A DNA stretch of 60,153 bases, taken from the NCBI GenBank assembly GCA_900197615.1, contig FZLR01000006.1, positions 1-60,153 on the forward strand, in the 5' to 3' direction. Below the pieces are notes generated by a model that saw nothing but the letters and a program-made list of their open reading frames with translations, had not been told where the DNA came from and did not search any database. Shown here piece after piece: positions 1 to 60,153 of this stretch; the first letter of the stretch is position 1; each line of letters starts with the position of its first letter. Position numbers and translations under genes: made by a program. Source of the DNA: Rhodospirillaceae bacterium Spongia-Bin9 (GTDB lineage: Bacteria; Pseudomonadota; Alphaproteobacteria; Bin65).

Positions 1-1
1 C

Positions 2-2356
2 GAAGAGGTGCAACGCCTGGAAGCGCAACAGAATCCGGACGTGACGCCCGAGCCCGAACCGGCGCCCGAGCCCGAACCCCAGTCAGAATCCCAGGCCGAA
101 CAGCTCCATGCCGGGGCGGTCGATCTGGGCGACATCTCCGTGTTGGGGGGACCGCAGTTCCTGCACCATACGCTGGATGACGGCGCCGACGGTGTGGCCT
201 GGTTCCGCTTCACCCTGAGCGAGGCGAAGGAGGTGGCCCTGGGGCTGCGCCAGCTCGACCGCGAAGCGGATATGGCGATCGAGGACGAGAACGGTGTCGA
301 GCTCCAGCGCAGCGCCACGGCCGGCACGGCCAACGAATGGATCGCGACGACGCTGCTGGCAGGCACCTACTATATCCGCGTCGAAGCGGGCGAGGCGGGC
401 CGGAACGATTTCGTGCTGCGGCACGGGGTTTCCGAAGCCGATGCCGAAGAGGTGCAACGCCTGGAAGCGCAACAGAATCCGGACGTGACGCCCGAGCCCC
501 GGTCAGCACACCAGGCCGAATCGCTGCCGGTGCTGCAGGTGGCGGACGCCGAAGCCGACGAGGGGCCATCGGCGACGGTCCGGTTCCGGGTAACGCTCGA
601 CGAGCCGTCGTCGGAGCCGGTGACGGTGCGCTACGAGACCGCCGACGGCACCGCGGTTGAGGGAGGCGACTACGAAGCCGGATCCGGCATTCTGACTTTC
701 GCGGCCGGCGAGACCGAGATGTGGGTCGAGGTGTCGGTCAACGACGATTCCGTCGAGGAAAGCGACGAGTCGTTCACGCTGTTGCTGAGCGACCCGACCG
801 GCGCGGCGATCGGCGATGCGGAGGCTGTGGGCACGATACGAAATACCGCGCCGCCGCTTCCGGGCGTTCCGGAGCCGGCCGGCGAGGATTTTGCGGCCGA
901 CACCGGCACAGCCGGCCGCGCCGAGGTCGGGGAAACGGTCACCGGGACCGTCGACGCGCCGCACGACCGCGACTGGTTCGCGATCTCGCTCCAGGCCGGC
1001 AAGGGGTACTCGATCGATCTCATCGGCGACTTCCTGAGCGACCGTGAGCTCCGCGACACCTATATTCACGGCATCTACGACTCCGACGGAAACCTCGTCG
1101 AGGGTACCCACGACGACGACAGCGGCGCCGGCAAGGTTGCCCGCCTCTTCTTCTCTCCCGAGGAAAGCGGCACCTATTACGTGGCGGCAGGAGCGTATCT
1201 GTCCGACACCGGCGACTACAGGCTATCCGTTTCGGAGTTCTCGATTCCGGACTCGGACGACCATCCCGCCGGCACGGCGACGACCGCCGCGCTCGGCGAA
1301 GACGGAACCGCTCTCGGTACGATCGAAGTCGCCGGCGACAGGGACTGGATCGCCGTGACCCTGGAGGGCGGAACGAACTACCGGATCGACCTCAAGGGAA
1401 GTCCGACCGGCAACGGAACTCTCAGCGATCCCTTTCTTCGCGGGATTTTCGATGCCAATGGAAATCGTGCCAGCGCCGAAAGAAACGACGACAGCGGGAC
1501 CGGCGTGAACAGCGTGGTGTATTTCACACCCGAAGATAGCGGGACCTTTTTTGTGGAGGCCGGCGCCTACGACGACGAGACCGGCACCTACACCCTTTCG
1601 GTGGCGGAGGTTGGAGACGACCTGCCGGACGATTTCGCCAACCACTCCGGGTCGACCGGCGCCATCGCCGTAGACGATACCGCCACCGGCAGTATCGACT
1701 ATATCGGCGATACGGACTGGTTTTCCGCGACCCTCGAGGCCGGACAGACCTACCGCGTCGAAATGCAGAGTCCTCCGGACAGCACACCAGCCGGTCCGGT
1801 CAACCATGTTCGCGGCGTCTACGATGCCGAAGGCGCCCTCGTCGCAGACTTTTGGGGGACTCGGGAAAAATACACCAGCAACATCGCCTTCTTCACAGCG
1901 GAAGAAGACGGCGCCTACTTTTTCGAAGCGGCCAAAAGCTGGCATTCGACGGGCGGCTACAGTATTTCCCTCCAGGAGGTCGACGACGACTTCGCGGCCG
2001 ATACGGATACAACCGGCGCAGTCGCAGTCGGCGGGTCGGCGACCGGCAGCATCGATACGCTGGACGATCGCGACTGGTTCGAGATGACGCTCGAGGCCGG
2101 GACCGCTTACCGGATCGGCATGAACGGCGATCAGACCGGCGACGGTACGCTGAAATCCCTGTATATCCGCGGAATCCACGACGCGGACGGGACGATGATT
2201 GCCGGAACGGCAGACGACGGCCGGCCGGTTCACCGCAACAGCCAGATCACCTTCACGCCGGATGAGGACGGCACCTACTATGTTGCGGCCGGCGCGTACC
2301 AGGACCGGACCGGCACCTACACGCTGTCGGTGGAGGCCGTGGCCGACACCATATAA
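2..2356 (+). CDS. Repeat-rich secreted protein with Calx-beta and PPC-like domains, 5'-truncated by window edge
   Basis: The open frame runs in from the left edge, so the N-terminus is missing; a GTG at 8 is not a credible start. The visible 784 residues begin with an EEVQRLEAQQNPDV segment and a Pro/Glu-rich linker. A pre-peptidase C-terminal-like module follows (about residues 35-145, ending YYIRVEAGEAG), then a second copy of the EEVQRLEAQQNPDV segment and a Calx-beta domain (about 180-280, with the typical YxTxDGTA and DDxxxExxExF patterns). Four related modules of about 110-125 residues follow, each with a DRDWF- or DTDWF-type motif and a TGxYxLSV ending. Such modules are usually in large exported or surface proteins that bind calcium or stick to matrix. 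No enzyme domain is visible. The function is inferred to be extracellular and structural or adhesive. The gene ends before a hairpin and is convergent with the aldolase. Confidence 0.85.
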   Translation, partial: EEVQRLEAQQNPDVTPEPEPAPEPEPQSESQAEQLHAGAVDLGDISVLGGPQFLHHTLDDGADGVAWFRFTLSEAKEVALGLRQLDREADMAIEDENGVELQRSATAGTANEWIATTLLAGTYYIRVEAGEAGRNDFVLRHGVSEADAEEVQRLEAQQNPDVTPEPRSAHQAESLPVLQVADAEADEGPSATVRFRVTLDEPSSEPVTVRYETADGTAVEGGDYEAGSGILTFAAGETEMWVEVSVNDDSVEESDESFTLLLSDPTGAAIGDAEAVGTIRNTAPPLPGVPEPAGEDFAADTGTAGRAEVGETVTGTVDAPHDRDWFAISLQAGKGYSIDLIGDFLSDRELRDTYIHGIYDSDGNLVEGTHDDDSGAGKVARLFFSPEESGTYYVAAGAYLSDTGDYRLSVSEFSIPDSDDHPAGTATTAALGEDGTALGTIEVAGDRDWIAVTLEGGTNYRIDLKGSPTGNGTLSDPFLRGIFDANGNRASAERNDDSGTGVNSVVYFTPEDSGTFFVEAGAYDDETGTYTLSVAEVGDDLPDDFANHSGSTGAIAVDDTATGSIDYIGDTDWFSATLEAGQTYRVEMQSPPDSTPAGPVNHVRGVYDAEGALVADFWGTREKYTSNIAFFTAEEDGAYFFEAAKSWHSTGGYSISLQEVDDDFAADTDTTGAVAVGGSATGSIDTLDDRDWFEMTLEAGTAYRIGMNGDQTGDGTLKSLYIRGIHDADGTMIAGTADDGRPVHRNSQITFTPDEDGTYYVAAGAYQDRTGTYTLSVEAVADTI

Positions 2357-2371
2357 CTGCAGTGTGCGGAA

Positions 2372-2397
2372 GCGGGAACCGGCGCGCCGGTTCCCGC
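2372..2397. repeat. Perfect 26-bp palindrome after the repeat protein
   Basis: The arms GCGGGAACCGGCG and CGCCGGTTCCCGC are perfectly complementary with no loop, 15 nt past the stop codon of the Calx-beta protein. There is no T-run after it, so it may be an RNA 3'-end stabiliser or a protein-binding site rather than a classic terminator. Confidence 0.5.
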
Positions 2398-2472
2398 GGC
2401 TGCTTCTCCGGTCCGCCGCTCCCGGAAGGCTTCCCGCGCTTCCGCTGCGTCATATTCCGGTAAGCAGGCGAG

Positions 2473-2503
2473 ACGCCCCGGATCGAAATCCGGGGCGTTT
2501 CGA
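2473..2503. terminator. Probable bidirectional terminator, CGAA-loop hairpin
   Basis: An 11-bp perfect stem (ACGCCCCGGAT at 2473-2483, ATCCGGGGCGT at 2488-2498) closes a CGAA tetraloop. It is followed by TTTCG on the plus strand. It lies between the convergent ends of the repeat protein (stop 2356) and the aldolase (stop 2529), where a shared terminator is expected. The T-run is short, so strength is uncertain. Confidence 0.6.
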
Positions 2504-2528
2504 TTCCATCCGCAATACCCGCCTTGTC

Positions 2529-3263
2529 CTACCCGTCCCGCCGCGCCAGGTGGTCGAAGCTGGCGCCGACGATGGCGTCCTGGCGCAGGAAGCGGCGGGC
2601 CTCAAGGCCGTGCACTTCCGGTACACTGCGGAGGCTGCCGGCAGCCTCGGCATCCAGCTGCCTGCGCGCCGCCAGTTCGAAATAGTAGGCCAGGTAGGTC
2701 GCTTCCTCGACCGACTTGCCGACGGTCAGCAGGCCGTGATGGGCCAGCAGGATGGCGCTCTTGCCGCCGAGCGCTTCGGAAATGATCCGGCCTTCCTCGT
2801 CCGCCACCGGCACGCCCGGCCATTCCGGCAGCCAGGCGCAATCGTCGTAGAGCGGCATCGCGTCCATATGGCTGCACACCAGTGGCCGGCCGATCGTCGA
2901 CAGGGCAGAGGCTGCCGGCGGATGGGTGTGGACGATGCAGTGCGCGTCCGGCCGGGCGTTGTAAATCCAGACATGGAAGCGCACGGCCGGATTGGGCATG
3001 CCCTCGCCCTCGATCGTCCGCACGTTTCCATCGACGCGCAGCAGCGTCCCTTCCGACGCTTCCTCGAATCCGGCGCCGAGCGGCAGGGTCCACCAACCGT
3101 CCGGTTCGGCGCGCACGGTGAGCTGGCCGGCAAGGCCCGCGGCATGGCCGTTCGCCGCCAGGATGCGCGCCGCAAGGACCAGCTTGGCCTTGTCCGTCCG
3201 CTCGGTGGACCGGAGGCCGCTGCCGATGGTGCTGTCGACGTGCGTGCGAATGTCGTCGGGCAT
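2529..3263 (-). CDS. Class II aldolase/adducin family protein
   Basis: 244 residues from the ATG at 3263, chosen because AGGAGA lies 5 nt upstream; a longer frame to 3428 would run through the promoter repeats. The family holds zinc-dependent aldolases and epimerases such as fuculose-phosphate aldolase, and also decarboxylases. The zinc-binding pattern is visible as HTHPPAASAL in the middle and AHHGLLTVG near the C-terminus. The protein has no signal peptide, so it should be cytoplasmic. It is divergent from the TRAP operon starting at 3443, which suggests that it acts on a hydroxy- or keto-acid brought in by that transporter. The substrate cannot be read from sequence. Confidence 0.85.
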   Translation of the reverse strand: MPDDIRTHVDSTIGSGLRSTERTDKAKLVLAARILAANGHAAGLAGQLTVRAEPDGWWTLPLGAGFEEASEGTLLRVDGNVRTIEGEGMPNPAVRFHVWIYNARPDAHCIVHTHPPAASALSTIGRPLVCSHMDAMPLYDDCAWLPEWPGVPVADEEGRIISEALGGKSAILLAHHGLLTVGKSVEEATYLAYYFELAARRQLDAEAAGSLRSVPEVHGLEARRFLRQDAIVGASFDHLARRDG

Positions 3264-3330
3264 GACCGTCTCCTGCGAGGCGCCGTTCGGACTTCGACCG
3301 GCGAAATCGGGATACACTCGCGAGTTTACC

Positions 3331-3370
3331 CGGACCGGAAAGATTTGTCCCGGACCGGAAAGATTTGTAA
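3331..3370. promoter_or_regulatory. Two 20-bp tandem repeats between aldolase and TRAP operon
   Basis: The 18-bp sequence CGGACCGGAAAGATTTGT occurs at 3331-3348 and 3351-3368, a 20-bp period, in the 179-bp divergent intergenic region. The spacing of about two helical turns would place two bound proteins on the same face of DNA. It is a candidate operator for the aldolase, the TRAP operon or both. No regulator gene is adjacent. Confidence 0.45.
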
Positions 3371-3442
3371 GGTCCGCGTTCCGTAACGCCGACGCGGCTA
3401 TCCGTCGGCGGTCAAGAAACGACACCAAGGGAGGAAACCGCC

Positions 3443-4465
3443 ATGAAACCTGTGCTCGCCGCTGCCGGCGTGGCCGTTGCGCTGACGGCGTTCTCGCCGG
3501 CCTCGCAGGCCGCCACCGAATTCGCCTTTTCCAACTGGATTCCGTGGACCCACAAGCTGTCCACGCGCCTATTGATTCCGTTGATGACAGTCATCGAGAA
3601 CAGGACCGAAGGGCGGGTGAAATTCCGCCAGCTGCCCAAGCCGCTCGGCCACCCGCGCGCCCATCTGGATATCGTCCGCACCGGCCAGGCCGGTGCCGCT
3701 TTCGGCGTCCACGGCTATTCGCCGAAGCGCCTGCGCGCCTACGCGTTCAGCGAGTTTCCGCTGACCGGGGAAGACGCGGTGGCGACGTCGGTCGCCTTCC
3801 AGCGCACCCATGACAAGTTCTTCAAGGGCAAGGGCTATTACAAGGGCGTTCACCTGATCGGCCTGAACACCCATGGCCCGGGCGTGATCCACCACTCCAA
3901 GAAGCTCATCGGCTCGATCGCCGACATGAAGGGGCAGAAGATCCGCACCGGCGGCCCCGCGCCGTTCGCCATCGTCAAGGCCTGGGGCGGCACCTCGATC
4001 CGGCTGCCGGCGCCGAAATCCTACGAAGTGCTGTCGACCGGCGTGGTCGATGGCGTCACCTTCCCCTACGAAGCGTTGACCGGCTTCAAGATCGTCAATC
4101 TGGTGAAGTTTCACACGAAGCTGCCGGGCGGGCTCTACAATTCCGGCTTCTACACGTTTATAGGCCAGAAGAAATACGATGGCCTGTCGGCGGCCGACAA
4201 GCAGGTGATCGCCAGCCTGTCCGGCGAAAACTTCGCCTATGCGGCGGGCAGGGTATGGAACCAGAACGACGCCGACGGCCTGGAGGCGGCCAAGAAGGGC
4301 GGTCACAAGTTCGGCGTGGCGACGGCCGAAATGCTGGCGTCGGTCAAGAAGATCAAGGCTAACCTGGAAGCGCGTTACATCGCCGACATGAAGAAGCAAG
4401 GCATCGACGGCGCAGCCGTGCTCAAATACTACTACGGCGAGGTGGCGAAACTGCAGGCCAACTAG
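3443..4465 (+). CDS. dctP: TRAP transporter solute-binding protein (DctP family), copy 1
   Basis: 340 residues, preceded by GGGAGGAA about 7 nt before the ATG. The first 23 residues are a Sec signal peptide ending ASQA, so the protein is periplasmic. The family captures carboxylates and hands them to DctQ/DctM for sodium-driven import. The conserved ligand arginine lies in DMKGQKIRTGG at residue 168. First gene of dctP-dctP-dctQ-dctM. The next gene is a close paralog, alignable without gaps through at least the first 170 residues. The ligand is unknown; the divergent class II aldolase hints at an oxygenated small acid. Confidence 0.93.
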   Translation: MKPVLAAAGVAVALTAFSPASQAATEFAFSNWIPWTHKLSTRLLIPLMTVIENRTEGRVKFRQLPKPLGHPRAHLDIVRTGQAGAAFGVHGYSPKRLRAYAFSEFPLTGEDAVATSVAFQRTHDKFFKGKGYYKGVHLIGLNTHGPGVIHHSKKLIGSIADMKGQKIRTGGPAPFAIVKAWGGTSIRLPAPKSYEVLSTGVVDGVTFPYEALTGFKIVNLVKFHTKLPGGLYNSGFYTFIGQKKYDGLSAADKQVIASLSGENFAYAAGRVWNQNDADGLEAAKKGGHKFGVATAEMLASVKKIKANLEARYIADMKKQGIDGAAVLKYYYGEVAKLQAN

Positions 4466-4488
4466 CCGGCCGGGTACAAGCGGCCGGC
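4465..4488 (+). terminator. Intercistronic hairpin between the two dctP genes
   Basis: The arms GCCGGCCG (4465-4472) and CGGCCGGC (4481-4488) flank an 8-nt loop and start at the last base of the dctP copy 1 stop codon. No T-run follows. Such hairpins often stabilise the upstream binding-protein message or attenuate downstream expression. Two copies of TCCGGTGTCGTG follow around 4548-4571 in the 209-bp spacer. Confidence 0.45.
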
Positions 4489-4674
4489 GGCGTGTCGGGC
4501 GGCCGGAAACGGAAGTCTCGCGGCTTTCGAATCCCGGCCGTCCCGTCCGGTGTCGTGTCCGGTGTCGTGTTCGGGCGGCCTGACCGGCGCGCTTTACGGT
4601 TGCATTCCGTTCCCCTACTCTCCCGGCCGATGCACCGCCGAACGGTGCGGCTCGTTCTTCCGGGAGGGAAATTT

Positions 4675-5691
4675 ATGAGAAGAAGTCTGCTTGCCGCCGG
4701 CGCGATGTCGGCGATCGCCTTGGCCGCTGCGCCGGCCACGGCCGCCTCGACCCTGACGTATGCGTCGTGGATTCCGTGGACCCATCCGATCAATGTCAAT
4801 CTGTACGTTCCGTGGATGAATGCGATCGAGAAGGCATCGAAAGGCGACGTGAAATTCCGCCGCCTGCCCAAGGGCATCGGGCATCCCCGCTCCTATCTGG
4901 ACGGCGTGCGCACCGGCCAGATCGACGCCGGCTTCAGCGTTCACGGTTATTCGCCGAAGCGCTTCGCCGCCTATCTGTTCGCCGAAATGCCGTTTCTCGG
5001 CGACCGCGCCGTGGCGTCGTCGGTTGCGCTGCAACGCACGCACGAGAAATTCTTCGCAGCCGGAAACTACTATCCGGGCACGAAGCTGATCGGAATGAAC
5101 ACCCATGGTCCGGGCCTGATCTTCCATTCCAAGAAGCATATCCGCACCCCGGCCGACATGAAGGGCCAGAAGATGCGGACCGGCGGGCCGATCCCGAAGC
5201 AGATCGTCGAAGCCTGGGGCGGTGTGCCGATCCGGCAACCGGCGCCGAAGTCCTACGAAATCCTGTCCACCGGCATTGCCGACGGCATCACCTTCCCCTG
5301 GGAATCGCTGGTGAGCTTCAAAATCCTGAAGCTGGTGCCCTATGCCACCTACATTCCCGGCGGCCTGTACAGTTCAAGCCACTATCTGGTGATGAACGAG
5401 AAGAAATACGATGCGCTGTCGCCGGCCGGGAAGAAGGCGGTCGACAGCTATTCCGGCGAGAACTTCGCCAAAATGGGCGGCGCAGCCTGGGACAAGATCA
5501 ACGACGAGGGTCTTGCGGAAGCGAAGAAGGCCGGAAACAAAATAATCACGGCGCCCAAGGCCGTGGTAGACGCGGTCGGCGTACTCAACAAAAAGTTCGA
5601 AGCCGAATATTTCAAGGCTGCGGAGTCCAAGGGCATCGACGGCAAGGCGGTGCTGAAATTCTACCGGGCCGAAGTCGCCAAACTCCAATAG
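4675..5691 (+). CDS. dctP: TRAP transporter solute-binding protein (DctP family), copy 2
   Basis: 338 residues from the ATG at 4675, behind GGGAGGGAA; the frame is open further upstream but without a ribosome site. The signal peptide spans residues 1-23 (ending ATA). It shares long identical blocks with copy 1 (IPWTH, VHGYSPKR, NTHGPG, ADMKGQK, RTGGP, APKSYE, SGENFA, KGIDG, EVAKLQ). The ligand arginine is again residue 168. The pair arose by tandem duplication. Residues near the binding cleft differ (for example GGPAPFAIVKAWGG against GGPIPKQIVEAWGG), so the two may bind different ligands while sharing one membrane channel. Confidence 0.93.
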   Translation: MRRSLLAAGAMSAIALAAAPATAASTLTYASWIPWTHPINVNLYVPWMNAIEKASKGDVKFRRLPKGIGHPRSYLDGVRTGQIDAGFSVHGYSPKRFAAYLFAEMPFLGDRAVASSVALQRTHEKFFAAGNYYPGTKLIGMNTHGPGLIFHSKKHIRTPADMKGQKMRTGGPIPKQIVEAWGGVPIRQPAPKSYEILSTGIADGITFPWESLVSFKILKLVPYATYIPGGLYSSSHYLVMNEKKYDALSPAGKKAVDSYSGENFAKMGGAAWDKINDEGLAEAKKAGNKIITAPKAVVDAVGVLNKKFEAEYFKAAESKGIDGKAVLKFYRAEVAKLQ

Positions 5692-5700
5692 TGGCAACGC

Positions 5701-6255
5701 GTGACTGAACAGCTGGAAAAGCCGGCAGATCTCCGGGTTTCGCCGCTGGCCTACTGGATCGGCGTTGTGCCGCTCCAGGCGCTGGCGGTGATCTCCTGTG
5801 CGGTCCTGTTCCTGATGATGACGCTGACTTTTGTCGACGTCACCGGGCGTTATATGTTCAACAGCCCGCTGCCGGCGCTCGCCGAAATCATCGCGTTCAT
5901 GATGGCCGGGCTGGTGTTCTGCGTCCTGCCGTTGGTGTGCTTCCGCGAGGGCCATGTCACAATCGACCTGCTGGACGGCGTGGTGCCTTCCAGGCTGAAG
6001 CGCGCGCAGGGCGTGTTCATCAACCTCGTCGCTGCCGGCGCCGTGCTGTTCATCGCCTGGCGCCTGTGGGTCAAGGCCATGACCCATCTGGAGTTCGAAG
6101 AAGCGACCGACGAACTCTATTTGGATATCTGGCCGTTCAGCACAGGCATGGCGATCCTGTGCGTGCTGGCGGCGGTCGCCCAGCTCGCTGCGGCGGTCGC
6201 CTATCTGACCGGCGCCCGCGACGATCCCGCCCAAGCCTCGGAACCGACCGCATGA
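5701..6255 (+). CDS. dctQ: TRAP transporter small permease (DctQ)
   Basis: 184 residues from a GTG start 9 nt after the preceding stop codon. Four hydrophobic segments are visible (about residues 20-45, 58-80, 98-120 and 140-160), the DctQ layout. The conserved VTGRYMFN and REGHVTID type motifs are present. DctQ links the membrane channel to the solute receptor. It overlaps dctM by 4 nt (ATGA), indicating translational coupling. Confidence 0.92.
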   Translation: MTEQLEKPADLRVSPLAYWIGVVPLQALAVISCAVLFLMMTLTFVDVTGRYMFNSPLPALAEIIAFMMAGLVFCVLPLVCFREGHVTIDLLDGVVPSRLKRAQGVFINLVAAGAVLFIAWRLWVKAMTHLEFEEATDELYLDIWPFSTGMAILCVLAAVAQLAAAVAYLTGARDDPAQASEPTA

Positions 6256-7640
6256 CTGTCGCGCTGCTGGGTTTCGCGGCGCTGTTGACGCTATCCTTCC
6301 TGCGCGTGCCGATCGCCTTCTCGATGATCATCGTCGGCTTCATCGGCATGAGCTGGTCGATGAACTTTGACGGCGCGCTCGCCAATGTCGGCCAGACGGC
6401 GTTCGACGCGGCGATCAATTACGAGCTGTCCGTGGTGCCGCTGTTCGTCCTGATGGGTAATTTCGTGACCCGGGCGCGCCTGTCCGAGGAACTGTATACC
6501 GCCTCCAACGCCTTTCTCGGCCACCGCAAGGGCGGGCTGGCCATGGCGACCATCGTTGCCTGTGGCGGCTTTAGCGCGGTCTGCGGCTCCAGCCTCGCGA
6601 CGGCGGCGACCATGTCGAAGGTCGCCATGCCCTCGATGCGCCGCTACGGCTACGACGACGGGCTGGCGGCCGGCGCGATCGCCGCCGGCGGCACCCTCGG
6701 AATCCTCATTCCGCCCAGCGTGTTGCTGGTCATCTACGGCATCCTGACGCAGACCAATATCGGCAAGCTGTTCGCCGCCGGCGTCGTGCCCGGCATCGTC
6801 GGGATCCTGTTCTACCTGCTGGCGGTGCGTGCCGTGATCACCATATGGCCGGCGCTCGGCCCGCGCGGCGACCGCACGGACTGGCGCGGCCGGTTGCTTG
6901 CGCTGCGCGACGTTTGGGGCGTGCTGACGCTGTTCGTCTTCGTCATGGGCGGCATCTACGGCGGCGTCTTCAGCCCGACCGAGGCGGCCGGCATCGGCGC
7001 CTTCGGCGCCTTCGTATTCGCTGTCGCCCGGCGCACCATGGACCTGCGCGGCTTCTACGCCGTGCTGCTGGAAAGTGCAGCGACGACTGCGATGCTGTTC
7101 ACGGTGCTGATCGGCGCGCTGGTCTTCGCCAACTTCATCAACTTCACGACCTTCCCGCAGACGCTGCTCGATATCGCGGCGAATTTCGAGGACAACCCCT
7201 GGCTCGTCCTGGCCGCCATCCTGCTGATCTATGTGCTGCTCGGCTGCGTCTTCGAGAGTCTGTCGATGATTCTGCTGACGGTGCCGATCTTCTTCCCGCT
7301 GATCTTGGAATTGGGGCCGGGATTCGTACCGCCCTTCTGGCATCTGTTCACCGGCCAGATGCCGCCGATGTGGGACTTGGTCGCCGATGTCGGCCTCGGG
7401 CTCAACCCGACCGAGGTCGCCGTGTGGTTCGGTATCGTCGTGGTGGTGATTACCGAGATCAGCCTTATCACGCCGCCAGTCGGCCTCAACGTCTTCGTGC
7501 TGCGCGGCGTGCTGCCGGACGTGCGCACCACGACCATCTTCCGCGGCGTCACGGCCTACTGGATCGCCGACCTGTTCCGGCTCACGCTGATCGTCGCCGT
7601 GCCGACCCTGTCGCTCTTGCTCGCCAGTTACGTCCGATAA
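6252..7640 (+). CDS. dctM: TRAP transporter large permease (DctM)
   Basis: 462 residues from an ATG overlapping the dctQ stop (ATGA); the frame is open upstream but that part lies inside dctQ. The protein is hydrophobic throughout with about 12 membrane segments. The DctM motifs GGFSAVCGSSLATAATM, GGTLGILIPPS, SPTEAAGIGA and LITPPVGLNVFV are present. It forms the sodium:solute symport channel. It is the last gene of the operon; no strong terminator is seen after it. Confidence 0.94.
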   Translation: MTVALLGFAALLTLSFLRVPIAFSMIIVGFIGMSWSMNFDGALANVGQTAFDAAINYELSVVPLFVLMGNFVTRARLSEELYTASNAFLGHRKGGLAMATIVACGGFSAVCGSSLATAATMSKVAMPSMRRYGYDDGLAAGAIAAGGTLGILIPPSVLLVIYGILTQTNIGKLFAAGVVPGIVGILFYLLAVRAVITIWPALGPRGDRTDWRGRLLALRDVWGVLTLFVFVMGGIYGGVFSPTEAAGIGAFGAFVFAVARRTMDLRGFYAVLLESAATTAMLFTVLIGALVFANFINFTTFPQTLLDIAANFEDNPWLVLAAILLIYVLLGCVFESLSMILLTVPIFFPLILELGPGFVPPFWHLFTGQMPPMWDLVADVGLGLNPTEVAVWFGIVVVVITEISLITPPVGLNVFVLRGVLPDVRTTTIFRGVTAYWIADLFRLTLIVAVPTLSLLLASYVR

Positions 7641-8011
7641 CAGGGGCGAAGTGCGCCCGGAATCCGGCTTGAACCATTCCGGCATCGCTTCTGCTTGAGG
7701 ATTTGGAATACGGAGGATGGGGCGCTCCGCAGCCCGTCTCCTCGCTCGTCGGAAGCGCGTTCGCTTCCCGGCACCCATTTCGCGCAGGCTCGGATGGCGC
7801 GGGGTGTGTTGACCAGCTCCCTAATTTGACCCCTTAGAATCGAATGATTTCAACAGGATCGCGCACCGATAGGCGATGAACGCTTGCGCCGAACGACACC
7901 CAATAGAAACTTGGTGAAGTCTGTACTAGTAATTTTTAGAGCTCCATAGTAGTAATTTCATGATGCCCCTAACCGCATTCTAGTGAGGCGAACCGATCGG
8001 AGTTGTTGTCC
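7641..8011. other. Intergenic stretch with AT-richer 3' half
   Basis: 371 nt without a credible gene. From about 7810 the base composition becomes clearly more AT-rich than the flanks. A 9-bp repeat TAGTAATTT occurs at 7927-7935 and 7950-7958, just upstream of the ATPase gene, and may be part of its promoter or operator. The sudden composition change suggests the left boundary of an acquired segment. No inverted terminal repeats could be recognised. Confidence 0.5.
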
Positions 8012-9286
8012 ATGTCAAATGCCTATCTACCCCGGCACCTCGTGTTCGAATTGGAGGCCGCACTGGAGCATGCAAGGGTCGTCAATCTGATCGGGCCCCG
8101 TCAGGCCGGAAAAACAACGCTCGTGCGCGATCTTTTCGCGAGGGGTCGCTATATCAGCCTTGACGATGCCGCAAACCTCGCGGCCATCGATGCCGACCCC
8201 TATGGACAGATCGCGGCATTACGCGAGGAGCTCGATGACATTCCGCTGATCATCGACGAAGCACAACGCTCGACCGACCTTTCGCTCGCCATCAAGCGGA
8301 TCGTCGATGAGCACCCGCGCAAGGGGCAGTTTGTGCTGACCGGCTCCTCGAACGTCTTTCGTACAACGAATGTCGCCGACTCCCTTGCGGGACGGATGCG
8401 CACCCTGACGCTCTGGCCGCTCTCGGCTGCCGAGCTTCATCGTGCGCCGGTTTCCCGGCTTATCGACTGGGCGGCTGGAAAAGAACCAAAACTGTCGGCT
8501 ATCCAAGCAGAGCGTGTGTCCCGTTCGGACGTCATCGATCTCGTGCTGAGAGGCGGCTTCCCGGAAATCCGTCAGCTGCCTTTGCGGGGCCGGCAGAGAC
8601 AATACAGGGACAATGTCGATACCATGGTCGACCGTGACGTTGCCGACATCATGAAGATACGGAAAACGGACGCCCTTCGCCGCCTGATCGATCAGATGGC
8701 GGCGCGGACCGCCAACGAACTCAACATCGCCGAACTCTCCAACGCGGTGAAAATCCGTCGTGAGACGAGCGAACAGTATATCGACATCCTGCTCAGACTG
8801 TCAGCGATCGCTAAACTGGGCGCATGGGCTTCCGGGGAAGGAAAGCGGGAGATCAAGAATCCGAAATATCACTTTGTAGACAGCGGCGTCCTGTGCGCCC
8901 TTCGGCACTTCGGCGACAATGCGTTCGATATCGGGGCGGAGCCGGCCGCCTTTGGTGCGGTACTGGAAAGCTATGTTCTGAACGAACTCCTGCGCGCAGC
9001 ACCTATGCAAGACGCCGAGTATCGCCTTTATCACTGGCGCAGTGCAGACAAACGCGAGATCGACATCCTGATCGAAAGCGGGCGTCGCCTGGTCGGCATC
9101 GAAATCAAGGCGGCCACGACTGTCGATGCGCACGATTTCCGCCACCTGCACTGGTTCGCTAGCGAAGGTTCGGGCCGAAAGAGGCAGTTTACAGGCCTTG
9201 TCATTTACCTCGGTGCCGAGAAGCTGACCTTCGGCACCGGACTGTTCGCAATCCCCGTCAGCAGCCTGTGGGCCGAGATCGGCTGA
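8012..9286 (+). CDS. AAA-family ATP-binding protein with C-terminal DUF4143
   Basis: 424 residues from the ATG at 8012; two in-frame TTG codons lie just upstream at 8003-8008. Walker A is GPRQAGKTT (residues 28-36), Walker B is PLIIDEAQR (78-86), and a sensor-like LTGSSN follows (109-114). The C-terminal half has the DUF4143 pattern, with an HFVDSGVLCALR-like block and a PD-(D/E)XK-like tail (REIDILIESGRRLVGIEIKAA). The family is widespread, found singly in genomes and often mobile; its biological role is not settled. Codon use is less GC-biased than in the neighbours. It sits alone between unrelated operons, consistent with horizontal acquisition. Confidence 0.88.
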   Translation: MSNAYLPRHLVFELEAALEHARVVNLIGPRQAGKTTLVRDLFARGRYISLDDAANLAAIDADPYGQIAALREELDDIPLIIDEAQRSTDLSLAIKRIVDEHPRKGQFVLTGSSNVFRTTNVADSLAGRMRTLTLWPLSAAELHRAPVSRLIDWAAGKEPKLSAIQAERVSRSDVIDLVLRGGFPEIRQLPLRGRQRQYRDNVDTMVDRDVADIMKIRKTDALRRLIDQMAARTANELNIAELSNAVKIRRETSEQYIDILLRLSAIAKLGAWASGEGKREIKNPKYHFVDSGVLCALRHFGDNAFDIGAEPAAFGAVLESYVLNELLRAAPMQDAEYRLYHWRSADKREIDILIESGRRLVGIEIKAATTVDAHDFRHLHWFASEGSGRKRQFTGLVIYLGAEKLTFGTGLFAIPVSSLWAEIG

Positions 9287-9336
9287 ATACTGTCGGCAAA
9301 ACCAGAAGCAGGCTTCAGCAGAATCCAGGGACAAGC

Positions 9337-9969
9337 GTGACCGTTTTCTTTCTCCCGCGCGGCGGCCTGTTCCTGGACCGCGACGGCGTAGTCAACGTCG
9401 ACCGCGGCTACGTCCACCGGCCGGACCAGATCGATTTCATCCCCGGCGTGTTCGATCTGGGGCGTGCGGCCATGCGGCTCAATCTGCCGATCATGATTAT
9501 CACCAACCAGGCCGGCATCGCCCGCGGCCTCTACACCACACAGCAGTTGAGCGACCTGATGGCGTGGATGGTAGCGCGGTTCGCTCATGAAGGCGTGGCG
9601 ATCGCCCGTGTCGAGCACAGCCCGTGGTTCCCGCCCGGCCTGACGCCGCCGGACGGTCGCCCGCTGTTGACCGAATGGGTGCGCGACTCCTGGTGGCGAA
9701 AGCCGGGCGCCGGCATGCTGCACCGAGCCGCCCAGGCTGTCGGCGTCGACCCGGCGCAAAGCGTCCTGATCGGCGACCGGGAGGGCGACATCGCGGCTGG
9801 CCGGGAAGCCGGCGTGCGCGCCACGATCCAGTTCGTTCCCGGGACGCCGAGTCCCGCCCTGGACCTCATTCCAGACACGCTTCCCGATCCCGACCCCGAT
9901 TATGGCGCCGACTACAGGTGCCGGCGCCACGAGGAGACCGTCGAAATCCTGGAACGGCTCTACGGCTGA
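9337..9969 (+). CDS. HAD-IIIA phosphatase related to heptose-bisphosphate phosphatase GmhB, zinc loop lost
   Basis: 210 residues from a GTG at 9337; upstream codons overlap the spacer and lack homology. HAD motif I is FLDRDGVVN (D14, D16), motif II is ITNQAG (T56), motif III is the lysine in RKPGAGML (K122), and motif IV is IGDREGD (D147, D151). All catalytic residues are therefore present. GmhB-type enzymes also carry a Cys/His zinc loop between motifs II and III. Here the matching stretch (about residues 92-121) has no cysteine, so substrate preference may differ from heptose bisphosphate. The GH3-like gene begins 26 nt downstream, so the two are probably co-transcribed. Confidence 0.88.
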   Translation: MTVFFLPRGGLFLDRDGVVNVDRGYVHRPDQIDFIPGVFDLGRAAMRLNLPIMIITNQAGIARGLYTTQQLSDLMAWMVARFAHEGVAIARVEHSPWFPPGLTPPDGRPLLTEWVRDSWWRKPGAGMLHRAAQAVGVDPAQSVLIGDREGDIAAGREAGVRATIQFVPGTPSPALDLIPDTLPDPDPDYGADYRCRRHEETVEILERLYG

Positions 9970-9994
9970 GCCGGGGCCGGCCTATATCCGGGCC

Positions 9995-11548
9995 ATGATG
10001 GATGCGACGCCCCTTCTCCGCCTGTGGGCCCGGCGGCGGCTGCGGCGGCTGGCGGCGATGGACCCGGCGGCGGTCCAGTTGGCCGAACTGCGCAGGCTGG
10101 TGCGCGCAGCGGCGCAGACCCGGTTCGGGCGGGAGCACGGGTTCGCGCACATCCGCACGGTCGCCGATTTCCAGGCTGCCGTGCCGGTCCGCGATTACGA
10201 TGCGTTCCGCGACGAGGTCTGGGGCGACGCCTTCCCGCAACTGGCCAATATCGGCTGGCCCGGCCCGGTACCCTGGTTCGCGCTCACCAGCGGCACGACG
10301 CGCGATGTGACCAAGTATATCCCGGTCACCAAGGCGATGATCCGCTCCAACAAGCGGGCGGCGCTCGACACGGTGGCGCACCATCTCGCCGTCCGGCCGG
10401 ACAGCCGGGTGGCGGGCGGCCGGAATTTCATCCTCGGCGGCAGCACCGATCTGAAGCCGCTGGCGCCCGGCATTCTCGCCGGCGACCTCTCCGGTGTTGC
10501 CGCGGCGACCGTGCCGTCCTGGGCGCAATTCCTCACCTGGCCGCCGAAGGAGCTGGCGCTTGAGCCGGACTGGGAGCGCAAGATCGACCGGCTGGCCCGG
10601 GGCAGCCTCGACCGGGATATCCGCTCGGTCAGCGGGACGCCGAGCTGGCTGCTCCTGCTGTTCGAGCGGCTGGCCGACCTGCGGCCGCCGGCAGAGCGCG
10701 ACCTGACGCGAATCTGGCCCAACCTGGAATTGGTCATCCACGGCGGGGTTCGCTTCGATCCCTACAAGCCGCAATTCGACGACTGGCTGCGCGGCGGTCC
10801 AGTCGACTACCGCGAGGCCTATGCCGCCAGCGAAGGCTTTGTCGCGAGCAGCGACCGCGGGTTCGGCGAAGGGCTGCGGCTCAATCTCGACACCGGCCTG
10901 TTCTACGAATTCATCCCCGTGGAGGAACTGGAAGCCGCGCGACCGGTGCGCCATTGGATCGGCACGGTCGAGACCGGCGTCAACTATGCCCTCGTCCTGT
11001 CGACGTGCGCCGGCCTGTGGGGCTGGCTGCTCGGCGATACGGTGCGCTTCACCGGGCGCGATCCGCCGCGCCTGCTAGTGACCGGCCGGACCGGCGCGAC
11101 CATGTCGGCCTTCGGCGAGCATCTGACTGGCGAGGAAATCGACCGTGCGGTCAGCCGGGCCGCCGCCGCCGCGGGCCTTTCCGTCGCCGACTATGCCATG
11201 GGCGCGTTCTTCCCGACGGCAGAACAGCCGCTCGGCGGCCACCGCTATGTCGTCGAGTTCGCGGGCGCCCAGCCCCAGGCAGGATCGATCGACCGGTTCG
11301 GCGCTGCGCTCGATGCCGACTTGGCGGCGGGCAACGAGGACTACGCCGCCCACCGCTCCGGCGGCTTCGGCCTGCGCGCGCCCGAAATATTCGCCGCGCG
11401 GCCGGGTTTCTTCGCAGCCTGGATGAAGCGGCGCGGCAAGCTGGGCGGCCAGCACAAGGTGCCGCGGGTCATCAACGATACCGGACTGTTCAATGGTCTG
11501 CTCGATGCGCTGGACGCGGCGGCGCAGAAGACGGCAGACGGGAACTGA
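9995..11548 (+). CDS. GH3 auxin-responsive promoter family protein (acyl-adenylating/amide synthetase fold)
   Basis: 517 residues from the ATG at 9995. GH3 proteins are ANL-superfamily enzymes; plant members adenylate carboxylic acids and join them to amino acids. The ATP loop is seen as SGTTRDVTKYIPVT, the acyl pocket motif as YREAYAASEG, and the late motif as GLWGWLLGDTVRF. Bacterial homologs are common but mostly uncharacterised. Its position behind a HAD phosphatase suggests a small biosynthetic or modifying pair. The acid and the acceptor are unknown. It is convergent with the GST gene, with 55 nt between stops. Confidence 0.88.
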   Translation: MMDATPLLRLWARRRLRRLAAMDPAAVQLAELRRLVRAAAQTRFGREHGFAHIRTVADFQAAVPVRDYDAFRDEVWGDAFPQLANIGWPGPVPWFALTSGTTRDVTKYIPVTKAMIRSNKRAALDTVAHHLAVRPDSRVAGGRNFILGGSTDLKPLAPGILAGDLSGVAAATVPSWAQFLTWPPKELALEPDWERKIDRLARGSLDRDIRSVSGTPSWLLLLFERLADLRPPAERDLTRIWPNLELVIHGGVRFDPYKPQFDDWLRGGPVDYREAYAASEGFVASSDRGFGEGLRLNLDTGLFYEFIPVEELEAARPVRHWIGTVETGVNYALVLSTCAGLWGWLLGDTVRFTGRDPPRLLVTGRTGATMSAFGEHLTGEEIDRAVSRAAAAAGLSVADYAMGAFFPTAEQPLGGHRYVVEFAGAQPQAGSIDRFGAALDADLAAGNEDYAAHRSGGFGLRAPEIFAARPGFFAAWMKRRGKLGGQHKVPRVINDTGLFNGLLDALDAAAQKTADGN

Positions 11549-11603
11549 AGCGCAGGCCCGCCCGCCCGGCGTACAGCATTTCCGGTCTTCCGCGGCCCGG
11601 TGC

Positions 11604-12467
11604 TCAGAGCCCGGCCACGTCGATCAGAGTTTTTCCGGCTGCGCGTTGCCGCCGGTGATTCTCGTCGATCGCCTTCCGTATCTCGGGCGGCACTGCGATC
11701 TCGCGGGCGAACTCCGGCCGCTCGCGGAGCGGCCGGAACCACGCGAAAAGGTTGGGGTGCAGCCTTTCCACGGGATAGCCGCAGAGCATGAGCCGGTTGA
11801 CGTAGATGAACCAGGCGATATCGGCCAGGCTCAATTGCCCGCCCATTATGCAGGGAGCGGCGCCCAGCCGGCGGTCCAGTTCTTCGAACGACCGGCGAAA
11901 CCGGGCCGCCGAGGTCCGGATGGCCCCGTCGGCGATCCCGTCGCGCGCCATGCGTTCCCAGTACGCGATCTCGGCGGCCTTGTTCGGGTCGCGATCTCCC
12001 AGAACGGTCCCGCTGCCGCCCGCACGGTAATCGGCCAGCGCCTCCGCCGATTTCGGCGCGCGCGGCCGCGGCTGGGTAAACCGAAAAGAGATCGTCCGCA
12101 AATCGTGATGCAGATCGTCCTCGTGGCGCAGCAGTTCGGCCATGTCCGCTTCGCGCCCTTCGGGGATCAGCCGCGGGGCGGGAAACCGCCGGTCGAGCAG
12201 CGAGACGATGTCGTTGCTCTCGATATGGACTTCGCCATCGAGGACCAGCGTCGGGACCAGCCCGCGCGGATTGATGCCGAGAAACCGTTCGCTCAGATTC
12301 TCGCCCTTGGGCAAGTCGACCGGATGCGCCTGCCAGTCGACACCTTTCAGATTGAGGACGATCCGGGTCTTCTGCGAACAGGACGAGCCGTGGAAGTGGA
12401 ACAGGTGCACGCCCTGCCAGCCGAGCACGTCGCGCGTGCGGATGTCGGTCTCCAATAGCTGAACCAT
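11604..12467 (-). CDS. Glutathione S-transferase family protein
   Basis: 287 residues, ATG at 12467. The N-terminal thioredoxin-fold domain (about residues 18-100) shows SSCSQKTRI at the active-site turn, NPRGLVPTL with the cis-proline, and ESNDI for glutathione gamma-glutamyl contact. The C-terminal helical domain (about 120-280) has the GGQLSLADIAWF pattern. It is longer than a typical GST (about 210) because of an N-terminal extension and a longer helical domain. The substrate is unknown. It is divergent from the amidohydrolase across 292 nt in which no operator was recognised. Confidence 0.88.
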   Translation of the reverse strand: MVQLLETDIRTRDVLGWQGVHLFHFHGSSCSQKTRIVLNLKGVDWQAHPVDLPKGENLSERFLGINPRGLVPTLVLDGEVHIESNDIVSLLDRRFPAPRLIPEGREADMAELLRHEDDLHHDLRTISFRFTQPRPRAPKSAEALADYRAGGSGTVLGDRDPNKAAEIAYWERMARDGIADGAIRTSAARFRRSFEELDRRLGAAPCIMGGQLSLADIAWFIYVNRLMLCGYPVERLHPNLFAWFRPLRERPEFAREIAVPPEIRKAIDENHRRQRAAGKTLIDVAGL

Positions 12468-12759
12468 CGCGCTTCCTCTCGTGCCCGGCCGCAGCGCCGT
12501 TCACGCCGGCGACAATACCGAAGAAGCCACAATAGCGTTGCCCGTCCCAATCCGACAACACGACGGCATCGCCATGCGTCCGGTGATTTTCGGGCCATTC
12601 GCGAGGCGATGTATTCCCGCGCCGGACCCGTCCCGGCGCGACACGGGGCGGCAGCGCGGCAGCGTCGATTTGCCTGTCGGGACGGCCGCCCACGCGTTAC
12701 AAGCGGAGCCCAGCCGGCTCCGGCAGCCCGATCCACACTAATTTTGAAGGCCCCGAGGC

Positions 12760-14400
12760 GTGACCACGACCGTCTATCCCGCCCGCAAGATCGTCACCAT
12801 GAACCCGGCCCGGCCGCACGCAACCCATGTCGCGGTGCGCGACGGCCGCATCGTCGGCGCCGGAACGCTGGACGAATTGGCAGGGTGGGGCGCCTACACG
12901 CTGGATGACCGCTTCGCCGACAAGGTGCTGATGCCGGGCCTGGTGGAGGGCCATAGCCACGCCATGGAAGGTTCGTTCTGGGCCTATGTCTATTGCGGTT
13001 ATTTCGACCGGATGGACCCGGAAGGCACGGTCTGGACCGGCCTCAAATCGATCGACGAGATCGTGGCGCGGCTGCGCGAGGCCGCCGACCGGCTCGAGTC
13101 GCCGACCGCACCGCTCGCCGGCTGGTCGCTCGACGCGATCTACTACGGCGGCCGGCGCGTCGACCGGCACGATCTGGACCGGGTGTCGACCGGGCGTGCC
13201 GTCGGCGTGCTCAACGCCTCTGGCCATATCCTCAACGTCAACAGCAAGGCGCTGGAAATGGCCGGCCTGCTCAAGCCGGGGATCGACCATCCCGGCATCC
13301 CGCTGGGCAAGGACGGCCTGCCGACCGGCGAGATGAAGGGCCCGGACGCCATGGCGCCGCTCGGCCCGCATACGGGGTTCGACCGCGATCTGCTCGCCTG
13401 CGACGAGCCCGGCCTGCGCCGCTTCGCCAGGCTGTGCGTGCGCACCGGCGTGACGACGGCGGCCGACCTCGCCAACACGCTGCCGGACGACGCGGTGGAC
13501 ATGATGCTGCGGGTGACTGCCGAGCCCGGCTATCCGGCGCGCATCGTCGCCCTGCGCCGCTTCTACGGCGTAACGCCCGAAGAGCTGATCGAACGGGTTC
13601 TCGATCTGCGCGAACGCAGCCACGATAATCTGCGCCTCGGCGTTATCAAGGTGGTGGCCGACGGCTCGATCCAGGGCTTCTCGGCGCGGCTTCGCTGGCC
13701 CGGCTACTACAACGGGGCGCCTGAGGGTTTGTGGTACATCCCGCCGGAGCATCTTCTCGAAATCTACGAGCGCGCCCTGGCCGCGGGCGTGCAGGTCCAC
13801 ACCCACACCAACGGCGACGAGGCGACGGCGCTGGCGCTCGATTGCGTGGAAGCGGCCTTGCGCAAGCATCCATCGCCCGATCATCGCTTCACGCTCCAGC
13901 ATTGCCAGCTTGCCGACTCCGCCCAGTTCCGGCGCATGGCTCGGCTCGGCGTGGGCGTCAACCTGTTTCCGAACCATCACTTTTACTGGGGCGACCAGCA
14001 TTACGGCATCACGGTCGGGCCGGAGCGCGCCGAACGGATGAACGCCTGCGCGACCGCGCTCGCCACCGGCGTGCCGCTCGCCATCCATTCCGATGCGCCG
14101 GTCACGCCGCTCGGCCCTCTGTTCACAGCCTGGTGCGCGGTCAACCGGCGGACGGCGACCGGCCGGACCCTCGGCGAGCACGAGCGGATCGGCGTTGCCG
14201 ACGCCCTGCGCACGATTACCCTGGGAGCGGCCTATACCTTCAAGCTGGATGGCGAGATCGGCTCGATCGAGACCGGCAAGCGTGCAGATTTCGCGGTGCT
14301 GGAGGACGATCCGGAAACTGTGGGCGGCGAAGCGCTTAAGGATGTTCGGATCTGGGGCACGGTGCAGGGCGGCCGCATCTTCCCGGCGGCCGAAATCTAG
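12760..14400 (+). CDS. Amidohydrolase family 3 (metal-dependent hydrolase)
   Basis: 546 residues from a GTG at 12760. The TIM-barrel amidohydrolase signature appears as LMPGLVEGHSHAMEG near residue 70, with HTHTNGDEA, LQHCQLAD and AIHSDAPVTPLGP later giving the metal-binding His and Asp residues. The C-terminal TLGAAYTFKLDGEIGSIETGKRADFAVLEDDP block is the composite beta domain. Enzymes of this subgroup hydrolyse amides, formamides or cyclic ureides; the substrate is not predictable here. The COG0523 GTPase starts 2 nt after the stop, so the two are translated together. That partner could deliver the metal. Confidence 0.9.
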   Translation: MTTTVYPARKIVTMNPARPHATHVAVRDGRIVGAGTLDELAGWGAYTLDDRFADKVLMPGLVEGHSHAMEGSFWAYVYCGYFDRMDPEGTVWTGLKSIDEIVARLREAADRLESPTAPLAGWSLDAIYYGGRRVDRHDLDRVSTGRAVGVLNASGHILNVNSKALEMAGLLKPGIDHPGIPLGKDGLPTGEMKGPDAMAPLGPHTGFDRDLLACDEPGLRRFARLCVRTGVTTAADLANTLPDDAVDMMLRVTAEPGYPARIVALRRFYGVTPEELIERVLDLRERSHDNLRLGVIKVVADGSIQGFSARLRWPGYYNGAPEGLWYIPPEHLLEIYERALAAGVQVHTHTNGDEATALALDCVEAALRKHPSPDHRFTLQHCQLADSAQFRRMARLGVGVNLFPNHHFYWGDQHYGITVGPERAERMNACATALATGVPLAIHSDAPVTPLGPLFTAWCAVNRRTATGRTLGEHERIGVADALRTITLGAAYTFKLDGEIGSIETGKRADFAVLEDDPETVGGEALKDVRIWGTVQGGRIFPAAEI

Positions 14401-14402
14401 CC

Positions 14403-15359
14403 ATGGCGCCCGGTGGCAAACGGCCCGGCCCGCCGCAACTGCCTCTGCCGGTCACCGTCGTCGGCGGCTATCTCGGCGCCGGCAAGACAACCCTGATCAA
14501 CGCCATGCTGCGCCGGGCGGGCGGGCGGCGGCTCGCCATCATGGTCAACGAGTTCGGCGCGCTGCCGATCGACAGCAGCCTGATCGAGGCTGCCGACGAT
14601 CGGATCGTCACCCTGACCGGCGGCTGCGTCTGCTGCAGCTATGGCGAGGATATGGTTTCGTCCCTCGCCATGCTGGCAGCGCTCGACCCCCGGCCTGACC
14701 ATGTGCTGCTCGAGGCGAGCGGCGTCGCCTTTCCCGGCGCGATCGCCGGCACGGTCGGGCTGCTGCAGGATTTCGTTCTCGACGGCACCGTCGTCCTTGC
14801 CGACGCCGAAACCGTGCAGCGCCGCGCCGCCGACCGCTATATCGGGAGCACCGTCCGGCAGCAGTTTGCGCAGGCCGACCTGATCCTGCTTAACAAATGC
14901 GACCTGGCGGCCGATCCGGACGCCGTCGAGGCCTGGCTGGGCGAAGCGGCGCCGGATGTCCGGACAGTCCGTGCCAGACAGGCCGACGTGCCGATAAGCG
15001 TCGTGCTCGGCGCACGGAGCGGCGGCCCCGCGAAGCTGGTCGGCGGGCCGTTCGACCACACCGGCGGCTTCGTCTCGGCCATGCTCAACCCACCGGCGGG
15101 TGCCGATCCGGGAGCGCTCGCCCGCCTGCTGGCCGACCCGGCGCACCGCCTGCTGCGGGCCAAGGGTTTCGTGCGGCGTGGGGACGGCGCCATGGCTGCT
15201 ATCCAGGTTGTCGGCAATCGCTGGACGGTGACGGAAGCGCCCGCCGAGGCGCGGTCCGGCCTGGTCTGCATCGGCCTCAAAGGCCAGGTCGATGTCGCAG
15301 CGGTCCGGCGGGAGGTTGCAGAGGCCGCTACGGTTCGAACCGGTACGGATACGCCCTGA
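14403..15359 (+). CDS. CobW/COG0523 family metal-chaperone GTPase
   Basis: 318 residues, ATG 2 nt after the amidohydrolase stop. The P-loop is GGYLGAGKT (residues 21-29), the metal-binding CxCC motif is GCVCC (C75, C77, C78), and the guanine-specifying motif is LNKCDL. A C-terminal CobW_C-like domain is present but short and lacks a His-rich tail. The family loads zinc, cobalt or other metals into client enzymes. The tight coupling suggests the upstream amidohydrolase is the client; this is inference from context. Confidence 0.9.
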   Translation: MAPGGKRPGPPQLPLPVTVVGGYLGAGKTTLINAMLRRAGGRRLAIMVNEFGALPIDSSLIEAADDRIVTLTGGCVCCSYGEDMVSSLAMLAALDPRPDHVLLEASGVAFPGAIAGTVGLLQDFVLDGTVVLADAETVQRRAADRYIGSTVRQQFAQADLILLNKCDLAADPDAVEAWLGEAAPDVRTVRARQADVPISVVLGARSGGPAKLVGGPFDHTGGFVSAMLNPPAGADPGALARLLADPAHRLLRAKGFVRRGDGAMAAIQVVGNRWTVTEAPAEARSGLVCIGLKGQVDVAAVRREVAEAATVRTGTDTP

Positions 15360-15368
15360 AGACGCGTC

Positions 15369-15575
15369 TCACCACCAGTCGTCGGCCGGCAGGGTCAGGA
15401 ACTGGAGGCGTTCGAGATTCTTGTCCAGCGCCGATGCGACTTCGTCGTCGCCATACACAGCGTCGAGTCTTTCCGTCATGCGCTCGCCGGAAAGGCGCGT
15501 AACCAATTCCTCAGCGGCCCCAGCAATAAGTTCGCTCCGGGAGATAGCCATGCGCGCCGCAGGCTGCCCGCGGCT
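15369..15575 (-). pseudogene. 5'-truncated antitoxin remnant (ribbon-helix-helix/MazE-like type)
   Basis: A 60-residue frame from the ATG at 15551 carries the typical second half of small CopG/MazE-type antitoxins: AISRSELIAGAAEELV, then TERLDAVYGDD, then a toxin-binding tail ending LTLPADDWW. Homology continues a few residues upstream of the ATG (AARMAISRSEL) but the DNA-binding N-terminal strand is absent, because the stop of the CAP gene lies there (15575). No toxin gene is downstream, where the COG0523 gene ends. It is best read as the leftover of a toxin-antitoxin pair. If expressed, it could only be a non-DNA-binding peptide. Confidence 0.55.
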
Positions 15576-16219
15576 CAGGAAACTATCTCGCGGATCACGC
15601 AGCCGGGCGGCCGGCGCATCCGGGTCTGCTTGCTGCGCTCGTTCAGTTCGGCGCCGGCGGTTGGGTAGGTGCGCTCCCAGTTCATCGCGGAACTCGGCTG
15701 CGCCAGCTTGACGACCCACCAGTGCCTGTAGCGTCCCGGCGGCGCATCCGGCGTGTAGAGATAGGCGGCGCCGGCATGAAGGTAGACCTTCCGCAAAAGC
15801 GCGAACCGGTGGCAGGGGCTGGCTTTCAGATTGCCTACGGCGCCGACCGCGGTGATCTGGCCGGCCGACAGCGTTTCGCCGACTTCGACCCAGTCGTAAC
15901 CGGTCCGCGCCACGCGTTGGCTGGGCGACGAGCCGTCGCTGCCGGCGTGGTAGAAGCGCCAGTTGTTGCGGAAATCCAGGGCCTTGTCGTTGGCCGCCTT
16001 CATCACATGCGCTTCCAGAATGACGGGCGGCAACCCATTCGCCGTCCGGAATTCGTTGACGACCCGGATGATCGTCTGGGCGTGGCGCATCTGTTCCGGC
16101 GCCGGATCGGCGACCCGGGCCTCACCGCGGGCGAATTCGGCGGTTTTGGTCCCGGTGCATCCGCCCAGGGCGAGGGCGAAGAGGAAAAGCATGGAGATAA
16201 GCGAAGTCGGAATTTTCAT
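15575..16219 (-). CDS. CAP-domain lipoprotein, copy 1
   Basis: 214 residues, ATG at 16219. Residues 1-21 form a lipoprotein signal with lipobox LALGGC, so the protein should be lipid-anchored. The CAP (SCP/PR1) region covers about residues 45-190: VVNEFRTANGLPPV matches the first helix, NNWRFYHAGSDG the metal-site histidine region, and VGETLSAGQ the ENI-type motif in altered form. The last strand block is RHWWVVKLAQ. Bacterial CAP proteins act in the envelope, often with unclear roles. It is followed in the same direction by an antitoxin scar and preceded by a second CAP gene. The two share the fold but little sequence. Confidence 0.8.
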   Translation of the reverse strand: MKIPTSLISMLFLFALALGGCTGTKTAEFARGEARVADPAPEQMRHAQTIIRVVNEFRTANGLPPVILEAHVMKAANDKALDFRNNWRFYHAGSDGSSPSQRVARTGYDWVEVGETLSAGQITAVGAVGNLKASPCHRFALLRKVYLHAGAAYLYTPDAPPGRYRHWWVVKLAQPSSAMNWERTYPTAGAELNERSKQTRMRRPPGCVIREIVS

Positions 16220-16260
16220 AGCGCGCCTAAATTAGCTGGACGGGCAATCTGTGCAAGGCC

Positions 16261-16296
16261 CTGCATCCGGGACTGCATCCGGGACTGTATCCGGGA
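16261..16296. repeat. Three 12-bp tandem repeats between two CAP genes
   Basis: CTGCATCCGGGA is repeated three times in a row (the third copy has one C-to-T change). It lies 41 nt upstream of the CAP copy 1 start, in the 96-nt space behind CAP copy 2. It may be a slippage-prone spacer or a regulatory array. Confidence 0.7.
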
Positions 16297-16315
16297 CGGC
16301 GATGCTTGCTCCGCT

Positions 16316-17269
16316 TCATTGCGTGCGCGTCGCGCCGCCGCGGAGACCGATCGGCCCATCCGTATTCCCGACCCTCTCAGCAGGTTCTTCGGTCTTTGCG
16401 GCGCCGGCAGGTTCTTTTGCCGCTTCGGGGCAGTCCTTGTCGGTGCACGGCGCCGGCTTCTTCGGCCAGAGGCGATCGCGCCATGGATCGGGTTCCGCCA
16501 TGATCAGGGTCCAGAAATGCTTGATCGGTATGCCGCGGTGCGGCGGATTCGGGTTGTAGTCGTAGGCGATCCCGACTTCGGTCATTCCGGTCAGCGTCAT
16601 CTGCATCAGATGGCGGGTGCTGCCGGTCCATTGCTGCATGGTGGCTTCCGCCGTCGCCCGGCCGCCGGCCAGGTTCTCGGCGACCCTCCTCCAGGTGTAG
16701 CCTTCGTCCCAGACCCGGTCGCCGAGCTGCGAACAGTCCGTGCCGGTATGCTGCATCAGGGCATGGCGGGCGATATCGAGATTGTGCCGCTTCGCCGCCA
16801 CCATCAGCCGGGTTTCCAGCTTCATGGTGGTATGGCCGCGCCGAGAGCGCACCCGGTTGATCAGGTAGAGCATCCGCAGAACCTTGGCGTCGACCAGTTG
16901 CGGAAAGGCTTCGTCGGCGAGGCGCGCCGCTTCCTCGCGGCCCGGGCGGTCCGGACCGCGCTTGTATTCCTCGGTATAGACATAGCGGTCGGGGTCGTAG
17001 GGCCGCGGAATCTGGTCGGCGCCATGATATTTCCAGGCCTTGCATGCCAGGCGGTCGATTGCCGGCGTCGGCTCGTTCCTGCGCGATTTGCTCCGGCGCG
17101 GCGCTTCGGTGCGCAGCCGCGGTTTGGCCCGCACGAAATTGTCCCGGTCCGGCGCCGGCCGTCCGGCCTTCTGCGTACGTTCGGCGGCGACAGGAGTCGA
17201 AGCGGCGGACAGGGCGGTCAGCGCCGCCGCAATCGCCAGAACCCCGGCGGCAGGACGGCAGGGTATCAT
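16316..17269 (-). CDS. Exported CAP-domain protein, copy 2
   Basis: 317 residues, ATG at 17269, overlapping the mrp stop by 4 nt. A Sec signal peptide covers about residues 1-29 (ending PVAA). A basic Arg/Lys/Pro-rich segment follows (about 30-75). The CAP domain spans about 125-260, with LINRVRSRRGHTTM in the first helix, the His-containing HALMQHTGTDCSQLGDRV, the ENLAGG motif, and HFWTLIMAEP as last strand. A low-complexity Pro/Ala/Glu tail ends the protein. Expected to be periplasmic or secreted. Translational overlap with mrp suggests one transcript, mrp-CAP2-CAP1, perhaps by chance adjacency rather than shared function. Confidence 0.8.
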   Translation of the reverse strand: MIPCRPAAGVLAIAAALTALSAASTPVAAERTQKAGRPAPDRDNFVRAKPRLRTEAPRRSKSRRNEPTPAIDRLACKAWKYHGADQIPRPYDPDRYVYTEEYKRGPDRPGREEAARLADEAFPQLVDAKVLRMLYLINRVRSRRGHTTMKLETRLMVAAKRHNLDIARHALMQHTGTDCSQLGDRVWDEGYTWRRVAENLAGGRATAEATMQQWTGSTRHLMQMTLTGMTEVGIAYDYNPNPPHRGIPIKHFWTLIMAEPDPWRDRLWPKKPAPCTDKDCPEAAKEPAGAAKTEEPAERVGNTDGPIGLRGGATRTQ

Positions 17270-18408
17270 CGGATGACGATCTTCGGCGCCGGCTTAGGGC
17301 CCTCCGCGCCGGCGTCGAGCCGGTCGAGAACCTGCATGGCGATCTCGCGATAAGCCGCGGCGTGGGGGCCGTCAGGCTCGGCGGCGACGATCGGCCGTCC
17401 GCCGTCCGAGGTTTCCCGGATCGCAATGTCGAGGGGGATTTCGCCCAGGAAGGGAACGCCGAGCCGCTCCGCCTCGCGCCGTGCGCCGCCGTGCGAGAAG
17501 ATATCGCTGCGCTCGCCGCAATGCGGGCACTGGAAATAGCTCATATTCTCGACGATGCCGAGCACCGGGACATCGACCTTGCGGAACATGTTCAGCCCCT
17601 TGCGCGCGTCGAGCAGCGCGATGTCCTGGGGCGTCGAGACGATGACCGCGCCGGCGAGCTTCGCCGTCTGGGCGAGCGTGAGCTGCGCGTCGCCGGTGCC
17701 GGGCGGCATATCGACGACCAGCACGTCGAGCGGCCCCCAGTCGACATCCTGCAGGAGCTGCTGGAGCGCGCTCATGACCATAGGCCCTCGCCAGATCATG
17801 GGCGTTTCCTCGTCGACCAGGAAACCCATGCTCATCAGCTTCACGCCGTGGCCGTTCATCGGATCCAGCACCTTGCCGTCCGCCGTCGTCGGCTTGCCGC
17901 GGACTCCCATCATGCGCGGCATCGAGGGGCCGTAGATGTCGGCGTCGAGCAGGCCGGTCCGGGCGCCCTCGGCCATCAGGGCCAGCGCCAGGTTGGCCGC
18001 CGTCGTCGATTTGCCGACGCCGCCCTTGCCCGATGCGACGGCGACGATCGACCCGATCCGGTCCGCCCCGCTCCTCTTGGGCGCCGCGGCGCTTGCGGCG
18101 GCGTCGCCGGCAGGGGCGTTTGCAGCCGGAGCCCGCCCCGCACCTGCGCCGCCGCCCGCGCTATGGGCGGTTAGCACTGCGGTGACAGAGGTGACGCCGT
18201 CCAGCGCGAAGACCGCCTGCTCCGCCGCCTTGCGCAACGGTTCGGCGGCAGCGCCGCGCTCCGCCGCCACCTCGATGGAGAATCCGACATTGCCGTCCTT
18301 GATCGTAAGGCCGCCGATCATGCCGAGGGACACCAGATCCCTGCCCTTTTCGGGGTCGCGCACCCGGCGCAGCGCCTCCAGGATCCGTTCTTCGGTGATC
18401 GTCGCCAT
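17266..18408 (-). CDS. apbC: Mrp/ApbC iron-sulfur cluster carrier ATPase
   Basis: 380 residues, ATG at 18408. The N-terminal MIP18/DUF59 domain covers residues 1-85. After an Ala/Gly-rich linker (85-115) the P-loop ATPase domain shows the deviant Walker A SGKGGVGKST (126-135). The cluster-binding pair is CPHC (C293, C296). Mrp/ApbC proteins assemble and transfer 4Fe-4S clusters to apo-enzymes in the cytoplasm. Length and domain order match alphaproteobacterial Mrp. It is divergent from hflK, and a heat-shock-like promoter for the other strand overlaps its start codon. Confidence 0.95.
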   Translation of the reverse strand: MATITEERILEALRRVRDPEKGRDLVSLGMIGGLTIKDGNVGFSIEVAAERGAAAEPLRKAAEQAVFALDGVTSVTAVLTAHSAGGGAGAGRAPAANAPAGDAAASAAAPKRSGADRIGSIVAVASGKGGVGKSTTAANLALALMAEGARTGLLDADIYGPSMPRMMGVRGKPTTADGKVLDPMNGHGVKLMSMGFLVDEETPMIWRGPMVMSALQQLLQDVDWGPLDVLVVDMPPGTGDAQLTLAQTAKLAGAVIVSTPQDIALLDARKGLNMFRKVDVPVLGIVENMSYFQCPHCGERSDIFSHGGARREAERLGVPFLGEIPLDIAIRETSDGGRPIVAAEPDGPHAAAYREIAMQVLDRLDAGAEGPKPAPKIVIR

Positions 18409-18409
18409 G

Positions 18410-18437
18410 CTTGAATTCTCCGCGTTGCGCCCGATAT
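18410..18437 (+). promoter_or_regulatory. Sigma-32-like (heat-shock) promoter upstream of hflK
   Basis: CTTGAA (18410-18415), a 14-nt spacer and CCCGATAT (18430-18437) match the RpoH pattern CTTGAA-N11-16-CCCCATNT with a single mismatch. It points at hflK, 272 nt downstream, and overlaps the first codon of mrp. In Escherichia coli the hfl locus is partly heat-shock controlled, which makes the match meaningful, but it is a motif match only. Confidence 0.45.
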
Positions 18438-18708
18438 CCCGAAGAGCGGGTCGTCGGCGTCGAGGTCCGGCGTTGAACTAGACCCGACGCTGGAAGCGAT
18501 CCAGCGCGGCGTGCCCGGCTGCGCCTCTTCGCAGCAGTCCGGGCGTCGGAGGCCGGTGCGCATTGCCGCCGGACACCGGCGTCGCTATGTACCGGCGACC
18601 GGGAGAATACCGCAAATCGCCAATGAAGCAGTGCGGGAAGCGGGACGAAATACACCATCGCAGCGCGCGATAGACCCTCAACGGGGCCATATCAGGGACG
18701 GCGAACAG
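18438..18708. other. Long leader between mrp and hflK
   Basis: About 270 nt with no credible gene on either strand. The frame of hflK stays open back to 18511, but the predicted peptide is arginine-rich noise without homology. If the heat-shock-like promoter is used, this is an unusually long 5' untranslated region. Confidence 0.5.
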
Positions 18709-19971
18709 ATGCCTTGGAAAAACCAGAGCGGCGGCTCAGGCGGCGGCGGGCCGTGGGGCGGTAACGGCGGCGGCGGGGGGCCGTGGGGCAGCGGACCCGG
18801 CAATCAGGGCGGAAGGCGCGGCGGCGGCCGGGGCGGCGGCCGAGGCCAGCCGCCGAATTTCGAGGACATGATCCGGCGCGGCCAGGACGGTGTGCGCAGG
18901 GTGATGCCCGGCGGAGTCGGCTCGCCCAAGGGCCTTGGGCTGATCGCTCTGCTGGTCATCGCGATCTGGATGGCGACCGGATTCTACCGCGTCGATCCGA
19001 AGGAGGCCGGCGTCGAACTGGTGTTCGGCGAAGTGGTCCACGTCTCGGCCCAGGGGCTGCACTGGAACTGGCCGTCGCCGATCGGCGAGACCGAGAAGCC
19101 CAAGATCACCGAAATTTCCAAGACCAATGTCGGTTTCGTCCAGCTTGGCGATTCGCGCCGGACGGAAGAGCAGGAAAGCCTGATGCTGACCGGCGACGAG
19201 AATATCGTCGACATCAAGGTTGTGGTGCACTGGCGCATCGACGCCCGGCCGGTGACCCGCAAGGTCGACGGCAGCGACGTGACGACCCAGCCGGGCATCC
19301 GCGACTTTCTGTTCAACATCCGCAACCCGGAGAAGACGCTCAAGGACGCGACCGAGAGCGCGATCCGCGAAATCGTCGGCAAGACGCCGTTCGAGGAAAT
19401 CCGCACCGAAGGCCGGCTGAAGATCGAGGGCGACGCAAAACTGCTTATCCAGGGCATCCTCAACGAATACGGCGCCGGCATCGAGGTGGCCCGTGTCCAG
19501 CTCCTGGGCGCCGATCCGCCGGACAAGGTGCTCCCTGCCTTCCGCGACGTGCAGGCGGCCCGCGCCGACCGGGACAAGTTGATCAACGAGGCGACTGCTT
19601 ACCAGAAGCGGATCCTGGAACGGGCGAACGGCCGGGCCGACCAGGTGACCCGGGCGGCGGAAGCCTTCAAGCAGGAACGCATCCAGATCGCCCAGGGCGA
19701 GACCAGCCGCTTCCTCGCGCTGTTGCACGAGTATGAAGCGTCGAAGGACATCACCCGCAAGCGCATCTACATCTCCACGATGCAGAATATCCTCAAGAGT
19801 ATGGAAAAGATCATCGTGGACCAGTCCGGTGGCCAGGGCGTCGTGCCCTACCTGCCGCTCGACGAACTGATCAAGCAGCGCGGCACGGCCAGGAACGAGG
19901 ACGGCGACGCGACACCCGGAACGGGCGCGACGGTCGGCCGGCCGGAAGCCGACGCCAGCAGGAGCCAGTAA
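18709..19971 (+). CDS. hflK: HflK, FtsH protease modulator subunit
   Basis: 420 residues from the ATG at 18709. The N-terminus is a cytoplasmic Gly-rich segment (GGGGPWGGNGGGGG and similar, residues 5-45), usual for HflK. One membrane helix follows (about 82-100, LGLIALLVIAIWMATGFY) and then an SPFH/band-7 domain (about 105-330). HflK and HflC form a periplasm-facing cage around the membrane protease FtsH and limit its activity. The hflC ATG is 1 nt after the stop. Confidence 0.96.
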   Translation: MPWKNQSGGSGGGGPWGGNGGGGGPWGSGPGNQGGRRGGGRGGGRGQPPNFEDMIRRGQDGVRRVMPGGVGSPKGLGLIALLVIAIWMATGFYRVDPKEAGVELVFGEVVHVSAQGLHWNWPSPIGETEKPKITEISKTNVGFVQLGDSRRTEEQESLMLTGDENIVDIKVVVHWRIDARPVTRKVDGSDVTTQPGIRDFLFNIRNPEKTLKDATESAIREIVGKTPFEEIRTEGRLKIEGDAKLLIQGILNEYGAGIEVARVQLLGADPPDKVLPAFRDVQAARADRDKLINEATAYQKRILERANGRADQVTRAAEAFKQERIQIAQGETSRFLALLHEYEASKDITRKRIYISTMQNILKSMEKIIVDQSGGQGVVPYLPLDELIKQRGTARNEDGDATPGTGATVGRPEADASRSQ

Positions 19972-19972
19972 C

Positions 19973-20863
19973 ATGACCCGGACCCGTATTGCCCTGATCG
20001 CCTTCCTGGTCGTTATCGGCATCCTCGGCTACTCGGCCGTCTATACCGTTCACGAGCGCGACCAGGTGCTCGTGCTGCAATTCGGCAAGGTCGTGCGCCA
20101 GGACAGCGATCCCGGCCTGCACTTCAAATTGCCGTTCATCCAGAACATCCAGTATTTCGACCGGCGCGTTCTGGACCTGGACGATGCGCCGGCCGAAATG
20201 CCGACCAGCGACCAGAAGCAGACCATTGTCGACACCATCGCGCGCTACCGGATCGTGAACCCGCTGAAATTTTTCCAGGCGGCCCGGGCCGTGGCGGTCT
20301 TCGAACAGCAGTTGGGCGACATCGTGAGCTCGACGACGCGGGCGGTTTTCGCCCGGGTACCGCTGTCGGAATTGCTGACGGCCAAGCGCGCAGAAATCAT
20401 GCGCGATATCGCAAACCGCGTGAGCACGGCGGTGGAAAGCCGCTATGGCGTCGACCTGATCGACGTGCGGGTCAAGCGCCTCGACCTGCCGCCGCAGAAC
20501 AGCGAACGGATCCTGCAGCGGATGGAATCCCAGCGGCGTCAGGAAGCGACCGGCATCCGGGCCAACGGCGAGCGTGAGTCGGCGCGCATCAGGGCCGATG
20601 CCGACCGGGATTCCCGGATCACCGTCGCCAAGGCCGAGCGCCGGTCCCAGGAATTGCGCGGCGAGGGCGAGGGCAAGGCGCAGGAGATCTACAACAAGGC
20701 CTACGGCCGGGACGGCAGCTTCTTCGAATTCTGGATTTCCATGAACGCGCTGCGCGATTCGCTCGGCGCGGAAAACACGCGCTATATCGGCCCGGCCTCG
20801 GGCGGGTTCTTCAAATATTTCGGCAACATGAACGGCGAGAAGGCCGCCGGGGAAAAGAAATAG
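19973..20863 (+). CDS. hflC: HflC, FtsH protease modulator subunit
   Basis: 296 residues. An N-terminal membrane helix (about 5-25) with the VHERDQVLVLQFGK motif is followed by a band-7 domain and a Lys/Arg/Glu-rich helical region (about 185-240, ERESARIRADADRD). The C-terminal part contains the FFEFWISMNALRDSL block common to HflC. Partner of HflK in the FtsH-regulating complex. A DUF2065 gene follows after 57 nt, as in many proteobacteria. The degP-type protease often found next is absent here. Confidence 0.96.
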   Translation: MTRTRIALIAFLVVIGILGYSAVYTVHERDQVLVLQFGKVVRQDSDPGLHFKLPFIQNIQYFDRRVLDLDDAPAEMPTSDQKQTIVDTIARYRIVNPLKFFQAARAVAVFEQQLGDIVSSTTRAVFARVPLSELLTAKRAEIMRDIANRVSTAVESRYGVDLIDVRVKRLDLPPQNSERILQRMESQRRQEATGIRANGERESARIRADADRDSRITVAKAERRSQELRGEGEGKAQEIYNKAYGRDGSFFEFWISMNALRDSLGAENTRYIGPASGGFFKYFGNMNGEKAAGEKK

Positions 20864-20920
20864 CCGCCACAGCCCTGCGGGACGGCGAGCCCGGCGACCG
20901 GGTCGGCGGGCGGAATTCCG

Positions 20921-21103
20921 GTGAAGGAACTGCTGCTGGCGATCTGTCTGGCCATGGTGCTTGAAGGCATGGTCTATGCCCTGTTCCCCAACGGGATGCG
21001 CCGCATGCTGAAGGCTTTCCTCGAAACTCCCGAAGGCACGATCCGCCTGACCGGGCTGGCCGTCGCGGCCATCGGTCTGGGCCTGATCTGGCTGATTCGC
21101 TGA
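20921..21103 (+). CDS. DUF2065 small membrane protein
   Basis: 60 residues from a GTG start. Two hydrophobic helices (about 3-20 and 43-59) flank a short basic loop, with FPNGMRRMLKAFLETPE matching the family core. DUF2065 genes commonly follow hflKC; the role is unknown but probably tied to the membrane protease complex. The length is the normal family length. It is convergent with the SDR gene, with 46 nt between stops. Confidence 0.85.
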   Translation: MKELLLAICLAMVLEGMVYALFPNGMRRMLKAFLETPEGTIRLTGLAVAAIGLGLIWLIR

Positions 21104-21149
21104 AGTCCCGCCCGGTGGCCGGCCGTTCCGTGAAAATCCCGGCTCTGTC

Positions 21150-21935
21150 CTATCCCGCCGTGTAGCCGCCGTCCGCATACAGGATGTGGCCGGTGTAAAA
21201 GTCCGACGCCCGCGATGCGAGGAACAGCAGCGGGCCGGCCAGATCCTCCGGTTCGCCCAGACGGCCCTTCGGCACCCGGGTGAGGAAGCCGTCGCGGACC
21301 GCGACGGCCTCCGGCGCGTCCTCGAACATCCAGGTTGTCAGCGGCGAGCGGAAGACGGTCGGCGCGATGGCGTTTACCGTGATTCCCGTCGGGCCCAGTT
21401 CGCAGCCCAGCGCCTTGACGATCCCGTCGACCGCCGCCTTGGACGCGCAATAGGCGGTGTAGCCGGCGGGGTGGCCGAGCAGCCCGCGCGCCGACGAGAC
21501 GAGGACGATCTTGCCGCCGCCGCCCTGAGTCTTCATCTGCCGTGTCGCGGCGCGGGCCAGCAGCCAGGACTGGGTCACGTTGGCATCCATGACGCCGGTG
21601 AAGGTATCGGGCGCCATCTCCTCGATCTTCGCCACCTTGTTCATGCCCGAGGCCACGACCAGGATGTCGAGGCGGCCGTGCGCCTCGACGGCTTTGCCGA
21701 CGATGCTGTCGACGCGTTCCTCCGAATCCGGGCGTGCGTTCGCCGTGGCGACTGCGGCGCCGAGCTCCCGGCACTCCGCGGCGACCGCGTCCAGCGCCGC
21801 GGCATTGCCGGCGGCCAGCGTCAGCCGGCATCCGGCCTCGGCCAGCGCCCGCGCGGCTACCGCCCCGAAAGCGCCGGACGCGCCGGCGATCAGCGCCGAC
21901 TTTCCGGCCACATCGAAGATTTCCGACGGTTTCAT
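21150..21935 (-). CDS. SDR-family oxidoreductase
   Basis: 261 residues, ATG at 21935. The Rossmann motif is GASGAFG (18-24) and the catalytic Ser-Tyr-Lys is seen as VSS (146-148) and YCASK (Y162, K166). The C-terminus ending ILYADGGYTAG is typical of classical SDRs that oxidise or reduce alcohols with NAD(P). Its ATG overlaps the cupin stop by 4 nt, so it is the third gene of a cyclase-cupin-SDR operon. The substrate is unknown, presumably the product of the cyclase-family hydrolase. Confidence 0.92.
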   Translation of the reverse strand: MKPSEIFDVAGKSALIAGASGAFGAVAARALAEAGCRLTLAAGNAAALDAVAAECRELGAAVATANARPDSEERVDSIVGKAVEAHGRLDILVVASGMNKVAKIEEMAPDTFTGVMDANVTQSWLLARAATRQMKTQGGGGKIVLVSSARGLLGHPAGYTAYCASKAAVDGIVKALGCELGPTGITVNAIAPTVFRSPLTTWMFEDAPEAVAVRDGFLTRVPKGRLGEPEDLAGPLLFLASRASDFYTGHILYADGGYTAG

Positions 21936-22279
21936 GGTGCGCTGTCCGGATAGGGGATCACCACCAGCATCTTGCAGGTGTGGTTGGATCGGTTCTCGAT
22001 CTTGCGCACCTCGCCGGGTGCGACGGTGCAGGAGTCGTAGGGACGCAGGACCGTCTCTTCGTTATCGACGATCACCGTCATCTCGCCATCGAGCACCACA
22101 TAGATCTTTTCGAACGGCGTGGCGTCGGGCCCGGCGCCGCCGCCGGGCAGGAACTGGGAAAAGCCGACCCACTGGTTTTCCGGGCCGCCGTCCTCGAAAC
22201 CCTGAAGCCGCAGCCCGACGACGCCCCAGTGGTTCGGCGCCTCGTAGACTTCGGCATCCTCGAAGCGTTTGACGAGCAT
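21932..22279 (-). CDS. Small cupin-domain protein
   Basis: 115 residues from the ATG at 22279, whose first base pair overlaps the cyclase stop. A single cupin barrel is visible, with FEKIYVVLDGEMTV and a second motif around VAPGEVRKIENRSNHTC. The metal-binding histidines of motif 1 are not obvious, so metal binding is uncertain. Members serve as sugar or acid isomerases, dioxygenases or sensors. It is translationally coupled on both sides. Confidence 0.85.
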   Translation of the reverse strand: MLVKRFEDAEVYEAPNHWGVVGLRLQGFEDGGPENQWVGFSQFLPGGGAGPDATPFEKIYVVLDGEMTVIVDNEETVLRPYDSCTVAPGEVRKIENRSNHTCKMLVVIPYPDSAP

Positions 22280-23124
22280 CAGGACGCCTCCCCCGTTTCG
22301 ATCCGGTAATTGCCGGACCGATCGACCATCGCCACCAGCCGGACGATGCAGCCGTCTCCCTTCATCCAGCGCCACGGAAAGGCCGCGAAGGTGACGCGCA
22401 TGCCTGTCACCTTGTCGATTTCGCCGCCGACATTCTCTATCCCGCAGATACCCTGGGAGAGAATTGCGCGGTGGCACGGCTCCCAATGCGGAAAATCGTC
22501 GAGGACCTTGCGGCCGGTCTCTTCTTCGTATTCGCGGATGACATGGGGCATCAGCCCGTTCGGCCAGCCCGGACCGTGCGGCGCGATCGCCGTCCCGAGG
22601 GGATGGTCCAGCGCCTGAGTGTCGGTGCCGACCATTTTGACCTTTTTGGCCGCGAACCACTCGCCGGCCTCCTTGTAGAAGCCGGGGGAGTAAGCATAGT
22701 AGGTCTGGTTGTCGCCGTAATGCCGATGCCAGCCGGTGTTGACGATGACGATGTCGCCCTCGCGGATCGCCGGCGTCGCCTTCTCCAGATCGTCTGCGGT
22801 GATCACCTCCCAGCGGTCCTTGGGAATCGACACCACGACGCCGGTGCCGAAGAAGTGGGGCAGGGGCACCTCGTCCATGAAGGCCGTGCCTTCGACGACG
22901 TGGCCGGGCGCATCGATATGCGTTCCCGAATGCATCACAGTGGTGATGCGCTGGGTCAGCACGCCGGATTTGGCCATGCTGTGCAGGCGCTCGATCTTGA
23001 CATCCTCGAAATAGGGCCAGCAGGGCTGGCCGAGGCCCCAGCGATGGCTCAGGTCGTAGAACTCCAGCCCCATGTCGTTGTCGAGGTTTTCCTGGTAGTC
23101 GGCTCCCCGTATCGTGACGGTCAT
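22279..23124 (-). CDS. Cyclase family protein (kynurenine formamidase-like metal hydrolase)
   Basis: 281 residues from the ATG at 23124, behind AGGGAGA; the frame extends 37 codons further but that would cover the operator. The signature metal motif HxGTHxDxPxH is present as HSGTHIDAPGH (H65, T68, H69, D71, H75). The family includes bacterial kynurenine formamidase and isatin hydrolase, which open amides or lactams. At 281 residues it is longer than KynB (about 210). First gene of the operon with cupin and SDR; the divergent IclR regulator probably controls it. Confidence 0.9.
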   Translation of the reverse strand: MTVTIRGADYQENLDNDMGLEFYDLSHRWGLGQPCWPYFEDVKIERLHSMAKSGVLTQRITTVMHSGTHIDAPGHVVEGTAFMDEVPLPHFFGTGVVVSIPKDRWEVITADDLEKATPAIREGDIVIVNTGWHRHYGDNQTYYAYSPGFYKEAGEWFAAKKVKMVGTDTQALDHPLGTAIAPHGPGWPNGLMPHVIREYEEETGRKVLDDFPHWEPCHRAILSQGICGIENVGGEIDKVTGMRVTFAAFPWRWMKGDGCIVRLVAMVDRSGNYRIETGEAS

Positions 23125-23151
23125 GTTGCGGTCTCCCTGATCGGTAGCAAA

Positions 23152-23170
23152 TGTATCGTATTTCGATACA
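23152..23170. promoter_or_regulatory. Palindromic IclR operator candidate, site 1
   Basis: TGTATCG-TATTT-CGATACA is a perfect 7-5-7 palindrome in the divergent spacer between the cyclase operon and iclR-type gene. It lies 28 nt from the cyclase ATG, overlapping where its promoter should be. The size and symmetry suit IclR-family dimers. Confidence 0.7.
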
Positions 23171-23176
23171 GATGTA

Positions 23177-23208
23177 TTGACTATGATGCAGTACATATGT
23201 ATCGTATT
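23177..23208 (+). promoter_or_regulatory. Promoter for the IclR gene with second operator half-sites
   Basis: TTGACT (23177-23182), a 17-nt spacer and TATCGT (23200-23205) form a plausible sigma-70 promoter toward 23244. The -10 region overlaps a second copy of ATGTATCGTATT (23197-23208), also found at 23151-23162 in site 1, and the palindrome TACATATGTA (23192-23201). Binding here would explain autorepression. Confidence 0.55.
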
Positions 23209-23243
23209 GCGGTCAAGAAGAAATACACGCCGCAAGGACAGCG

Positions 23244-23996
23244 ATGGAAAATCAGGGCATCCAGGTTCTCTCCCGCGCCGCGGAAATTTTACGCGCGCTC
23301 AAGGCGGACAACCGGGGCTTGAGCCTCGGCCGCATCGCCGGGCGGGTCGGCCTGCCGCGCTCGACGGTCCAGCGCATCGTCAACGCGCTGATCGCCGAAC
23401 GGCTCGTCGTGCCGGGTGCCGGCGCCGGCGGATATCAGCTCGGACCGGAAATCCTCGCGCTGGCCCAGGCCGCCCGCCGCGATGTCGCCGGCACGCTTCG
23501 CCCGCTGATCGAGGCGCTCGCCCGCGATACCGGGGAGACCGTCGATCTGGCGCTGTTCCGCGATGGCGGCATGGTCTTCATCGATCAGGCGGTCGGCACC
23601 CAGCGGTTGAGGACCGTCTCCGCCATCGGCGAGACCTTTCCGCTGACCGTTACGGCAAACGGCAAGGCCGCCTTGACCTGGCTCGACGAGGGCGAAGTGG
23701 CGCGCATCGCCGCCGACGAAGACCGCAGGCTGAACACCGGCAGGACGCCGGTCGATCTGAAATTCGAGATCGAAGCCATCCGCACATCCGGCTATGCGCT
23801 CGACCTCGACGAGCACACGGCGGATATTTCGGCGGCAGGGATTGCCTTCAGGGTGCGCGGCGCCATCTACGCAATTTCGCTTCCGGCTCCATCGCAAAGG
23901 TTCAGCGTCCGACGGGAAGCGCTGGTGGAGAAACTGCTCGCGGTCAGGGTAGAGATCGCCCGGCTGCTGCCGGACGCGGAAATCCAGGGCGGCTAG
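23244..23996 (+). CDS. IclR-family transcriptional regulator
   Basis: 250 residues, ATG at 23244. The N-terminal winged helix-turn-helix (about residues 5-65, GLSLGRIAGRVGLPRSTVQRIVNAL) and the C-terminal GAF-like effector domain (about 75-245, with TVDLALFRDGGMVFIDQ and TANGKAAL) match IclR. These proteins usually sense an aromatic or aliphatic acid and control adjacent catabolic genes. Divergent from the cyclase-cupin-SDR operon with palindromic operators between them, so that operon is its likely target. Confidence 0.93.
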   Translation: MENQGIQVLSRAAEILRALKADNRGLSLGRIAGRVGLPRSTVQRIVNALIAERLVVPGAGAGGYQLGPEILALAQAARRDVAGTLRPLIEALARDTGETVDLALFRDGGMVFIDQAVGTQRLRTVSAIGETFPLTVTANGKAALTWLDEGEVARIAADEDRRLNTGRTPVDLKFEIEAIRTSGYALDLDEHTADISAAGIAFRVRGAIYAISLPAPSQRFSVRREALVEKLLAVRVEIARLLPDAEIQGG

Positions 23997-24220
23997 GAAA
24001 TGCCGCAAACCCGCTTGCCTTGGGCCTCCAGCCAGTCCGTCGGCACGCCGCCGGCCGCTTGCGGTCTCTTGCGGGGGAATCCTGTTCGGCGAATACCCTG
24101 GATAACTGCCGTGAACCCGTTTTCATGGAATGCTGCGCCGTTCGGCACAGGCAAGACGCCGTTGGACGGACGCCCTCCGTGCCCCTATACCGCTCGGGTC
24201 AACACGGGGATTGTCGGGGG

Positions 24221-25009
24221 ATGACCATGCTTTCGGATGCCGATCGCAACAGGGCGGCCGACTTGCTGATGCAAGCGGAGGAGACGCGCACGCCGGTGCT
24301 CCAGCTGTCGAAGACCTGGCCTGATATCGGCTTCGAGGATGCCTATGCCATCCAGGCCGAGGTTACGGCGCGCAAGGTCGCCGCCGGCGCCCGGGTGATC
24401 GGCCACAAGGTCGGCCTGACCTCCAAGGCGATGCAGCGCTCGTCGCAGATCGACGAGCCGGATTACGGCCACCTGCTGGATGACATGCTGGTGGCGGACG
24501 GCGCGACCGTGCGCCATGCCGACTATTGCATCCCGCGGGTCGAGCTGGAGCTTGCCTTCGTGCTGGGCACCACGCTCGAGGGCCCCGGGGTCGGCCTGCT
24601 CGACGTCTTGCGGGCCACCGAATATGTCGTGCCGTCGATCGAGATCATCGACGCGAGGGTGCAGAACCCGCGCAAGATTTTCGACACCATCGCCGATAAC
24701 GGCGCCGCGGCCGGCATTGTTCTGGGCGGCCATCCGGTCGGCGCCCACGACATCGACTTGCGCTGGGTCGGCGGCGCGATGTACCGCAACACCGACATCG
24801 AGGAGACCGGCGTTGCCATCGGCGTTCTCGGCCACCCGGCCATGGGCATCGCTTGGCTGGCCAACAAGCTGGGCGCCCACGGCGTGGGTCTGGAGCCGGG
24901 CCATATCGTGCTCTCCGGTTCGTTCGTCCGGCCGGTCTGGGCCGAGCCGGGCGATACGCTGCGCGCCGATTTCGGCGAGCTCGGCGTGGTCAGCATCGGC
25001 TTCGAATAG
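24221..25009 (+). CDS. 2-oxo-hept-4-ene-1,7-dioate hydratase family enzyme (HpaH/MhpD type)
   Basis: 262 residues from the ATG at 24221, the first of two nearby; the frame is open far upstream only as noise. Family hallmarks are GHKVGLTSKAMQ, the acidic metal ligands in VELELAFVLG, and EIIDAR. Members hydrate 2-oxo-4-enoates or decarboxylate 4-oxalocrotonate in meta-cleavage and homoprotocatechuate pathways, using magnesium or manganese. No ring-cleavage dioxygenase is nearby, so the exact substrate is open. About 225 nt separate it from the IclR gene. Confidence 0.9.
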   Translation: MTMLSDADRNRAADLLMQAEETRTPVLQLSKTWPDIGFEDAYAIQAEVTARKVAAGARVIGHKVGLTSKAMQRSSQIDEPDYGHLLDDMLVADGATVRHADYCIPRVELELAFVLGTTLEGPGVGLLDVLRATEYVVPSIEIIDARVQNPRKIFDTIADNGAAAGIVLGGHPVGAHDIDLRWVGGAMYRNTDIEETGVAIGVLGHPAMGIAWLANKLGAHGVGLEPGHIVLSGSFVRPVWAEPGDTLRADFGELGVVSIGFE

Positions 25010-25172
25010 GCGGCAGGCGCCCAAGCCGGGGCGCATACCGGCAGTGGCATTGCCGGGGCCGGCAGGCTAAGGTTTGCGTCGCGGATGTCCGGCAGAGTGC
25101 CGGATACCCGGCTAATCTTCAGACAGTGCCGTCGCAGCGGCGGCGGGGCATTTCAAGGGAGGAGAAGCGATC

Positions 25173-26501
25173 ATGGCGAAGAGGCGGCAGACAGGCATAC
25201 CGGCGCCGAACCGGATGCGGCGGCGCGAATTTCTGGCGGCCGGCGGCGGTGCGGCCGCTGCGGCAGCGGCCACGACGATCGGCGCGCCGGCGGTGCATGC
25301 CGCCAAGACGGTCAAGATCGGCTTCGTCAGTCCGCAGACCGGCCCGCTGGCGCCGTTCGGCGAGACCGACCGGTTCGTGCTGGCCGATGCCCGCGCGACG
25401 CTCAAGAACGGCATCAAGATCGGTTCGAAGACCTATCCGGTCGAAATCGTCTCCAAGGATTCGCAGTCGAACCCGAACCGGGCGGCCGAGGTCGCGGCGG
25501 AATTGATCCTGAAGGACAACGTCAACCTGATGATGGGCTCGTCGTCCGGCGATACCGTCAATCCGGTGTCGGACCAGTGCGAGGCCAACGAAGTGCCCTG
25601 CGTAACGTCGGATACGCCGTGGCAGGTGGTTTATTTCGGCCGGGGCGGCACGCCGCAGAAGGGCTTCAAGTGGACCTATCACTTCTTCTGGGGCATCGAC
25701 GACATGATCGGCGTGTTCATGAACATGTGGAACGATCTGGACACGAACAAGAAGATCGGCGCCCTGATGGCCAACGATTCCGACGGCGTGGTCGCCGGCG
25801 ATCCCAAACGCGGCTTCAAGCCGCCGATGGAGGCCGGCGGCTTCAAGTATTTCCAGCGCGGCCTGTTCAATCCCGGCACCTTCAACTTCAGCGGGCAGAT
25901 CGGCGATTTTAAGAAGGAGGGTGTGGAGATCCTGACAGGCCTGGCCACGCCGCCGGACTTCTCGACCTTCTGGGGCCAGGCGGCCCAGCAGGGGCTGGCC
26001 GGGCAGCTGAAGGCGGCGACGATCGCCAAGGCGCTGCTGTTCCCGGCCGCCGTCGAGGCGCTCGGCGATCGCGGCGTGGGGCTCACCACCGAGGTCTGGT
26101 GGTCGCCATCCCATCCCTTCCGCTCCGGACTGAACGGCAAGTCGTCGGCGGAGTTCGCAGCGGCGTATATCGCGGCCACCGGCAAGCAGTGGACCCAGCC
26201 GATGGGCTTCAAGCACGCCAATATCGAGGTCGCGATCGACGTGCTCAAGCGTTGCGGCGATCCGGGCGATCCCGAAGCCATCCTCAAGGCGATCGAGGAG
26301 ACCGACTACAATTCGATCGTCGGCCCGGTCTCGTGGAAATTCGGCGACCGCCGCAACCCGGTGAAGAATGCCTGCCGGACGCCGCTGGTCGGCGGCCAGT
26401 GGGTCAAGGGCAAGAAGTTCAAATACGACCTGGTGATCGTCAACAACAAGTCGGCGCCCCAGATCGCCACCGGCGCGCAGATCGAGCCGCTGGCATATTA
26501 G
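25173..26501 (+). CDS. ABC transporter substrate-binding protein (branched-chain amino acid type), Tat-exported
   Basis: 442 residues, ATG at 25173 preceded by GGGAGGAG. The N-terminus carries a twin-arginine signal (MRRREFLAAGGG, residues 15-26, then an Ala-rich stretch ending VHA). The mature part is the type I periplasmic binding fold of the LivJ/amide family (KIGFVSPQTGPLAPFGE at the start). No permease or ATPase genes accompany it here, so it either works with a distant ABC transporter or with livHMGF at 52215. Tat export suggests folding before transport. Convergent with cdhA. Confidence 0.9.
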   Translation: MAKRRQTGIPAPNRMRRREFLAAGGGAAAAAAATTIGAPAVHAAKTVKIGFVSPQTGPLAPFGETDRFVLADARATLKNGIKIGSKTYPVEIVSKDSQSNPNRAAEVAAELILKDNVNLMMGSSSGDTVNPVSDQCEANEVPCVTSDTPWQVVYFGRGGTPQKGFKWTYHFFWGIDDMIGVFMNMWNDLDTNKKIGALMANDSDGVVAGDPKRGFKPPMEAGGFKYFQRGLFNPGTFNFSGQIGDFKKEGVEILTGLATPPDFSTFWGQAAQQGLAGQLKAATIAKALLFPAAVEALGDRGVGLTTEVWWSPSHPFRSGLNGKSSAEFAAAYIAATGKQWTQPMGFKHANIEVAIDVLKRCGDPGDPEAILKAIEETDYNSIVGPVSWKFGDRRNPVKNACRTPLVGGQWVKGKKFKYDLVIVNNKSAPQIATGAQIEPLAY

Positions 26502-26701
26502 GGCGGGTTGCTGTCGCCTTCCCCGGGGAATTTCCGTACGAGAGGTTTCCTCCCCCTCTCAAGCGGATTGTTCAGCGAAAGGCCCCTTAGACGTCGCTCA
26601 GGGCAGGTTGCTTCGCGGTCGTGCGGACCGCTGCGGTCGATATGACGAAAGTCGGTTGCCTCTGACAAAACGTCTGCTCCGCGGCAATGGCTGCCGAGCG
26701 T

Positions 26702-27700
26702 TCAGTGCCGCTCCCGGAGCCGCCGCCTTGCCGCCTTCAGCGCCGCCCCCGCGCCCCGGCCGGAATCGCCCGCGCGCTCCAGCGCCTCCATGATGGCGAT
26801 CAGGTCGTCGTCGCGGATGCGCTCCAGTTCGCGGATCGAAAGGCCGGCGGCCTGCGCGTCGGACTGTTCGGCAATGGTGTCGATCAGGGCGTCGTCGAGC
26901 TCGGGAACGTCGGTGAGCTTCGACCACGGCCATGCGAGGCAGGGGCCGAACTGTTCGAGGAAATGGCGCATGCCGGCTTCGCCGCCGGCCAGCCGGTAGG
27001 TCTGGAACACGCCCATCTGCGCCCAGCGCAGGCCGAAGCTGTACCGGATGACGTCGTCGATCTCTTCGACCGTCGCGACGCCGTCATGGACCAGCCACAG
27101 CGCCTCGCGCCACAGGGCTTCCTGGAGCCGGTCGCCGATGAAGGCGTCGATCTCCTTGCGTACGACCACCGGCTTCATGCCGAGCGAGGCATAAATCTCC
27201 GCGGCGCGTTCGACCGTTGCAGGGTCGGTTTCCCGTCCGGCGACGATCTCGACCAGAGGCAGCAGGTAGACCGGATTGAACGGATGGCCGACCAGTAGCC
27301 GCCCGGGATGCGTCAGCCCGCGCTGCATCTCGCTCGGCAGGAGCCCGGAGGTCGAGGACGCGATGACGATGCCGGCCGGCGCCGCCGCGTCGATTTCGGC
27401 GAGGACGGCGCGTTTGAGGTCCAGCATCTCCGGCACGCTCTCCTGGATAAAGTCGGCGCCGTCGATCGCTTCGGCGACGCTGCCGGCGAATCGCAGCGCG
27501 CCCGGCGCCGGGCGGTCGTCTCCGAACAGCCGGGCGAAGGCGCGCTCGGCGTTGTCGAGCATGTCCCCGGTCTTGCGTTCTGTGTCCGGGTCCGGATCGT
27601 AGATCGCGACATCGATCCCGTTGAGCGCGAACCGGGCCGCCCAGCCGCCGCCGATGACCCCGCCACCGATGCAGGCGGCGCGTTCGATGCCGATTGTCAT
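26702..27700 (-). CDS. cdhA: Carnitine 3-dehydrogenase-like 3-hydroxyacyl-CoA dehydrogenase family protein
   Basis: 332 residues from the ATG at 27700. The NAD-binding motif is IGGGVIGGGW (11-20), the catalytic His is in GHPFNPVYLLPLVE (H139), and ESVPE (87-91) is conserved in the carnitine-type subgroup. The subgroup oxidises L-carnitine to 3-dehydrocarnitine with NAD. The call is supported by the gene upstream, a beta-keto acid cleavage enzyme, the next step of the pathway; the thioesterase cdhB is not in the window. It could instead be another 3-hydroxy acid dehydrogenase with a paired cleavage enzyme. Confidence 0.8.
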   Translation of the reverse strand: MTIGIERAACIGGGVIGGGWAARFALNGIDVAIYDPDPDTERKTGDMLDNAERAFARLFGDDRPAPGALRFAGSVAEAIDGADFIQESVPEMLDLKRAVLAEIDAAAPAGIVIASSTSGLLPSEMQRGLTHPGRLLVGHPFNPVYLLPLVEIVAGRETDPATVERAAEIYASLGMKPVVVRKEIDAFIGDRLQEALWREALWLVHDGVATVEEIDDVIRYSFGLRWAQMGVFQTYRLAGGEAGMRHFLEQFGPCLAWPWSKLTDVPELDDALIDTIAEQSDAQAAGLSIRELERIRDDDLIAIMEALERAGDSGRGAGAALKAARRRLRERH

Positions 27701-27750
27701 GGATTCCCCGTCCCGGCGTCCGGCGCGGCGCTGACCGAACGGCGCGCCGC

Positions 27751-28653
27751 TCAACGCTTGCGCAGCGCGAGCTTCTCACGCACCGCCTCGGGTCCCAGCA
27801 CCCGCACGCCCATATTCTCGGCGACGCCGACCGCGCGTTCGACCAGGTCCGCGTTGGTGGCGAGCACGCCGCTATCGAGCCAGAGATTGTCCTCCAGCCC
27901 GACCCGGATATTGCCGCCGGCGAGCAGCGCCAGCGCGACATAGGGGAGCTGGTTGCGGCTTATCGAGAAGGCCGAGAAGGTCCAGCCCTCCGGCAGGTTG
28001 TTCACCATCGACATGAGCGTGCCGATATCGTCCGGCGCACCCCACGGGATTCCCATGCAGAGTTGAACCATGACCGGATCGTCGATCAGGCCCTGTCCGG
28101 CCAGCCATTTTGCGAGCACGAGATGTCCGGTATCGAAAATCTCGATCTCGGGCCGGACGCCGAGCGCCTGCACCCGCTTCGCCATCGCCGCCAGCATGGC
28201 CGGTGTGTTGGTCATGATGTAATCGCCCTCGCCGAAATTCATCGTGCCGCAGTCGAGGGTGCAGATCTCCGGGCGCAGCTCGGTTACATGGGCGAGCCGT
28301 TCCTCGGCGCCCGCCATGTCGGTGCCGCCGGGCGACGGCGGCAGTGGCCGGTCGGCCGGCCCGAGGGTCAGGTCGCCGCCCATGCCGGCGGTCAGGTTGA
28401 GCACGATGTCGACATCGGAATCGCGCACCCGCGCGACGACCTCGCGGTAGAGCGCCGGGTCGCGCGCCGGTTGCCCTGTCTCCGGATCTCGGACATGGAC
28501 ATGGAGGATCGCCGCGCCGGCCCGCGCCGCCTCGATCCCGGCCTCGGCGATCTGCACCGGCGTCACCGGCACCTTGTCCGACCGCCCGGTCGTGTCGCCG
28601 GCGCCGGTCAGCGCGCAGGTGATAAAGGCTTCGCGGCTGGGGGTCAGCGCCAT
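27751..28653 (-). CDS. cdhC: Beta-keto acid cleavage enzyme (BKACE, DUF849), probable 3-dehydrocarnitine cleavage
   Basis: 300 residues from the ATG at 28653, behind AGGGAGA. The zinc-binding HVHVRD motif is at residues 51-56, with LNLTAGMGGD and the late GGNIRVGLEDN block typical of BKACE. These enzymes condense a beta-keto acid with acetyl-CoA, giving acetoacetate and a new CoA ester. With the carnitine dehydrogenase 50 nt downstream, the likely reaction is 3-dehydrocarnitine plus acetyl-CoA to acetoacetate and betainyl-CoA. Family identity is firm; substrate is inferred from the neighbour. Confidence 0.88.
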   Translation of the reverse strand: MALTPSREAFITCALTGAGDTTGRSDKVPVTPVQIAEAGIEAARAGAAILHVHVRDPETGQPARDPALYREVVARVRDSDVDIVLNLTAGMGGDLTLGPADRPLPPSPGGTDMAGAEERLAHVTELRPEICTLDCGTMNFGEGDYIMTNTPAMLAAMAKRVQALGVRPEIEIFDTGHLVLAKWLAGQGLIDDPVMVQLCMGIPWGAPDDIGTLMSMVNNLPEGWTFSAFSISRNQLPYVALALLAGGNIRVGLEDNLWLDSGVLATNADLVERAVGVAENMGVRVLGPEAVREKLALRKR

Positions 28654-28788
28654 GGTCCGGTTCTCCCTGATCGGTCGGCGGGAAAATTGCCGATTGGCGC
28701 CGCGCCGATACACGGTTTCTTCGACATTCGCACGTTCTTTTCCGTGCCGGCGGCACTTGCTGGCAAGTGCCGCAGATGCACCTGCCGG

Positions 28789-29712
28789 TCAGGTATCCGG
28801 TGAGGCCGGAAACGCCCGACCGGTTGCGGCGGCTTTTTCTTTCAGGAAAGCGATGAAAGTTCCGGCTATCCGCGGAACCTGCCAGTGACGGGCCTGCATC
28901 AGATGGATGTCGAAGGTCAGGCGGGGTTCGAATGGGCGCCAAGCCAGCGCATCGCCAGCGTATTTCATGGCGGTGACGATGTCGACGACGGCAACGCCCA
29001 CGCCGCGGGAGACCAGGTCGCAGGCGGTGTAGGTCGTGAACGTGTCGATCCGGCGGCGCGGGACGATATGCTGCTCCTTCAGCGCGGTTTCCACGGTCAG
29101 GCGCCAATGGTCGAAATTGGAAAAGGAGATCAGCGAATCGCCGCTCAGGTCCGCCGCCGCGACCCGGCGTTGCCGGGCGAGGCGGTGCGCCGCCGGAAAG
29201 GCGCAAACCAGCGGCACCTTCATCAGCAATTCCTGCCGAATGCCGCGGGCGTCGTCCATAGCCAGGCCGATACCGAAATCGACCCGCCCGGCGGCGACCC
29301 AGTCGGCGATCCAGCGTGAACTGCGCACCGGCAGCGACATCGAGACATCCGGGTGTCTTGCGAGGAAGTCGGCGACGATCTCCGGCAGCCAGGAGTGGGC
29401 GATGAGCGGCATGGCCGCCAGCAGGATCTCGCCCTGTCGATCGTTGCGCAGGTCGTCGGCGAAGCGCGACAGATGGTCGAGGCCAAGATAGGTACGCTCG
29501 ATCTGGTCGTGAAAGGCGCGGCCTTCGGGCGTTGGAATCAGGCGGTTCCGGCTGCGCTGGAACAGCAGCATCGCGAGTGTCCGTTCCAGATTCCTGAGAT
29601 GCTTTGTGACCGAGGGCTGAGCCAGGTTCAGCAGTTTCGCTGCGCCGGTGACGGATCCGGCTTCCATTACGGCCTTGAATACTTCGACCTGACGTATGTT
29701 GAGTTGAGTCAT
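28789..29712 (-). CDS. LysR-type transcriptional regulator
   Basis: 307 residues, ATG at 29712. The N-terminal winged helix (residues 5-64, VTGAAKLLNLAQPSVTKHLRNLE) and the substrate-binding-like effector domain (about 90-295) are complete. It lies upstream of cdhC-cdhA on the same strand and divergent from the M24-TRAP operon, separated from it by nested palindromes. LysR regulators typically control the divergent gene, so the M24-TRAP operon is the first target. Control of cdhCA by read-through or a second site is possible. In Pseudomonas the carnitine regulator CdhR is of another family. Confidence 0.93.
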   Translation of the reverse strand: MTQLNIRQVEVFKAVMEAGSVTGAAKLLNLAQPSVTKHLRNLERTLAMLLFQRSRNRLIPTPEGRAFHDQIERTYLGLDHLSRFADDLRNDRQGEILLAAMPLIAHSWLPEIVADFLARHPDVSMSLPVRSSRWIADWVAAGRVDFGIGLAMDDARGIRQELLMKVPLVCAFPAAHRLARQRRVAAADLSGDSLISFSNFDHWRLTVETALKEQHIVPRRRIDTFTTYTACDLVSRGVGVAVVDIVTAMKYAGDALAWRPFEPRLTFDIHLMQARHWQVPRIAGTFIAFLKEKAAATGRAFPASPDT

Positions 29713-29750
29713 GGCGACCGTGCCGGAATCTTGCCGCGTGGAATCGATAA

Positions 29751-29802
29751 ATCATAGCTTTTATTTGTACTGCTGAAAAATAAAACGATTGTTAGCTATG
29801 AT
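29751..29802. promoter_or_regulatory. Nested palindromes in LysR/M24 divergent promoter
   Basis: The outer arms ATCATAGCT (29751-29759) and AGCTATGAT (29794-29802) are perfect complements. Inside them TTTTATTT-N11-AAATAAAA (29759-29766, 29778-29785) is a second perfect pair matching the LysR T-N11-A box. TATGAT, a good -10 element, occurs at 29797-29802 on the plus strand and as its complement at 29751-29756 for the lysR direction. The arrangement is symmetrical, so one bound regulator could gate both promoters. Confidence 0.7.
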
Positions 29803-29825
29803 ATTCCCTGTCTTATGCTCGGGGT

Positions 29826-31058
29826 ATGGATCGGGAAGTCGCCTCTTCCGACAACCGCGGCGCGGCCTCCGCTTCGACCGCCGCCTCCGAAATCTGGCCC
29901 GACGACCGCTGGAATATTCTGGCTTTTCCGGCAGAGATGTATCGCGAAAGGTTGGGCCTGCTCCAGGCCGAAATTGCGAAGGATGGCCTGGCCGGGGCCC
30001 TGTTGTTCGATCCCGAAAATATCTACTGGCTGACCGGTTACCAGACGATCGGCTATTTTACCTTCCAATGCCTCTTCGTCGGACGCACGGGGCGTCCGAT
30101 CGTCATTTCCCGGATCGTGAACCGTGAACTGGCGCAGGCGCATCCGACGATCGGGGCGTTCGAGGCAATTCTGGATACCGCCGATCATGTGGTTGTCCTG
30201 GCGGCATTCCTGGACCGCGTTTGCGGAAACGGCCAGACCATCGGGCTGGAGACATCTGCCTGGTATCTGACAGTCCGTGACTATGAGCGACTGGCGCAAG
30301 TCTGTGCGGTGGAGCTTCGCGAATGGGACGGCCGGCTGGCGCCTTATCGGCCGGTCAAAAACGCCTTGGAGATCGAGCGCATGCGGCGTGCAGCGCGCTG
30401 CGCCGAGGCCGGACTGCAAGCCGCCATCGACGCTGTCGGGCCGGGCCGGACAGAGAACGACCTGGCCGCGGCGATGTTCCGGGCGAACATTGCCGAAGGC
30501 GGCGAGTATCTCGGCCACCCTCCCCTTGTCGTCGCGGGCGAAACAACGGCCCTCTGCTTTGCCATGTGGCGGCGGCGCAACATCCGCCGGGGCGATGTCG
30601 TTCTACTGGAATCGTCCGGTTGTATCGACCGCTATCATGCCATGCTGTCCCGCCCGGTTGTGGTCGGGAGGCCGGAGCCGCGGCACCGGGAAGCCGCCGA
30701 TTCGCTGCAGCGCATTCTGGAGACCGCCGTCGAATCCATCGAACCGGGCCGGACGGCGGCCGAGGTGGACGAACGCTGCCGCCGCGTTGTCGGGCAACGG
30801 GGATTGGGCGCCTATTTCAAGAGCCGTTCCGCCTATGGAATCGGCATCGGATTTCCGCCCAACTGGTCGGAAGGGCACCTGTATTCGATCCGCCCCGGCG
30901 ATCCGCTGGTCCTCGAACCGAACATGACCTTCCATGTCATTCCCAGCCTGTTTCTTGAGGATTTCGGCATGTGTTTCAGCGACAGCGTTCGCGTCACCGA
31001 AACTGGGTGCGAGCTGTTGACGAATTTTCCGCGCAAACTGTTCGTCGTTGAGGCTTAG
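29826..31058 (+). CDS. M24 family creatinase/ectoine-hydrolase-like protein
   Basis: 410 residues, ATG at 29826. The N-terminal creatinase domain (about 35-175, WLTGYQTIGYFTFQCLFVG) and the pita-bread M24 domain (about 180-400) are present. The late block GIGIGFPPNWSEGHLYSIRPG resembles ectoine hydrolase DoeA. The usual five metal ligands are largely replaced: the DxG position reads ESSG, and the next aspartate site reads YHAML. It is therefore probably a metal-independent C-N hydrolase like creatinase rather than an aminopeptidase. First gene of an operon with a TRAP transporter, suggesting that it hydrolyses the imported solute, perhaps an osmolyte. Confidence 0.85.
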   Translation: MDREVASSDNRGAASASTAASEIWPDDRWNILAFPAEMYRERLGLLQAEIAKDGLAGALLFDPENIYWLTGYQTIGYFTFQCLFVGRTGRPIVISRIVNRELAQAHPTIGAFEAILDTADHVVVLAAFLDRVCGNGQTIGLETSAWYLTVRDYERLAQVCAVELREWDGRLAPYRPVKNALEIERMRRAARCAEAGLQAAIDAVGPGRTENDLAAAMFRANIAEGGEYLGHPPLVVAGETTALCFAMWRRRNIRRGDVVLLESSGCIDRYHAMLSRPVVVGRPEPRHREAADSLQRILETAVESIEPGRTAAEVDERCRRVVGQRGLGAYFKSRSAYGIGIGFPPNWSEGHLYSIRPGDPLVLEPNMTFHVIPSLFLEDFGMCFSDSVRVTETGCELLTNFPRKLFVVEA

Positions 31059-31084
31059 GCCGGCGACCCAATCGGGAGGAACCC

Positions 31085-32074
31085 ATGAATCTGTGTCCAA
31101 AATCCAGCATTGCCGGCATCGTCGCCGGCCTGATCCTTTTCGTCCTGGCACCATCGGCCGCGATCGCCGCCGACAAATGGGACATGCCCGCCGGCTATTC
31201 CGCCAAAAACTATGTGACCAAGGGATATATCGCCTTCGCCGAGGCGGTGACAAAGAACAGCGGCGGCAAGCTCACCGTCGTCGTTCACCCGTCGGGATCT
31301 TTGTACAAAGCATCAGAAATTCTTCGCGCCGTCCGCTCCGGCCAGGCGCCGATCGGCGCCCGCTATATCGGCGCCCACGCCAAGGAAGACCCGATCTTCG
31401 GGATCGACACCGTGCCGTTCCTCGCCACCGACGGCGAAGAGGCGATGAAGCTGTATCGAACTTCGAAGCCGGCGCTGGAAGCTGCACTCAACAAGCGCGG
31501 CATGAAGCTGCTGTTCACGGCGATCTGGCCGCCCCAGGGCCTGTTTACCAAGAAGGAAATCAAGAGCATTGCGGACATGAAGGGTGTAAAATTCCGCGCC
31601 TATGACGCGATGACGGTAAAACTCGCCCGCTTGATGGGCGCAACGCCGACCAAGACCGAAGCGACGGAAATCGGCCAGGCCTTCTCGACTGGCGTTGCCG
31701 AAAGTATGATCGCCTCTGGCGCCATCGGCGTATTCCGCAAGATGTGGGACTACACCAGCCACTTCTACGAAGTGAACGCATGGCTGCCGAAAAGCGTCGT
31801 GGTCGCGAATCTGGACGCCTGGAAGAAGCTCGACGCCGCGACCCGGAAAGTCGTGCTCGCCGAAGCCGCGAAGGCGGAAAAGGCGATCTGGGCTGCGATG
31901 ATCCCGACCAATGAGAACTACAAGAAAATCATGACCAAGAACGGCATGAAGGTGTTGACGCCGTCGGCCGAGTTGAAAGCGGGCTTGAAGAAGGTCGGCA
32001 AGACGCTGGGAGACGAATGGGCCAAGGCCGCCGGCGCGGCGGGCCAGCGTGTCATCGGCGCCTATCGGCAATAA
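31085..32074 (+). CDS. dctP: TRAP transporter solute-binding protein (DctP family), copy 3
   Basis: 329 residues, ATG at 31085 after GGGAGGAA. The signal peptide is residues 1-29 (ending AIAA). The conserved ligand arginine is R171 in MKGVKFRAYD. It is only distantly related to the tandem pair at 3443 and 4675. It forms a complete system with the dctQ and dctM genes downstream. The divergent LysR gene and M24 hydrolase upstream suggest a nitrogen-containing small solute. Confidence 0.93.
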   Translation: MNLCPKSSIAGIVAGLILFVLAPSAAIAADKWDMPAGYSAKNYVTKGYIAFAEAVTKNSGGKLTVVVHPSGSLYKASEILRAVRSGQAPIGARYIGAHAKEDPIFGIDTVPFLATDGEEAMKLYRTSKPALEAALNKRGMKLLFTAIWPPQGLFTKKEIKSIADMKGVKFRAYDAMTVKLARLMGATPTKTEATEIGQAFSTGVAESMIASGAIGVFRKMWDYTSHFYEVNAWLPKSVVVANLDAWKKLDAATRKVVLAEAAKAEKAIWAAMIPTNENYKKIMTKNGMKVLTPSAELKAGLKKVGKTLGDEWAKAAGAAGQRVIGAYRQ

Positions 32075-32167
32075 GACGGGTTCGACAGGGCGGGTGCCGG
32101 GATTGCCGACCCGCTTCCCGCCGATTGACCCGCCTCTTCTTCCGCTTCCGGGCGGGCGGGCGTTCCC

Positions 32168-32704
32168 GTGATCGGGCGCCTCGACCGCGGTTTGCACGCC
32201 GTGTATCGGGCGTGCGGCGCCCTCGCCGGGGCGTTCATTGTGCTGATCGGCATTCTGGTGCTGATCAACATCGGCAGCCGTATTGTCGGCGCGTTCGTGC
32301 CGGGCATGACCGAGGGCGCCGGCTATTGCATGGCGGCCGCCGGCGCGCTCGGGCTGGCCTATACTTTCGGGGAGCATGGCCATATTCGCGTGACCATGCT
32401 GGTGCAGCGCCTTCGCGGCCGCACCCGGTTTACCGTCGAATGGGCGACGCTTGCAGCAGCAGCCGGCCTTGCCGGGTTCGCGGCCTTCTATCTGGGCCGG
32501 ATGGTTTGGGTTTCCTACCTGTTCGAAGAGCGCAGCGACGGCTCGGACGAACTGCCGATCTGGCTGCCCCAACTGCCTATGGCGGCCGGGTTTGTCATCT
32601 TCGCCATCGCTCTGCTGCACGCGGTCTTCGCAGGGCTGGCGGAGGGCAGGATCGCTGCGGCCGAAGACGACCGCTCCGCGCCGGACGCCGGAGCAGGGCG
32701 CTAG
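32168..32704 (+). CDS. dctQ: TRAP transporter small permease (DctQ)
   Basis: 178 residues from a GTG at 32168. Four hydrophobic segments are visible (about 15-40, 47-65, 92-112 and 137-158), the DctQ pattern, with GEHGHIRVTMLV in the expected cytoplasmic loop. It lies 93 nt after dctP and 3 nt before dctM. Confidence 0.9.
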   Translation: MIGRLDRGLHAVYRACGALAGAFIVLIGILVLINIGSRIVGAFVPGMTEGAGYCMAAAGALGLAYTFGEHGHIRVTMLVQRLRGRTRFTVEWATLAAAAGLAGFAAFYLGRMVWVSYLFEERSDGSDELPIWLPQLPMAAGFVIFAIALLHAVFAGLAEGRIAAAEDDRSAPDAGAGR

Positions 32705-32707
32705 CCG

Positions 32708-34015
32708 ATGGATCAGATCCTCTCGGCAGGGTTGTTGCTCGCGGTTCTCGTTTGCCTGCTGGCCCCTGGCCTGTGGATCGGCTTGGCGCTGCTCGGCGTC
32801 GGCATCGCCGCCATGCTGATCTATACCGACCGGCCGATCGGCGATTCGTTGGCGACGACGATCTGGTCCCACACGTCTCTATGGGGCCTGTCGGCGCTGC
32901 CTCTGTTCATTCTGATGGGCGAAATTCTCTTCCGCTCCCGACTGTCGGAGACGTTGTTCGCAGGGTTGTCGCCGCTGATGCGTCGACTGCCCGGCGGGCT
33001 TCTCCATGTCAACGTGGTCGGCTGTTCCGCCTTTGCCGCCATTTCCGGCTCCAGTGCGGCGACGCTGATGACCATCGGCAAGATGACGCTGCCGGAGCTG
33101 AAGCGGCGCGGCTATCCGGAATCGCTGGCGGCAGGAACGCTCGCCGGCGCCGGGACGCTGGGCCTGCTGATCCCGCCGTCGATCACCATGATCATCTACG
33201 GCGTCACGGTTCAGGAATCGATCGGCCGCCTGTTTGTCGCTGGCGTTTTCCCGGGATTGACCCTGACGCTTCTGTTTGTCGGCTACATTCTGTTGTGGGG
33301 TGTGATGACGAAACAGGGTCGGAGCCTGCGCGAAGCCGCGGCTACGGCCAGAGAAAAGCTGGCCGGCCTGGCGCGCCTGACGCCGGTCCTGCTGCTGATC
33401 GTCGGCGTCATCGGGTCGATCTATGTCGGTATCGCCTCGCCCACCGAAGCGGCGACGCTGGGCGTCCTCGGCGCGATGGCGCTTTCCGCCTTTCAGGGCA
33501 GTCTGACGAGGGACGCCCTGCAATCCGCCCTGATGGGAACGGTGAAGACCACGTCGATGATCATGCTGCTGCTTGCGGGGTCTGCGGCGCTCACGCTTGC
33601 GATGGGATTCACCGGAATGCCGAGGGCGCTGGCGGGCTGGATCGGCACGATGGACCTTTCGCCGGCGATGCTGATCGCCATCCTGACACTGTTCTATATC
33701 GCACTGGGCTGTTTCCTGGACGGAATATCGATGATCGTGCTCACCATGGCGGTGATCGAGCCGCTGGTGCGATCTGCCGGTATCGATATGATCTGGTTCG
33801 GCGTCTTCGTCGTCCTGGTCGGCGAGATGGCGCTGATCACACCGCCGATCGGATTCAACCTGTTCCTGGTCCAGAGCATGACTGGCCAGGGCATCGGCTC
33901 TATCTCCCGCGCGGCGTTGCCGATGTTTCTCCTGATGCTTTTCGGCGTGGTGCTGCTGGTGCTGTTCCCAGGCCTGGCGACCTGGCTGCCGTCGGCCATG
34001 TTCGCCCGGGGTTAA
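32708..34015 (+). CDS. dctM: TRAP transporter large permease (DctM)
   Basis: 435 residues, ATG 3 nt after dctQ. It is polytopic with the DctM motifs AAISGSSAATLMTI, AGTLGLLIPPSITMIIYG, SPTEAATLGVLGA and LITPPIGFNLFLVQ. Last gene of the M24-dctP-dctQ-dctM operon. Convergent with the metallophosphoesterase at 34085; a weak hairpin (CCCGGA-CGAC-TCCGGG, 34022-34037) lies between. Confidence 0.94.
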   Translation: MDQILSAGLLLAVLVCLLAPGLWIGLALLGVGIAAMLIYTDRPIGDSLATTIWSHTSLWGLSALPLFILMGEILFRSRLSETLFAGLSPLMRRLPGGLLHVNVVGCSAFAAISGSSAATLMTIGKMTLPELKRRGYPESLAAGTLAGAGTLGLLIPPSITMIIYGVTVQESIGRLFVAGVFPGLTLTLLFVGYILLWGVMTKQGRSLREAAATAREKLAGLARLTPVLLLIVGVIGSIYVGIASPTEAATLGVLGAMALSAFQGSLTRDALQSALMGTVKTTSMIMLLLAGSAALTLAMGFTGMPRALAGWIGTMDLSPAMLIAILTLFYIALGCFLDGISMIVLTMAVIEPLVRSAGIDMIWFGVFVVLVGEMALITPPIGFNLFLVQSMTGQGIGSISRAALPMFLLMLFGVVLLVLFPGLATWLPSAMFARG

Positions 34016-34084
34016 GGTTCGCCCGGACGACTCCGGGAAAGGTGACCGGGAAAACGGCGATTCTTCCAGCCGGCGGGTTGGGCT

Positions 34085-35185
34085 TCACACCACCCAGGTA
34101 AAGGGCTTGCTCAGCATTATCCGGCGTTCCCTGGCGTCGTACCAGCCGGACGGGCGGTGTTCGTCGGTGTGCATGTAGCAGCGGATGCGCGCTTCGCGGC
34201 TGCCGGGCTCGAAGGTCAGGACGCGGCTGTGCGGCATGGCATGGTCCTGGACGAAAAAGCGGGTGAGCGCGGCGGCGTTGACGAAGGTCGTGCCGCCGTA
34301 GCGGGTTTCGATGTGGGATTTGCCGCCGCGCTCGTCGTCCGGGTTCGTGTGGGTATGGCCGCCGAACCACAGGTCGACCGCGCCGGGATTGTCCGCCAGA
34401 TAGCGCTCGAATCGTCCTGAATCCGGCGCGCCGGCGACCCAGTAGAGATAAGACGCGCCATTTGGCGTCCCTTCGGCGTAATAGCCGTGATAGTCGGTCT
34501 GCCAGGTGCCGTCGGGGCCTTTCTTCATGCCCTCCCATTCGCCGCTCGCGACCGTGGTCTCCTTGAGGACGTAGTGGTGAACCGTCACGACGATCCGGTC
34601 GCCGCGGCTGCGCTTCACCATGTCGGCCCACCAGTCGAAGGTATCCGCCGTCACCACGCCGCCGGGATTGCCGCCGAGCGGCCCGCGGCCGAGCGCCTGC
34701 GAGCGCTCGTTGACGTCGCTCATCATCAGGAAGCGGACATTGCCGACGTCGAACCAGTAGCGATCCCAGCTGCCGTGGACCGGATAGGGATAGCGGCTGC
34801 GGTCGACACCCGAGGTCGCCGTGTTCTCGCCCATCGGGTCGATCCATTTGCGGAACCAGCGGCCCTCCGGCTCGCCCAGATGGTCCCGGTCGTGGTTGCC
34901 GCATACGCTGTAGACCTGCTCGCGTCGATGGTCCTTCAGCGCGCCGAACTGGCGGACGATCTCCGCGCCCTCCTCGTCGTTCGGCGGACCGAAGGCGGCG
35001 CTGTAGTCGCCGACATTGATGCAGATGTCCCAGTCGAAGGGTGGCGCGCGCCCGTCTTCGGCCCGGGCGCCCCTTTCCGACTGGCGCAGGGCGTCTGCCA
35101 GGCTCTCCCGTCCCCGCGACTTGTCGTAAATCACATGGGCGCAGCCGTTGGCCCACAGGTGGAAGGGGCGGTCGCCCCCAGTCAT
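34085..35185 (-). CDS. Calcineurin-like metallophosphoesterase
   Basis: 366 residues, ATG at 35185. Metal-binding motifs are INVGDYS, CGNHDRDH, VHHYVL and GGHTHTN, in the order of the calcineurin-like fold, but the first D-x-H element is weak (ANGCAHVIYD). No signal peptide is evident. It follows tctA on the same strand with 24 nt between, in a spacer that repeats GCTCATTCG. The C-terminal region (about 300-366) with FEPGSREARIRCYMH is of the beta-sandwich type in some exported phosphodiesterases. Substrate unknown. Confidence 0.85.
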   Translation of the reverse strand: MTGGDRPFHLWANGCAHVIYDKSRGRESLADALRQSERGARAEDGRAPPFDWDICINVGDYSAAFGPPNDEEGAEIVRQFGALKDHRREQVYSVCGNHDRDHLGEPEGRWFRKWIDPMGENTATSGVDRSRYPYPVHGSWDRYWFDVGNVRFLMMSDVNERSQALGRGPLGGNPGGVVTADTFDWWADMVKRSRGDRIVVTVHHYVLKETTVASGEWEGMKKGPDGTWQTDYHGYYAEGTPNGASYLYWVAGAPDSGRFERYLADNPGAVDLWFGGHTHTNPDDERGGKSHIETRYGGTTFVNAAALTRFFVQDHAMPHSRVLTFEPGSREARIRCYMHTDEHRPSGWYDARERRIMLSKPFTWVV

Positions 35186-35209
35186 TCGTCAGCGCTCATT
35201 CGACGGCGC

Positions 35210-36706
35210 TCATTCGCCGAGCCTCTCGCGCGGCCGGCGGCCGAGCCAGAAGACGGCGCCGGCGCTCAGGACCAGCATGGCAATCAGGAACGGATGGCCG
35301 AGAAGGTCGGACGCGTCCTCGAACAGGATCACGGTGTGGCGCAGCGAGCGCTCGACCATCGGCCCGAGGATGAAGCCGAGGATGAAGGCGATGATCGAGA
35401 AATCCAGTTTGCGCATGAGATAGCCCAGGACCCCGAACGCCATCATGGTCGCCACGGCGAACAGCCCGCCGCCGGCGATGAACGAGCCGGTGATGCAAAG
35501 CAGGGCCACGGACGGCATGACGACGCTGCGAGGCGTCCGCACAGCGAGCGAGAACAGCCGCAGGCCGACGCTGCCGACCAGCAGGTTCATCAGGTTGGCC
35601 AGGATCAGGCAGCCGAACATGCCGTAGACCAGCGTGGCGTGGTCGCGGAAAATCATCGGGCCGGGTGTGATGCCGTGGATCAGGAAGGCGCCGGCGAGCA
35701 GGGCGGCGGCCACGTTGCCGGGAATCCCCAGAGTCAGCAGCGGTATCAGGTTCGAGCCGACGACGGCGCTGTTGGCGGCTTCCGTCGCGGCGACCCCTTC
35801 CAGCCGGCCCTTGCCGAACTCTTCCGGGTGTTTCGACGCCTTCATCGCCGCCCCGTAGCCGAGGAAGCCGGCGAGGCTGGTGCCGAGGCCGGGAATGGCG
35901 CCGATCACGGTGCCGATGACGGCGGAGCGGGCGACGGTGCCACGCACCTGCCGGAAATCCCGGCGGGTGAAGGCGTTGTCCTCCGGGTTCCCGGAGAATT
36001 CGACCATGCCTTCCCCGGCGGCGTCCTGCCCCATGAAGGCCCGTTCGATCTGGAGCACGACCTCGGAGAAGGCGAGCAGGCCGATGGCGACGCCGGCAAA
36101 GGAGAGGCCGTCCTCCAGTTCCAGCACGTCGAAGGTGAGCCGCGGGATGGCGGCTTCGGGATCGATGCCGATCATGCTGAGCAGCACGCCCAGGGCTGCC
36201 GCGATCAACCCCTTGATCATCGAGTTACCGAGCAGCGCAGTCACGAAGGTGAAGGCGAAGATCAGCACGCCGAGCAGTTCCGGCGGCCCCATCCTGAGCG
36301 CGATAACGGCAAGCGGCGCCGCGACCAGGATCAGCACGATATCGCTGAAGGTGTCGCCGGCGACCGAGGAATAGAGCGCGGTCTTGAGCGCCTTGCCGGC
36401 CTTGCCCTGTTGCGCCAGCGGATGGCCGTCGAGCGCCGTCGCCGCCGCTTCCGGCGTTCCGGGCGTGTTGAGCAGGATGGCGGAGATCGAGCCGCCGAAC
36501 TCGCCGCCCTTGTTGACGCCGAGCAGGAAGGCGATGGCGGCCAGCGGGGTCATGTAGAAGGTGAGCGGCACCGCGATGGCGATCGCCATCGGGCTGCTCA
36601 GCCCCGGAATCGCGCCTACCGCGATGCCGAGAATAACGCCGAACAGGACGAAGCCGAGGGTCAGCGGGGTGAAGGCCTGCGCCAGGCCGGCAAGGACAGC
36701 ATCCAT
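35210..36706 (-). CDS. tctA: TctA-family tricarboxylate transporter large subunit, copy 1
   Basis: 498 residues from the ATG at 36706. The protein is polytopic with the TctA repeats VGAIPGLSSPMAIA, NTPGTPEAAATALDGHP, IGAIPGLGTSLAGFLGYG and LTLGIPGNVAAALLAGAF. TctA forms the membrane channel of tripartite tricarboxylate transporters with TctB and the periplasmic receptor TctC. No tctB is next to it, so it may borrow the small subunit encoded at 39737. A metallophosphoesterase follows in the same direction. Confidence 0.92.
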   Translation of the reverse strand: MDAVLAGLAQAFTPLTLGFVLFGVILGIAVGAIPGLSSPMAIAIAVPLTFYMTPLAAIAFLLGVNKGGEFGGSISAILLNTPGTPEAAATALDGHPLAQQGKAGKALKTALYSSVAGDTFSDIVLILVAAPLAVIALRMGPPELLGVLIFAFTFVTALLGNSMIKGLIAAALGVLLSMIGIDPEAAIPRLTFDVLELEDGLSFAGVAIGLLAFSEVVLQIERAFMGQDAAGEGMVEFSGNPEDNAFTRRDFRQVRGTVARSAVIGTVIGAIPGLGTSLAGFLGYGAAMKASKHPEEFGKGRLEGVAATEAANSAVVGSNLIPLLTLGIPGNVAAALLAGAFLIHGITPGPMIFRDHATLVYGMFGCLILANLMNLLVGSVGLRLFSLAVRTPRSVVMPSVALLCITGSFIAGGGLFAVATMMAFGVLGYLMRKLDFSIIAFILGFILGPMVERSLRHTVILFEDASDLLGHPFLIAMLVLSAGAVFWLGRRPRERLGE

Positions 36707-36941
36707 CGCGCTAGCCTGTTTTTTCCGCAGCGAAAACAGTCTGCATCGGGCGAGTCTCAGCTTCTCGAATTCTCCTCCGCTTGGGGGGCCAGGAGACTGC
36801 TTTCCCTGTCCGATCTCGCGCTTTGCAATTCGCAGTAGAATCCTCAATGGGATGCGGCGGTTTTCCTGCGGTGTCCGTCTCTCGGGGCGGATGGAGGCCG
36901 GCACGCCGTTCGGGATGGCAGGGCAGGATGAGCATTGTTCC

Positions 36942-37829
36942 TTATTTCGCCTCGACGCCGAGGATCGAGTCCGTCACGGCGCGCGGGTCGCGCTCCGGCC
37001 AGCGGCCGGCATCGACCTGAGCGAAGAATGCACCGCAGATCCGGTTGAATGCGTCCGGGTCCTCGAGATTGATCGTGTGGCCGCAATTTTCCATGACCGA
37101 GAGCGCCGCCGTGGGAACGGTCTGCTTCAGCAACACGCCGGGCAGCAGGCAAGGCCAGTCCTCGTCGCCGGTCAGCACCAGGGTCGGCACGCGGAGCGCC
37201 GCCATCTCGCCGTTGAGGTCGTAGAGCGAGGGGCGTTGCGCCTGGACGCCGCGCATGGTGGCGGCCGAGCCCGCCGGCGAATGTTCGGCCAGCCGGGCGC
37301 GGAATTCGCGCCAGCCGCGCGGGTCCTTGTTCTCGAACTGCACGCGGGTCGGTCCCCTGGCATAGGTGTCGGCGAAGGCCGCCATGCCGTCCCGCTCGAT
37401 CAGCGCCGCCGCCGCTTCGGCCTCGGCTCGGAACTGCGCGCGCGTGCCGGGCTCCGCCCCGTAGCCGCAGCCAGCCACGACCAGCGAGCGGGCGCGTGCG
37501 GCGTGTCGGAAGCCGAAATGCAGCGTAGCGAAGCCGCCCATGGAGAGCCCGCAGACATGCGCGCGGTCGATCCCGGCCGCGTCCATCACGGCGGCGATAT
37601 CGTCGGCGGCCCGCGCCTGGCTGTAGCGGGCGGGGTCGTGTGGGGTCTCCGAGGGTGGGTAGCCGCGCGCATTGTAGGCGAGCGACCGGTAGCGATGGGC
37701 GAAGTGCCGCAACTGCGGTTCCCAGGAGCGCAGGTCGCCGGCGAATTCGTGCACGAAGACGACCGGCGTCCCCGACCCTGCCTCCTCGTAATACAGGCGC
37801 ACCTCGTCATCGGTCGTTGCAAAGGGCAT
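36942..37829 (-). CDS. Alpha/beta hydrolase
   Basis: 295 residues from the ATG at 37829. The fold is shown by VVFVHEFAGDLRSWEPQL (oxyanion region), the nucleophile elbow GLSMGG (serine), an acid after VLTGDEDWP, and the final His in NCGHTINLEDP. Such enzymes include esterases and enol-lactone hydrolases; the beta-ketoadipate enol-lactone hydrolase family is a near match in pattern. The substrate is uncertain. It lies between two tctA genes on the same strand, so it could act on an imported ester or lactone. Confidence 0.88.
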   Translation of the reverse strand: MPFATTDDEVRLYYEEAGSGTPVVFVHEFAGDLRSWEPQLRHFAHRYRSLAYNARGYPPSETPHDPARYSQARAADDIAAVMDAAGIDRAHVCGLSMGGFATLHFGFRHAARARSLVVAGCGYGAEPGTRAQFRAEAEAAAALIERDGMAAFADTYARGPTRVQFENKDPRGWREFRARLAEHSPAGSAATMRGVQAQRPSLYDLNGEMAALRVPTLVLTGDEDWPCLLPGVLLKQTVPTAALSVMENCGHTINLEDPDAFNRICGAFFAQVDAGRWPERDPRAVTDSILGVEAK

Positions 37830-38235
37830 GGCTTCGACAGTCCTCCGTCGCAGGCCGGCAGCGCCGGAGCATAGCCCGATACGCCCGGCCCCGGTATGCG
37901 CCTGAAAGCGTACTGATTCGCCTGTCCCTGTGCCTCCCCTTCTTCGGAAGGGGAGGTCGGCGCGCCTTTCGCGCGCGGGTCGTGTCGCTGGAAGCGGTGT
38001 AGGGGTTATCGGCCAATTCGGCAGTTGTCGGTAACCGGCTCCCTGTCGCGACCTCCAAGTGACGGGCGGTATGCCGGTTTTTCCACAGCCGGCGCCACTG
38101 CGGTTCCGTTTTTGGATTGCGCTGCAACGACCGCTCGACCGGAGGCCAACGGCAGCTGTACATGACGACACGAAGCGAACTTCTATCGAGTACGCCCCAT
38201 CGGCGTCGAATTCAGCAGCCGAACAGGCATTTCCT
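37830..38235. other. Intergenic region with a UUCG-type hairpin
   Basis: 406 nt without a credible gene. It contains a perfect 10-bp stem at 37933-37956 (CCTCCCCTTC, loop TTCG, GAAGGGGAGG), followed by a GC-only inverted stretch near 37960-37978. No promoter could be assigned with confidence. The hairpin could be a dispersed repeat element of the genome or a leader structure of the hydrolase gene. Confidence 0.5.
37933..37956. repeat. Stable 10-bp stem with TTCG tetraloop
   Basis: The arms are perfectly complementary and close a C(TTCG)G tetraloop on the plus strand, one of the most stable RNA hairpin loops. There is no T-run. It sits 104 nt upstream of the alpha/beta hydrolase start codon. 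Confidence 0.6.
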
Positions 38236-39732
38236 CTACCCTTCTTCGCCGAGCGGGATGCTGTTCCTGCCCTTCATGCGCTGCCAGATAATCAGGACGA
38301 GCGTCAATACGGTAAGCCCCCAAAAGAACCAGGTGATCCAGCCCTGGAAGAAGATTGTCCAGTCGCCGTCGCCGAGGCGCAGGGATCGGCGGAAATTGTC
38401 CTCCAGCAGCGGGCCGAGAATGAAGGCGATCAGGAAAGGCGCGGCCGGGATGCCGAGCCTCAGCATTCCGAATCCGACGATTCCCATGACGAACATCACC
38501 AGCACGTCGAAGATCGTGTTGTTGATCGCATAGGCGCCGAACACGCACAGCACCAGCACTACCGGGAACAGGATGCGCTGGGGGATATCGGCGATCCGCG
38601 CGATCGACCGGATCGAGAGCTTGCCGACGATGAACAGATAGGCCGAGCTCAGCATGATGCCGATGAATAGAGCGTAGATCAGCGTGATGTTCTGCTGGAA
38701 CATCAGCGGCCCTGGCCGCAGATCGTGGATCATGAAGGCGCCGAGGATGATTGCGGTGATGATATCGCCGGGCACGCCCAGCGCGAGCAGCGGGATCAGG
38801 GTGGCGCCGGCCACGCCGTTGTTGCCGGCTTCGGCTGCGGCGACGCCTTCCAGTTCGCCCTTGCCGAAATTGTTGCGGTTATTCGAGGTGCGCCGCGCCT
38901 CGCTGTATGACAGGAAGGCCGCCGGTGCGCCGCCGATGCCGGGAATAACGCCCAGAATTACGCCGATCGCCGAGCCGCGCAGGATCGATTTCAGGGCCTT
39001 TCGGTAATCGGGCAACGAGGCGCCCTTACCGGCCAGTGCCGACAGTTTCTGCGCCGTTGCCGTCTTTGAATAGAAATTCAGCACTTCGGGAATGGCGAAC
39101 AGGCCGATCAGCACGGGAATGAAATTCAGCCCGCCCATCAGGTCGAAATTGCCGAAATTGAAACGCGGCGTGCCGAAGATCGCGTCGAGCCCGACGATGG
39201 CGAGCGCCAGTCCGAGTCCGGCGGCGCCCAGCCCCTTGAGCAGATCGTCGCCGCTCACGCTCGCAATGATCGTTAGCGAGAATACGATCAGGGTAAAGAA
39301 TTCCGGTGAGCCGAAGCTGAGTGCGAAGCTGGCGAGGATGCCGGCGAAGAAGATCAGCGACAGGTTGGAGATGAAATCGGCGGTGCAGGAGGCGTAGAGC
39401 GCCATGTCGAGCGCGCGCCGCGCCTCGCCCTTGCGCGCCAGGGGGTAGCCGTCGAGGCCGGTGCAGGACGCCGCCGGCGTGCCCGGCGCGTTGATCAGGA
39501 TGGCGGTGATCGAGCCGCCGTAGAGCCCGCCCTTGTAGACACCCAGCAGCAGCAGGATGCCGGTGATCGGCTGCATGGTAAAAGTGAAGGGCAGGGCGAG
39601 CGCCACGCCCATCGGCGTCGTCATGCCGGGGATCGCGCCGATAACTGTGCCGATCATGACGCCGACAAACAGGGCCAGGACATTGTCGACCTGGGCGAAC
39701 ATGGCGAAGGAAGCGGCCAGCGTCTCCCACAT
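38236..39732 (-). CDS. tctA: TctA-family tricarboxylate transporter large subunit, copy 2
   Basis: 498 residues, ATG at 39732, 4 nt after the tctB stop. TctA motifs are IGAIPGMTTPMGVA, NAPGTPAASCTGLDGYP, LGVIPGIGGAPAAFLSY and LALGVPGDIITAIILGAF. Same length as copy 1 but clearly divergent, so the copies are probably not a recent duplication. It forms a ROK regulator-tctB-tctA operon; tctC is divergent. Confidence 0.94.
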   Translation of the reverse strand: MWETLAASFAMFAQVDNVLALFVGVMIGTVIGAIPGMTTPMGVALALPFTFTMQPITGILLLLGVYKGGLYGGSITAILINAPGTPAASCTGLDGYPLARKGEARRALDMALYASCTADFISNLSLIFFAGILASFALSFGSPEFFTLIVFSLTIIASVSGDDLLKGLGAAGLGLALAIVGLDAIFGTPRFNFGNFDLMGGLNFIPVLIGLFAIPEVLNFYSKTATAQKLSALAGKGASLPDYRKALKSILRGSAIGVILGVIPGIGGAPAAFLSYSEARRTSNNRNNFGKGELEGVAAAEAGNNGVAGATLIPLLALGVPGDIITAIILGAFMIHDLRPGPLMFQQNITLIYALFIGIMLSSAYLFIVGKLSIRSIARIADIPQRILFPVVLVLCVFGAYAINNTIFDVLVMFVMGIVGFGMLRLGIPAAPFLIAFILGPLLEDNFRRSLRLGDGDWTIFFQGWITWFFWGLTVLTLVLIIWQRMKGRNSIPLGEEG

Positions 39733-39736
39733 GACG

Positions 39737-40246
39737 TTAGATCCGCTGCAGCAGGAAATCGAGCACGCCGCCGGGGATCGGCCGCTGTGCCGCCTTGACG
39801 AAGAACAGGTGCAGCGCCAGCGGCAGCAGCAGCGCGATCGGCAGCACGATCAGCGGTCGGCGCTCGCCCGCCAGCAGCATGAGTGCGACCAGCCCGAGCG
39901 TCGTGGTCAGGACGAATCCGAGAAATTCCAGGGTCAGGTAAATCGCCAGGAGCAGGGCCATAACGATGAACGGCCGCCAGGCGATCCATGCCGACCGGCC
40001 CGCCGTCGTCGCCGCGGCGCCTGTCCGATCCCTGTTCCGTGCTGCGGCCACCAGTTCGTAGACCAGCAGCAGAACGCCGATAACACTGATCGCGCTGCAG
40101 ACGATGTACGGCCAGAAGGAGGGCGACAGCGCGCGGTATTTGACCGACGGCGGCTGCACGATGCCGTAGGGTATGAGCACGGCGACCGCGAGGACGCCGA
40201 AGCCGACGAAGCACAGCCCGGCGACGATGTTCCGGTTGAACTTCAT
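39737..40246 (-). CDS. tctB: TctB-family tricarboxylate transporter small subunit
   Basis: 169 residues, ATG at 40246, 3 nt after the stop of the ROK gene. Four hydrophobic segments are visible (about 8-27, 46-66, 90-108 and 117-150), usual for TctB. The protein is the small membrane subunit that pairs with TctA. Confidence 0.9.
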   Translation of the reverse strand: MKFNRNIVAGLCFVGFGVLAVAVLIPYGIVQPPSVKYRALSPSFWPYIVCSAISVIGVLLLVYELVAAARNRDRTGAAATTAGRSAWIAWRPFIVMALLLAIYLTLEFLGFVLTTTLGLVALMLLAGERRPLIVLPIALLLPLALHLFFVKAAQRPIPGGVLDFLLQRI

Positions 40247-40249
40247 CGC

Positions 40250-41452
40250 TCAGGCTGCGGCCGTAGCGCCGCTGGCGGCGCGGTCCGGAGCGAGCCGGCC
40301 GAGGTCGAAGCGCTCATGGAAGAGGTGCCGGTCGAGCGCCAGCCACACAGTCGACTGGGCCGTGGTCAGCGCGCTGACCTGTGTATCGAAGGCGCGGCCC
40401 GGCAGGGCAGGGTCGGCCGCAGCGCGCCCGACGCCTGCGACATAGCCAGGGTGCCGGCCGACCTGGCCGGCCAGCAGGACGGCCTGGGGTTTCAGCACCG
40501 TCGCCAGCAATCGCAGCACCCGACCGAGTTCCACCCCGGCTTCTGCCAGGACCGATCGCGCTTCGGCCGGCAGGCCCCGGCCCGGCTCCGCGACATCGCG
40601 CAGCCGCCGTCCGTCGTCCGCCGGACCGGTGCTTTCCGTCAAGCCCAGACCGTCGAGCCGGCGCAGAATGGCGAGGCCGGACGCCAGATCGTCCAACGTA
40701 GCGCCGCACGACGGAAATTCGGCCAGCTGCCCGGCCTCGTTGGCAGCGCCGCGCACCGGCGCGCCGTCGAGCATCAGCGCGGAACCGATCCGTAGTCCGA
40801 CATTGACCAGCAGGACATCGCGCAGTCCGGCGGCGCAGCCTTGCCGGGCTTCGGCCTGCAGCAGCGCGGCGGCGCGACCCTCGGCGACGAAGGGCACCCC
40901 AGTCAGGCGGGTGAGGGTGTCGGCGGCGTCGACCGCGCCCCAACCCAAGGGGCCGCCGGCGCGCAATCTACCCGTTGCCGGGTCGACCCGGCCGGCGATC
41001 AGCGCCGCGCCGCCGAGGATGCGTTGTCGATCCCTGCCGGACGCCGCCATCAGCTCGACGGCCGCCTGCGCCAGGGCCGCCAGCGCGGGTTCCGGCCGGT
41101 CGAGCGGCAGCCCGGCGCAATCGCGGCGCGCGACGACCTCGCCGCGGCAGGTCGCCAGCACGACTTCCTTCTGGTTGAGGGTGATCGACATGCCGAGCAC
41201 GAAGGCGCCGTCGTCCGCTAGGCCAAGACGGATCTGCGGGCGGCCTGCCTGCCGCCGCTTGCCGGTCGCCGGGTATTCGGTGAGCAGGCGGGCCTCGACG
41301 AGTTCCCGGACGATACGGGAGACGGCGGCGTTCGTCAGTCTCACGGTCTCCGCGATGACGGTCCGCGATACGGCGCCGTGCTCGGCGATGGCGCGAAGCA
41401 CGAGATGCCGGTTCTGGCGCCGCAAATCGATAGTGGAAGCCGAGGAAGCCAC
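40250..41452 (-). CDS. ROK-family transcriptional regulator (NagC/XylR type)
   Basis: 400 residues from a GTG at 41452. The frame continues upstream to 41569, but starts there would place the operator inside the gene, and homology begins at LRRQNRHLVLRAIAEHGAVSR. The N-terminal winged helix (about 10-75) is followed by a ROK domain (about 90-385), with LLVNVGLRIGSALMLDG in the phosphate region. The CxCGxxGC-type zinc motif of sugar-kinase ROKs is not obvious (only SCGATLDD). First gene of the tctBA operon and divergent from tctC, so it probably controls uptake of the TTT substrate. Confidence 0.9.
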   Translation of the reverse strand: MASSASTIDLRRQNRHLVLRAIAEHGAVSRTVIAETVRLTNAAVSRIVRELVEARLLTEYPATGKRRQAGRPQIRLGLADDGAFVLGMSITLNQKEVVLATCRGEVVARRDCAGLPLDRPEPALAALAQAAVELMAASGRDRQRILGGAALIAGRVDPATGRLRAGGPLGWGAVDAADTLTRLTGVPFVAEGRAAALLQAEARQGCAAGLRDVLLVNVGLRIGSALMLDGAPVRGAANEAGQLAEFPSCGATLDDLASGLAILRRLDGLGLTESTGPADDGRRLRDVAEPGRGLPAEARSVLAEAGVELGRVLRLLATVLKPQAVLLAGQVGRHPGYVAGVGRAAADPALPGRAFDTQVSALTTAQSTVWLALDRHLFHERFDLGRLAPDRAASGATAAA

Positions 41453-41466
41453 AAGGGTGGACCAAT

Positions 41467-41485
41467 TATTTAACGTCGGTAAATA
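41467..41485. promoter_or_regulatory. ROK-type operator between regulator and tctC
   Basis: TATTTA-ACGTCGG-TAAATA is a perfect 6-7-6 inverted repeat with AT-rich arms and a GC-rich core, as in NagC/Mlc operators. It lies 14 nt upstream of the chosen GTG of the ROK gene and 137 nt before tctC, in the only AT-rich patch of the spacer. Confidence 0.65.
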
Positions 41486-41621
41486 TTTCTTGATTTGAAA
41501 ATCCGGCTCTGTCAACATGTTCCTGCATCGCGCGCGGTGCACCGGCGATCCGGGCCGGTGCAGCCGCACGCATACGCGGAATTCTGCGACTCAGACGGGA
41601 AAATTCCAGGGAGGAACCGAC

Positions 41622-42599
41622 GTGCACACACTGACGAAATGGACAACCGCAGCCGTCGCCGCGCTGGTGCTGACGGGAGCAGCAATCCCGGCGCAGGCGG
41701 CCGACTATCCGTCCCGCCCGATCACGCTGGTTGCTCCGTACGGGCCCGGCGGCGCGGCAGACCTGCACGCCCGCATCGTCGCCGGCACGGCGCCGAAATA
41801 TCTCAATCATGCCGTGCTCGCGATCAACAAGGCAGGCGCCGCGGGCAGCATCGGCGCCTTCCATGTCGTACGGGCGAAGAAGGACGGCTATACGCTCCTT
41901 TCGGCGCGGGTCGGCAGCAATGCCGGCGTGCCGGCCTTCAACCCCAGCATCCCCTACAAGTGGGATCAGTTCACCTTCCTCGGCCTGACCGAGCGCAACC
42001 CGTTCGTCCTGGTGGTCAACGCCAAGTCGGACATCGAGACGTTCAAGGACTTCGAAGCCGGTATCAAGGCCGGCAAGATCAAGACCTATTCGTCGGCCGG
42101 GGTCGGCACCCTGCTGCATCTGGCGGCGCTGGTGATGGCGGACGACATGGGTCTCGATCCGGAGCAGGTCACCCACATTCCGTTCAAGGGCGGCGGCAAG
42201 GCGCGCGCGGCCATCGTCGGCAACCAGGTCCATTTCCTGTGGCAGAACCTGTCCGGCGTAATCGGCGCGATCCGGGGCGGCCAACTGCGCGCTCTGGCGA
42301 TCACCACCGGCAAGCGCTTCAAGGCCGTGCCGGACGTGCCGACCGTGCGCGAGCTGGGCTATCCGAACATGGAGGCGATCATCGGCTGGAGCGGCATTTT
42401 CGGCCCGCCCGGCCTGCCCAAGCCGGTGGTCGACAAATGGGTGAGCGTGCTGGCGTCGCTCAAGAAGGACCGGGCCTTCAACAAGCTGATCGGCAATCTG
42501 GGCTCGATCCCGGACATCCGCAGCCCGGCCGACACCAAGACTTTCGTCAAGAACCAGTACGAGACCTTCAAGAAAGTGGTCGCCAAGCTGAAGAAGTAG
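41622..42599 (+). CDS. tctC: TctC/Bug-family tripartite tricarboxylate transporter receptor
   Basis: 325 residues from a GTG at 41622, preceded by AGGGAGGAA; upstream codons to 41517 lack a ribosome site. The signal peptide is about residues 1-27 (ending AQA). The Bug signature YPSRPITLVAPYGPGGAAD starts the mature protein. It binds a carboxylate in the periplasm and passes it to TctAB. Divergent from the ROK-tctB-tctA operon, so the three parts of one transporter are split over two transcripts. Confidence 0.93.
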   Translation: MHTLTKWTTAAVAALVLTGAAIPAQAADYPSRPITLVAPYGPGGAADLHARIVAGTAPKYLNHAVLAINKAGAAGSIGAFHVVRAKKDGYTLLSARVGSNAGVPAFNPSIPYKWDQFTFLGLTERNPFVLVVNAKSDIETFKDFEAGIKAGKIKTYSSAGVGTLLHLAALVMADDMGLDPEQVTHIPFKGGGKARAAIVGNQVHFLWQNLSGVIGAIRGGQLRALAITTGKRFKAVPDVPTVRELGYPNMEAIIGWSGIFGPPGLPKPVVDKWVSVLASLKKDRAFNKLIGNLGSIPDIRSPADTKTFVKNQYETFKKVVAKLKK

Positions 42600-42685
42600 G
42601 CTGACGATCGAAGGTGACGGAACGGGCAGGCCGGCCGCGCCTGCCCGTTTCCTTTTCAGAAAGACTGTTGCAAGGACGCGATTCG

Positions 42686-44224
42686 ATGGCGACGGACCAG
42701 CCGAACATCCTGTTCATCATGGCCGACCAGATGAGCGCCCGGGCGCTCCGGCACTACGGCAACCGGACCACGCTGACGCCCAATATCGACCGGCTGGCCG
42801 ATAAGGGCGTCGTTTTCGAAAACTGCTATTGCAACCTGCCCATGTGTGCGCCGTCCCGCGCCTCGATGATGGCCGGCATCCTTCCGTTCGCCATCGACAT
42901 GTACGACAACGCCTCGGAGTTCCATGCCGACATCCCGACCTTCGCCCACTATCTGCGCCATCTCGGCTACCGGGTGGAACTCAGCGGCAAGATGCATTTC
43001 GTCGGCCCGGACCAGATGCACGGCTTCGAGAAGCGCCATACGACCGATATCTATCCGGCGAATTTCGCGTGGACCGTCGATTGGTCGAGGGGGCGGGAAT
43101 ACCGGCCGACCAACCTGACAATGGCGCCGATCCTGGAAGCCGGCCTCGCCGTGCGCACCATGCAGATGGATTACGACGACGAGGTCGAACATTTCAGCGT
43201 CCAGGCGCTCTACGACCTGGCCCGCTACGGCGCCGACCGGCCCTTTATGCTGACGGTGTCCTTCACCAGCCCGCACCATCCTTATGTGATCGACGAGAAA
43301 TACTGGGGACTGTACGACCACGACGCGATCGAGGCGCCGGCGACGCCGCCGCTCGATCTCGACGAGATGGACCATCTCAGCCGCAACCTGCACTACTGCC
43401 AGGCGCGGCATCTCTACGATCTCACCGTAGACGACCGCCGGATGGCTCGGCATGCCTATTACGGCATGATCTCCTATATCGACGAGAAAGTCGGCCGGAT
43501 TGTGCGGACGCTGGAGGAGGCCGGCCTCGCCGACGATACGGTCGTGATCTTTACCGCCGACCACGGCGACATGATGGGCGAGCGCGGCATGTGGTTCAAA
43601 CAGCACTTCTTCGACTGGTCGGGCAAGGTGCCGCTCATCGTCCACGCGCCGCAGCGCTGGAAGCCCCGGCGGGTGACGAAATCCGTGTCGTTGGTCGACC
43701 TGCTGCCGACGCTGACGGACATCGCAAGCGATGGAACCTTCGACGGCTTCGTCACACCTCTGGATGGGGCCTCGCTCGTTCCGGCGCTGGACGGCGATAC
43801 CGGCGGCATGACCGACAGGGTCGTCTCCGAATTTGCCGCTGACGGCTCGACCGGCGTCAGCCGGATGGTGCGCCAGGGGCCGTGGAAGCTGATGTGGCTC
43901 GAAGGTGTCGATACGCTGCTCTACAATCTCGATGACGACCCGGAGGAGGTCGAAAATCTTGCCGGAAATCCCTCCCTCGCCGGCAAGCGCGCGGAACTGG
44001 AGGCAATCCTGTTCGAGGACTGGGATCCGCTGGCCTACACCGATATCATCGCCGAAAACCAGCAGCAGCGCCTGTTCATCCACCGCACGACCGGCGGCGA
44101 TCCGGACTATGTCAACCTGGTCCGGGAAGGCGACGACCGGCGCTATGTCCGCAATGCCGGCGCGGCGGATACCAAGGCGAAGGCGCGCCTTCCCCGTGTC
44201 GAGCCGGCGCGGCCGAGCCGCTGA
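42686..44224 (+). CDS. betC: Choline sulfatase
   Basis: 512 residues from the ATG at 42686. The sulfatase signature is CAPSR at C54-R58, where C54 would become formylglycine. Metal ligands include D13 in IMADQM and the FTADHGDMMGE motif. The blocks DNASEFHADIPTFAHYLRHLGY and SGKMHFVGPDQMHGFE are characteristic of choline sulfatases rather than general arylsulfatases. The enzyme hydrolyses choline-O-sulfate to choline and sulfate in the cytoplasm, feeding betaine synthesis. The usual betA, betB and betI neighbours are missing, but a decayed aldehyde dehydrogenase end lies downstream at 46740. Confidence 0.9.
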   Translation: MATDQPNILFIMADQMSARALRHYGNRTTLTPNIDRLADKGVVFENCYCNLPMCAPSRASMMAGILPFAIDMYDNASEFHADIPTFAHYLRHLGYRVELSGKMHFVGPDQMHGFEKRHTTDIYPANFAWTVDWSRGREYRPTNLTMAPILEAGLAVRTMQMDYDDEVEHFSVQALYDLARYGADRPFMLTVSFTSPHHPYVIDEKYWGLYDHDAIEAPATPPLDLDEMDHLSRNLHYCQARHLYDLTVDDRRMARHAYYGMISYIDEKVGRIVRTLEEAGLADDTVVIFTADHGDMMGERGMWFKQHFFDWSGKVPLIVHAPQRWKPRRVTKSVSLVDLLPTLTDIASDGTFDGFVTPLDGASLVPALDGDTGGMTDRVVSEFAADGSTGVSRMVRQGPWKLMWLEGVDTLLYNLDDDPEEVENLAGNPSLAGKRAELEAILFEDWDPLAYTDIIAENQQQRLFIHRTTGGDPDYVNLVREGDDRRYVRNAGAADTKAKARLPRVEPARPSR

Positions 44225-44241
44225 CGGCGGCGGGCAGCGCT

Positions 44242-46317
44242 GTGGCAAGCGGCGGGGTTTCGAACACGGACCGGCGGCGACACCCGGGCGATCGGCTGTT
44301 TTCCTTTGCCGTCGTGACCGACACCCATCTCAACGAGGCAGAGGACGCGTGCAATTCGCCCTTCACGGTGAACGCGCTGGCCAACCGGCGTTTGCGCCAT
44401 GTCGTCAACGACCTGAACCGGCGCGACCTCGCCTTTGTGGTCAATGTGGGCGATCTGCTGCACCCCGTCCCGGCCGTGCCGGAGCTCTACGACCGGGCGG
44501 CCGCCCGTTATCTGGAACAGTCGGCGGCGCTGCGGCACAAACAGTACCTGACGCCCGGCAATCACGATGTCGGTGACAAGCCGAATGACCGGGCGCCGAC
44601 CGCCAGCGTGTGCGACGCCTATCTCGCCTGCTGGGAGAAGCATTTCGGACCGCATTACCGGGTGTTCGATCATGGCGACTGTCATTTCGTCATTGTCAAC
44701 GCCCAACTGCTGAACAGCGGCTTGAAGGCGGAGGCGGAACAGCGCGCCTGGTTGGAGGCCGACCTTGCGGCGAACCGGGACCGGCGGCTGTTCCTGTTCA
44801 CCCACTACCCGCCCTTCGTTGCGGACGGGGACGAGCCGGAACACTACGACAATATCGGGGAGCCCGGGCGGAGCTGGCTGACCGGCCTGGTACGCGAACA
44901 CGGCGTCGAAGCTCTGTTCGCCGGCCACGTCCACAATTTCTGGTTCAACCGGATCGGCGCGACAGACTGCTACCTCCTGCCGTCAACCGCCTTCGTCCGG
45001 CAGGATTACAGCGAGATGCACCGCGCGCCGCCCGGACCGGACGACGAGGCCGGCCGCAACGACCGGCCGAAGCTCGGATATTTCGTCATTCACATCCACG
45101 AGGGCGGGCATGTCTGCGAGCCGGTGCGCACGAATGGCGAGACGGCCGAGGCTCTTGTATCGCCGGAGGCCATGCCCGCGCCGCTCGCGCCGCCGCACCC
45201 GAAGCTAATCCGGCACAACGCCTTTGGCTTCGACATGAGGCAGAATTGGATGGAGACCGCCGAAGTGCCGCCATCCGGCGGGCTGGACGAGTTCGACCGT
45301 AAGCGGGCGCGCAACGATTATCCGCTGCTCGGACTGTGGGAAATGGGCGTCCGCCACCTGCGCATTCCGCTGAGCGACCTTGCAACGCCGGACCGGCGCG
45401 ACCGGCTGCGCGCGCTGGCCGAACACGGCTTCGCCTACACGTTGTTCACGTTCGGCCTGCCCAACAGGCGTGCGCGCGCGCTCATTGCGGAATGCGCGGA
45501 TCTGCTGGCCGGGTGGGAAGCCGGTTTCGACATTGCGGCGGCCGAGCGCAGCCTGCCGGACATTGCCGCAGCGGCAGCCGGGGCCTGCGTTCCTCTCTAT
45601 CTGTCGCGGTTGCGCTCCCATGACGAATTGCGTGCCGAGGCCGGGCGCTATTTCCATGTCGTCAACCACGGTTTCGATATTTCCGACCGGGAACGGATCG
45701 AGGCGCTACAGGCGCAACCGGAGCTGGCCGGAACGCTTGCCGGCCTCGTGTTCCGCCTGCCGGCCGAGGCGCCGGTTTGCGAAACGCTGCTCGGGATCGA
45801 CGGGCTCGTCGGCGGCTTCGGACTACAAGCCTCCGTCCAATTGCGCACCGCGGGCTTCGATCCTTCGCAGGCCGAGCGGGACGACTTCAAGATTGCCGGC
45901 CGGATGGCCGAAGCCCTGTTCGCCGCCAACACGCTCGGCAACCTCAGGGTCTTTGCCGATACCCTGGTCGACCACGACCGCGGATATTTCGTGCGGCACG
46001 GCGCCTACGACCGGCTGTGCAATCCCCGGCTCGCCGCCCATGTCGTGCGCCATCTCAACGCCGTGCTGGCGCACTATCCCGATTGCTTCGGCCGGCCCGG
46101 CGCTGCCCAAACGACCTCCCGCGGGGGACGCCGCCTGAAATCCGCCGGGCGCCGGGGCTCAATCGAACTTGTGGTGCCGGAAGCGATTACGGAAGTCTCC
46201 TCAACGCCGGCATTTACGACTGCGGAAGAAACGGCCGACCCGATCTTTATCGATCTCGCGTCGGGCCTGAGCCAGGGCGGCGTTTTGACCGGGCTCGTGG
46301 CCGTGGTGCGCACGTAG
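44242..46317 (+). CDS. Metallophosphoesterase fused to a large unassigned C-terminal domain
   Basis: 691 residues from a GTG 17 nt after betC. The N-terminal calcineurin-like domain (about residues 20-300) has VTDTHL (D27, H29), NVGDLLH, GNHDVGD, FTHYPP and FAGHVHNFW. The remaining 370 residues (about 320-690) show no obvious family. They have alternating strand and helix elements such as LLGLWEMGVRHLRIPLSDL, HGFAYTLFTFGLP, VPLYLSRL and GLVFRLPAE, suggesting a TIM-barrel-like fold. No signal peptide. Position behind betC suggests a role in handling choline esters, for example phosphocholine, which is inference. Confidence 0.82.
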   Translation: MASGGVSNTDRRRHPGDRLFSFAVVTDTHLNEAEDACNSPFTVNALANRRLRHVVNDLNRRDLAFVVNVGDLLHPVPAVPELYDRAAARYLEQSAALRHKQYLTPGNHDVGDKPNDRAPTASVCDAYLACWEKHFGPHYRVFDHGDCHFVIVNAQLLNSGLKAEAEQRAWLEADLAANRDRRLFLFTHYPPFVADGDEPEHYDNIGEPGRSWLTGLVREHGVEALFAGHVHNFWFNRIGATDCYLLPSTAFVRQDYSEMHRAPPGPDDEAGRNDRPKLGYFVIHIHEGGHVCEPVRTNGETAEALVSPEAMPAPLAPPHPKLIRHNAFGFDMRQNWMETAEVPPSGGLDEFDRKRARNDYPLLGLWEMGVRHLRIPLSDLATPDRRDRLRALAEHGFAYTLFTFGLPNRRARALIAECADLLAGWEAGFDIAAAERSLPDIAAAAAGACVPLYLSRLRSHDELRAEAGRYFHVVNHGFDISDRERIEALQAQPELAGTLAGLVFRLPAEAPVCETLLGIDGLVGGFGLQASVQLRTAGFDPSQAERDDFKIAGRMAEALFAANTLGNLRVFADTLVDHDRGYFVRHGAYDRLCNPRLAAHVVRHLNAVLAHYPDCFGRPGAAQTTSRGGRRLKSAGRRGSIELVVPEAITEVSSTPAFTTAEETADPIFIDLASGLSQGGVLTGLVAVVRT

Positions 46318-46469
46318 TAATTTAATCCGGTTTGCCGAAGCTCTGCTGGGCAATTGCCGACGAGAGCGTAGATTCCCGGCAGGTGCCGGATTGATCGGCT
46401 ACAGGGGCTATGCCCGTTTCGATCGCTTCTCGCCGCCATATCTACACGCTAGACATGAGCGGCAAATGC

Positions 46470-46690
46470 TATCGGCTCAAATGGACCGGTGCCTTTCGAC
46501 GACGGTCTTCGGAAATACATTGCCGCCGTTTGGCGACCGTCGTCGTGGCCTGACATCGTTCGATGACCTCGGGCGCGATGCCGCCGGTGGAGACGAAATT
46601 GCCGACCTTTCAGCCCTGGGAGAAGGGGAAGGGGAGATTGGCGATTCGCCCCGGCGCCAGCGGCGACTCGATATTCTGTTTTGTCAGCAT
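46470..46690 (-). pseudogene. Broken RidA/YjgF-like gene
   Basis: From an ATG at 46690 the minus strand reads a peptide with ESPLAPGRIANLPFPFSQ, then an in-frame TGA, then KVGNFVSTGGIAPEV. Together these match the N-terminus of RidA-family enamine deaminases, which begin with a SPxAP motif, a PYSQ-like motif and a KVGNxVxxSGxIA strand. After about residue 40 the similarity fades. The frame ends at 46470. It is read as a pseudogene with a nonsense or small indel change. The match is by eye. Confidence 0.45.
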
Positions 46691-46739
46691 TTCCGTGGCC
46701 TTTTCCGATTCTGCGCGATCGGTTGTCGAAATATCCGAT

Positions 46740-46928
46740 GTCCGTCTCGTTCAGAACGCCCCAGACAATCTCCTCCTCGCAATGTTCCTCGAGGCCGGAC
46801 AGGCCCCTCTCGCGGCCGATGCCGCTCATCTTGTAACCGCCGAAGGAGGCTGAGATCTGGGTTTGCCAGAAGGTGTTGATCCAGACCGTGCCGGCCTTCA
46901 GGCGCTGCGCCAGGGTGTTGATCGGCAT
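46740..46928 (-). pseudogene. Aldehyde dehydrogenase C-terminal remnant
   Basis: About 60 residues match the end of aldehyde dehydrogenases: LKAGTVWINTFWQT, then ASFGGYKMSGIGRERG, then EEHCEEEIVWGVL. The pattern FGGYKxSGIGRExG is the family tail. Everything upstream, including the catalytic Cys and Glu, is missing, and the reading frame runs on into unrelated sequence. With choline sulfatase nearby, it may be the scar of a betaine aldehyde dehydrogenase, but the fragment cannot show substrate. Confidence 0.7.
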
Positions 46929-47226
46929 GACTGTTGAACGCCGGTCGGCATGCTATCCCTCTGACGGTGCGTCATTCTGTGGGGTCAGAGGCGTGCGCTG
47001 AATGACAGCCGTTTCTGCGGATGGCGCGAAGAACCGGGGAATTGCACTGGGTTGAACAGATCCTCGCCGGTTCGGATCGCCGCACGCGATAAAACCAGCA
47101 TGATCATGCCGCAATGCCGAGGCCCAACCCAGTAGTGGCAACCGCAGCATCGTTCCCGGTCGCCGGCTTAGCGGGCTACCTGCGTCGGACGGTTTCAGGC
47201 GACAACTTCGGCCGGCTTCCTCGAAG

Positions 47227-48465
47227 CTAACCGGGCCCTGTCACGATGAAGCTCACCATTGTCGTCGCGCTGCCGCCGATATTGAGCGTCGCGGCAGTGC
47301 GAGCGTCTTCGACCTGGTAGCCGTCGGCCCGGCCCGTAACCTGCTTGCAGGCGTCCACCAGCATGCGGACCCCGGTCGCGCCGACCGGGTGGCCGCCGCC
47401 GATCAGCCCACCCGACGGATTGACCGGCAACGAACCGTCCCGCCGGATGACACCGTCCTCAACCGCCTTCCAGCTCTCGCCGGGCGCGGTAAGGCCGAAA
47501 TGGTCGATCGCCATATATTCGGTGGTCGTGAAGCAGTCGTGCGTCTCGATGACGTCGAGCGCCTCCGGCCCGGAGATGCCGGCCCGGGCATACGCGTCGG
47601 TCAGGGTGCCGCGGACATGGGGGAAGACATAGGGGCTGTTGCGCTGCTCCTTCAGCTTGTCTTCCAGCCGGATGGTCACCGTACGGTGGCCCCAGCCCGC
47701 GATATGCGGAATGGCTTCGAGCGCGATGCCCCGCCGCCCGGCATAGTTCCTGGCAAAGCTCTCCGACGCCAGGAACACGCAGGCCGCGCCGTCGGTGATC
47801 TGGCCGCAGTCCTGCTTGCGGATCATGCCCTCCACCACCGGGTTGGCGTCGTCGTCCCGGGTGAAGCTGCGCTCGTTGAAGCGGTACTCCCGCGTCTGGG
47901 CGTTCGGGTTGGTCCGGGCGTTCGAGAAGTTGGTCTCGCCGATCGCCGCCAGGTGTTCGTAGCGCAGGCCGTAGCGGCGGTCGTATTCCTCGCCCAGCCT
48001 GTCGAACATCCACGGCCACATCCACTGCGCCTCTTCGCCCTCCGCGCCGATATGGGCGGCGGCGGCCAGGTTGTCCGCGGCGGTCTGGGCATCGGTGTGC
48101 CGCATCATCTCAACACCGAGGACGCAGGCGAGGTCGTAGTGCCCGGCCTTGATATCGGCCTGCGCCGCAAGGGCGGCGAGACTGCCGGAGGCACAGGCGC
48201 CCTCGTGCCGGGTGGCTGGCAGGCCGGAGAACTCCGGATGCAGCGCGGCGAATAATCCGCCCAGTTGGCCCTGGCCGCAGAACAGTTCGGCGACGAAATT
48301 ACCGATATGGGCGACCTGGATCTCTTCCGGTCCGATACCGGTTTCGCCCAGGGCGCCGTCGACAGCCTCGCCCATCAGCGCCTTCAGGTCGACGCCGTTG
48401 CGCTGGTAGGCGCGTTTGAAATCGGTCTGGTAGCCGCCCAGCAGATAGACCTTCCGCTCCGACAT
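47227..48465 (-). CDS. Thiolase-family protein (acetyl-CoA acetyltransferase/SCP-x type)
   Basis: 412 residues, ATG at 48465. The acyl-accepting cysteine is in EGACASGS (C91), the second motif is IETHDCFTTTEY (His), and the third is GGGHPVGATGVR (His of the GHP motif); the C-terminal Cys of biosynthetic thiolases (CxGGG) is replaced by NIGGSATT. This is the pattern of SCP2/SCP-x-like thiolases, often acting on branched or steroid side chains. Followed upstream on the strand by a carotenoid oxygenase and an NMO-like gene. Confidence 0.9.
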   Translation of the reverse strand: MSERKVYLLGGYQTDFKRAYQRNGVDLKALMGEAVDGALGETGIGPEEIQVAHIGNFVAELFCGQGQLGGLFAALHPEFSGLPATRHEGACASGSLAALAAQADIKAGHYDLACVLGVEMMRHTDAQTAADNLAAAAHIGAEGEEAQWMWPWMFDRLGEEYDRRYGLRYEHLAAIGETNFSNARTNPNAQTREYRFNERSFTRDDDANPVVEGMIRKQDCGQITDGAACVFLASESFARNYAGRRGIALEAIPHIAGWGHRTVTIRLEDKLKEQRNSPYVFPHVRGTLTDAYARAGISGPEALDVIETHDCFTTTEYMAIDHFGLTAPGESWKAVEDGVIRRDGSLPVNPSGGLIGGGHPVGATGVRMLVDACKQVTGRADGYQVEDARTAATLNIGGSATTMVSFIVTGPG

Positions 48466-48503
48466 TCGTTTCTCCCGCTATCGTTGAGCCGCCGCGGCCT
48501 CAG

Positions 48504-49922
48504 CTATGCGGCGGCCGCGACCTGGTCGCCCCGCGCCCAGGTGGCGTGGAAGCCGAGCGGCACGCGCTGCGGAATCCTGACACGGGCGACCGGGCCGGCG
48601 TCGAGCGCCCTTGCATCGAATACCTGCGCTTCCGACCGGCCGTCCGGCCGGTCGACCGTGAAGGTGACGACATAGCCATCATCCTCTTCGACGGCGCCCG
48701 GCCGGGGCGCGAACACCGGTTCCGAACCGTACACGCCGGGCGCGAACTTGTGCTCGACGCACGCGCCGGTTTCCAGATCGTATTTCAGCAGCCCGTCGAA
48801 CAGCAGCTTGTCCGAGCCTTCCAGGGAAACATGGTAGGAGTGGCGGCCCTTGCGGCCGACCCAGTCCTGGTTGACCGCCGGGAATTCGCCGAGCCGGTCG
48901 TCGAGCTGCCGCTCGGCGATCCCGCCCGTCTTCAGGTTCATGCGCCATTCCACCGGCACGGCGTGAAGCGCCAGCACCGCCACCATGGGCGCGTAGGGGC
49001 CGTATTTCGCGTCCGGCGCCAAGTTGTTCGGGATCATCTTGCAGGCGTGCATGACGACCTCGTCGCCATCTTCCCAGCAATTGATCACATGATAGATGTA
49101 GCAGGGATCGGTCTCGAACCATCGGATCGCGTCGCCGCGGCCGTTGCGCGGCAGCACGCCGAACCTCGTCGGCAGGTCGCGCGGCTGGTGGATGGTCCAC
49201 AGGCCCCGCTTCATCCCCTGTTCGGTGAAAACCACCGGCAGGTCGTGCAGGATCGCGTAATTCTCCGTGATACCCATGTCGTGCGGCAGGCGCGGACCGG
49301 GCAGTTCGATCTGCGTGAAATGCTTCAGTTCGTTGTCGGCGCGGACGACGCCGAACGACATCCACGGCTCGTAGAGCGCATAGTCGAAGAACAGCAGTTC
49401 GCCGGTCCGGTTGTCGGTCTTGGCGTGGGCGGAAATGCGGCGCGGCAGCCGGCCGGAGAACGTCTCTTCCCCGATGGTCTCCAGAGTCAGCGGATCGACC
49501 CTGACCGGCGCGCCGCAGATATACCAGAGCGCCATCAGCGCGCCGTTGTGGATGACGATATCCGTGCTCGCCGTATCCTTGTATGCCGTCCCGTCCCGCC
49601 CTCGGTCCGCGGGTTCGAGGATTCCGCCGCCGGCGCCTTCGCCGGCAAGCTCGGCAAGATGGTCCTTTGTCCTGACATAACGGTTGCGGTAGGTCGCCTT
49701 GCCGTCTTCGAACCAGACGGCGTGAAGCATGGCGTCGCCGTCGAACCAGTGATGCATGCCGCTGGGCGGGCTGACCGGATTGGGGCCGTTACGGTAGTAG
49801 CCGCCGAACAGATCGCGCGGGATTTCGCCTTCGACCTCCAAATCCTCCGCAACGATCTCCTTTTTGATCGGCGCATAGAGCCCCTGGAGATAGGGGTTGA
49901 GATCGTTGATTTTCATGTCCAT
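48504..49922 (-). CDS. Carotenoid oxygenase (retinal pigment epithelial membrane protein family)
   Basis: 472 residues from the ATG at 49922, behind GGAGGAAA; a second ATG lies two codons later. The seven-bladed propeller family is seen as GGYYRNGPNP near the start, HHWFDGDAMLH, RISAHAKTD with an iron-binding His, HDMGITENYAI, and a final HATWARGDQ. Four histidines bind iron. Bacterial members cleave apocarotenoids or lignin-type stilbenes. The neighbours (thiolase, NMO, later acyl-CoA synthetase) fit breakdown of a long hydrophobic compound. The substrate is open. Confidence 0.9.
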   Translation of the reverse strand: MDMKINDLNPYLQGLYAPIKKEIVAEDLEVEGEIPRDLFGGYYRNGPNPVSPPSGMHHWFDGDAMLHAVWFEDGKATYRNRYVRTKDHLAELAGEGAGGGILEPADRGRDGTAYKDTASTDIVIHNGALMALWYICGAPVRVDPLTLETIGEETFSGRLPRRISAHAKTDNRTGELLFFDYALYEPWMSFGVVRADNELKHFTQIELPGPRLPHDMGITENYAILHDLPVVFTEQGMKRGLWTIHQPRDLPTRFGVLPRNGRGDAIRWFETDPCYIYHVINCWEDGDEVVMHACKMIPNNLAPDAKYGPYAPMVAVLALHAVPVEWRMNLKTGGIAERQLDDRLGEFPAVNQDWVGRKGRHSYHVSLEGSDKLLFDGLLKYDLETGACVEHKFAPGVYGSEPVFAPRPGAVEEDDGYVVTFTVDRPDGRSEAQVFDARALDAGPVARVRIPQRVPLGFHATWARGDQVAAAA

Positions 49923-49977
49923 GGCGTTTCCTCCGCCGGGCCGCCGACCGGCCCTGTTTCGGTTACTTCCTGCCCGC

Positions 49978-50979
49978 CTATTCCGCTGCCGCCGGAAAAT
50001 CTTGCAGCCAGCGATTCGGCGCGAGTCCGTCGGCAACGGCCGCGGCGTATTCGGATTTAAGCACGTCTGCAACTTCTGCCACCGGCTGGACTGCACGGGT
50101 CGCCCCGACGCCCTGGCCGGCGGACCAGATGCTTTTCCAGGCTCTTGCCTCGTCGTGCGGGTCGCCTTCGAAATTGACAGTCCGCTCGACGATGCCGCCC
50201 CGGGGATCGAATCCGGCGGCGGCAAGGCTGAGGCTCAGGAAGTTCGCCGGCACGCCGGTGACGGCGTTGGTCAGCGCGACATCTTCGGCGCCCGCGCCGA
50301 TCAGCATGTTCTTGTAACCGCGCACGGCCATGCTTTCCCGAGCGGCAATGAAACGCGTTCCCATATAGGCGAGATCCGCGCCCAGAACTTCTGCGGCGCG
50401 TACGGCGCGGCCGTCGGAAATGGCGCCGGCGAGGATCAGGGGGCCATCCCAGAACCGGCGCACTTCGGGCAGGAATGCGAATCCCGTGAGCGGGCCGACA
50501 TGGCCGCCGGCGCCCGCCGAGACGAGGATCAGTCCGTCGACGCCGGCTGCCGCGGCCTTGCGGGCGAAAGCCACCGAATTGACGTCTGCGAAAACCAGGC
50601 CGCCATAGGCGTGCACCGCCTCGATGACATGAGCCGGGCTGCCCAGGGCGGTGATCACGATCGGCGGCCGATATTTCTCCACCAGGTCCAGTTCGGCGCC
50701 CAGCCGCTCGTAGGTACGGTGCACCACCATGTTGAGCGCCCAGGGTCCGATCTTCCGGCCGGCCGCCCGGTTTCGCATGTAGGCGACGCCGCTGGACACC
50801 CGGTCCAGCCATTGCTCAAGCTCGTCTATGCTCCGGCAATTCGGCGCTGGAAAGCTGCCGCCGAGCCCGGCGGCGCAGCACGCGAGCACAAGGGCCGGCC
50901 CCGAAACCAGAAACATGGGCGCCACGAAAACAGGCAGTGCAAGGTTGTCTGCAATCGGCGGCGGAAGACGGCTGCTCAT
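49978..50979 (-). CDS. Nitronate monooxygenase-like flavoprotein (2-nitropropane dioxygenase family)
   Basis: 333 residues, ATG at 50979. The FMN-binding TIM-barrel pattern is shown by VFVAPMFLVSGPAL, VITALGSPAHV, LILVSAGAGGHVGP and LAGAISDGRAVRAAEVLGADLAYMGTRF. The catalytic His of class I enzymes would be in AGGHVG. The family oxidises alkyl nitronates, and many members have other unknown substrates. It is 55 nt upstream of the carotenoid oxygenase on the same strand, so it probably starts that operon. Confidence 0.88.
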   Translation of the reverse strand: MSSRLPPPIADNLALPVFVAPMFLVSGPALVLACCAAGLGGSFPAPNCRSIDELEQWLDRVSSGVAYMRNRAAGRKIGPWALNMVVHRTYERLGAELDLVEKYRPPIVITALGSPAHVIEAVHAYGGLVFADVNSVAFARKAAAAGVDGLILVSAGAGGHVGPLTGFAFLPEVRRFWDGPLILAGAISDGRAVRAAEVLGADLAYMGTRFIAARESMAVRGYKNMLIGAGAEDVALTNAVTGVPANFLSLSLAAAGFDPRGGIVERTVNFEGDPHDEARAWKSIWSAGQGVGATRAVQPVAEVADVLKSEYAAAVADGLAPNRWLQDFPAAAE

Positions 50980-51045
50980 GAACCTTGGCTACCATTCAGG
51001 GTCTCTTAATGCAAGTGACAGCGACTGCAGACAGGCGGGGCGTTC

Positions 51046-52035
51046 TCAGCGCTCCAGGTCCGGCTCCAGGTCGTCCGGACTCACCGTACGGCCGCAAGCT
51101 CCGCAGATCGGCGCTGGCGTCAGCCGCAACCCACAGAGCTTGTGGGTCAGGATCAGGGGTGCCCGGCCGTGTCCTGCAATCCATTTATCGCCCCAGTGGA
51201 GCAGGGCGACGGTCAACGGATAGAGATCGAAGCCCTTTTCGGTGAGGATGTATTTGGCCCGTGCAGGCCGGCGCTGATAAAAATGCCGGGCGAGAATGCC
51301 GCAATCGGCCAGCCGGGCGAGCCTCTCGGCAAGGATGTTGGGGGCGATCCCGATAGCCCGCTCGATATCGCTGAACCGCCGGATACCGAACCAGCCGGCC
51401 GCCAGGACCAGCGCGGCCCACCGGTCGCCCAGGACATCCGCGGCAGTGACCGGCATGGCGCCTTCCCCCGGCGACGTACGCCGCCGCAGCCGGCGGAGGG
51501 GAGAAGACCGGTCAATCCCGGCGCCCGGGCCGGGCGCATAGGCGACATCGCGGGCGCGAATGGCGGCCTTGCAGACAGAACAGCCGAGAAGCGGCACGAA
51601 CGGTCGACCGCAGCCGGCATGGATGGCTTGGCGCCCGGCGCCCGCTTCGGATCCGCGTTCGGCCATCGGCGGAGAGCCCCAGTTCCGGTCCCAGGCGCGG
51701 ATCGCGTGGATGATCGGCGCCGTATCGCGCCCCATTTCAGCAAGCCGGTATTCGAAGCGGGCCGGCGCTGTCCGGTACTGGGTGCGCTCGACCAGCTCCT
51801 GATGCACGAGGTCGTCCAGCCTTGCAGCGAGCGTGCCGCGCGAAATTCCGAGCGACGCGGTCAGCCGGTCGAACCGTCCGGGCTCGAAGTGGAGTTCTCG
51901 GAGGATATTCAGAATCCATCGGTCGCCCAGGATGTCGAGCACCGGGTTGACGATGCTCGCCGACAGCAGCCTGCGGGCCGTCTCTACCGTTTCCGGTTCC
52001 TGGTCCGGAAGGTCGAATGGCTGAAACGGGGACAT
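51046..52035 (-). CDS. Duplicated HxlR-type regulator with two Cys/His clusters
   Basis: 329 residues from the ATG at 52035; a TTG 20 codons upstream is less likely. Two HxlR winged-helix domains are visible (about residues 30-120, ILGDRWILNILRELHF; and 200-285, VLGDRWAALVLAAGWF). Each is followed by H-X2-C-X9-C-X2-C with identical spacing: H139, C142, C152, C155 and H298, C301, C311, C314. These look like zinc-binding knuckles. Typical HxlR proteins have one domain of 110-150 residues and act as dimers. This one is a covalent dimer by duplication. It is divergent from livHMGF and likely regulates it. Confidence 0.88.
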   Translation of the reverse strand: MSPFQPFDLPDQEPETVETARRLLSASIVNPVLDILGDRWILNILRELHFEPGRFDRLTASLGISRGTLAARLDDLVHQELVERTQYRTAPARFEYRLAEMGRDTAPIIHAIRAWDRNWGSPPMAERGSEAGAGRQAIHAGCGRPFVPLLGCSVCKAAIRARDVAYAPGPGAGIDRSSPLRRLRRRTSPGEGAMPVTAADVLGDRWAALVLAAGWFGIRRFSDIERAIGIAPNILAERLARLADCGILARHFYQRRPARAKYILTEKGFDLYPLTVALLHWGDKWIAGHGRAPLILTHKLCGLRLTPAPICGACGRTVSPDDLEPDLER

Positions 52036-52098
52036 CGGCAGAAACCTCGCCGGTCGGGCCGGAGCGCGCAATCGAGACGCGGACAGGCGGAACAAACA

Positions 52099-52133
52099 GG
52101 TTGCTTAGATTAAGTCCAATAAGATAAGTAACC
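52099..52133. promoter_or_regulatory. Operator candidate upstream of livH
   Basis: GGTTGCTTA (52099-52107) and TAAGTAACC (52125-52133) are inverted with one mismatch over a 17-nt AT-rich spacer. They lie 63 nt from the HxlR-type gene and 81 nt from livH. Two unequal binding modules of the fused regulator could occupy such a split site. Confidence 0.5.
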
Positions 52134-52214
52134 GATAGTTCCGTCGGCAGGCAACAGTCCTGCGCGCGCAGCCGGCATGGGCGCCGGAACAACGCTACGG
52201 GAGGCACAACCGGC

Positions 52215-53087
52215 TTGCTGGATTTTCTGCAGCAGTCCCTCAACGGGTTTGCGACAGGCTGCATCTACGGTCTGGTCGCTCTCGGTTTCGTGCTGATCTA
52301 CAAGGCCTCGGAAATCGTCAACTTCGCCCAGGGCGACATGCTCATGCTGGGCGCCTTCGTGGGCTGGACCGCCCTCGATGTGTTGGGCTTCGGCTACTGG
52401 CCGGGCCTCCTGTTCACGATCCTCGCCTGCGCGGCTATCGGGTTCCTGCTCGACCGGCAGGTCATGCGGCCGATCATCGGGCAGCCGCAATTCGCCGGCA
52501 TTATGCTCACGATCGGCCTTGCCTTCACGATTCGCGGCGGCGTGATCATGATCTGGGGGCCGGAGGAGCGCAGCTTCCACACCCCCTTTTCGAACAAAAC
52601 CACCGCTTTCGGCAGCCTGGCGGTAGACGATGTCAGCCTGTCGATCGTCGCGGGAACGCTTGTCCTCTGCGCCGTACTTTTCATTTTCTTCCGGCGTTCC
52701 CGCCTCGGTGTCGCGATGCAGGCGGCCTCCCAGAACCAGCTCGCCGCCTACCTGATGGCGATACCGGTGAAGACCGTGAATTCGCTGGTCTGGGGGCTGA
52801 GCGCCGGGGTCGCCGCCGCCGCCGGCATGTTGCTTGCGCCTTCGCTTCTGGTCGACACGAACCTCTGGATCGTCGTGCTGAAAGGTTTCGGCGCCGCAAT
52901 TCTGGGCGGCTTCGGCAGCATTCCGGGCGCCGTCGTCGGCGGCATGATCATCGGGGTGTCCGAGCAACTGGTCGGCGTGTATCTGGATCCCGAATCGAAG
53001 GGTATCGCCGCCTACGTTATCCTTCTTGCCGTCCTGCTGGTCTGGCCCCAGGGGCTGTTCGGCGGCGCGGAACGCAAGCGGGTATAG
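52215..53087 (+). CDS. livH: Branched-chain amino acid-type ABC permease (LivH)
   Basis: 290 residues from a TTG at 52215, behind GGGAGG about 11 nt upstream; no ATG fits in frame nearby. Polytopic with about eight helices and the LivH motifs GCIYGLVALGFVLIYKAS, NFAQGDMLMLGAF and the EAA-like GFGAAILGGFGSIPGAVVGG. Forms the channel with LivM. First gene of a livH-livM-livG-livF-acyl-CoA synthetase-binding protein operon. Confidence 0.92.
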   Translation: MLDFLQQSLNGFATGCIYGLVALGFVLIYKASEIVNFAQGDMLMLGAFVGWTALDVLGFGYWPGLLFTILACAAIGFLLDRQVMRPIIGQPQFAGIMLTIGLAFTIRGGVIMIWGPEERSFHTPFSNKTTAFGSLAVDDVSLSIVAGTLVLCAVLFIFFRRSRLGVAMQAASQNQLAAYLMAIPVKTVNSLVWGLSAGVAAAAGMLLAPSLLVDTNLWIVVLKGFGAAILGGFGSIPGAVVGGMIIGVSEQLVGVYLDPESKGIAAYVILLAVLLVWPQGLFGGAERKRV

Positions 53088-53096
53088 GGTCCGGCC

Positions 53097-54169
53097 ATGC
53101 GCTTCGACTTCAAGACTCGCTACGAACAGGACTTGCGCCTCTTTCCGCACCGGACCGACCTGCTCGGCAACGGGGCGTTGCTGCTTTGCATGCTGGCGGC
53201 GCCGCTGGTGCTGCCGCAATATTTTCTCGGCGAGTTGACCTTCCTGCTCGTCTACGGCGTCGCCGCCATCGGACTGATGCTGCTTTCCGGCTTCGCGGGC
53301 CTGATATCGCTCGGCCACGCCGCCTTCATGGGCATCGGCGCCTATGCCCATGCCATCCTGCTGGAGGCCGGCCTGCCCTTTGCGCTGTCGCTGCCGCTCG
53401 CCGGGCTTATCGCCGGCGCCATCGGCATGCTGCTCGGCATTCCGGCGTTGCGCATGACCGGCCTCTATCTCGCCATCGCGACGCTCGCCTTCAGCATTAT
53501 CGTCGAGCATGTCATCGGCAAATGGGAAGGGCTGACCCAGGGCCATGGCGGCATGCAGGTGCCCGAAGCCTCGCTCGCCGGCTTCGACATGGGCGATATC
53601 GAATCCTTCTACTACACGGCGCTGGCCATCCTGTGCCTGGTTGTCGTCGGTACTGCGAACCTGTTGCGCTCCGCCACCGGTCGGGCATTGATCGCGCTGC
53701 GCGACAGCGAGGTCGCGGCCCAGGCCCTGGGCGTGAACCTGCCTTACGCCAAGGCGGTCGCCTTCTCCCTCTCGGCGGGGATTACCGGCATTGCCGGCGG
53801 CCTGTTCGCCCACCGGATCGGCTGGCTGGAGCCCGGATCGTTCAACGTCGTGCTGTCGCTTCAGCTCCTGATGATGGTGGTCGTCGGCGGCCTCGGCTCG
53901 CTGAAGGGCGCGCTCCTGGGAGTGGCCTTCCTCGGCGTGCTCGATCCGGCGATCGCGATCCTCAAGGATTACCTGCCTTCGGCGATCGGCGGCGCCGCCG
54001 GCCTGCAGCTCTTCCTGTTCGGCCTCGTCCTGGTGCTTTTCGTGCTGTTCGAGCCGCTCGGCCTCTACGGCCGCTGGCTGAAGATCAAGGCCTATTTCGA
54101 CCATTTCCCGATGTATCGCCGGGCCACCTTCCAGCGCACCAAGACCTATATGCAGTCGGAGCGCTACCG

Positions 54170-54173
<4 letters not shown>
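53097..54173 (+). CDS. livM: Branched-chain amino acid-type ABC permease (LivM)
   Basis: 358 residues, ATG 9 nt after livH. The protein has a soluble N-terminal stretch (about 1-20), then helices, with the LivM motifs GLISLGHAAFMGIGAYAHA and the EAA-like VVGGLGSLKGALLG. The C-terminal tail after residue 320 is basic and cytoplasmic. It overlaps livG by 4 nt (ATGA). Confidence 0.93.
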
Positions 54174-54930
<757 letters not shown>

Positions 54931-54934
<4 letters not shown>

Positions 54935-55704
54935 GCGGGCCTCTGCTCCAGGTTCGCAACGTGGAGAGCTACTACGGGCCGATCATGGCGCTGCGCGGCG
55001 TCAGTCTGGAGGTCGAGCGCGCGCAGATCGTCGCCGTGCTGGGCGCGAACGGCGCGGGCAAATCGACCCTGCTGCGTACGATCAGCGGCGTGATGGACCC
55101 GCGAGTCGGCACCATCGCCTTCGACGGCCAGGAGATTGCGGGACAGGATCCGGACAAGGTCGTCCGCCTCGGCATGAGCCTGGTGCCCGAGGGACGCCAG
55201 GTATTCCCGTTCCTCACCGTCGCCGAGAATCTGGACATGGGCGCCTTCGGCCGGCGTGACCGCACGGGAGTGCCGGAGGACCTGGAGCGGGTCTATCGCT
55301 ACTTCCCGCGGCTTGCCGAGCGGACCGGGCAACAGGCGGGTCTCCTCTCCGGCGGCGAGCAGCAGATGCTGGCGATCGGCCGGGCGATGATGGGCCGGCC
55401 AAAGATGCTGCTGCTCGACGAGCCGTCGCTGGGGCTCAGTCCCTTGCTGGTGCAGGAGATTTTCGCCATCGTGGCGCAGATCAACGGGGATCTCGGGACG
55501 ACTGTCCTGCTCGTCGAGCAGAATGCACGGGCGGCGCTCGGCTTCGCGCACTATGGCTACATCATGGAACTCGGCCGGATAGCGCTATCGGGCGACTGCG
55601 CCGACCTGCGCGACAATCCCGATGTCCAGGAATTCTATTTGGGTATCAAGGAAGGCGGCATCCGGGGCAAGCGCCGCTGGCGGAGGCGCAAGACATGGCG
55701 CTGA
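54931..55704 (+). CDS. livF: Branched-chain amino acid-type ABC ATP-binding protein (LivF)
   Basis: 257 residues from an ATG overlapping livG by 4 nt. Walker A is GANGAGKST, the signature is LSGGEQQMLAIGRAM, and Walker B is MLLLDEPSLGLSP. It carries about 15 extra residues after the usual end (YLGI), a strongly basic tail (RGKRRWRRRKTWR). The tail arises from reading over the start of the next gene, which it overlaps by 10 nt. Confidence 0.94.
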
Positions 55705-57536
55705 CCCGGCCCAACGGCCGCACTTCGCTGTTCGACCGGCTGCCCGCCACGCCGGCGCGCCTCTTCTGGCAGCGGGTGGCGGAGACGTCGGACTCGGTGG
55801 CGCTCCGGGAAAAGGCGCTCGGCATCTGGCGCAGCTTCACCTGGGCCGACTACGGGGAAAGCGTACGCCTGGCGGCGCATGCCATGGCCGATGCCGGGGT
55901 CGGGCGCGGCGACGTGATCTCGGTGCTCAGCGAGAACCGGCCCGAATGGATGTATTGCGATATCGCCGCCATTTCGATCGGTGCCATCGGCAACGGCATC
56001 TACACGACCTCCGCACCGCCCCAGGTTGCCTACGTCCTCAGGGATTCGCGGACGCGCATCGTATTCGTCGAAGACGAGGAGCAACTCGACAAGGTGCTCG
56101 AGGTGCGCGCCGATTGCCCGGACCTGCTGCGCGTCGTCGTCATCGATCCAACCGGGCTGCGCGAGTTCGACGATCCGATGGTCGAGACCTTCGCCGCCTT
56201 TCTGGAGCGCGGCGCCGCGCTCCGCGCGGCCGACCCGGACTTCGTGGACTCCGAGGTGGCCAAGGGCCGGCCCGACGACACCGCAATTCTGATCTACACA
56301 TCCGGAACGACTGGCCGCCCCAAGGCGGCCATGATCACCAACGACAATCTGATCTTCCAGATCGGAACCTCTCCCACCGTGGCCATGCTGAACCCGAGGG
56401 ACGAAATCCTGTCGTTTCTGCCGCTGTGCCACATCGCCGAACGCAATTTCGCCCTCTTCTTCCCCATCGCGCACGGCAATGTCGTCAATTTCGCCGAAAG
56501 CCCGGAAACCCTGTTCGGCAATCTCCGGGAACTCTCGCCGACCGCGGTCTTCGCGCCGCCGCGCCTGTGGGAGAAGATGTATTCCACCGTAACCCTGACG
56601 GTGAAGGATGCCCCGCCTTTCCAGCGCTGGGCCTACGGGCGGGCGCTGGCGATCGGCAACGCCGTCGCGGCGTCGGAGGAACGCGGCGAAAAGCCCGGCC
56701 TCCTGGCCGGACTGTTCGAGCGCCTGTTCGCCCGGCCGGTCCTGTACAATGTGCGGGCGGCCCTCGGGCTCAACCGGATCCAGCATGCCCTGACCGGCGC
56801 CGCGCCGGTCGCGCCCGATCTGATCCGCTGGTTCCGGGCGCTTGGCATCCGGCTGCGCGAAGGCTACGGCCTCACGGAGAGCGTCGGCCTGGTCACGATG
56901 ATGCCGCCCGGCCAGACCGTGCCGGGAAGCTGCGGTACGCCGCCCGACGGCATTGAGCTGCGCTTGTCCGAGCGCGGCGAAGTGCTGGTGCGCGGGCGCA
57001 ACGTGTTCCGGGGCTACCTGAACAAGCCGAAACAAACGGCCGAGGCGCTGGACGCCGATGGCTGGTTGCACACCGGCGATGTCGGCGAGCTTGGTTCGGA
57101 CGGCCATCTGCGGATCACCGACCGGCTGAAAGACGTAATCATAACCGAGGGCGGCAAGAACATCACGCCGTCGGAAATCGAGAACCGGCTCAAGTTCAGC
57201 CCGTTCATTGCCGATGCGGTCGTATTCGGCGACCGGCGAAAATACCTCACCTGCCTGGTGATGATCGATTATGACAATGTCGCCAAGTTCGCCCAGGACA
57301 ACCGGGTGCCGTTCACCAACTATGGCAGCCTGTGCAAGGCGCCGGAGGTCGACAAGCTGATCGATGGCGAAATCCGGCGGGTGAATGCCGGCCTCTCGCG
57401 GGTCGAACAGATCAAGAATTACCGGCTGATCGATATCGAATTGACGGCGGAGGACGAGGAGCTGACGCCGACGATGAAGCTGAAGCGCACCCTGATCGGC
57501 CGGAAATACGCACACATGATCGACGCCATGTATTGA
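55695..57536 (+). CDS. Long-chain acyl-CoA synthetase/AMP-binding protein
   Basis: 613 residues, ATG at 55695 inside the end of livF. The adenylation motif is YTSGTTGRPKAAMI (about 200-213), the A5-type motif is GYGLTESVGLV, and the late motifs are TGDVGELGSDG and DRLKDVIITEGGKNITPSEIE. Such enzymes activate fatty, aromatic or other carboxylic acids to CoA esters with ATP. Placement inside a LivHMGF operon suggests vectorial uptake and CoA activation of an organic acid, as in phenylacetate or long-chain acid transport gene sets. The binding protein follows. Confidence 0.92.
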   Translation: MALTRPNGRTSLFDRLPATPARLFWQRVAETSDSVALREKALGIWRSFTWADYGESVRLAAHAMADAGVGRGDVISVLSENRPEWMYCDIAAISIGAIGNGIYTTSAPPQVAYVLRDSRTRIVFVEDEEQLDKVLEVRADCPDLLRVVVIDPTGLREFDDPMVETFAAFLERGAALRAADPDFVDSEVAKGRPDDTAILIYTSGTTGRPKAAMITNDNLIFQIGTSPTVAMLNPRDEILSFLPLCHIAERNFALFFPIAHGNVVNFAESPETLFGNLRELSPTAVFAPPRLWEKMYSTVTLTVKDAPPFQRWAYGRALAIGNAVAASEERGEKPGLLAGLFERLFARPVLYNVRAALGLNRIQHALTGAAPVAPDLIRWFRALGIRLREGYGLTESVGLVTMMPPGQTVPGSCGTPPDGIELRLSERGEVLVRGRNVFRGYLNKPKQTAEALDADGWLHTGDVGELGSDGHLRITDRLKDVIITEGGKNITPSEIENRLKFSPFIADAVVFGDRRKYLTCLVMIDYDNVAKFAQDNRVPFTNYGSLCKAPEVDKLIDGEIRRVNAGLSRVEQIKNYRLIDIELTAEDEELTPTMKLKRTLIGRKYAHMIDAMY

Positions 57537-57592
57537 CGGCCGGTCAGGTGCGGCAGTGCAACCACGAAACCAACTTGCAACGCGAGGGAGAC

Positions 57593-58786
57593 ATGAAGCG
57601 AAAATTCGGAATGGCGGCCATATGGGCCGCGGCAGCCACAGTAGGGCTCAACGCGCACCCCGCCCTGGCCGAAACCCAGGGCGTATCGAACGATCGGATC
57701 CTGCTCGGGACCCATCTGGATCTGTCCGGCCCGGTGGCCGCGGGCATGCCCTTCGTCGCCAACGGCATGAAGATGAGGGTCGACGAGGCCAACGCGAAGG
57801 GCGGCGTCAACGGGCGCAAGATCGAGCTGATGATCGAGGACAGCGGATACCAGCCGGCCAAGGCCGCGCGTGCCGTTCAGAAGCTTGTGCTGCGCGACAA
57901 GGTGTTCGCCGTCGTCATGTCGTTCGGCACCGGCACATCCCTCGCCGGGTACCGGGTCGCCGCCAAGGCGGGCGTGCCCCATGTGTTTCCCTGGTCGGGC
58001 GTCGCCGGGCCGTTCCATGCCAAGAACAACCCGCTCAGCTTCACCTATATCGTCAACTACGATTGGGGCACGGCTGCCGGCGTGAGCTGGGCGGTCAGGG
58101 AGCTCGGCGCCAAGAAAGTCGGCGTGCTCTATCAGGACGATCTGTTCGGCAAGCTCGTGCTGAAGGGCGTGGCGACGGGCCTCGCCGTTCACGGCCAGAA
58201 AATTGCCGCGAAGGCGGGCTTCAAACCGGGCAGCGTCGATCTGTCGTCACAGCTTGCCAGCCTGCGCAAGGCGGGGGTCGATCTCGTCATTCTGGGCACC
58301 ATCGTGCGCGAAACGATCGGCGCTTATGCCGGTGCGCAGAAGATCGGCTGGAAGGTCAAGATGATGACGACCATTCCCGGCCGGAACCAGGTCGTCACCC
58401 TCTTGGCCGGCAAGGCGAAGATCGCCCTCGACGGCCTCTATGGCATCGGCCAGTGGCGCATTCACGGGCGCACCACCAAGAACAAGCGCGCCATCGCCTT
58501 CATCGGCGCCTATATGGCCAAGTACAAGCGCCCGCCTACGGCGGAATCCATGGTCGCCTACGCGAATATGGACTGGGTGATCCAGGGGCTCTCCAAGGCG
58601 GGCCGCAATTTGACCGCCAAGAGCTTCGCCGACGCCATGCGTTCGATGACCTACAAGGATCCGTTCGGCAACCCGGACCTGCGCCTGGACAAAGGCAACC
58701 ATGCGAGCCCGCAGTCGGTCGCCATCGACCGGGTCAGGAATGGGGCCTGGGAACGGCTGACACCGGCGATCACGTCGATCAAATAG
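57593..58786 (+). CDS. ABC transporter substrate-binding protein (LivJ/amide type)
   Basis: 397 residues from the ATG at 57593, preceded by GAGGGAGAC. The Sec signal peptide is about 1-25 (ending ALA). The type I periplasmic binding fold begins with ILLGTHLDLSGPVAAGMPF and contains KARAVQKL-like and VLYQDDLFGK elements. Last gene of the liv operon, so it is the dedicated receptor. Its ligand is likely a carboxylate activated by the co-encoded synthetase rather than a branched-chain amino acid. Confidence 0.92.
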   Translation: MKRKFGMAAIWAAAATVGLNAHPALAETQGVSNDRILLGTHLDLSGPVAAGMPFVANGMKMRVDEANAKGGVNGRKIELMIEDSGYQPAKAARAVQKLVLRDKVFAVVMSFGTGTSLAGYRVAAKAGVPHVFPWSGVAGPFHAKNNPLSFTYIVNYDWGTAAGVSWAVRELGAKKVGVLYQDDLFGKLVLKGVATGLAVHGQKIAAKAGFKPGSVDLSSQLASLRKAGVDLVILGTIVRETIGAYAGAQKIGWKVKMMTTIPGRNQVVTLLAGKAKIALDGLYGIGQWRIHGRTTKNKRAIAFIGAYMAKYKRPPTAESMVAYANMDWVIQGLSKAGRNLTAKSFADAMRSMTYKDPFGNPDLRLDKGNHASPQSVAIDRVRNGAWERLTPAITSIK

Positions 58787-58811
58787 GCCGCGCACCTTTC
58801 CGCTCGGCGAC

Positions 58812-58860
58812 GGGAGGCGCCGCCGCATCGTGGCGCCTCCCCGTAGCGGGGAGCAATTTT
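58812..58860 (+). terminator. Double hairpin terminator after the liv operon
   Basis: The first stem (GGGAGGCGCC 58812-58821, GGCGCCTCCC 58832-58841) shares bases with a second, CTCCCCG-TAG-CGGGGAG (58837-58853), which is followed by CAATTTTC. The two are mutually exclusive. The second has the features of an intrinsic terminator, 26-50 nt past the last stop. Confidence 0.65.
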
Positions 58861-59294
58861 CCGGAGGCCGAACGACCGGTGTCCGAAACCCGGCCCCTGT
58901 CCGGCGCCGGCCCATAGCAGCATCCCGTTCAATAAGGAGCTGGTTTCTTGCTATGCCGCTCGGCGCCCGGTCTGCGCCGGTTTTCCGATACGGCAAGGCT
59001 GACCGGTCAGGCAGAGAGCAGAAACTGCGGAGGGGTTGGAACGACGAAAGCAATTGCAGCCCCACGGCGCCAGAAGTTCGTTTCGATCTGCTTGCGCAAT
59101 GAGACAGATCGAATTTTCCAAATTCCAACCTGTCGAGCGGCGTATAGAACGGGCGCCGATCCGTACGCTAAATCATCGATAATGCGTGATTTCTTGGGGT
59201 CGAAATTCAGCGCCGAACAACACTCCTGCCCCGGACCTTCGACAGCCGGTCGAGCCGACAAAGCGGACGGGACGTTCGCTGCGCTTATAATTCG
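58861..59294. other. Intergenic stretch, no credible gene
   Basis: About 430 nt with only short, low-quality frames on both strands. Parts near 59090-59210 are more AT-rich than the flanks. Together with the chimeric remnant that follows, it suggests that this is an area of old rearrangement. Confidence 0.5.
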
Positions 59295-59603
59295 TCAGCA
59301 CCCGAGCCGTTCTGCAAGTTCGACCATGTTTTCGACTGCGAAGTCTACGCCGGGCGCGGCCCGGGCGTCCTCGATCCGGTCCTCGGCGTCCTCGGCCGGG
59401 CGGCGGATGAACGCGGTGCGCAGACCGCAGGCAGCGGCGGCGCGCAGATCGTCGTTATGCGACGCAACCATCAGGCACTGCGCCGGTTCGAGCCCGAGCA
59501 TGTCCACGGCGCCAAGATAGGCCTCGGGCCAGCCCGAGGAGCCGTTCGCGCCGGTAAGCCAGTAGATCATGATGTTAGTCAGGAGCGTGTCCCGGTCGAA
59601 ATG
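59295..59603 (-). pseudogene. Chimeric remnant: epoxide hydrolase fragment joined to haloacid dehalogenase C-terminus
   Basis: The frame reads DRDTLLTNIMIYWLTGANG (59597-59541), which matches the LLTNxMIYWxTG segment near the end of epoxide hydrolases. It then switches at about 59532 to WPEAYLGAVDMLGLEPAQCLMVASHNDDLRAAAACG, the C-terminal third of type II haloacid dehalogenases (motif IV region with HNxDL). Neither half has the rest of its domain or a start codon with ribosome site. The HAD part ends normally at 59295. It is a deletion or recombination scar. Confidence 0.6.
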
Positions 59604-60064
59604 ACAGGAAGGGGAGCAGCCCAGCGCTCCCCCCGCCGCTCGCGCGACAGAGCTACGATGCGCAGGGTTTCGCTCCACAGGTTATAGGGTGCCAGGTCGT
59701 CCGGGTCGGCCCATTCGGCTTGCTCGGCGTCGCTGGCGGCAGTCGGCTCACCGGCGGTCCAGTCGGCGTCGAAATCGACCAGGGTGTATTGCAGGGTGAC
59801 TGCGCCGCTTTCGTCGCGCCGGATCGTGTCGACGACGTCGAGCAGCGCGCCGAGGCGGATTTCGACGCCGGTCTCCTCCTGGACCTCGCGCACCGCCGCC
59901 TCGCGCACCGTCTCGCCGAGCTCCTGCCGGCCGCCGGGCAGGCTCCCGCCCCCGCGCATCGGCGATTTGCCGCGCCGGATCAGCAGCAGGCGCGCGCCCT
60001 TCCAGACGACGACCCCGACCCCGACGACCGGACGTTCGACCGGCCGTTCGAGGCGCTCCGGCAT
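59579..60064 (-). CDS. NUDIX hydrolase
   Basis: 161 residues from the ATG at 60064; an in-frame TTG lies eight codons upstream. The NUDIX box is GGRQELGETVREAAVREVQEETGVE (about residues 44-68), with all its catalytic glutamates present. The family hydrolyses nucleoside diphosphates linked to another group, for example 8-oxo-dGTP or ADP-ribose. The last few residues (PVISTGTRS) are encoded by DNA that belongs to the epoxide hydrolase fragment, so the natural C-terminus may have been replaced at the scar. Confidence 0.88.
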   Translation of the reverse strand: MPERLERPVERPVVGVGVVVWKGARLLLIRRGKSPMRGGGSLPGGRQELGETVREAAVREVQEETGVEIRLGALLDVVDTIRRDESGAVTLQYTLVDFDADWTAGEPTAASDAEQAEWADPDDLAPYNLWSETLRIVALSRERRGERWAAPLPVISTGTRS

Positions 60065-60104
60065 TTCCGGCGCAGCCGTCACCGGCAACGCCTCAGGCCC
60101 CGGT

Positions 60105-60153
60105 TCATGCCGAGGCGGCGCAATAGACCAGCGCCACGGTCAGGCGCTTGCGC
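60105..60153 (-). CDS. C-terminal end of an upstream gene, cut by window edge
   Basis: The last 49 nt read on the minus strand as RKRLTVALVYCAASA followed by TGA at 60107-60105. This is 41 nt before the NUDIX start and in the same direction, so it could be the 3' end of a co-transcribed gene. Too short to identify. Confidence 0.3.
   Translation of the reverse strand, partial: RKRLTVALVYCAASA

Follow-up and report, generated by a model that had tools for sequence, protein, structure and literature searches.

The window, a stretch of 60,153 nucleotides from the genome of Rhodospirillaceae bacterium Spongia-Bin9, carries on its reverse strand (51046..52035) a gene with an ATG start whose translation and Pfam matches identified a tandem HxlR regulator of 329 amino acids (tHxlR). 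Two putative operators border this gene. Operator 1 (TAAGTCCAATAAGATAAGTAA, 52111..52131, forward strand) lies between tHxlR and livH, while operator 2 (AGGGTCTCTTAATGCAAGTGA, 50998..51018, forward strand) is located about 20 bp before the start codon of an NMO/FabK-like flavoprotein (49978..50979, reverse strand), the first gene after it. This flavoprotein was assigned from sequence matches in the PDB to FabK and to nitronate monooxygenases; nitronate monooxygenase profiles match it, but the FabK enoyl reductases are closer in the PDB and, therefore, the usual NMO label may mislead. A CCD/RPE65-family oxygenase (48504..49922, reverse strand) and a thiolase assigned to the PRK06289 type from the family of its relatives (47227..48465, reverse strand) come next. 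On the forward strand and divergent from tHxlR, we found the open reading frames of livH-livM-livG-livF (52215..55704), an AMP-dependent acyl-CoA ligase (ACS) after livF (55695..57536) with relatives at 61% and 59% in the tandem loci L059 and L061, respectively, and an open reading frame for a Liv-type substrate-binding protein (57332..58786) whose true start is probably further in and which clusters with the genes at the same place in these two loci. The first-pass annotation had singled out the interval 51046-52133, which comprises the tHxlR open reading frame plus the intergenic operator site, and had missed both operator 2 before the NMO-CCD-thiolase operon and the catabolic module described below.

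That tHxlR is a duplicated HxlR regulator within a single 329-residue chain, as this annotation had proposed, was borne out by the PF01638 profile, which matches each half. The whole protein gave two HxlR stretches (E = 1.5e-40), namely an N-terminal winged-helix domain at residues 35-121 (51673..51933, reverse strand; 71.5 bits) and a C-terminal one at residues 201-287 (51175..51435, reverse strand; 71.6 bits), and the halves scored separately reached 70.0 and 70.6 bits against a curated cut-off of 20.8. An AlphaFold2 model of the full chain, computed with 51 tandem sequences as input, had a pLDDT of 88.5 and a pTM of 0.87, supporting the idea of a covalent dimer. When the N half of the model was compared to solved structures, Z scores of 13.6 were obtained for HypR and CdTR_3200, 12.7 for HxlR, 12.5 for YodB and 12.3 for QsrR. 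The model thus presents tHxlR as what is most likely a covalent pseudo-dimer of two HxlR domains.

The fold and the score of the HxlR/DUF24 family (PF01638), to which HxlR, YodB, HypR and QsrR belong, were found in each half of tHxlR. In contrast to the usual form of the family, a single-domain homodimer of about 110-150 residues, tHxlR contains two domains in 329 residues, although the homodimeric form is a custom of the family and not a condition of membership. It also differs from these regulators in its differing recognition helices, in the knuckle placed after each domain and in its asymmetric operator. No tandem was present among the solved structures found by PDB comparison. The best sequence matches were PA1607 (2f2e) and PA1374 (4gcv) from Pseudomonas aeruginosa, HxlR-like proteins that carry a beta extension at the C-terminus and, unlike tHxlR, are composed of a single domain. 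While 2f2e aligns with tHxlR residues 27-168, the knuckle region included, the alignment of PA1374 showed no cysteine at the knuckle positions, so such an extension does not require a metal site.

About 70 tandem HxlR relatives were found in Alphaproteobacteria, Gammaproteobacteria and a few Actinobacteria, the genera including Caulobacter, Phenylobacterium, Sphingomonas, Sphingopyxis, Novosphingobium and Xanthobacter. Searching genomes of the class contributed 12 further proteins to this set, and named genomes contributed 60 loci, two of which duplicate searched genomes. In a 55-row tree, all tandem halves lay to the same side of one branch (93/83), with N halves mostly grouping with N halves and C halves with C halves. 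Specifically, the N half of tHxlR grouped with those of L005 and L034, and its C half with that of L005. A larger quick tree gave 4 changes per N/C label compared to 34 when the labels were shuffled. This separation of the two kinds of half indicates an old fusion, with a single origin not being proven for every member. The recognition helices also differed consistently between the halves, since most N halves carry R followed by S/T/A/G and the C halves T/P/S followed by N.

Each HxlR domain of tHxlR is followed by an H-X2-C-X9-C-X2-C knuckle at exactly the residues that the first-pass annotation had named, H139-C142-C152-C155 in the N half (51571..51621, reverse strand) and H298-C301-C311-C314 in the C half (51094..51144, reverse strand). 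Conservation of the eight positions among 70 tandem proteins was above chance: all four ligands were retained in 65 N halves and in 52 C halves, and all eight in 50 proteins. In the AlphaFold2 model, the ligands of tHxlR are located where short beta strands end, within confidently predicted ribbons, and their good conservation supports the proposed pairing of ribbons. Many single-domain HxlR proteins of this class have an HxxCG...CxxC motif in the equivalent position, and in others of the same fold the knuckle is absent altogether. By these alignments, the knuckle on its own is ordinary and the fusion is the uncommon part. Two variations of the knuckles were observed within the tandem family. 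The nearest tandem relative of tHxlR, L005 (G008), presented only C-X2-C in the N half and only H-X2-C in the C half, as though a single site had been divided between the two. In addition, in the tandem proteins of Phenylobacterium and in some of those of Caulobacter (L091, L092, L094, L095, L097, L098, L102-L105 and L112), Asp or Gly replaced Cys as the second ligand of the C half (HKxD), so that a possible metal site has changed in a lineage-specific manner.

The knuckles had also been proposed to sense metal, thiol stress or an electrophile. Under this reading, tHxlR would be a sensor of metal or redox state, letting go of the operator when its two Cys/His clusters detect zinc, an electrophile or thiol stress. 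The retention of all eight ligands in most tandem proteins would agree with such a function, as would the fact that HypR, YodB and QsrR, from the same HxlR/DUF24 family, respond to thiol stress or quinones according to their PDB titles. In contrast, the same knuckle is commonly carried by ordinary single-domain HxlR proteins, and the genes linked to tHxlR are catabolic, belonging neither to stress responses nor to efflux. Furthermore, operator sites persist in the tandem loci L070, L066 and L059, although their regulators have lost all eight ligands (L055), most of them (L008) and half of them (L005), respectively. The sensing residue in YodB and QsrR is the N-terminal cysteine of the domain. 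This cysteine is conserved in the thiol-sensing HxlR regulators of the YodB, HypR and QsrR type and present in many single-domain relatives, whereas the alignment showed no cysteine at the corresponding CS/CP-motif position in either half of tHxlR. We consequently consider a sensing role of the knuckles quite improbable. Because the loci of L055, L008 and L005 keep the operator despite the loss of ligands, a structural metal, which we infer to be zinc, is preferred over sensing as what the tHxlR ribbons most likely hold. In the tandem family, the ribbons are conserved without being essential.

A blind Gibbs search in four tHxlR-livH intergenic regions revealed one 21-bp element with a score of 30.7 bits, while 30 shuffled sets gave 27.0 bits or less. 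Its consensus, TnAGTmTCrTWATGCAAGTnA, includes operator 1, which was also recovered in the scan of the own genome, and matches operator 2 with 26.7 bits, the latter being outside the motif-building set. In a held-out test, the site with the highest motif score in the whole locus lay upstream of tHxlR in 11 out of 66 loci, compared to a mean of 3.3 for column-permuted motifs, 1 in 200 of which equalled this number. The motif was then refined on the sites upstream of tHxlR before scanning at a threshold of 20 bits or higher, which yielded 77 held-out sites in 52 out of 71 tandem loci versus 1.3 for permuted motifs. At 20 bits, no site was found in the single-HxlR loci, a small and Burkholderia-rich set, while 19 of the 71 tandem loci presented no operator and several had none upstream of tHxlR itself. 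In those gene clusters that could be assigned, the sites were mostly located before NMO, thiolase, CCD, ACS, Ord-like and TonB genes. The self-complementarity of the operator exceeded that of permuted versions (P = 0.0035), with the symmetry broken at positions 4/18, 6/16 and 7/15; a direct-repeat reading with an offset of 14 competes with the inverted one, the permutation test having covered the inverted reading alone. A sigma-70 consensus scan of positions 50900-52300 gave no match.

The presence of a conserved operator in the tHxlR-livH intergenic region supports the control of the divergent liv operon that the initial reading of the sequence had suggested. The operator site put forward at that time was a different one, the split palindrome GGTTGCTTA-N17-TAAGTAACC. 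This palindrome is present at 52099-52133, but an inverted repeat of equal quality was reached in 85 out of 300 shuffles, and the three other loci in which tHxlR and liv are likewise divergent showed 6, 11 and 6 mismatches out of 18. It was thus rejected, as it was at chance level and the relatives did not have it.

Genome-wide counts, for which IUPAC patterns and not a weight matrix were used, placed the matches to the 21-bp element mainly at tandem loci. The 4.06-Mb genome that contains the window had five matches with one mismatch at most, two of which flank tHxlR (52113-52131 and 51000-51018). The other three correspond to the background level because the reversed control pattern also gave three matches in this genome; at the near-match L154, no module gene was found. 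The strict pattern was present in 8 out of 29 tHxlR genomes, each time once and always at the tHxlR locus, and in 4 out of 385 genomes of the class. Similarly, 9 of the 10 matches with up to one mismatch in three Phenylobacterium genomes fell inside the tHxlR cluster, where the reversed control pattern gave none across these genomes. Co-occurrence and geometry led us to assign this putative operator to tHxlR.

The genes accompanying tHxlR were also conserved. When the proteins of the window were used as queries, relatives of the CCD oxygenase, the thiolase and the NMO-like flavoprotein were found near tHxlR in 35, 31 and 28 out of 70 other loci, respectively. An independent clustering of the neighbours in 71 tandem loci, which used GC3-based gene calls, found AMP-ligases in 39, CCDs in 35, thiolases in 28, TonB receptors in 27 and NMOs in 20 of them. 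None of these clusters appeared in the 20 single-HxlR control loci, a set that is small and rich in Burkholderia. As regards the liv genes, livH was divergent and adjoining tHxlR only in this window, L059, L061 and L064, with L059 and L061 showing the same livH-livM-livG-livF layout, and liv was rejected as a general partner. Judging from gene neighbourhoods, the general partner of the tandem HxlR proteins is the catabolic module rather than liv. The linked CCD enzymes belong to the same RPE65 family as the lignostilbene dioxygenases (LSD, NOV1), which have four iron-binding histidines, and these were kept wherever the alignment covered them. In lignostilbene dioxygenases, the Tyr-101/Lys-134 pair binds the 4-hydroxyl (PMC8191317). 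In contrast, this pair was missing in all 35 tHxlR-linked CCD enzymes, which carried L/I/V/F and F/W instead and constitute a group with hydrophobic residues at both positions. A 4-hydroxystilbene is therefore an unlikely substrate.

We consider it probable that these elements form one regulatory system. Two diverged HxlR winged-helix domains in a single chain, each with a zinc-ribbon-like knuckle C-terminal to it that would hold structural zinc, would recognise the 21-bp asymmetric near-palindrome with one diverged wing per half-site, an arrangement that would explain both the asymmetry of the operator and the consistent differences between the recognition helices. By binding to 52111-52131, tHxlR would act on its own promoter and on that of livHMGF and the acyl-CoA ligase, and by binding to 50998-51018, on the NMO-CCD-thiolase promoter. 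It could in this way control how one hydrophobic substrate is taken up and broken down, most likely as a repressor that also regulates its own gene and that an intermediate of the pathway releases.

Since the assignment of the site rests on co-occurrence, the 21-bp element might instead be the target of a different regulator or mark a special class of promoter, with tHxlR just being nearby, and the location of most sites upstream of enzymes, together with the loci that have no site upstream of tHxlR, would fit this possibility. We find it unlikely, however, because tHxlR is common to all the loci (by design), while no regulator was present among the other clusters found in at least 10 tandem loci. 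Moreover, the near-palindromic geometry suits a two-wing pseudo-dimer, and genome-wide matches that are rare and concentrated at tHxlR are a poor fit to a general promoter. With the site assigned to tHxlR, the regulator could still activate the module rather than repress it. HxlR from Bacillus has been described as an activator, and the orientation of the operator relative to the downstream gene is biased (34 opposed and 12 in the same direction), as often occurs with activators. On the other hand, the sites are close to start codons (median distance of 47 bp, and about 20 bp for operator 2 and NMO), a position from which a bound protein would obstruct the polymerase more easily than it would recruit it. 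This proximity and the location of one site between tHxlR and liv suggest an autoregulated repression. Activation by tHxlR is thus possible but not what we would expect, and we lean towards repression.

A literature search, thin on subscription journals, returned no paper on tandem HxlR proteins, on HxlR with CCD or on HxlR with zinc. It seems rather likely that, within the literature searched, the fused HxlR pseudo-dimers are an undescribed family in which duplication let the wings diverge, so that a single chain would read an asymmetric operator and govern, in Alpha- and Gammaproteobacteria, a catabolic module centred on a CCD oxygenase of non-lignostilbene type. What looked like the curiosity of a duplicated regulator becomes a testable system, with a widespread tandem HxlR family, a predicted DNA site and linked catabolic genes. 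With the operator, regulon members could be catalogued in any genome, which would help to find the substrate. The system may also be a natural case of a symmetric DNA-binding dimer turned into a single chain, with the operator losing its symmetry to match.

Two genomes presented further arrangements. Caulobacter sp. 602-1 (NZ_RRYI01000002.1) carries two different tandem HxlR genes about 8 kb apart (L072 and L092), and operator sites are present in both loci. In Xanthobacter aminoxidans (G395, L088), an operator match was found on another contig (C58:89858-89876), which constitutes a candidate remote member of the regulon.
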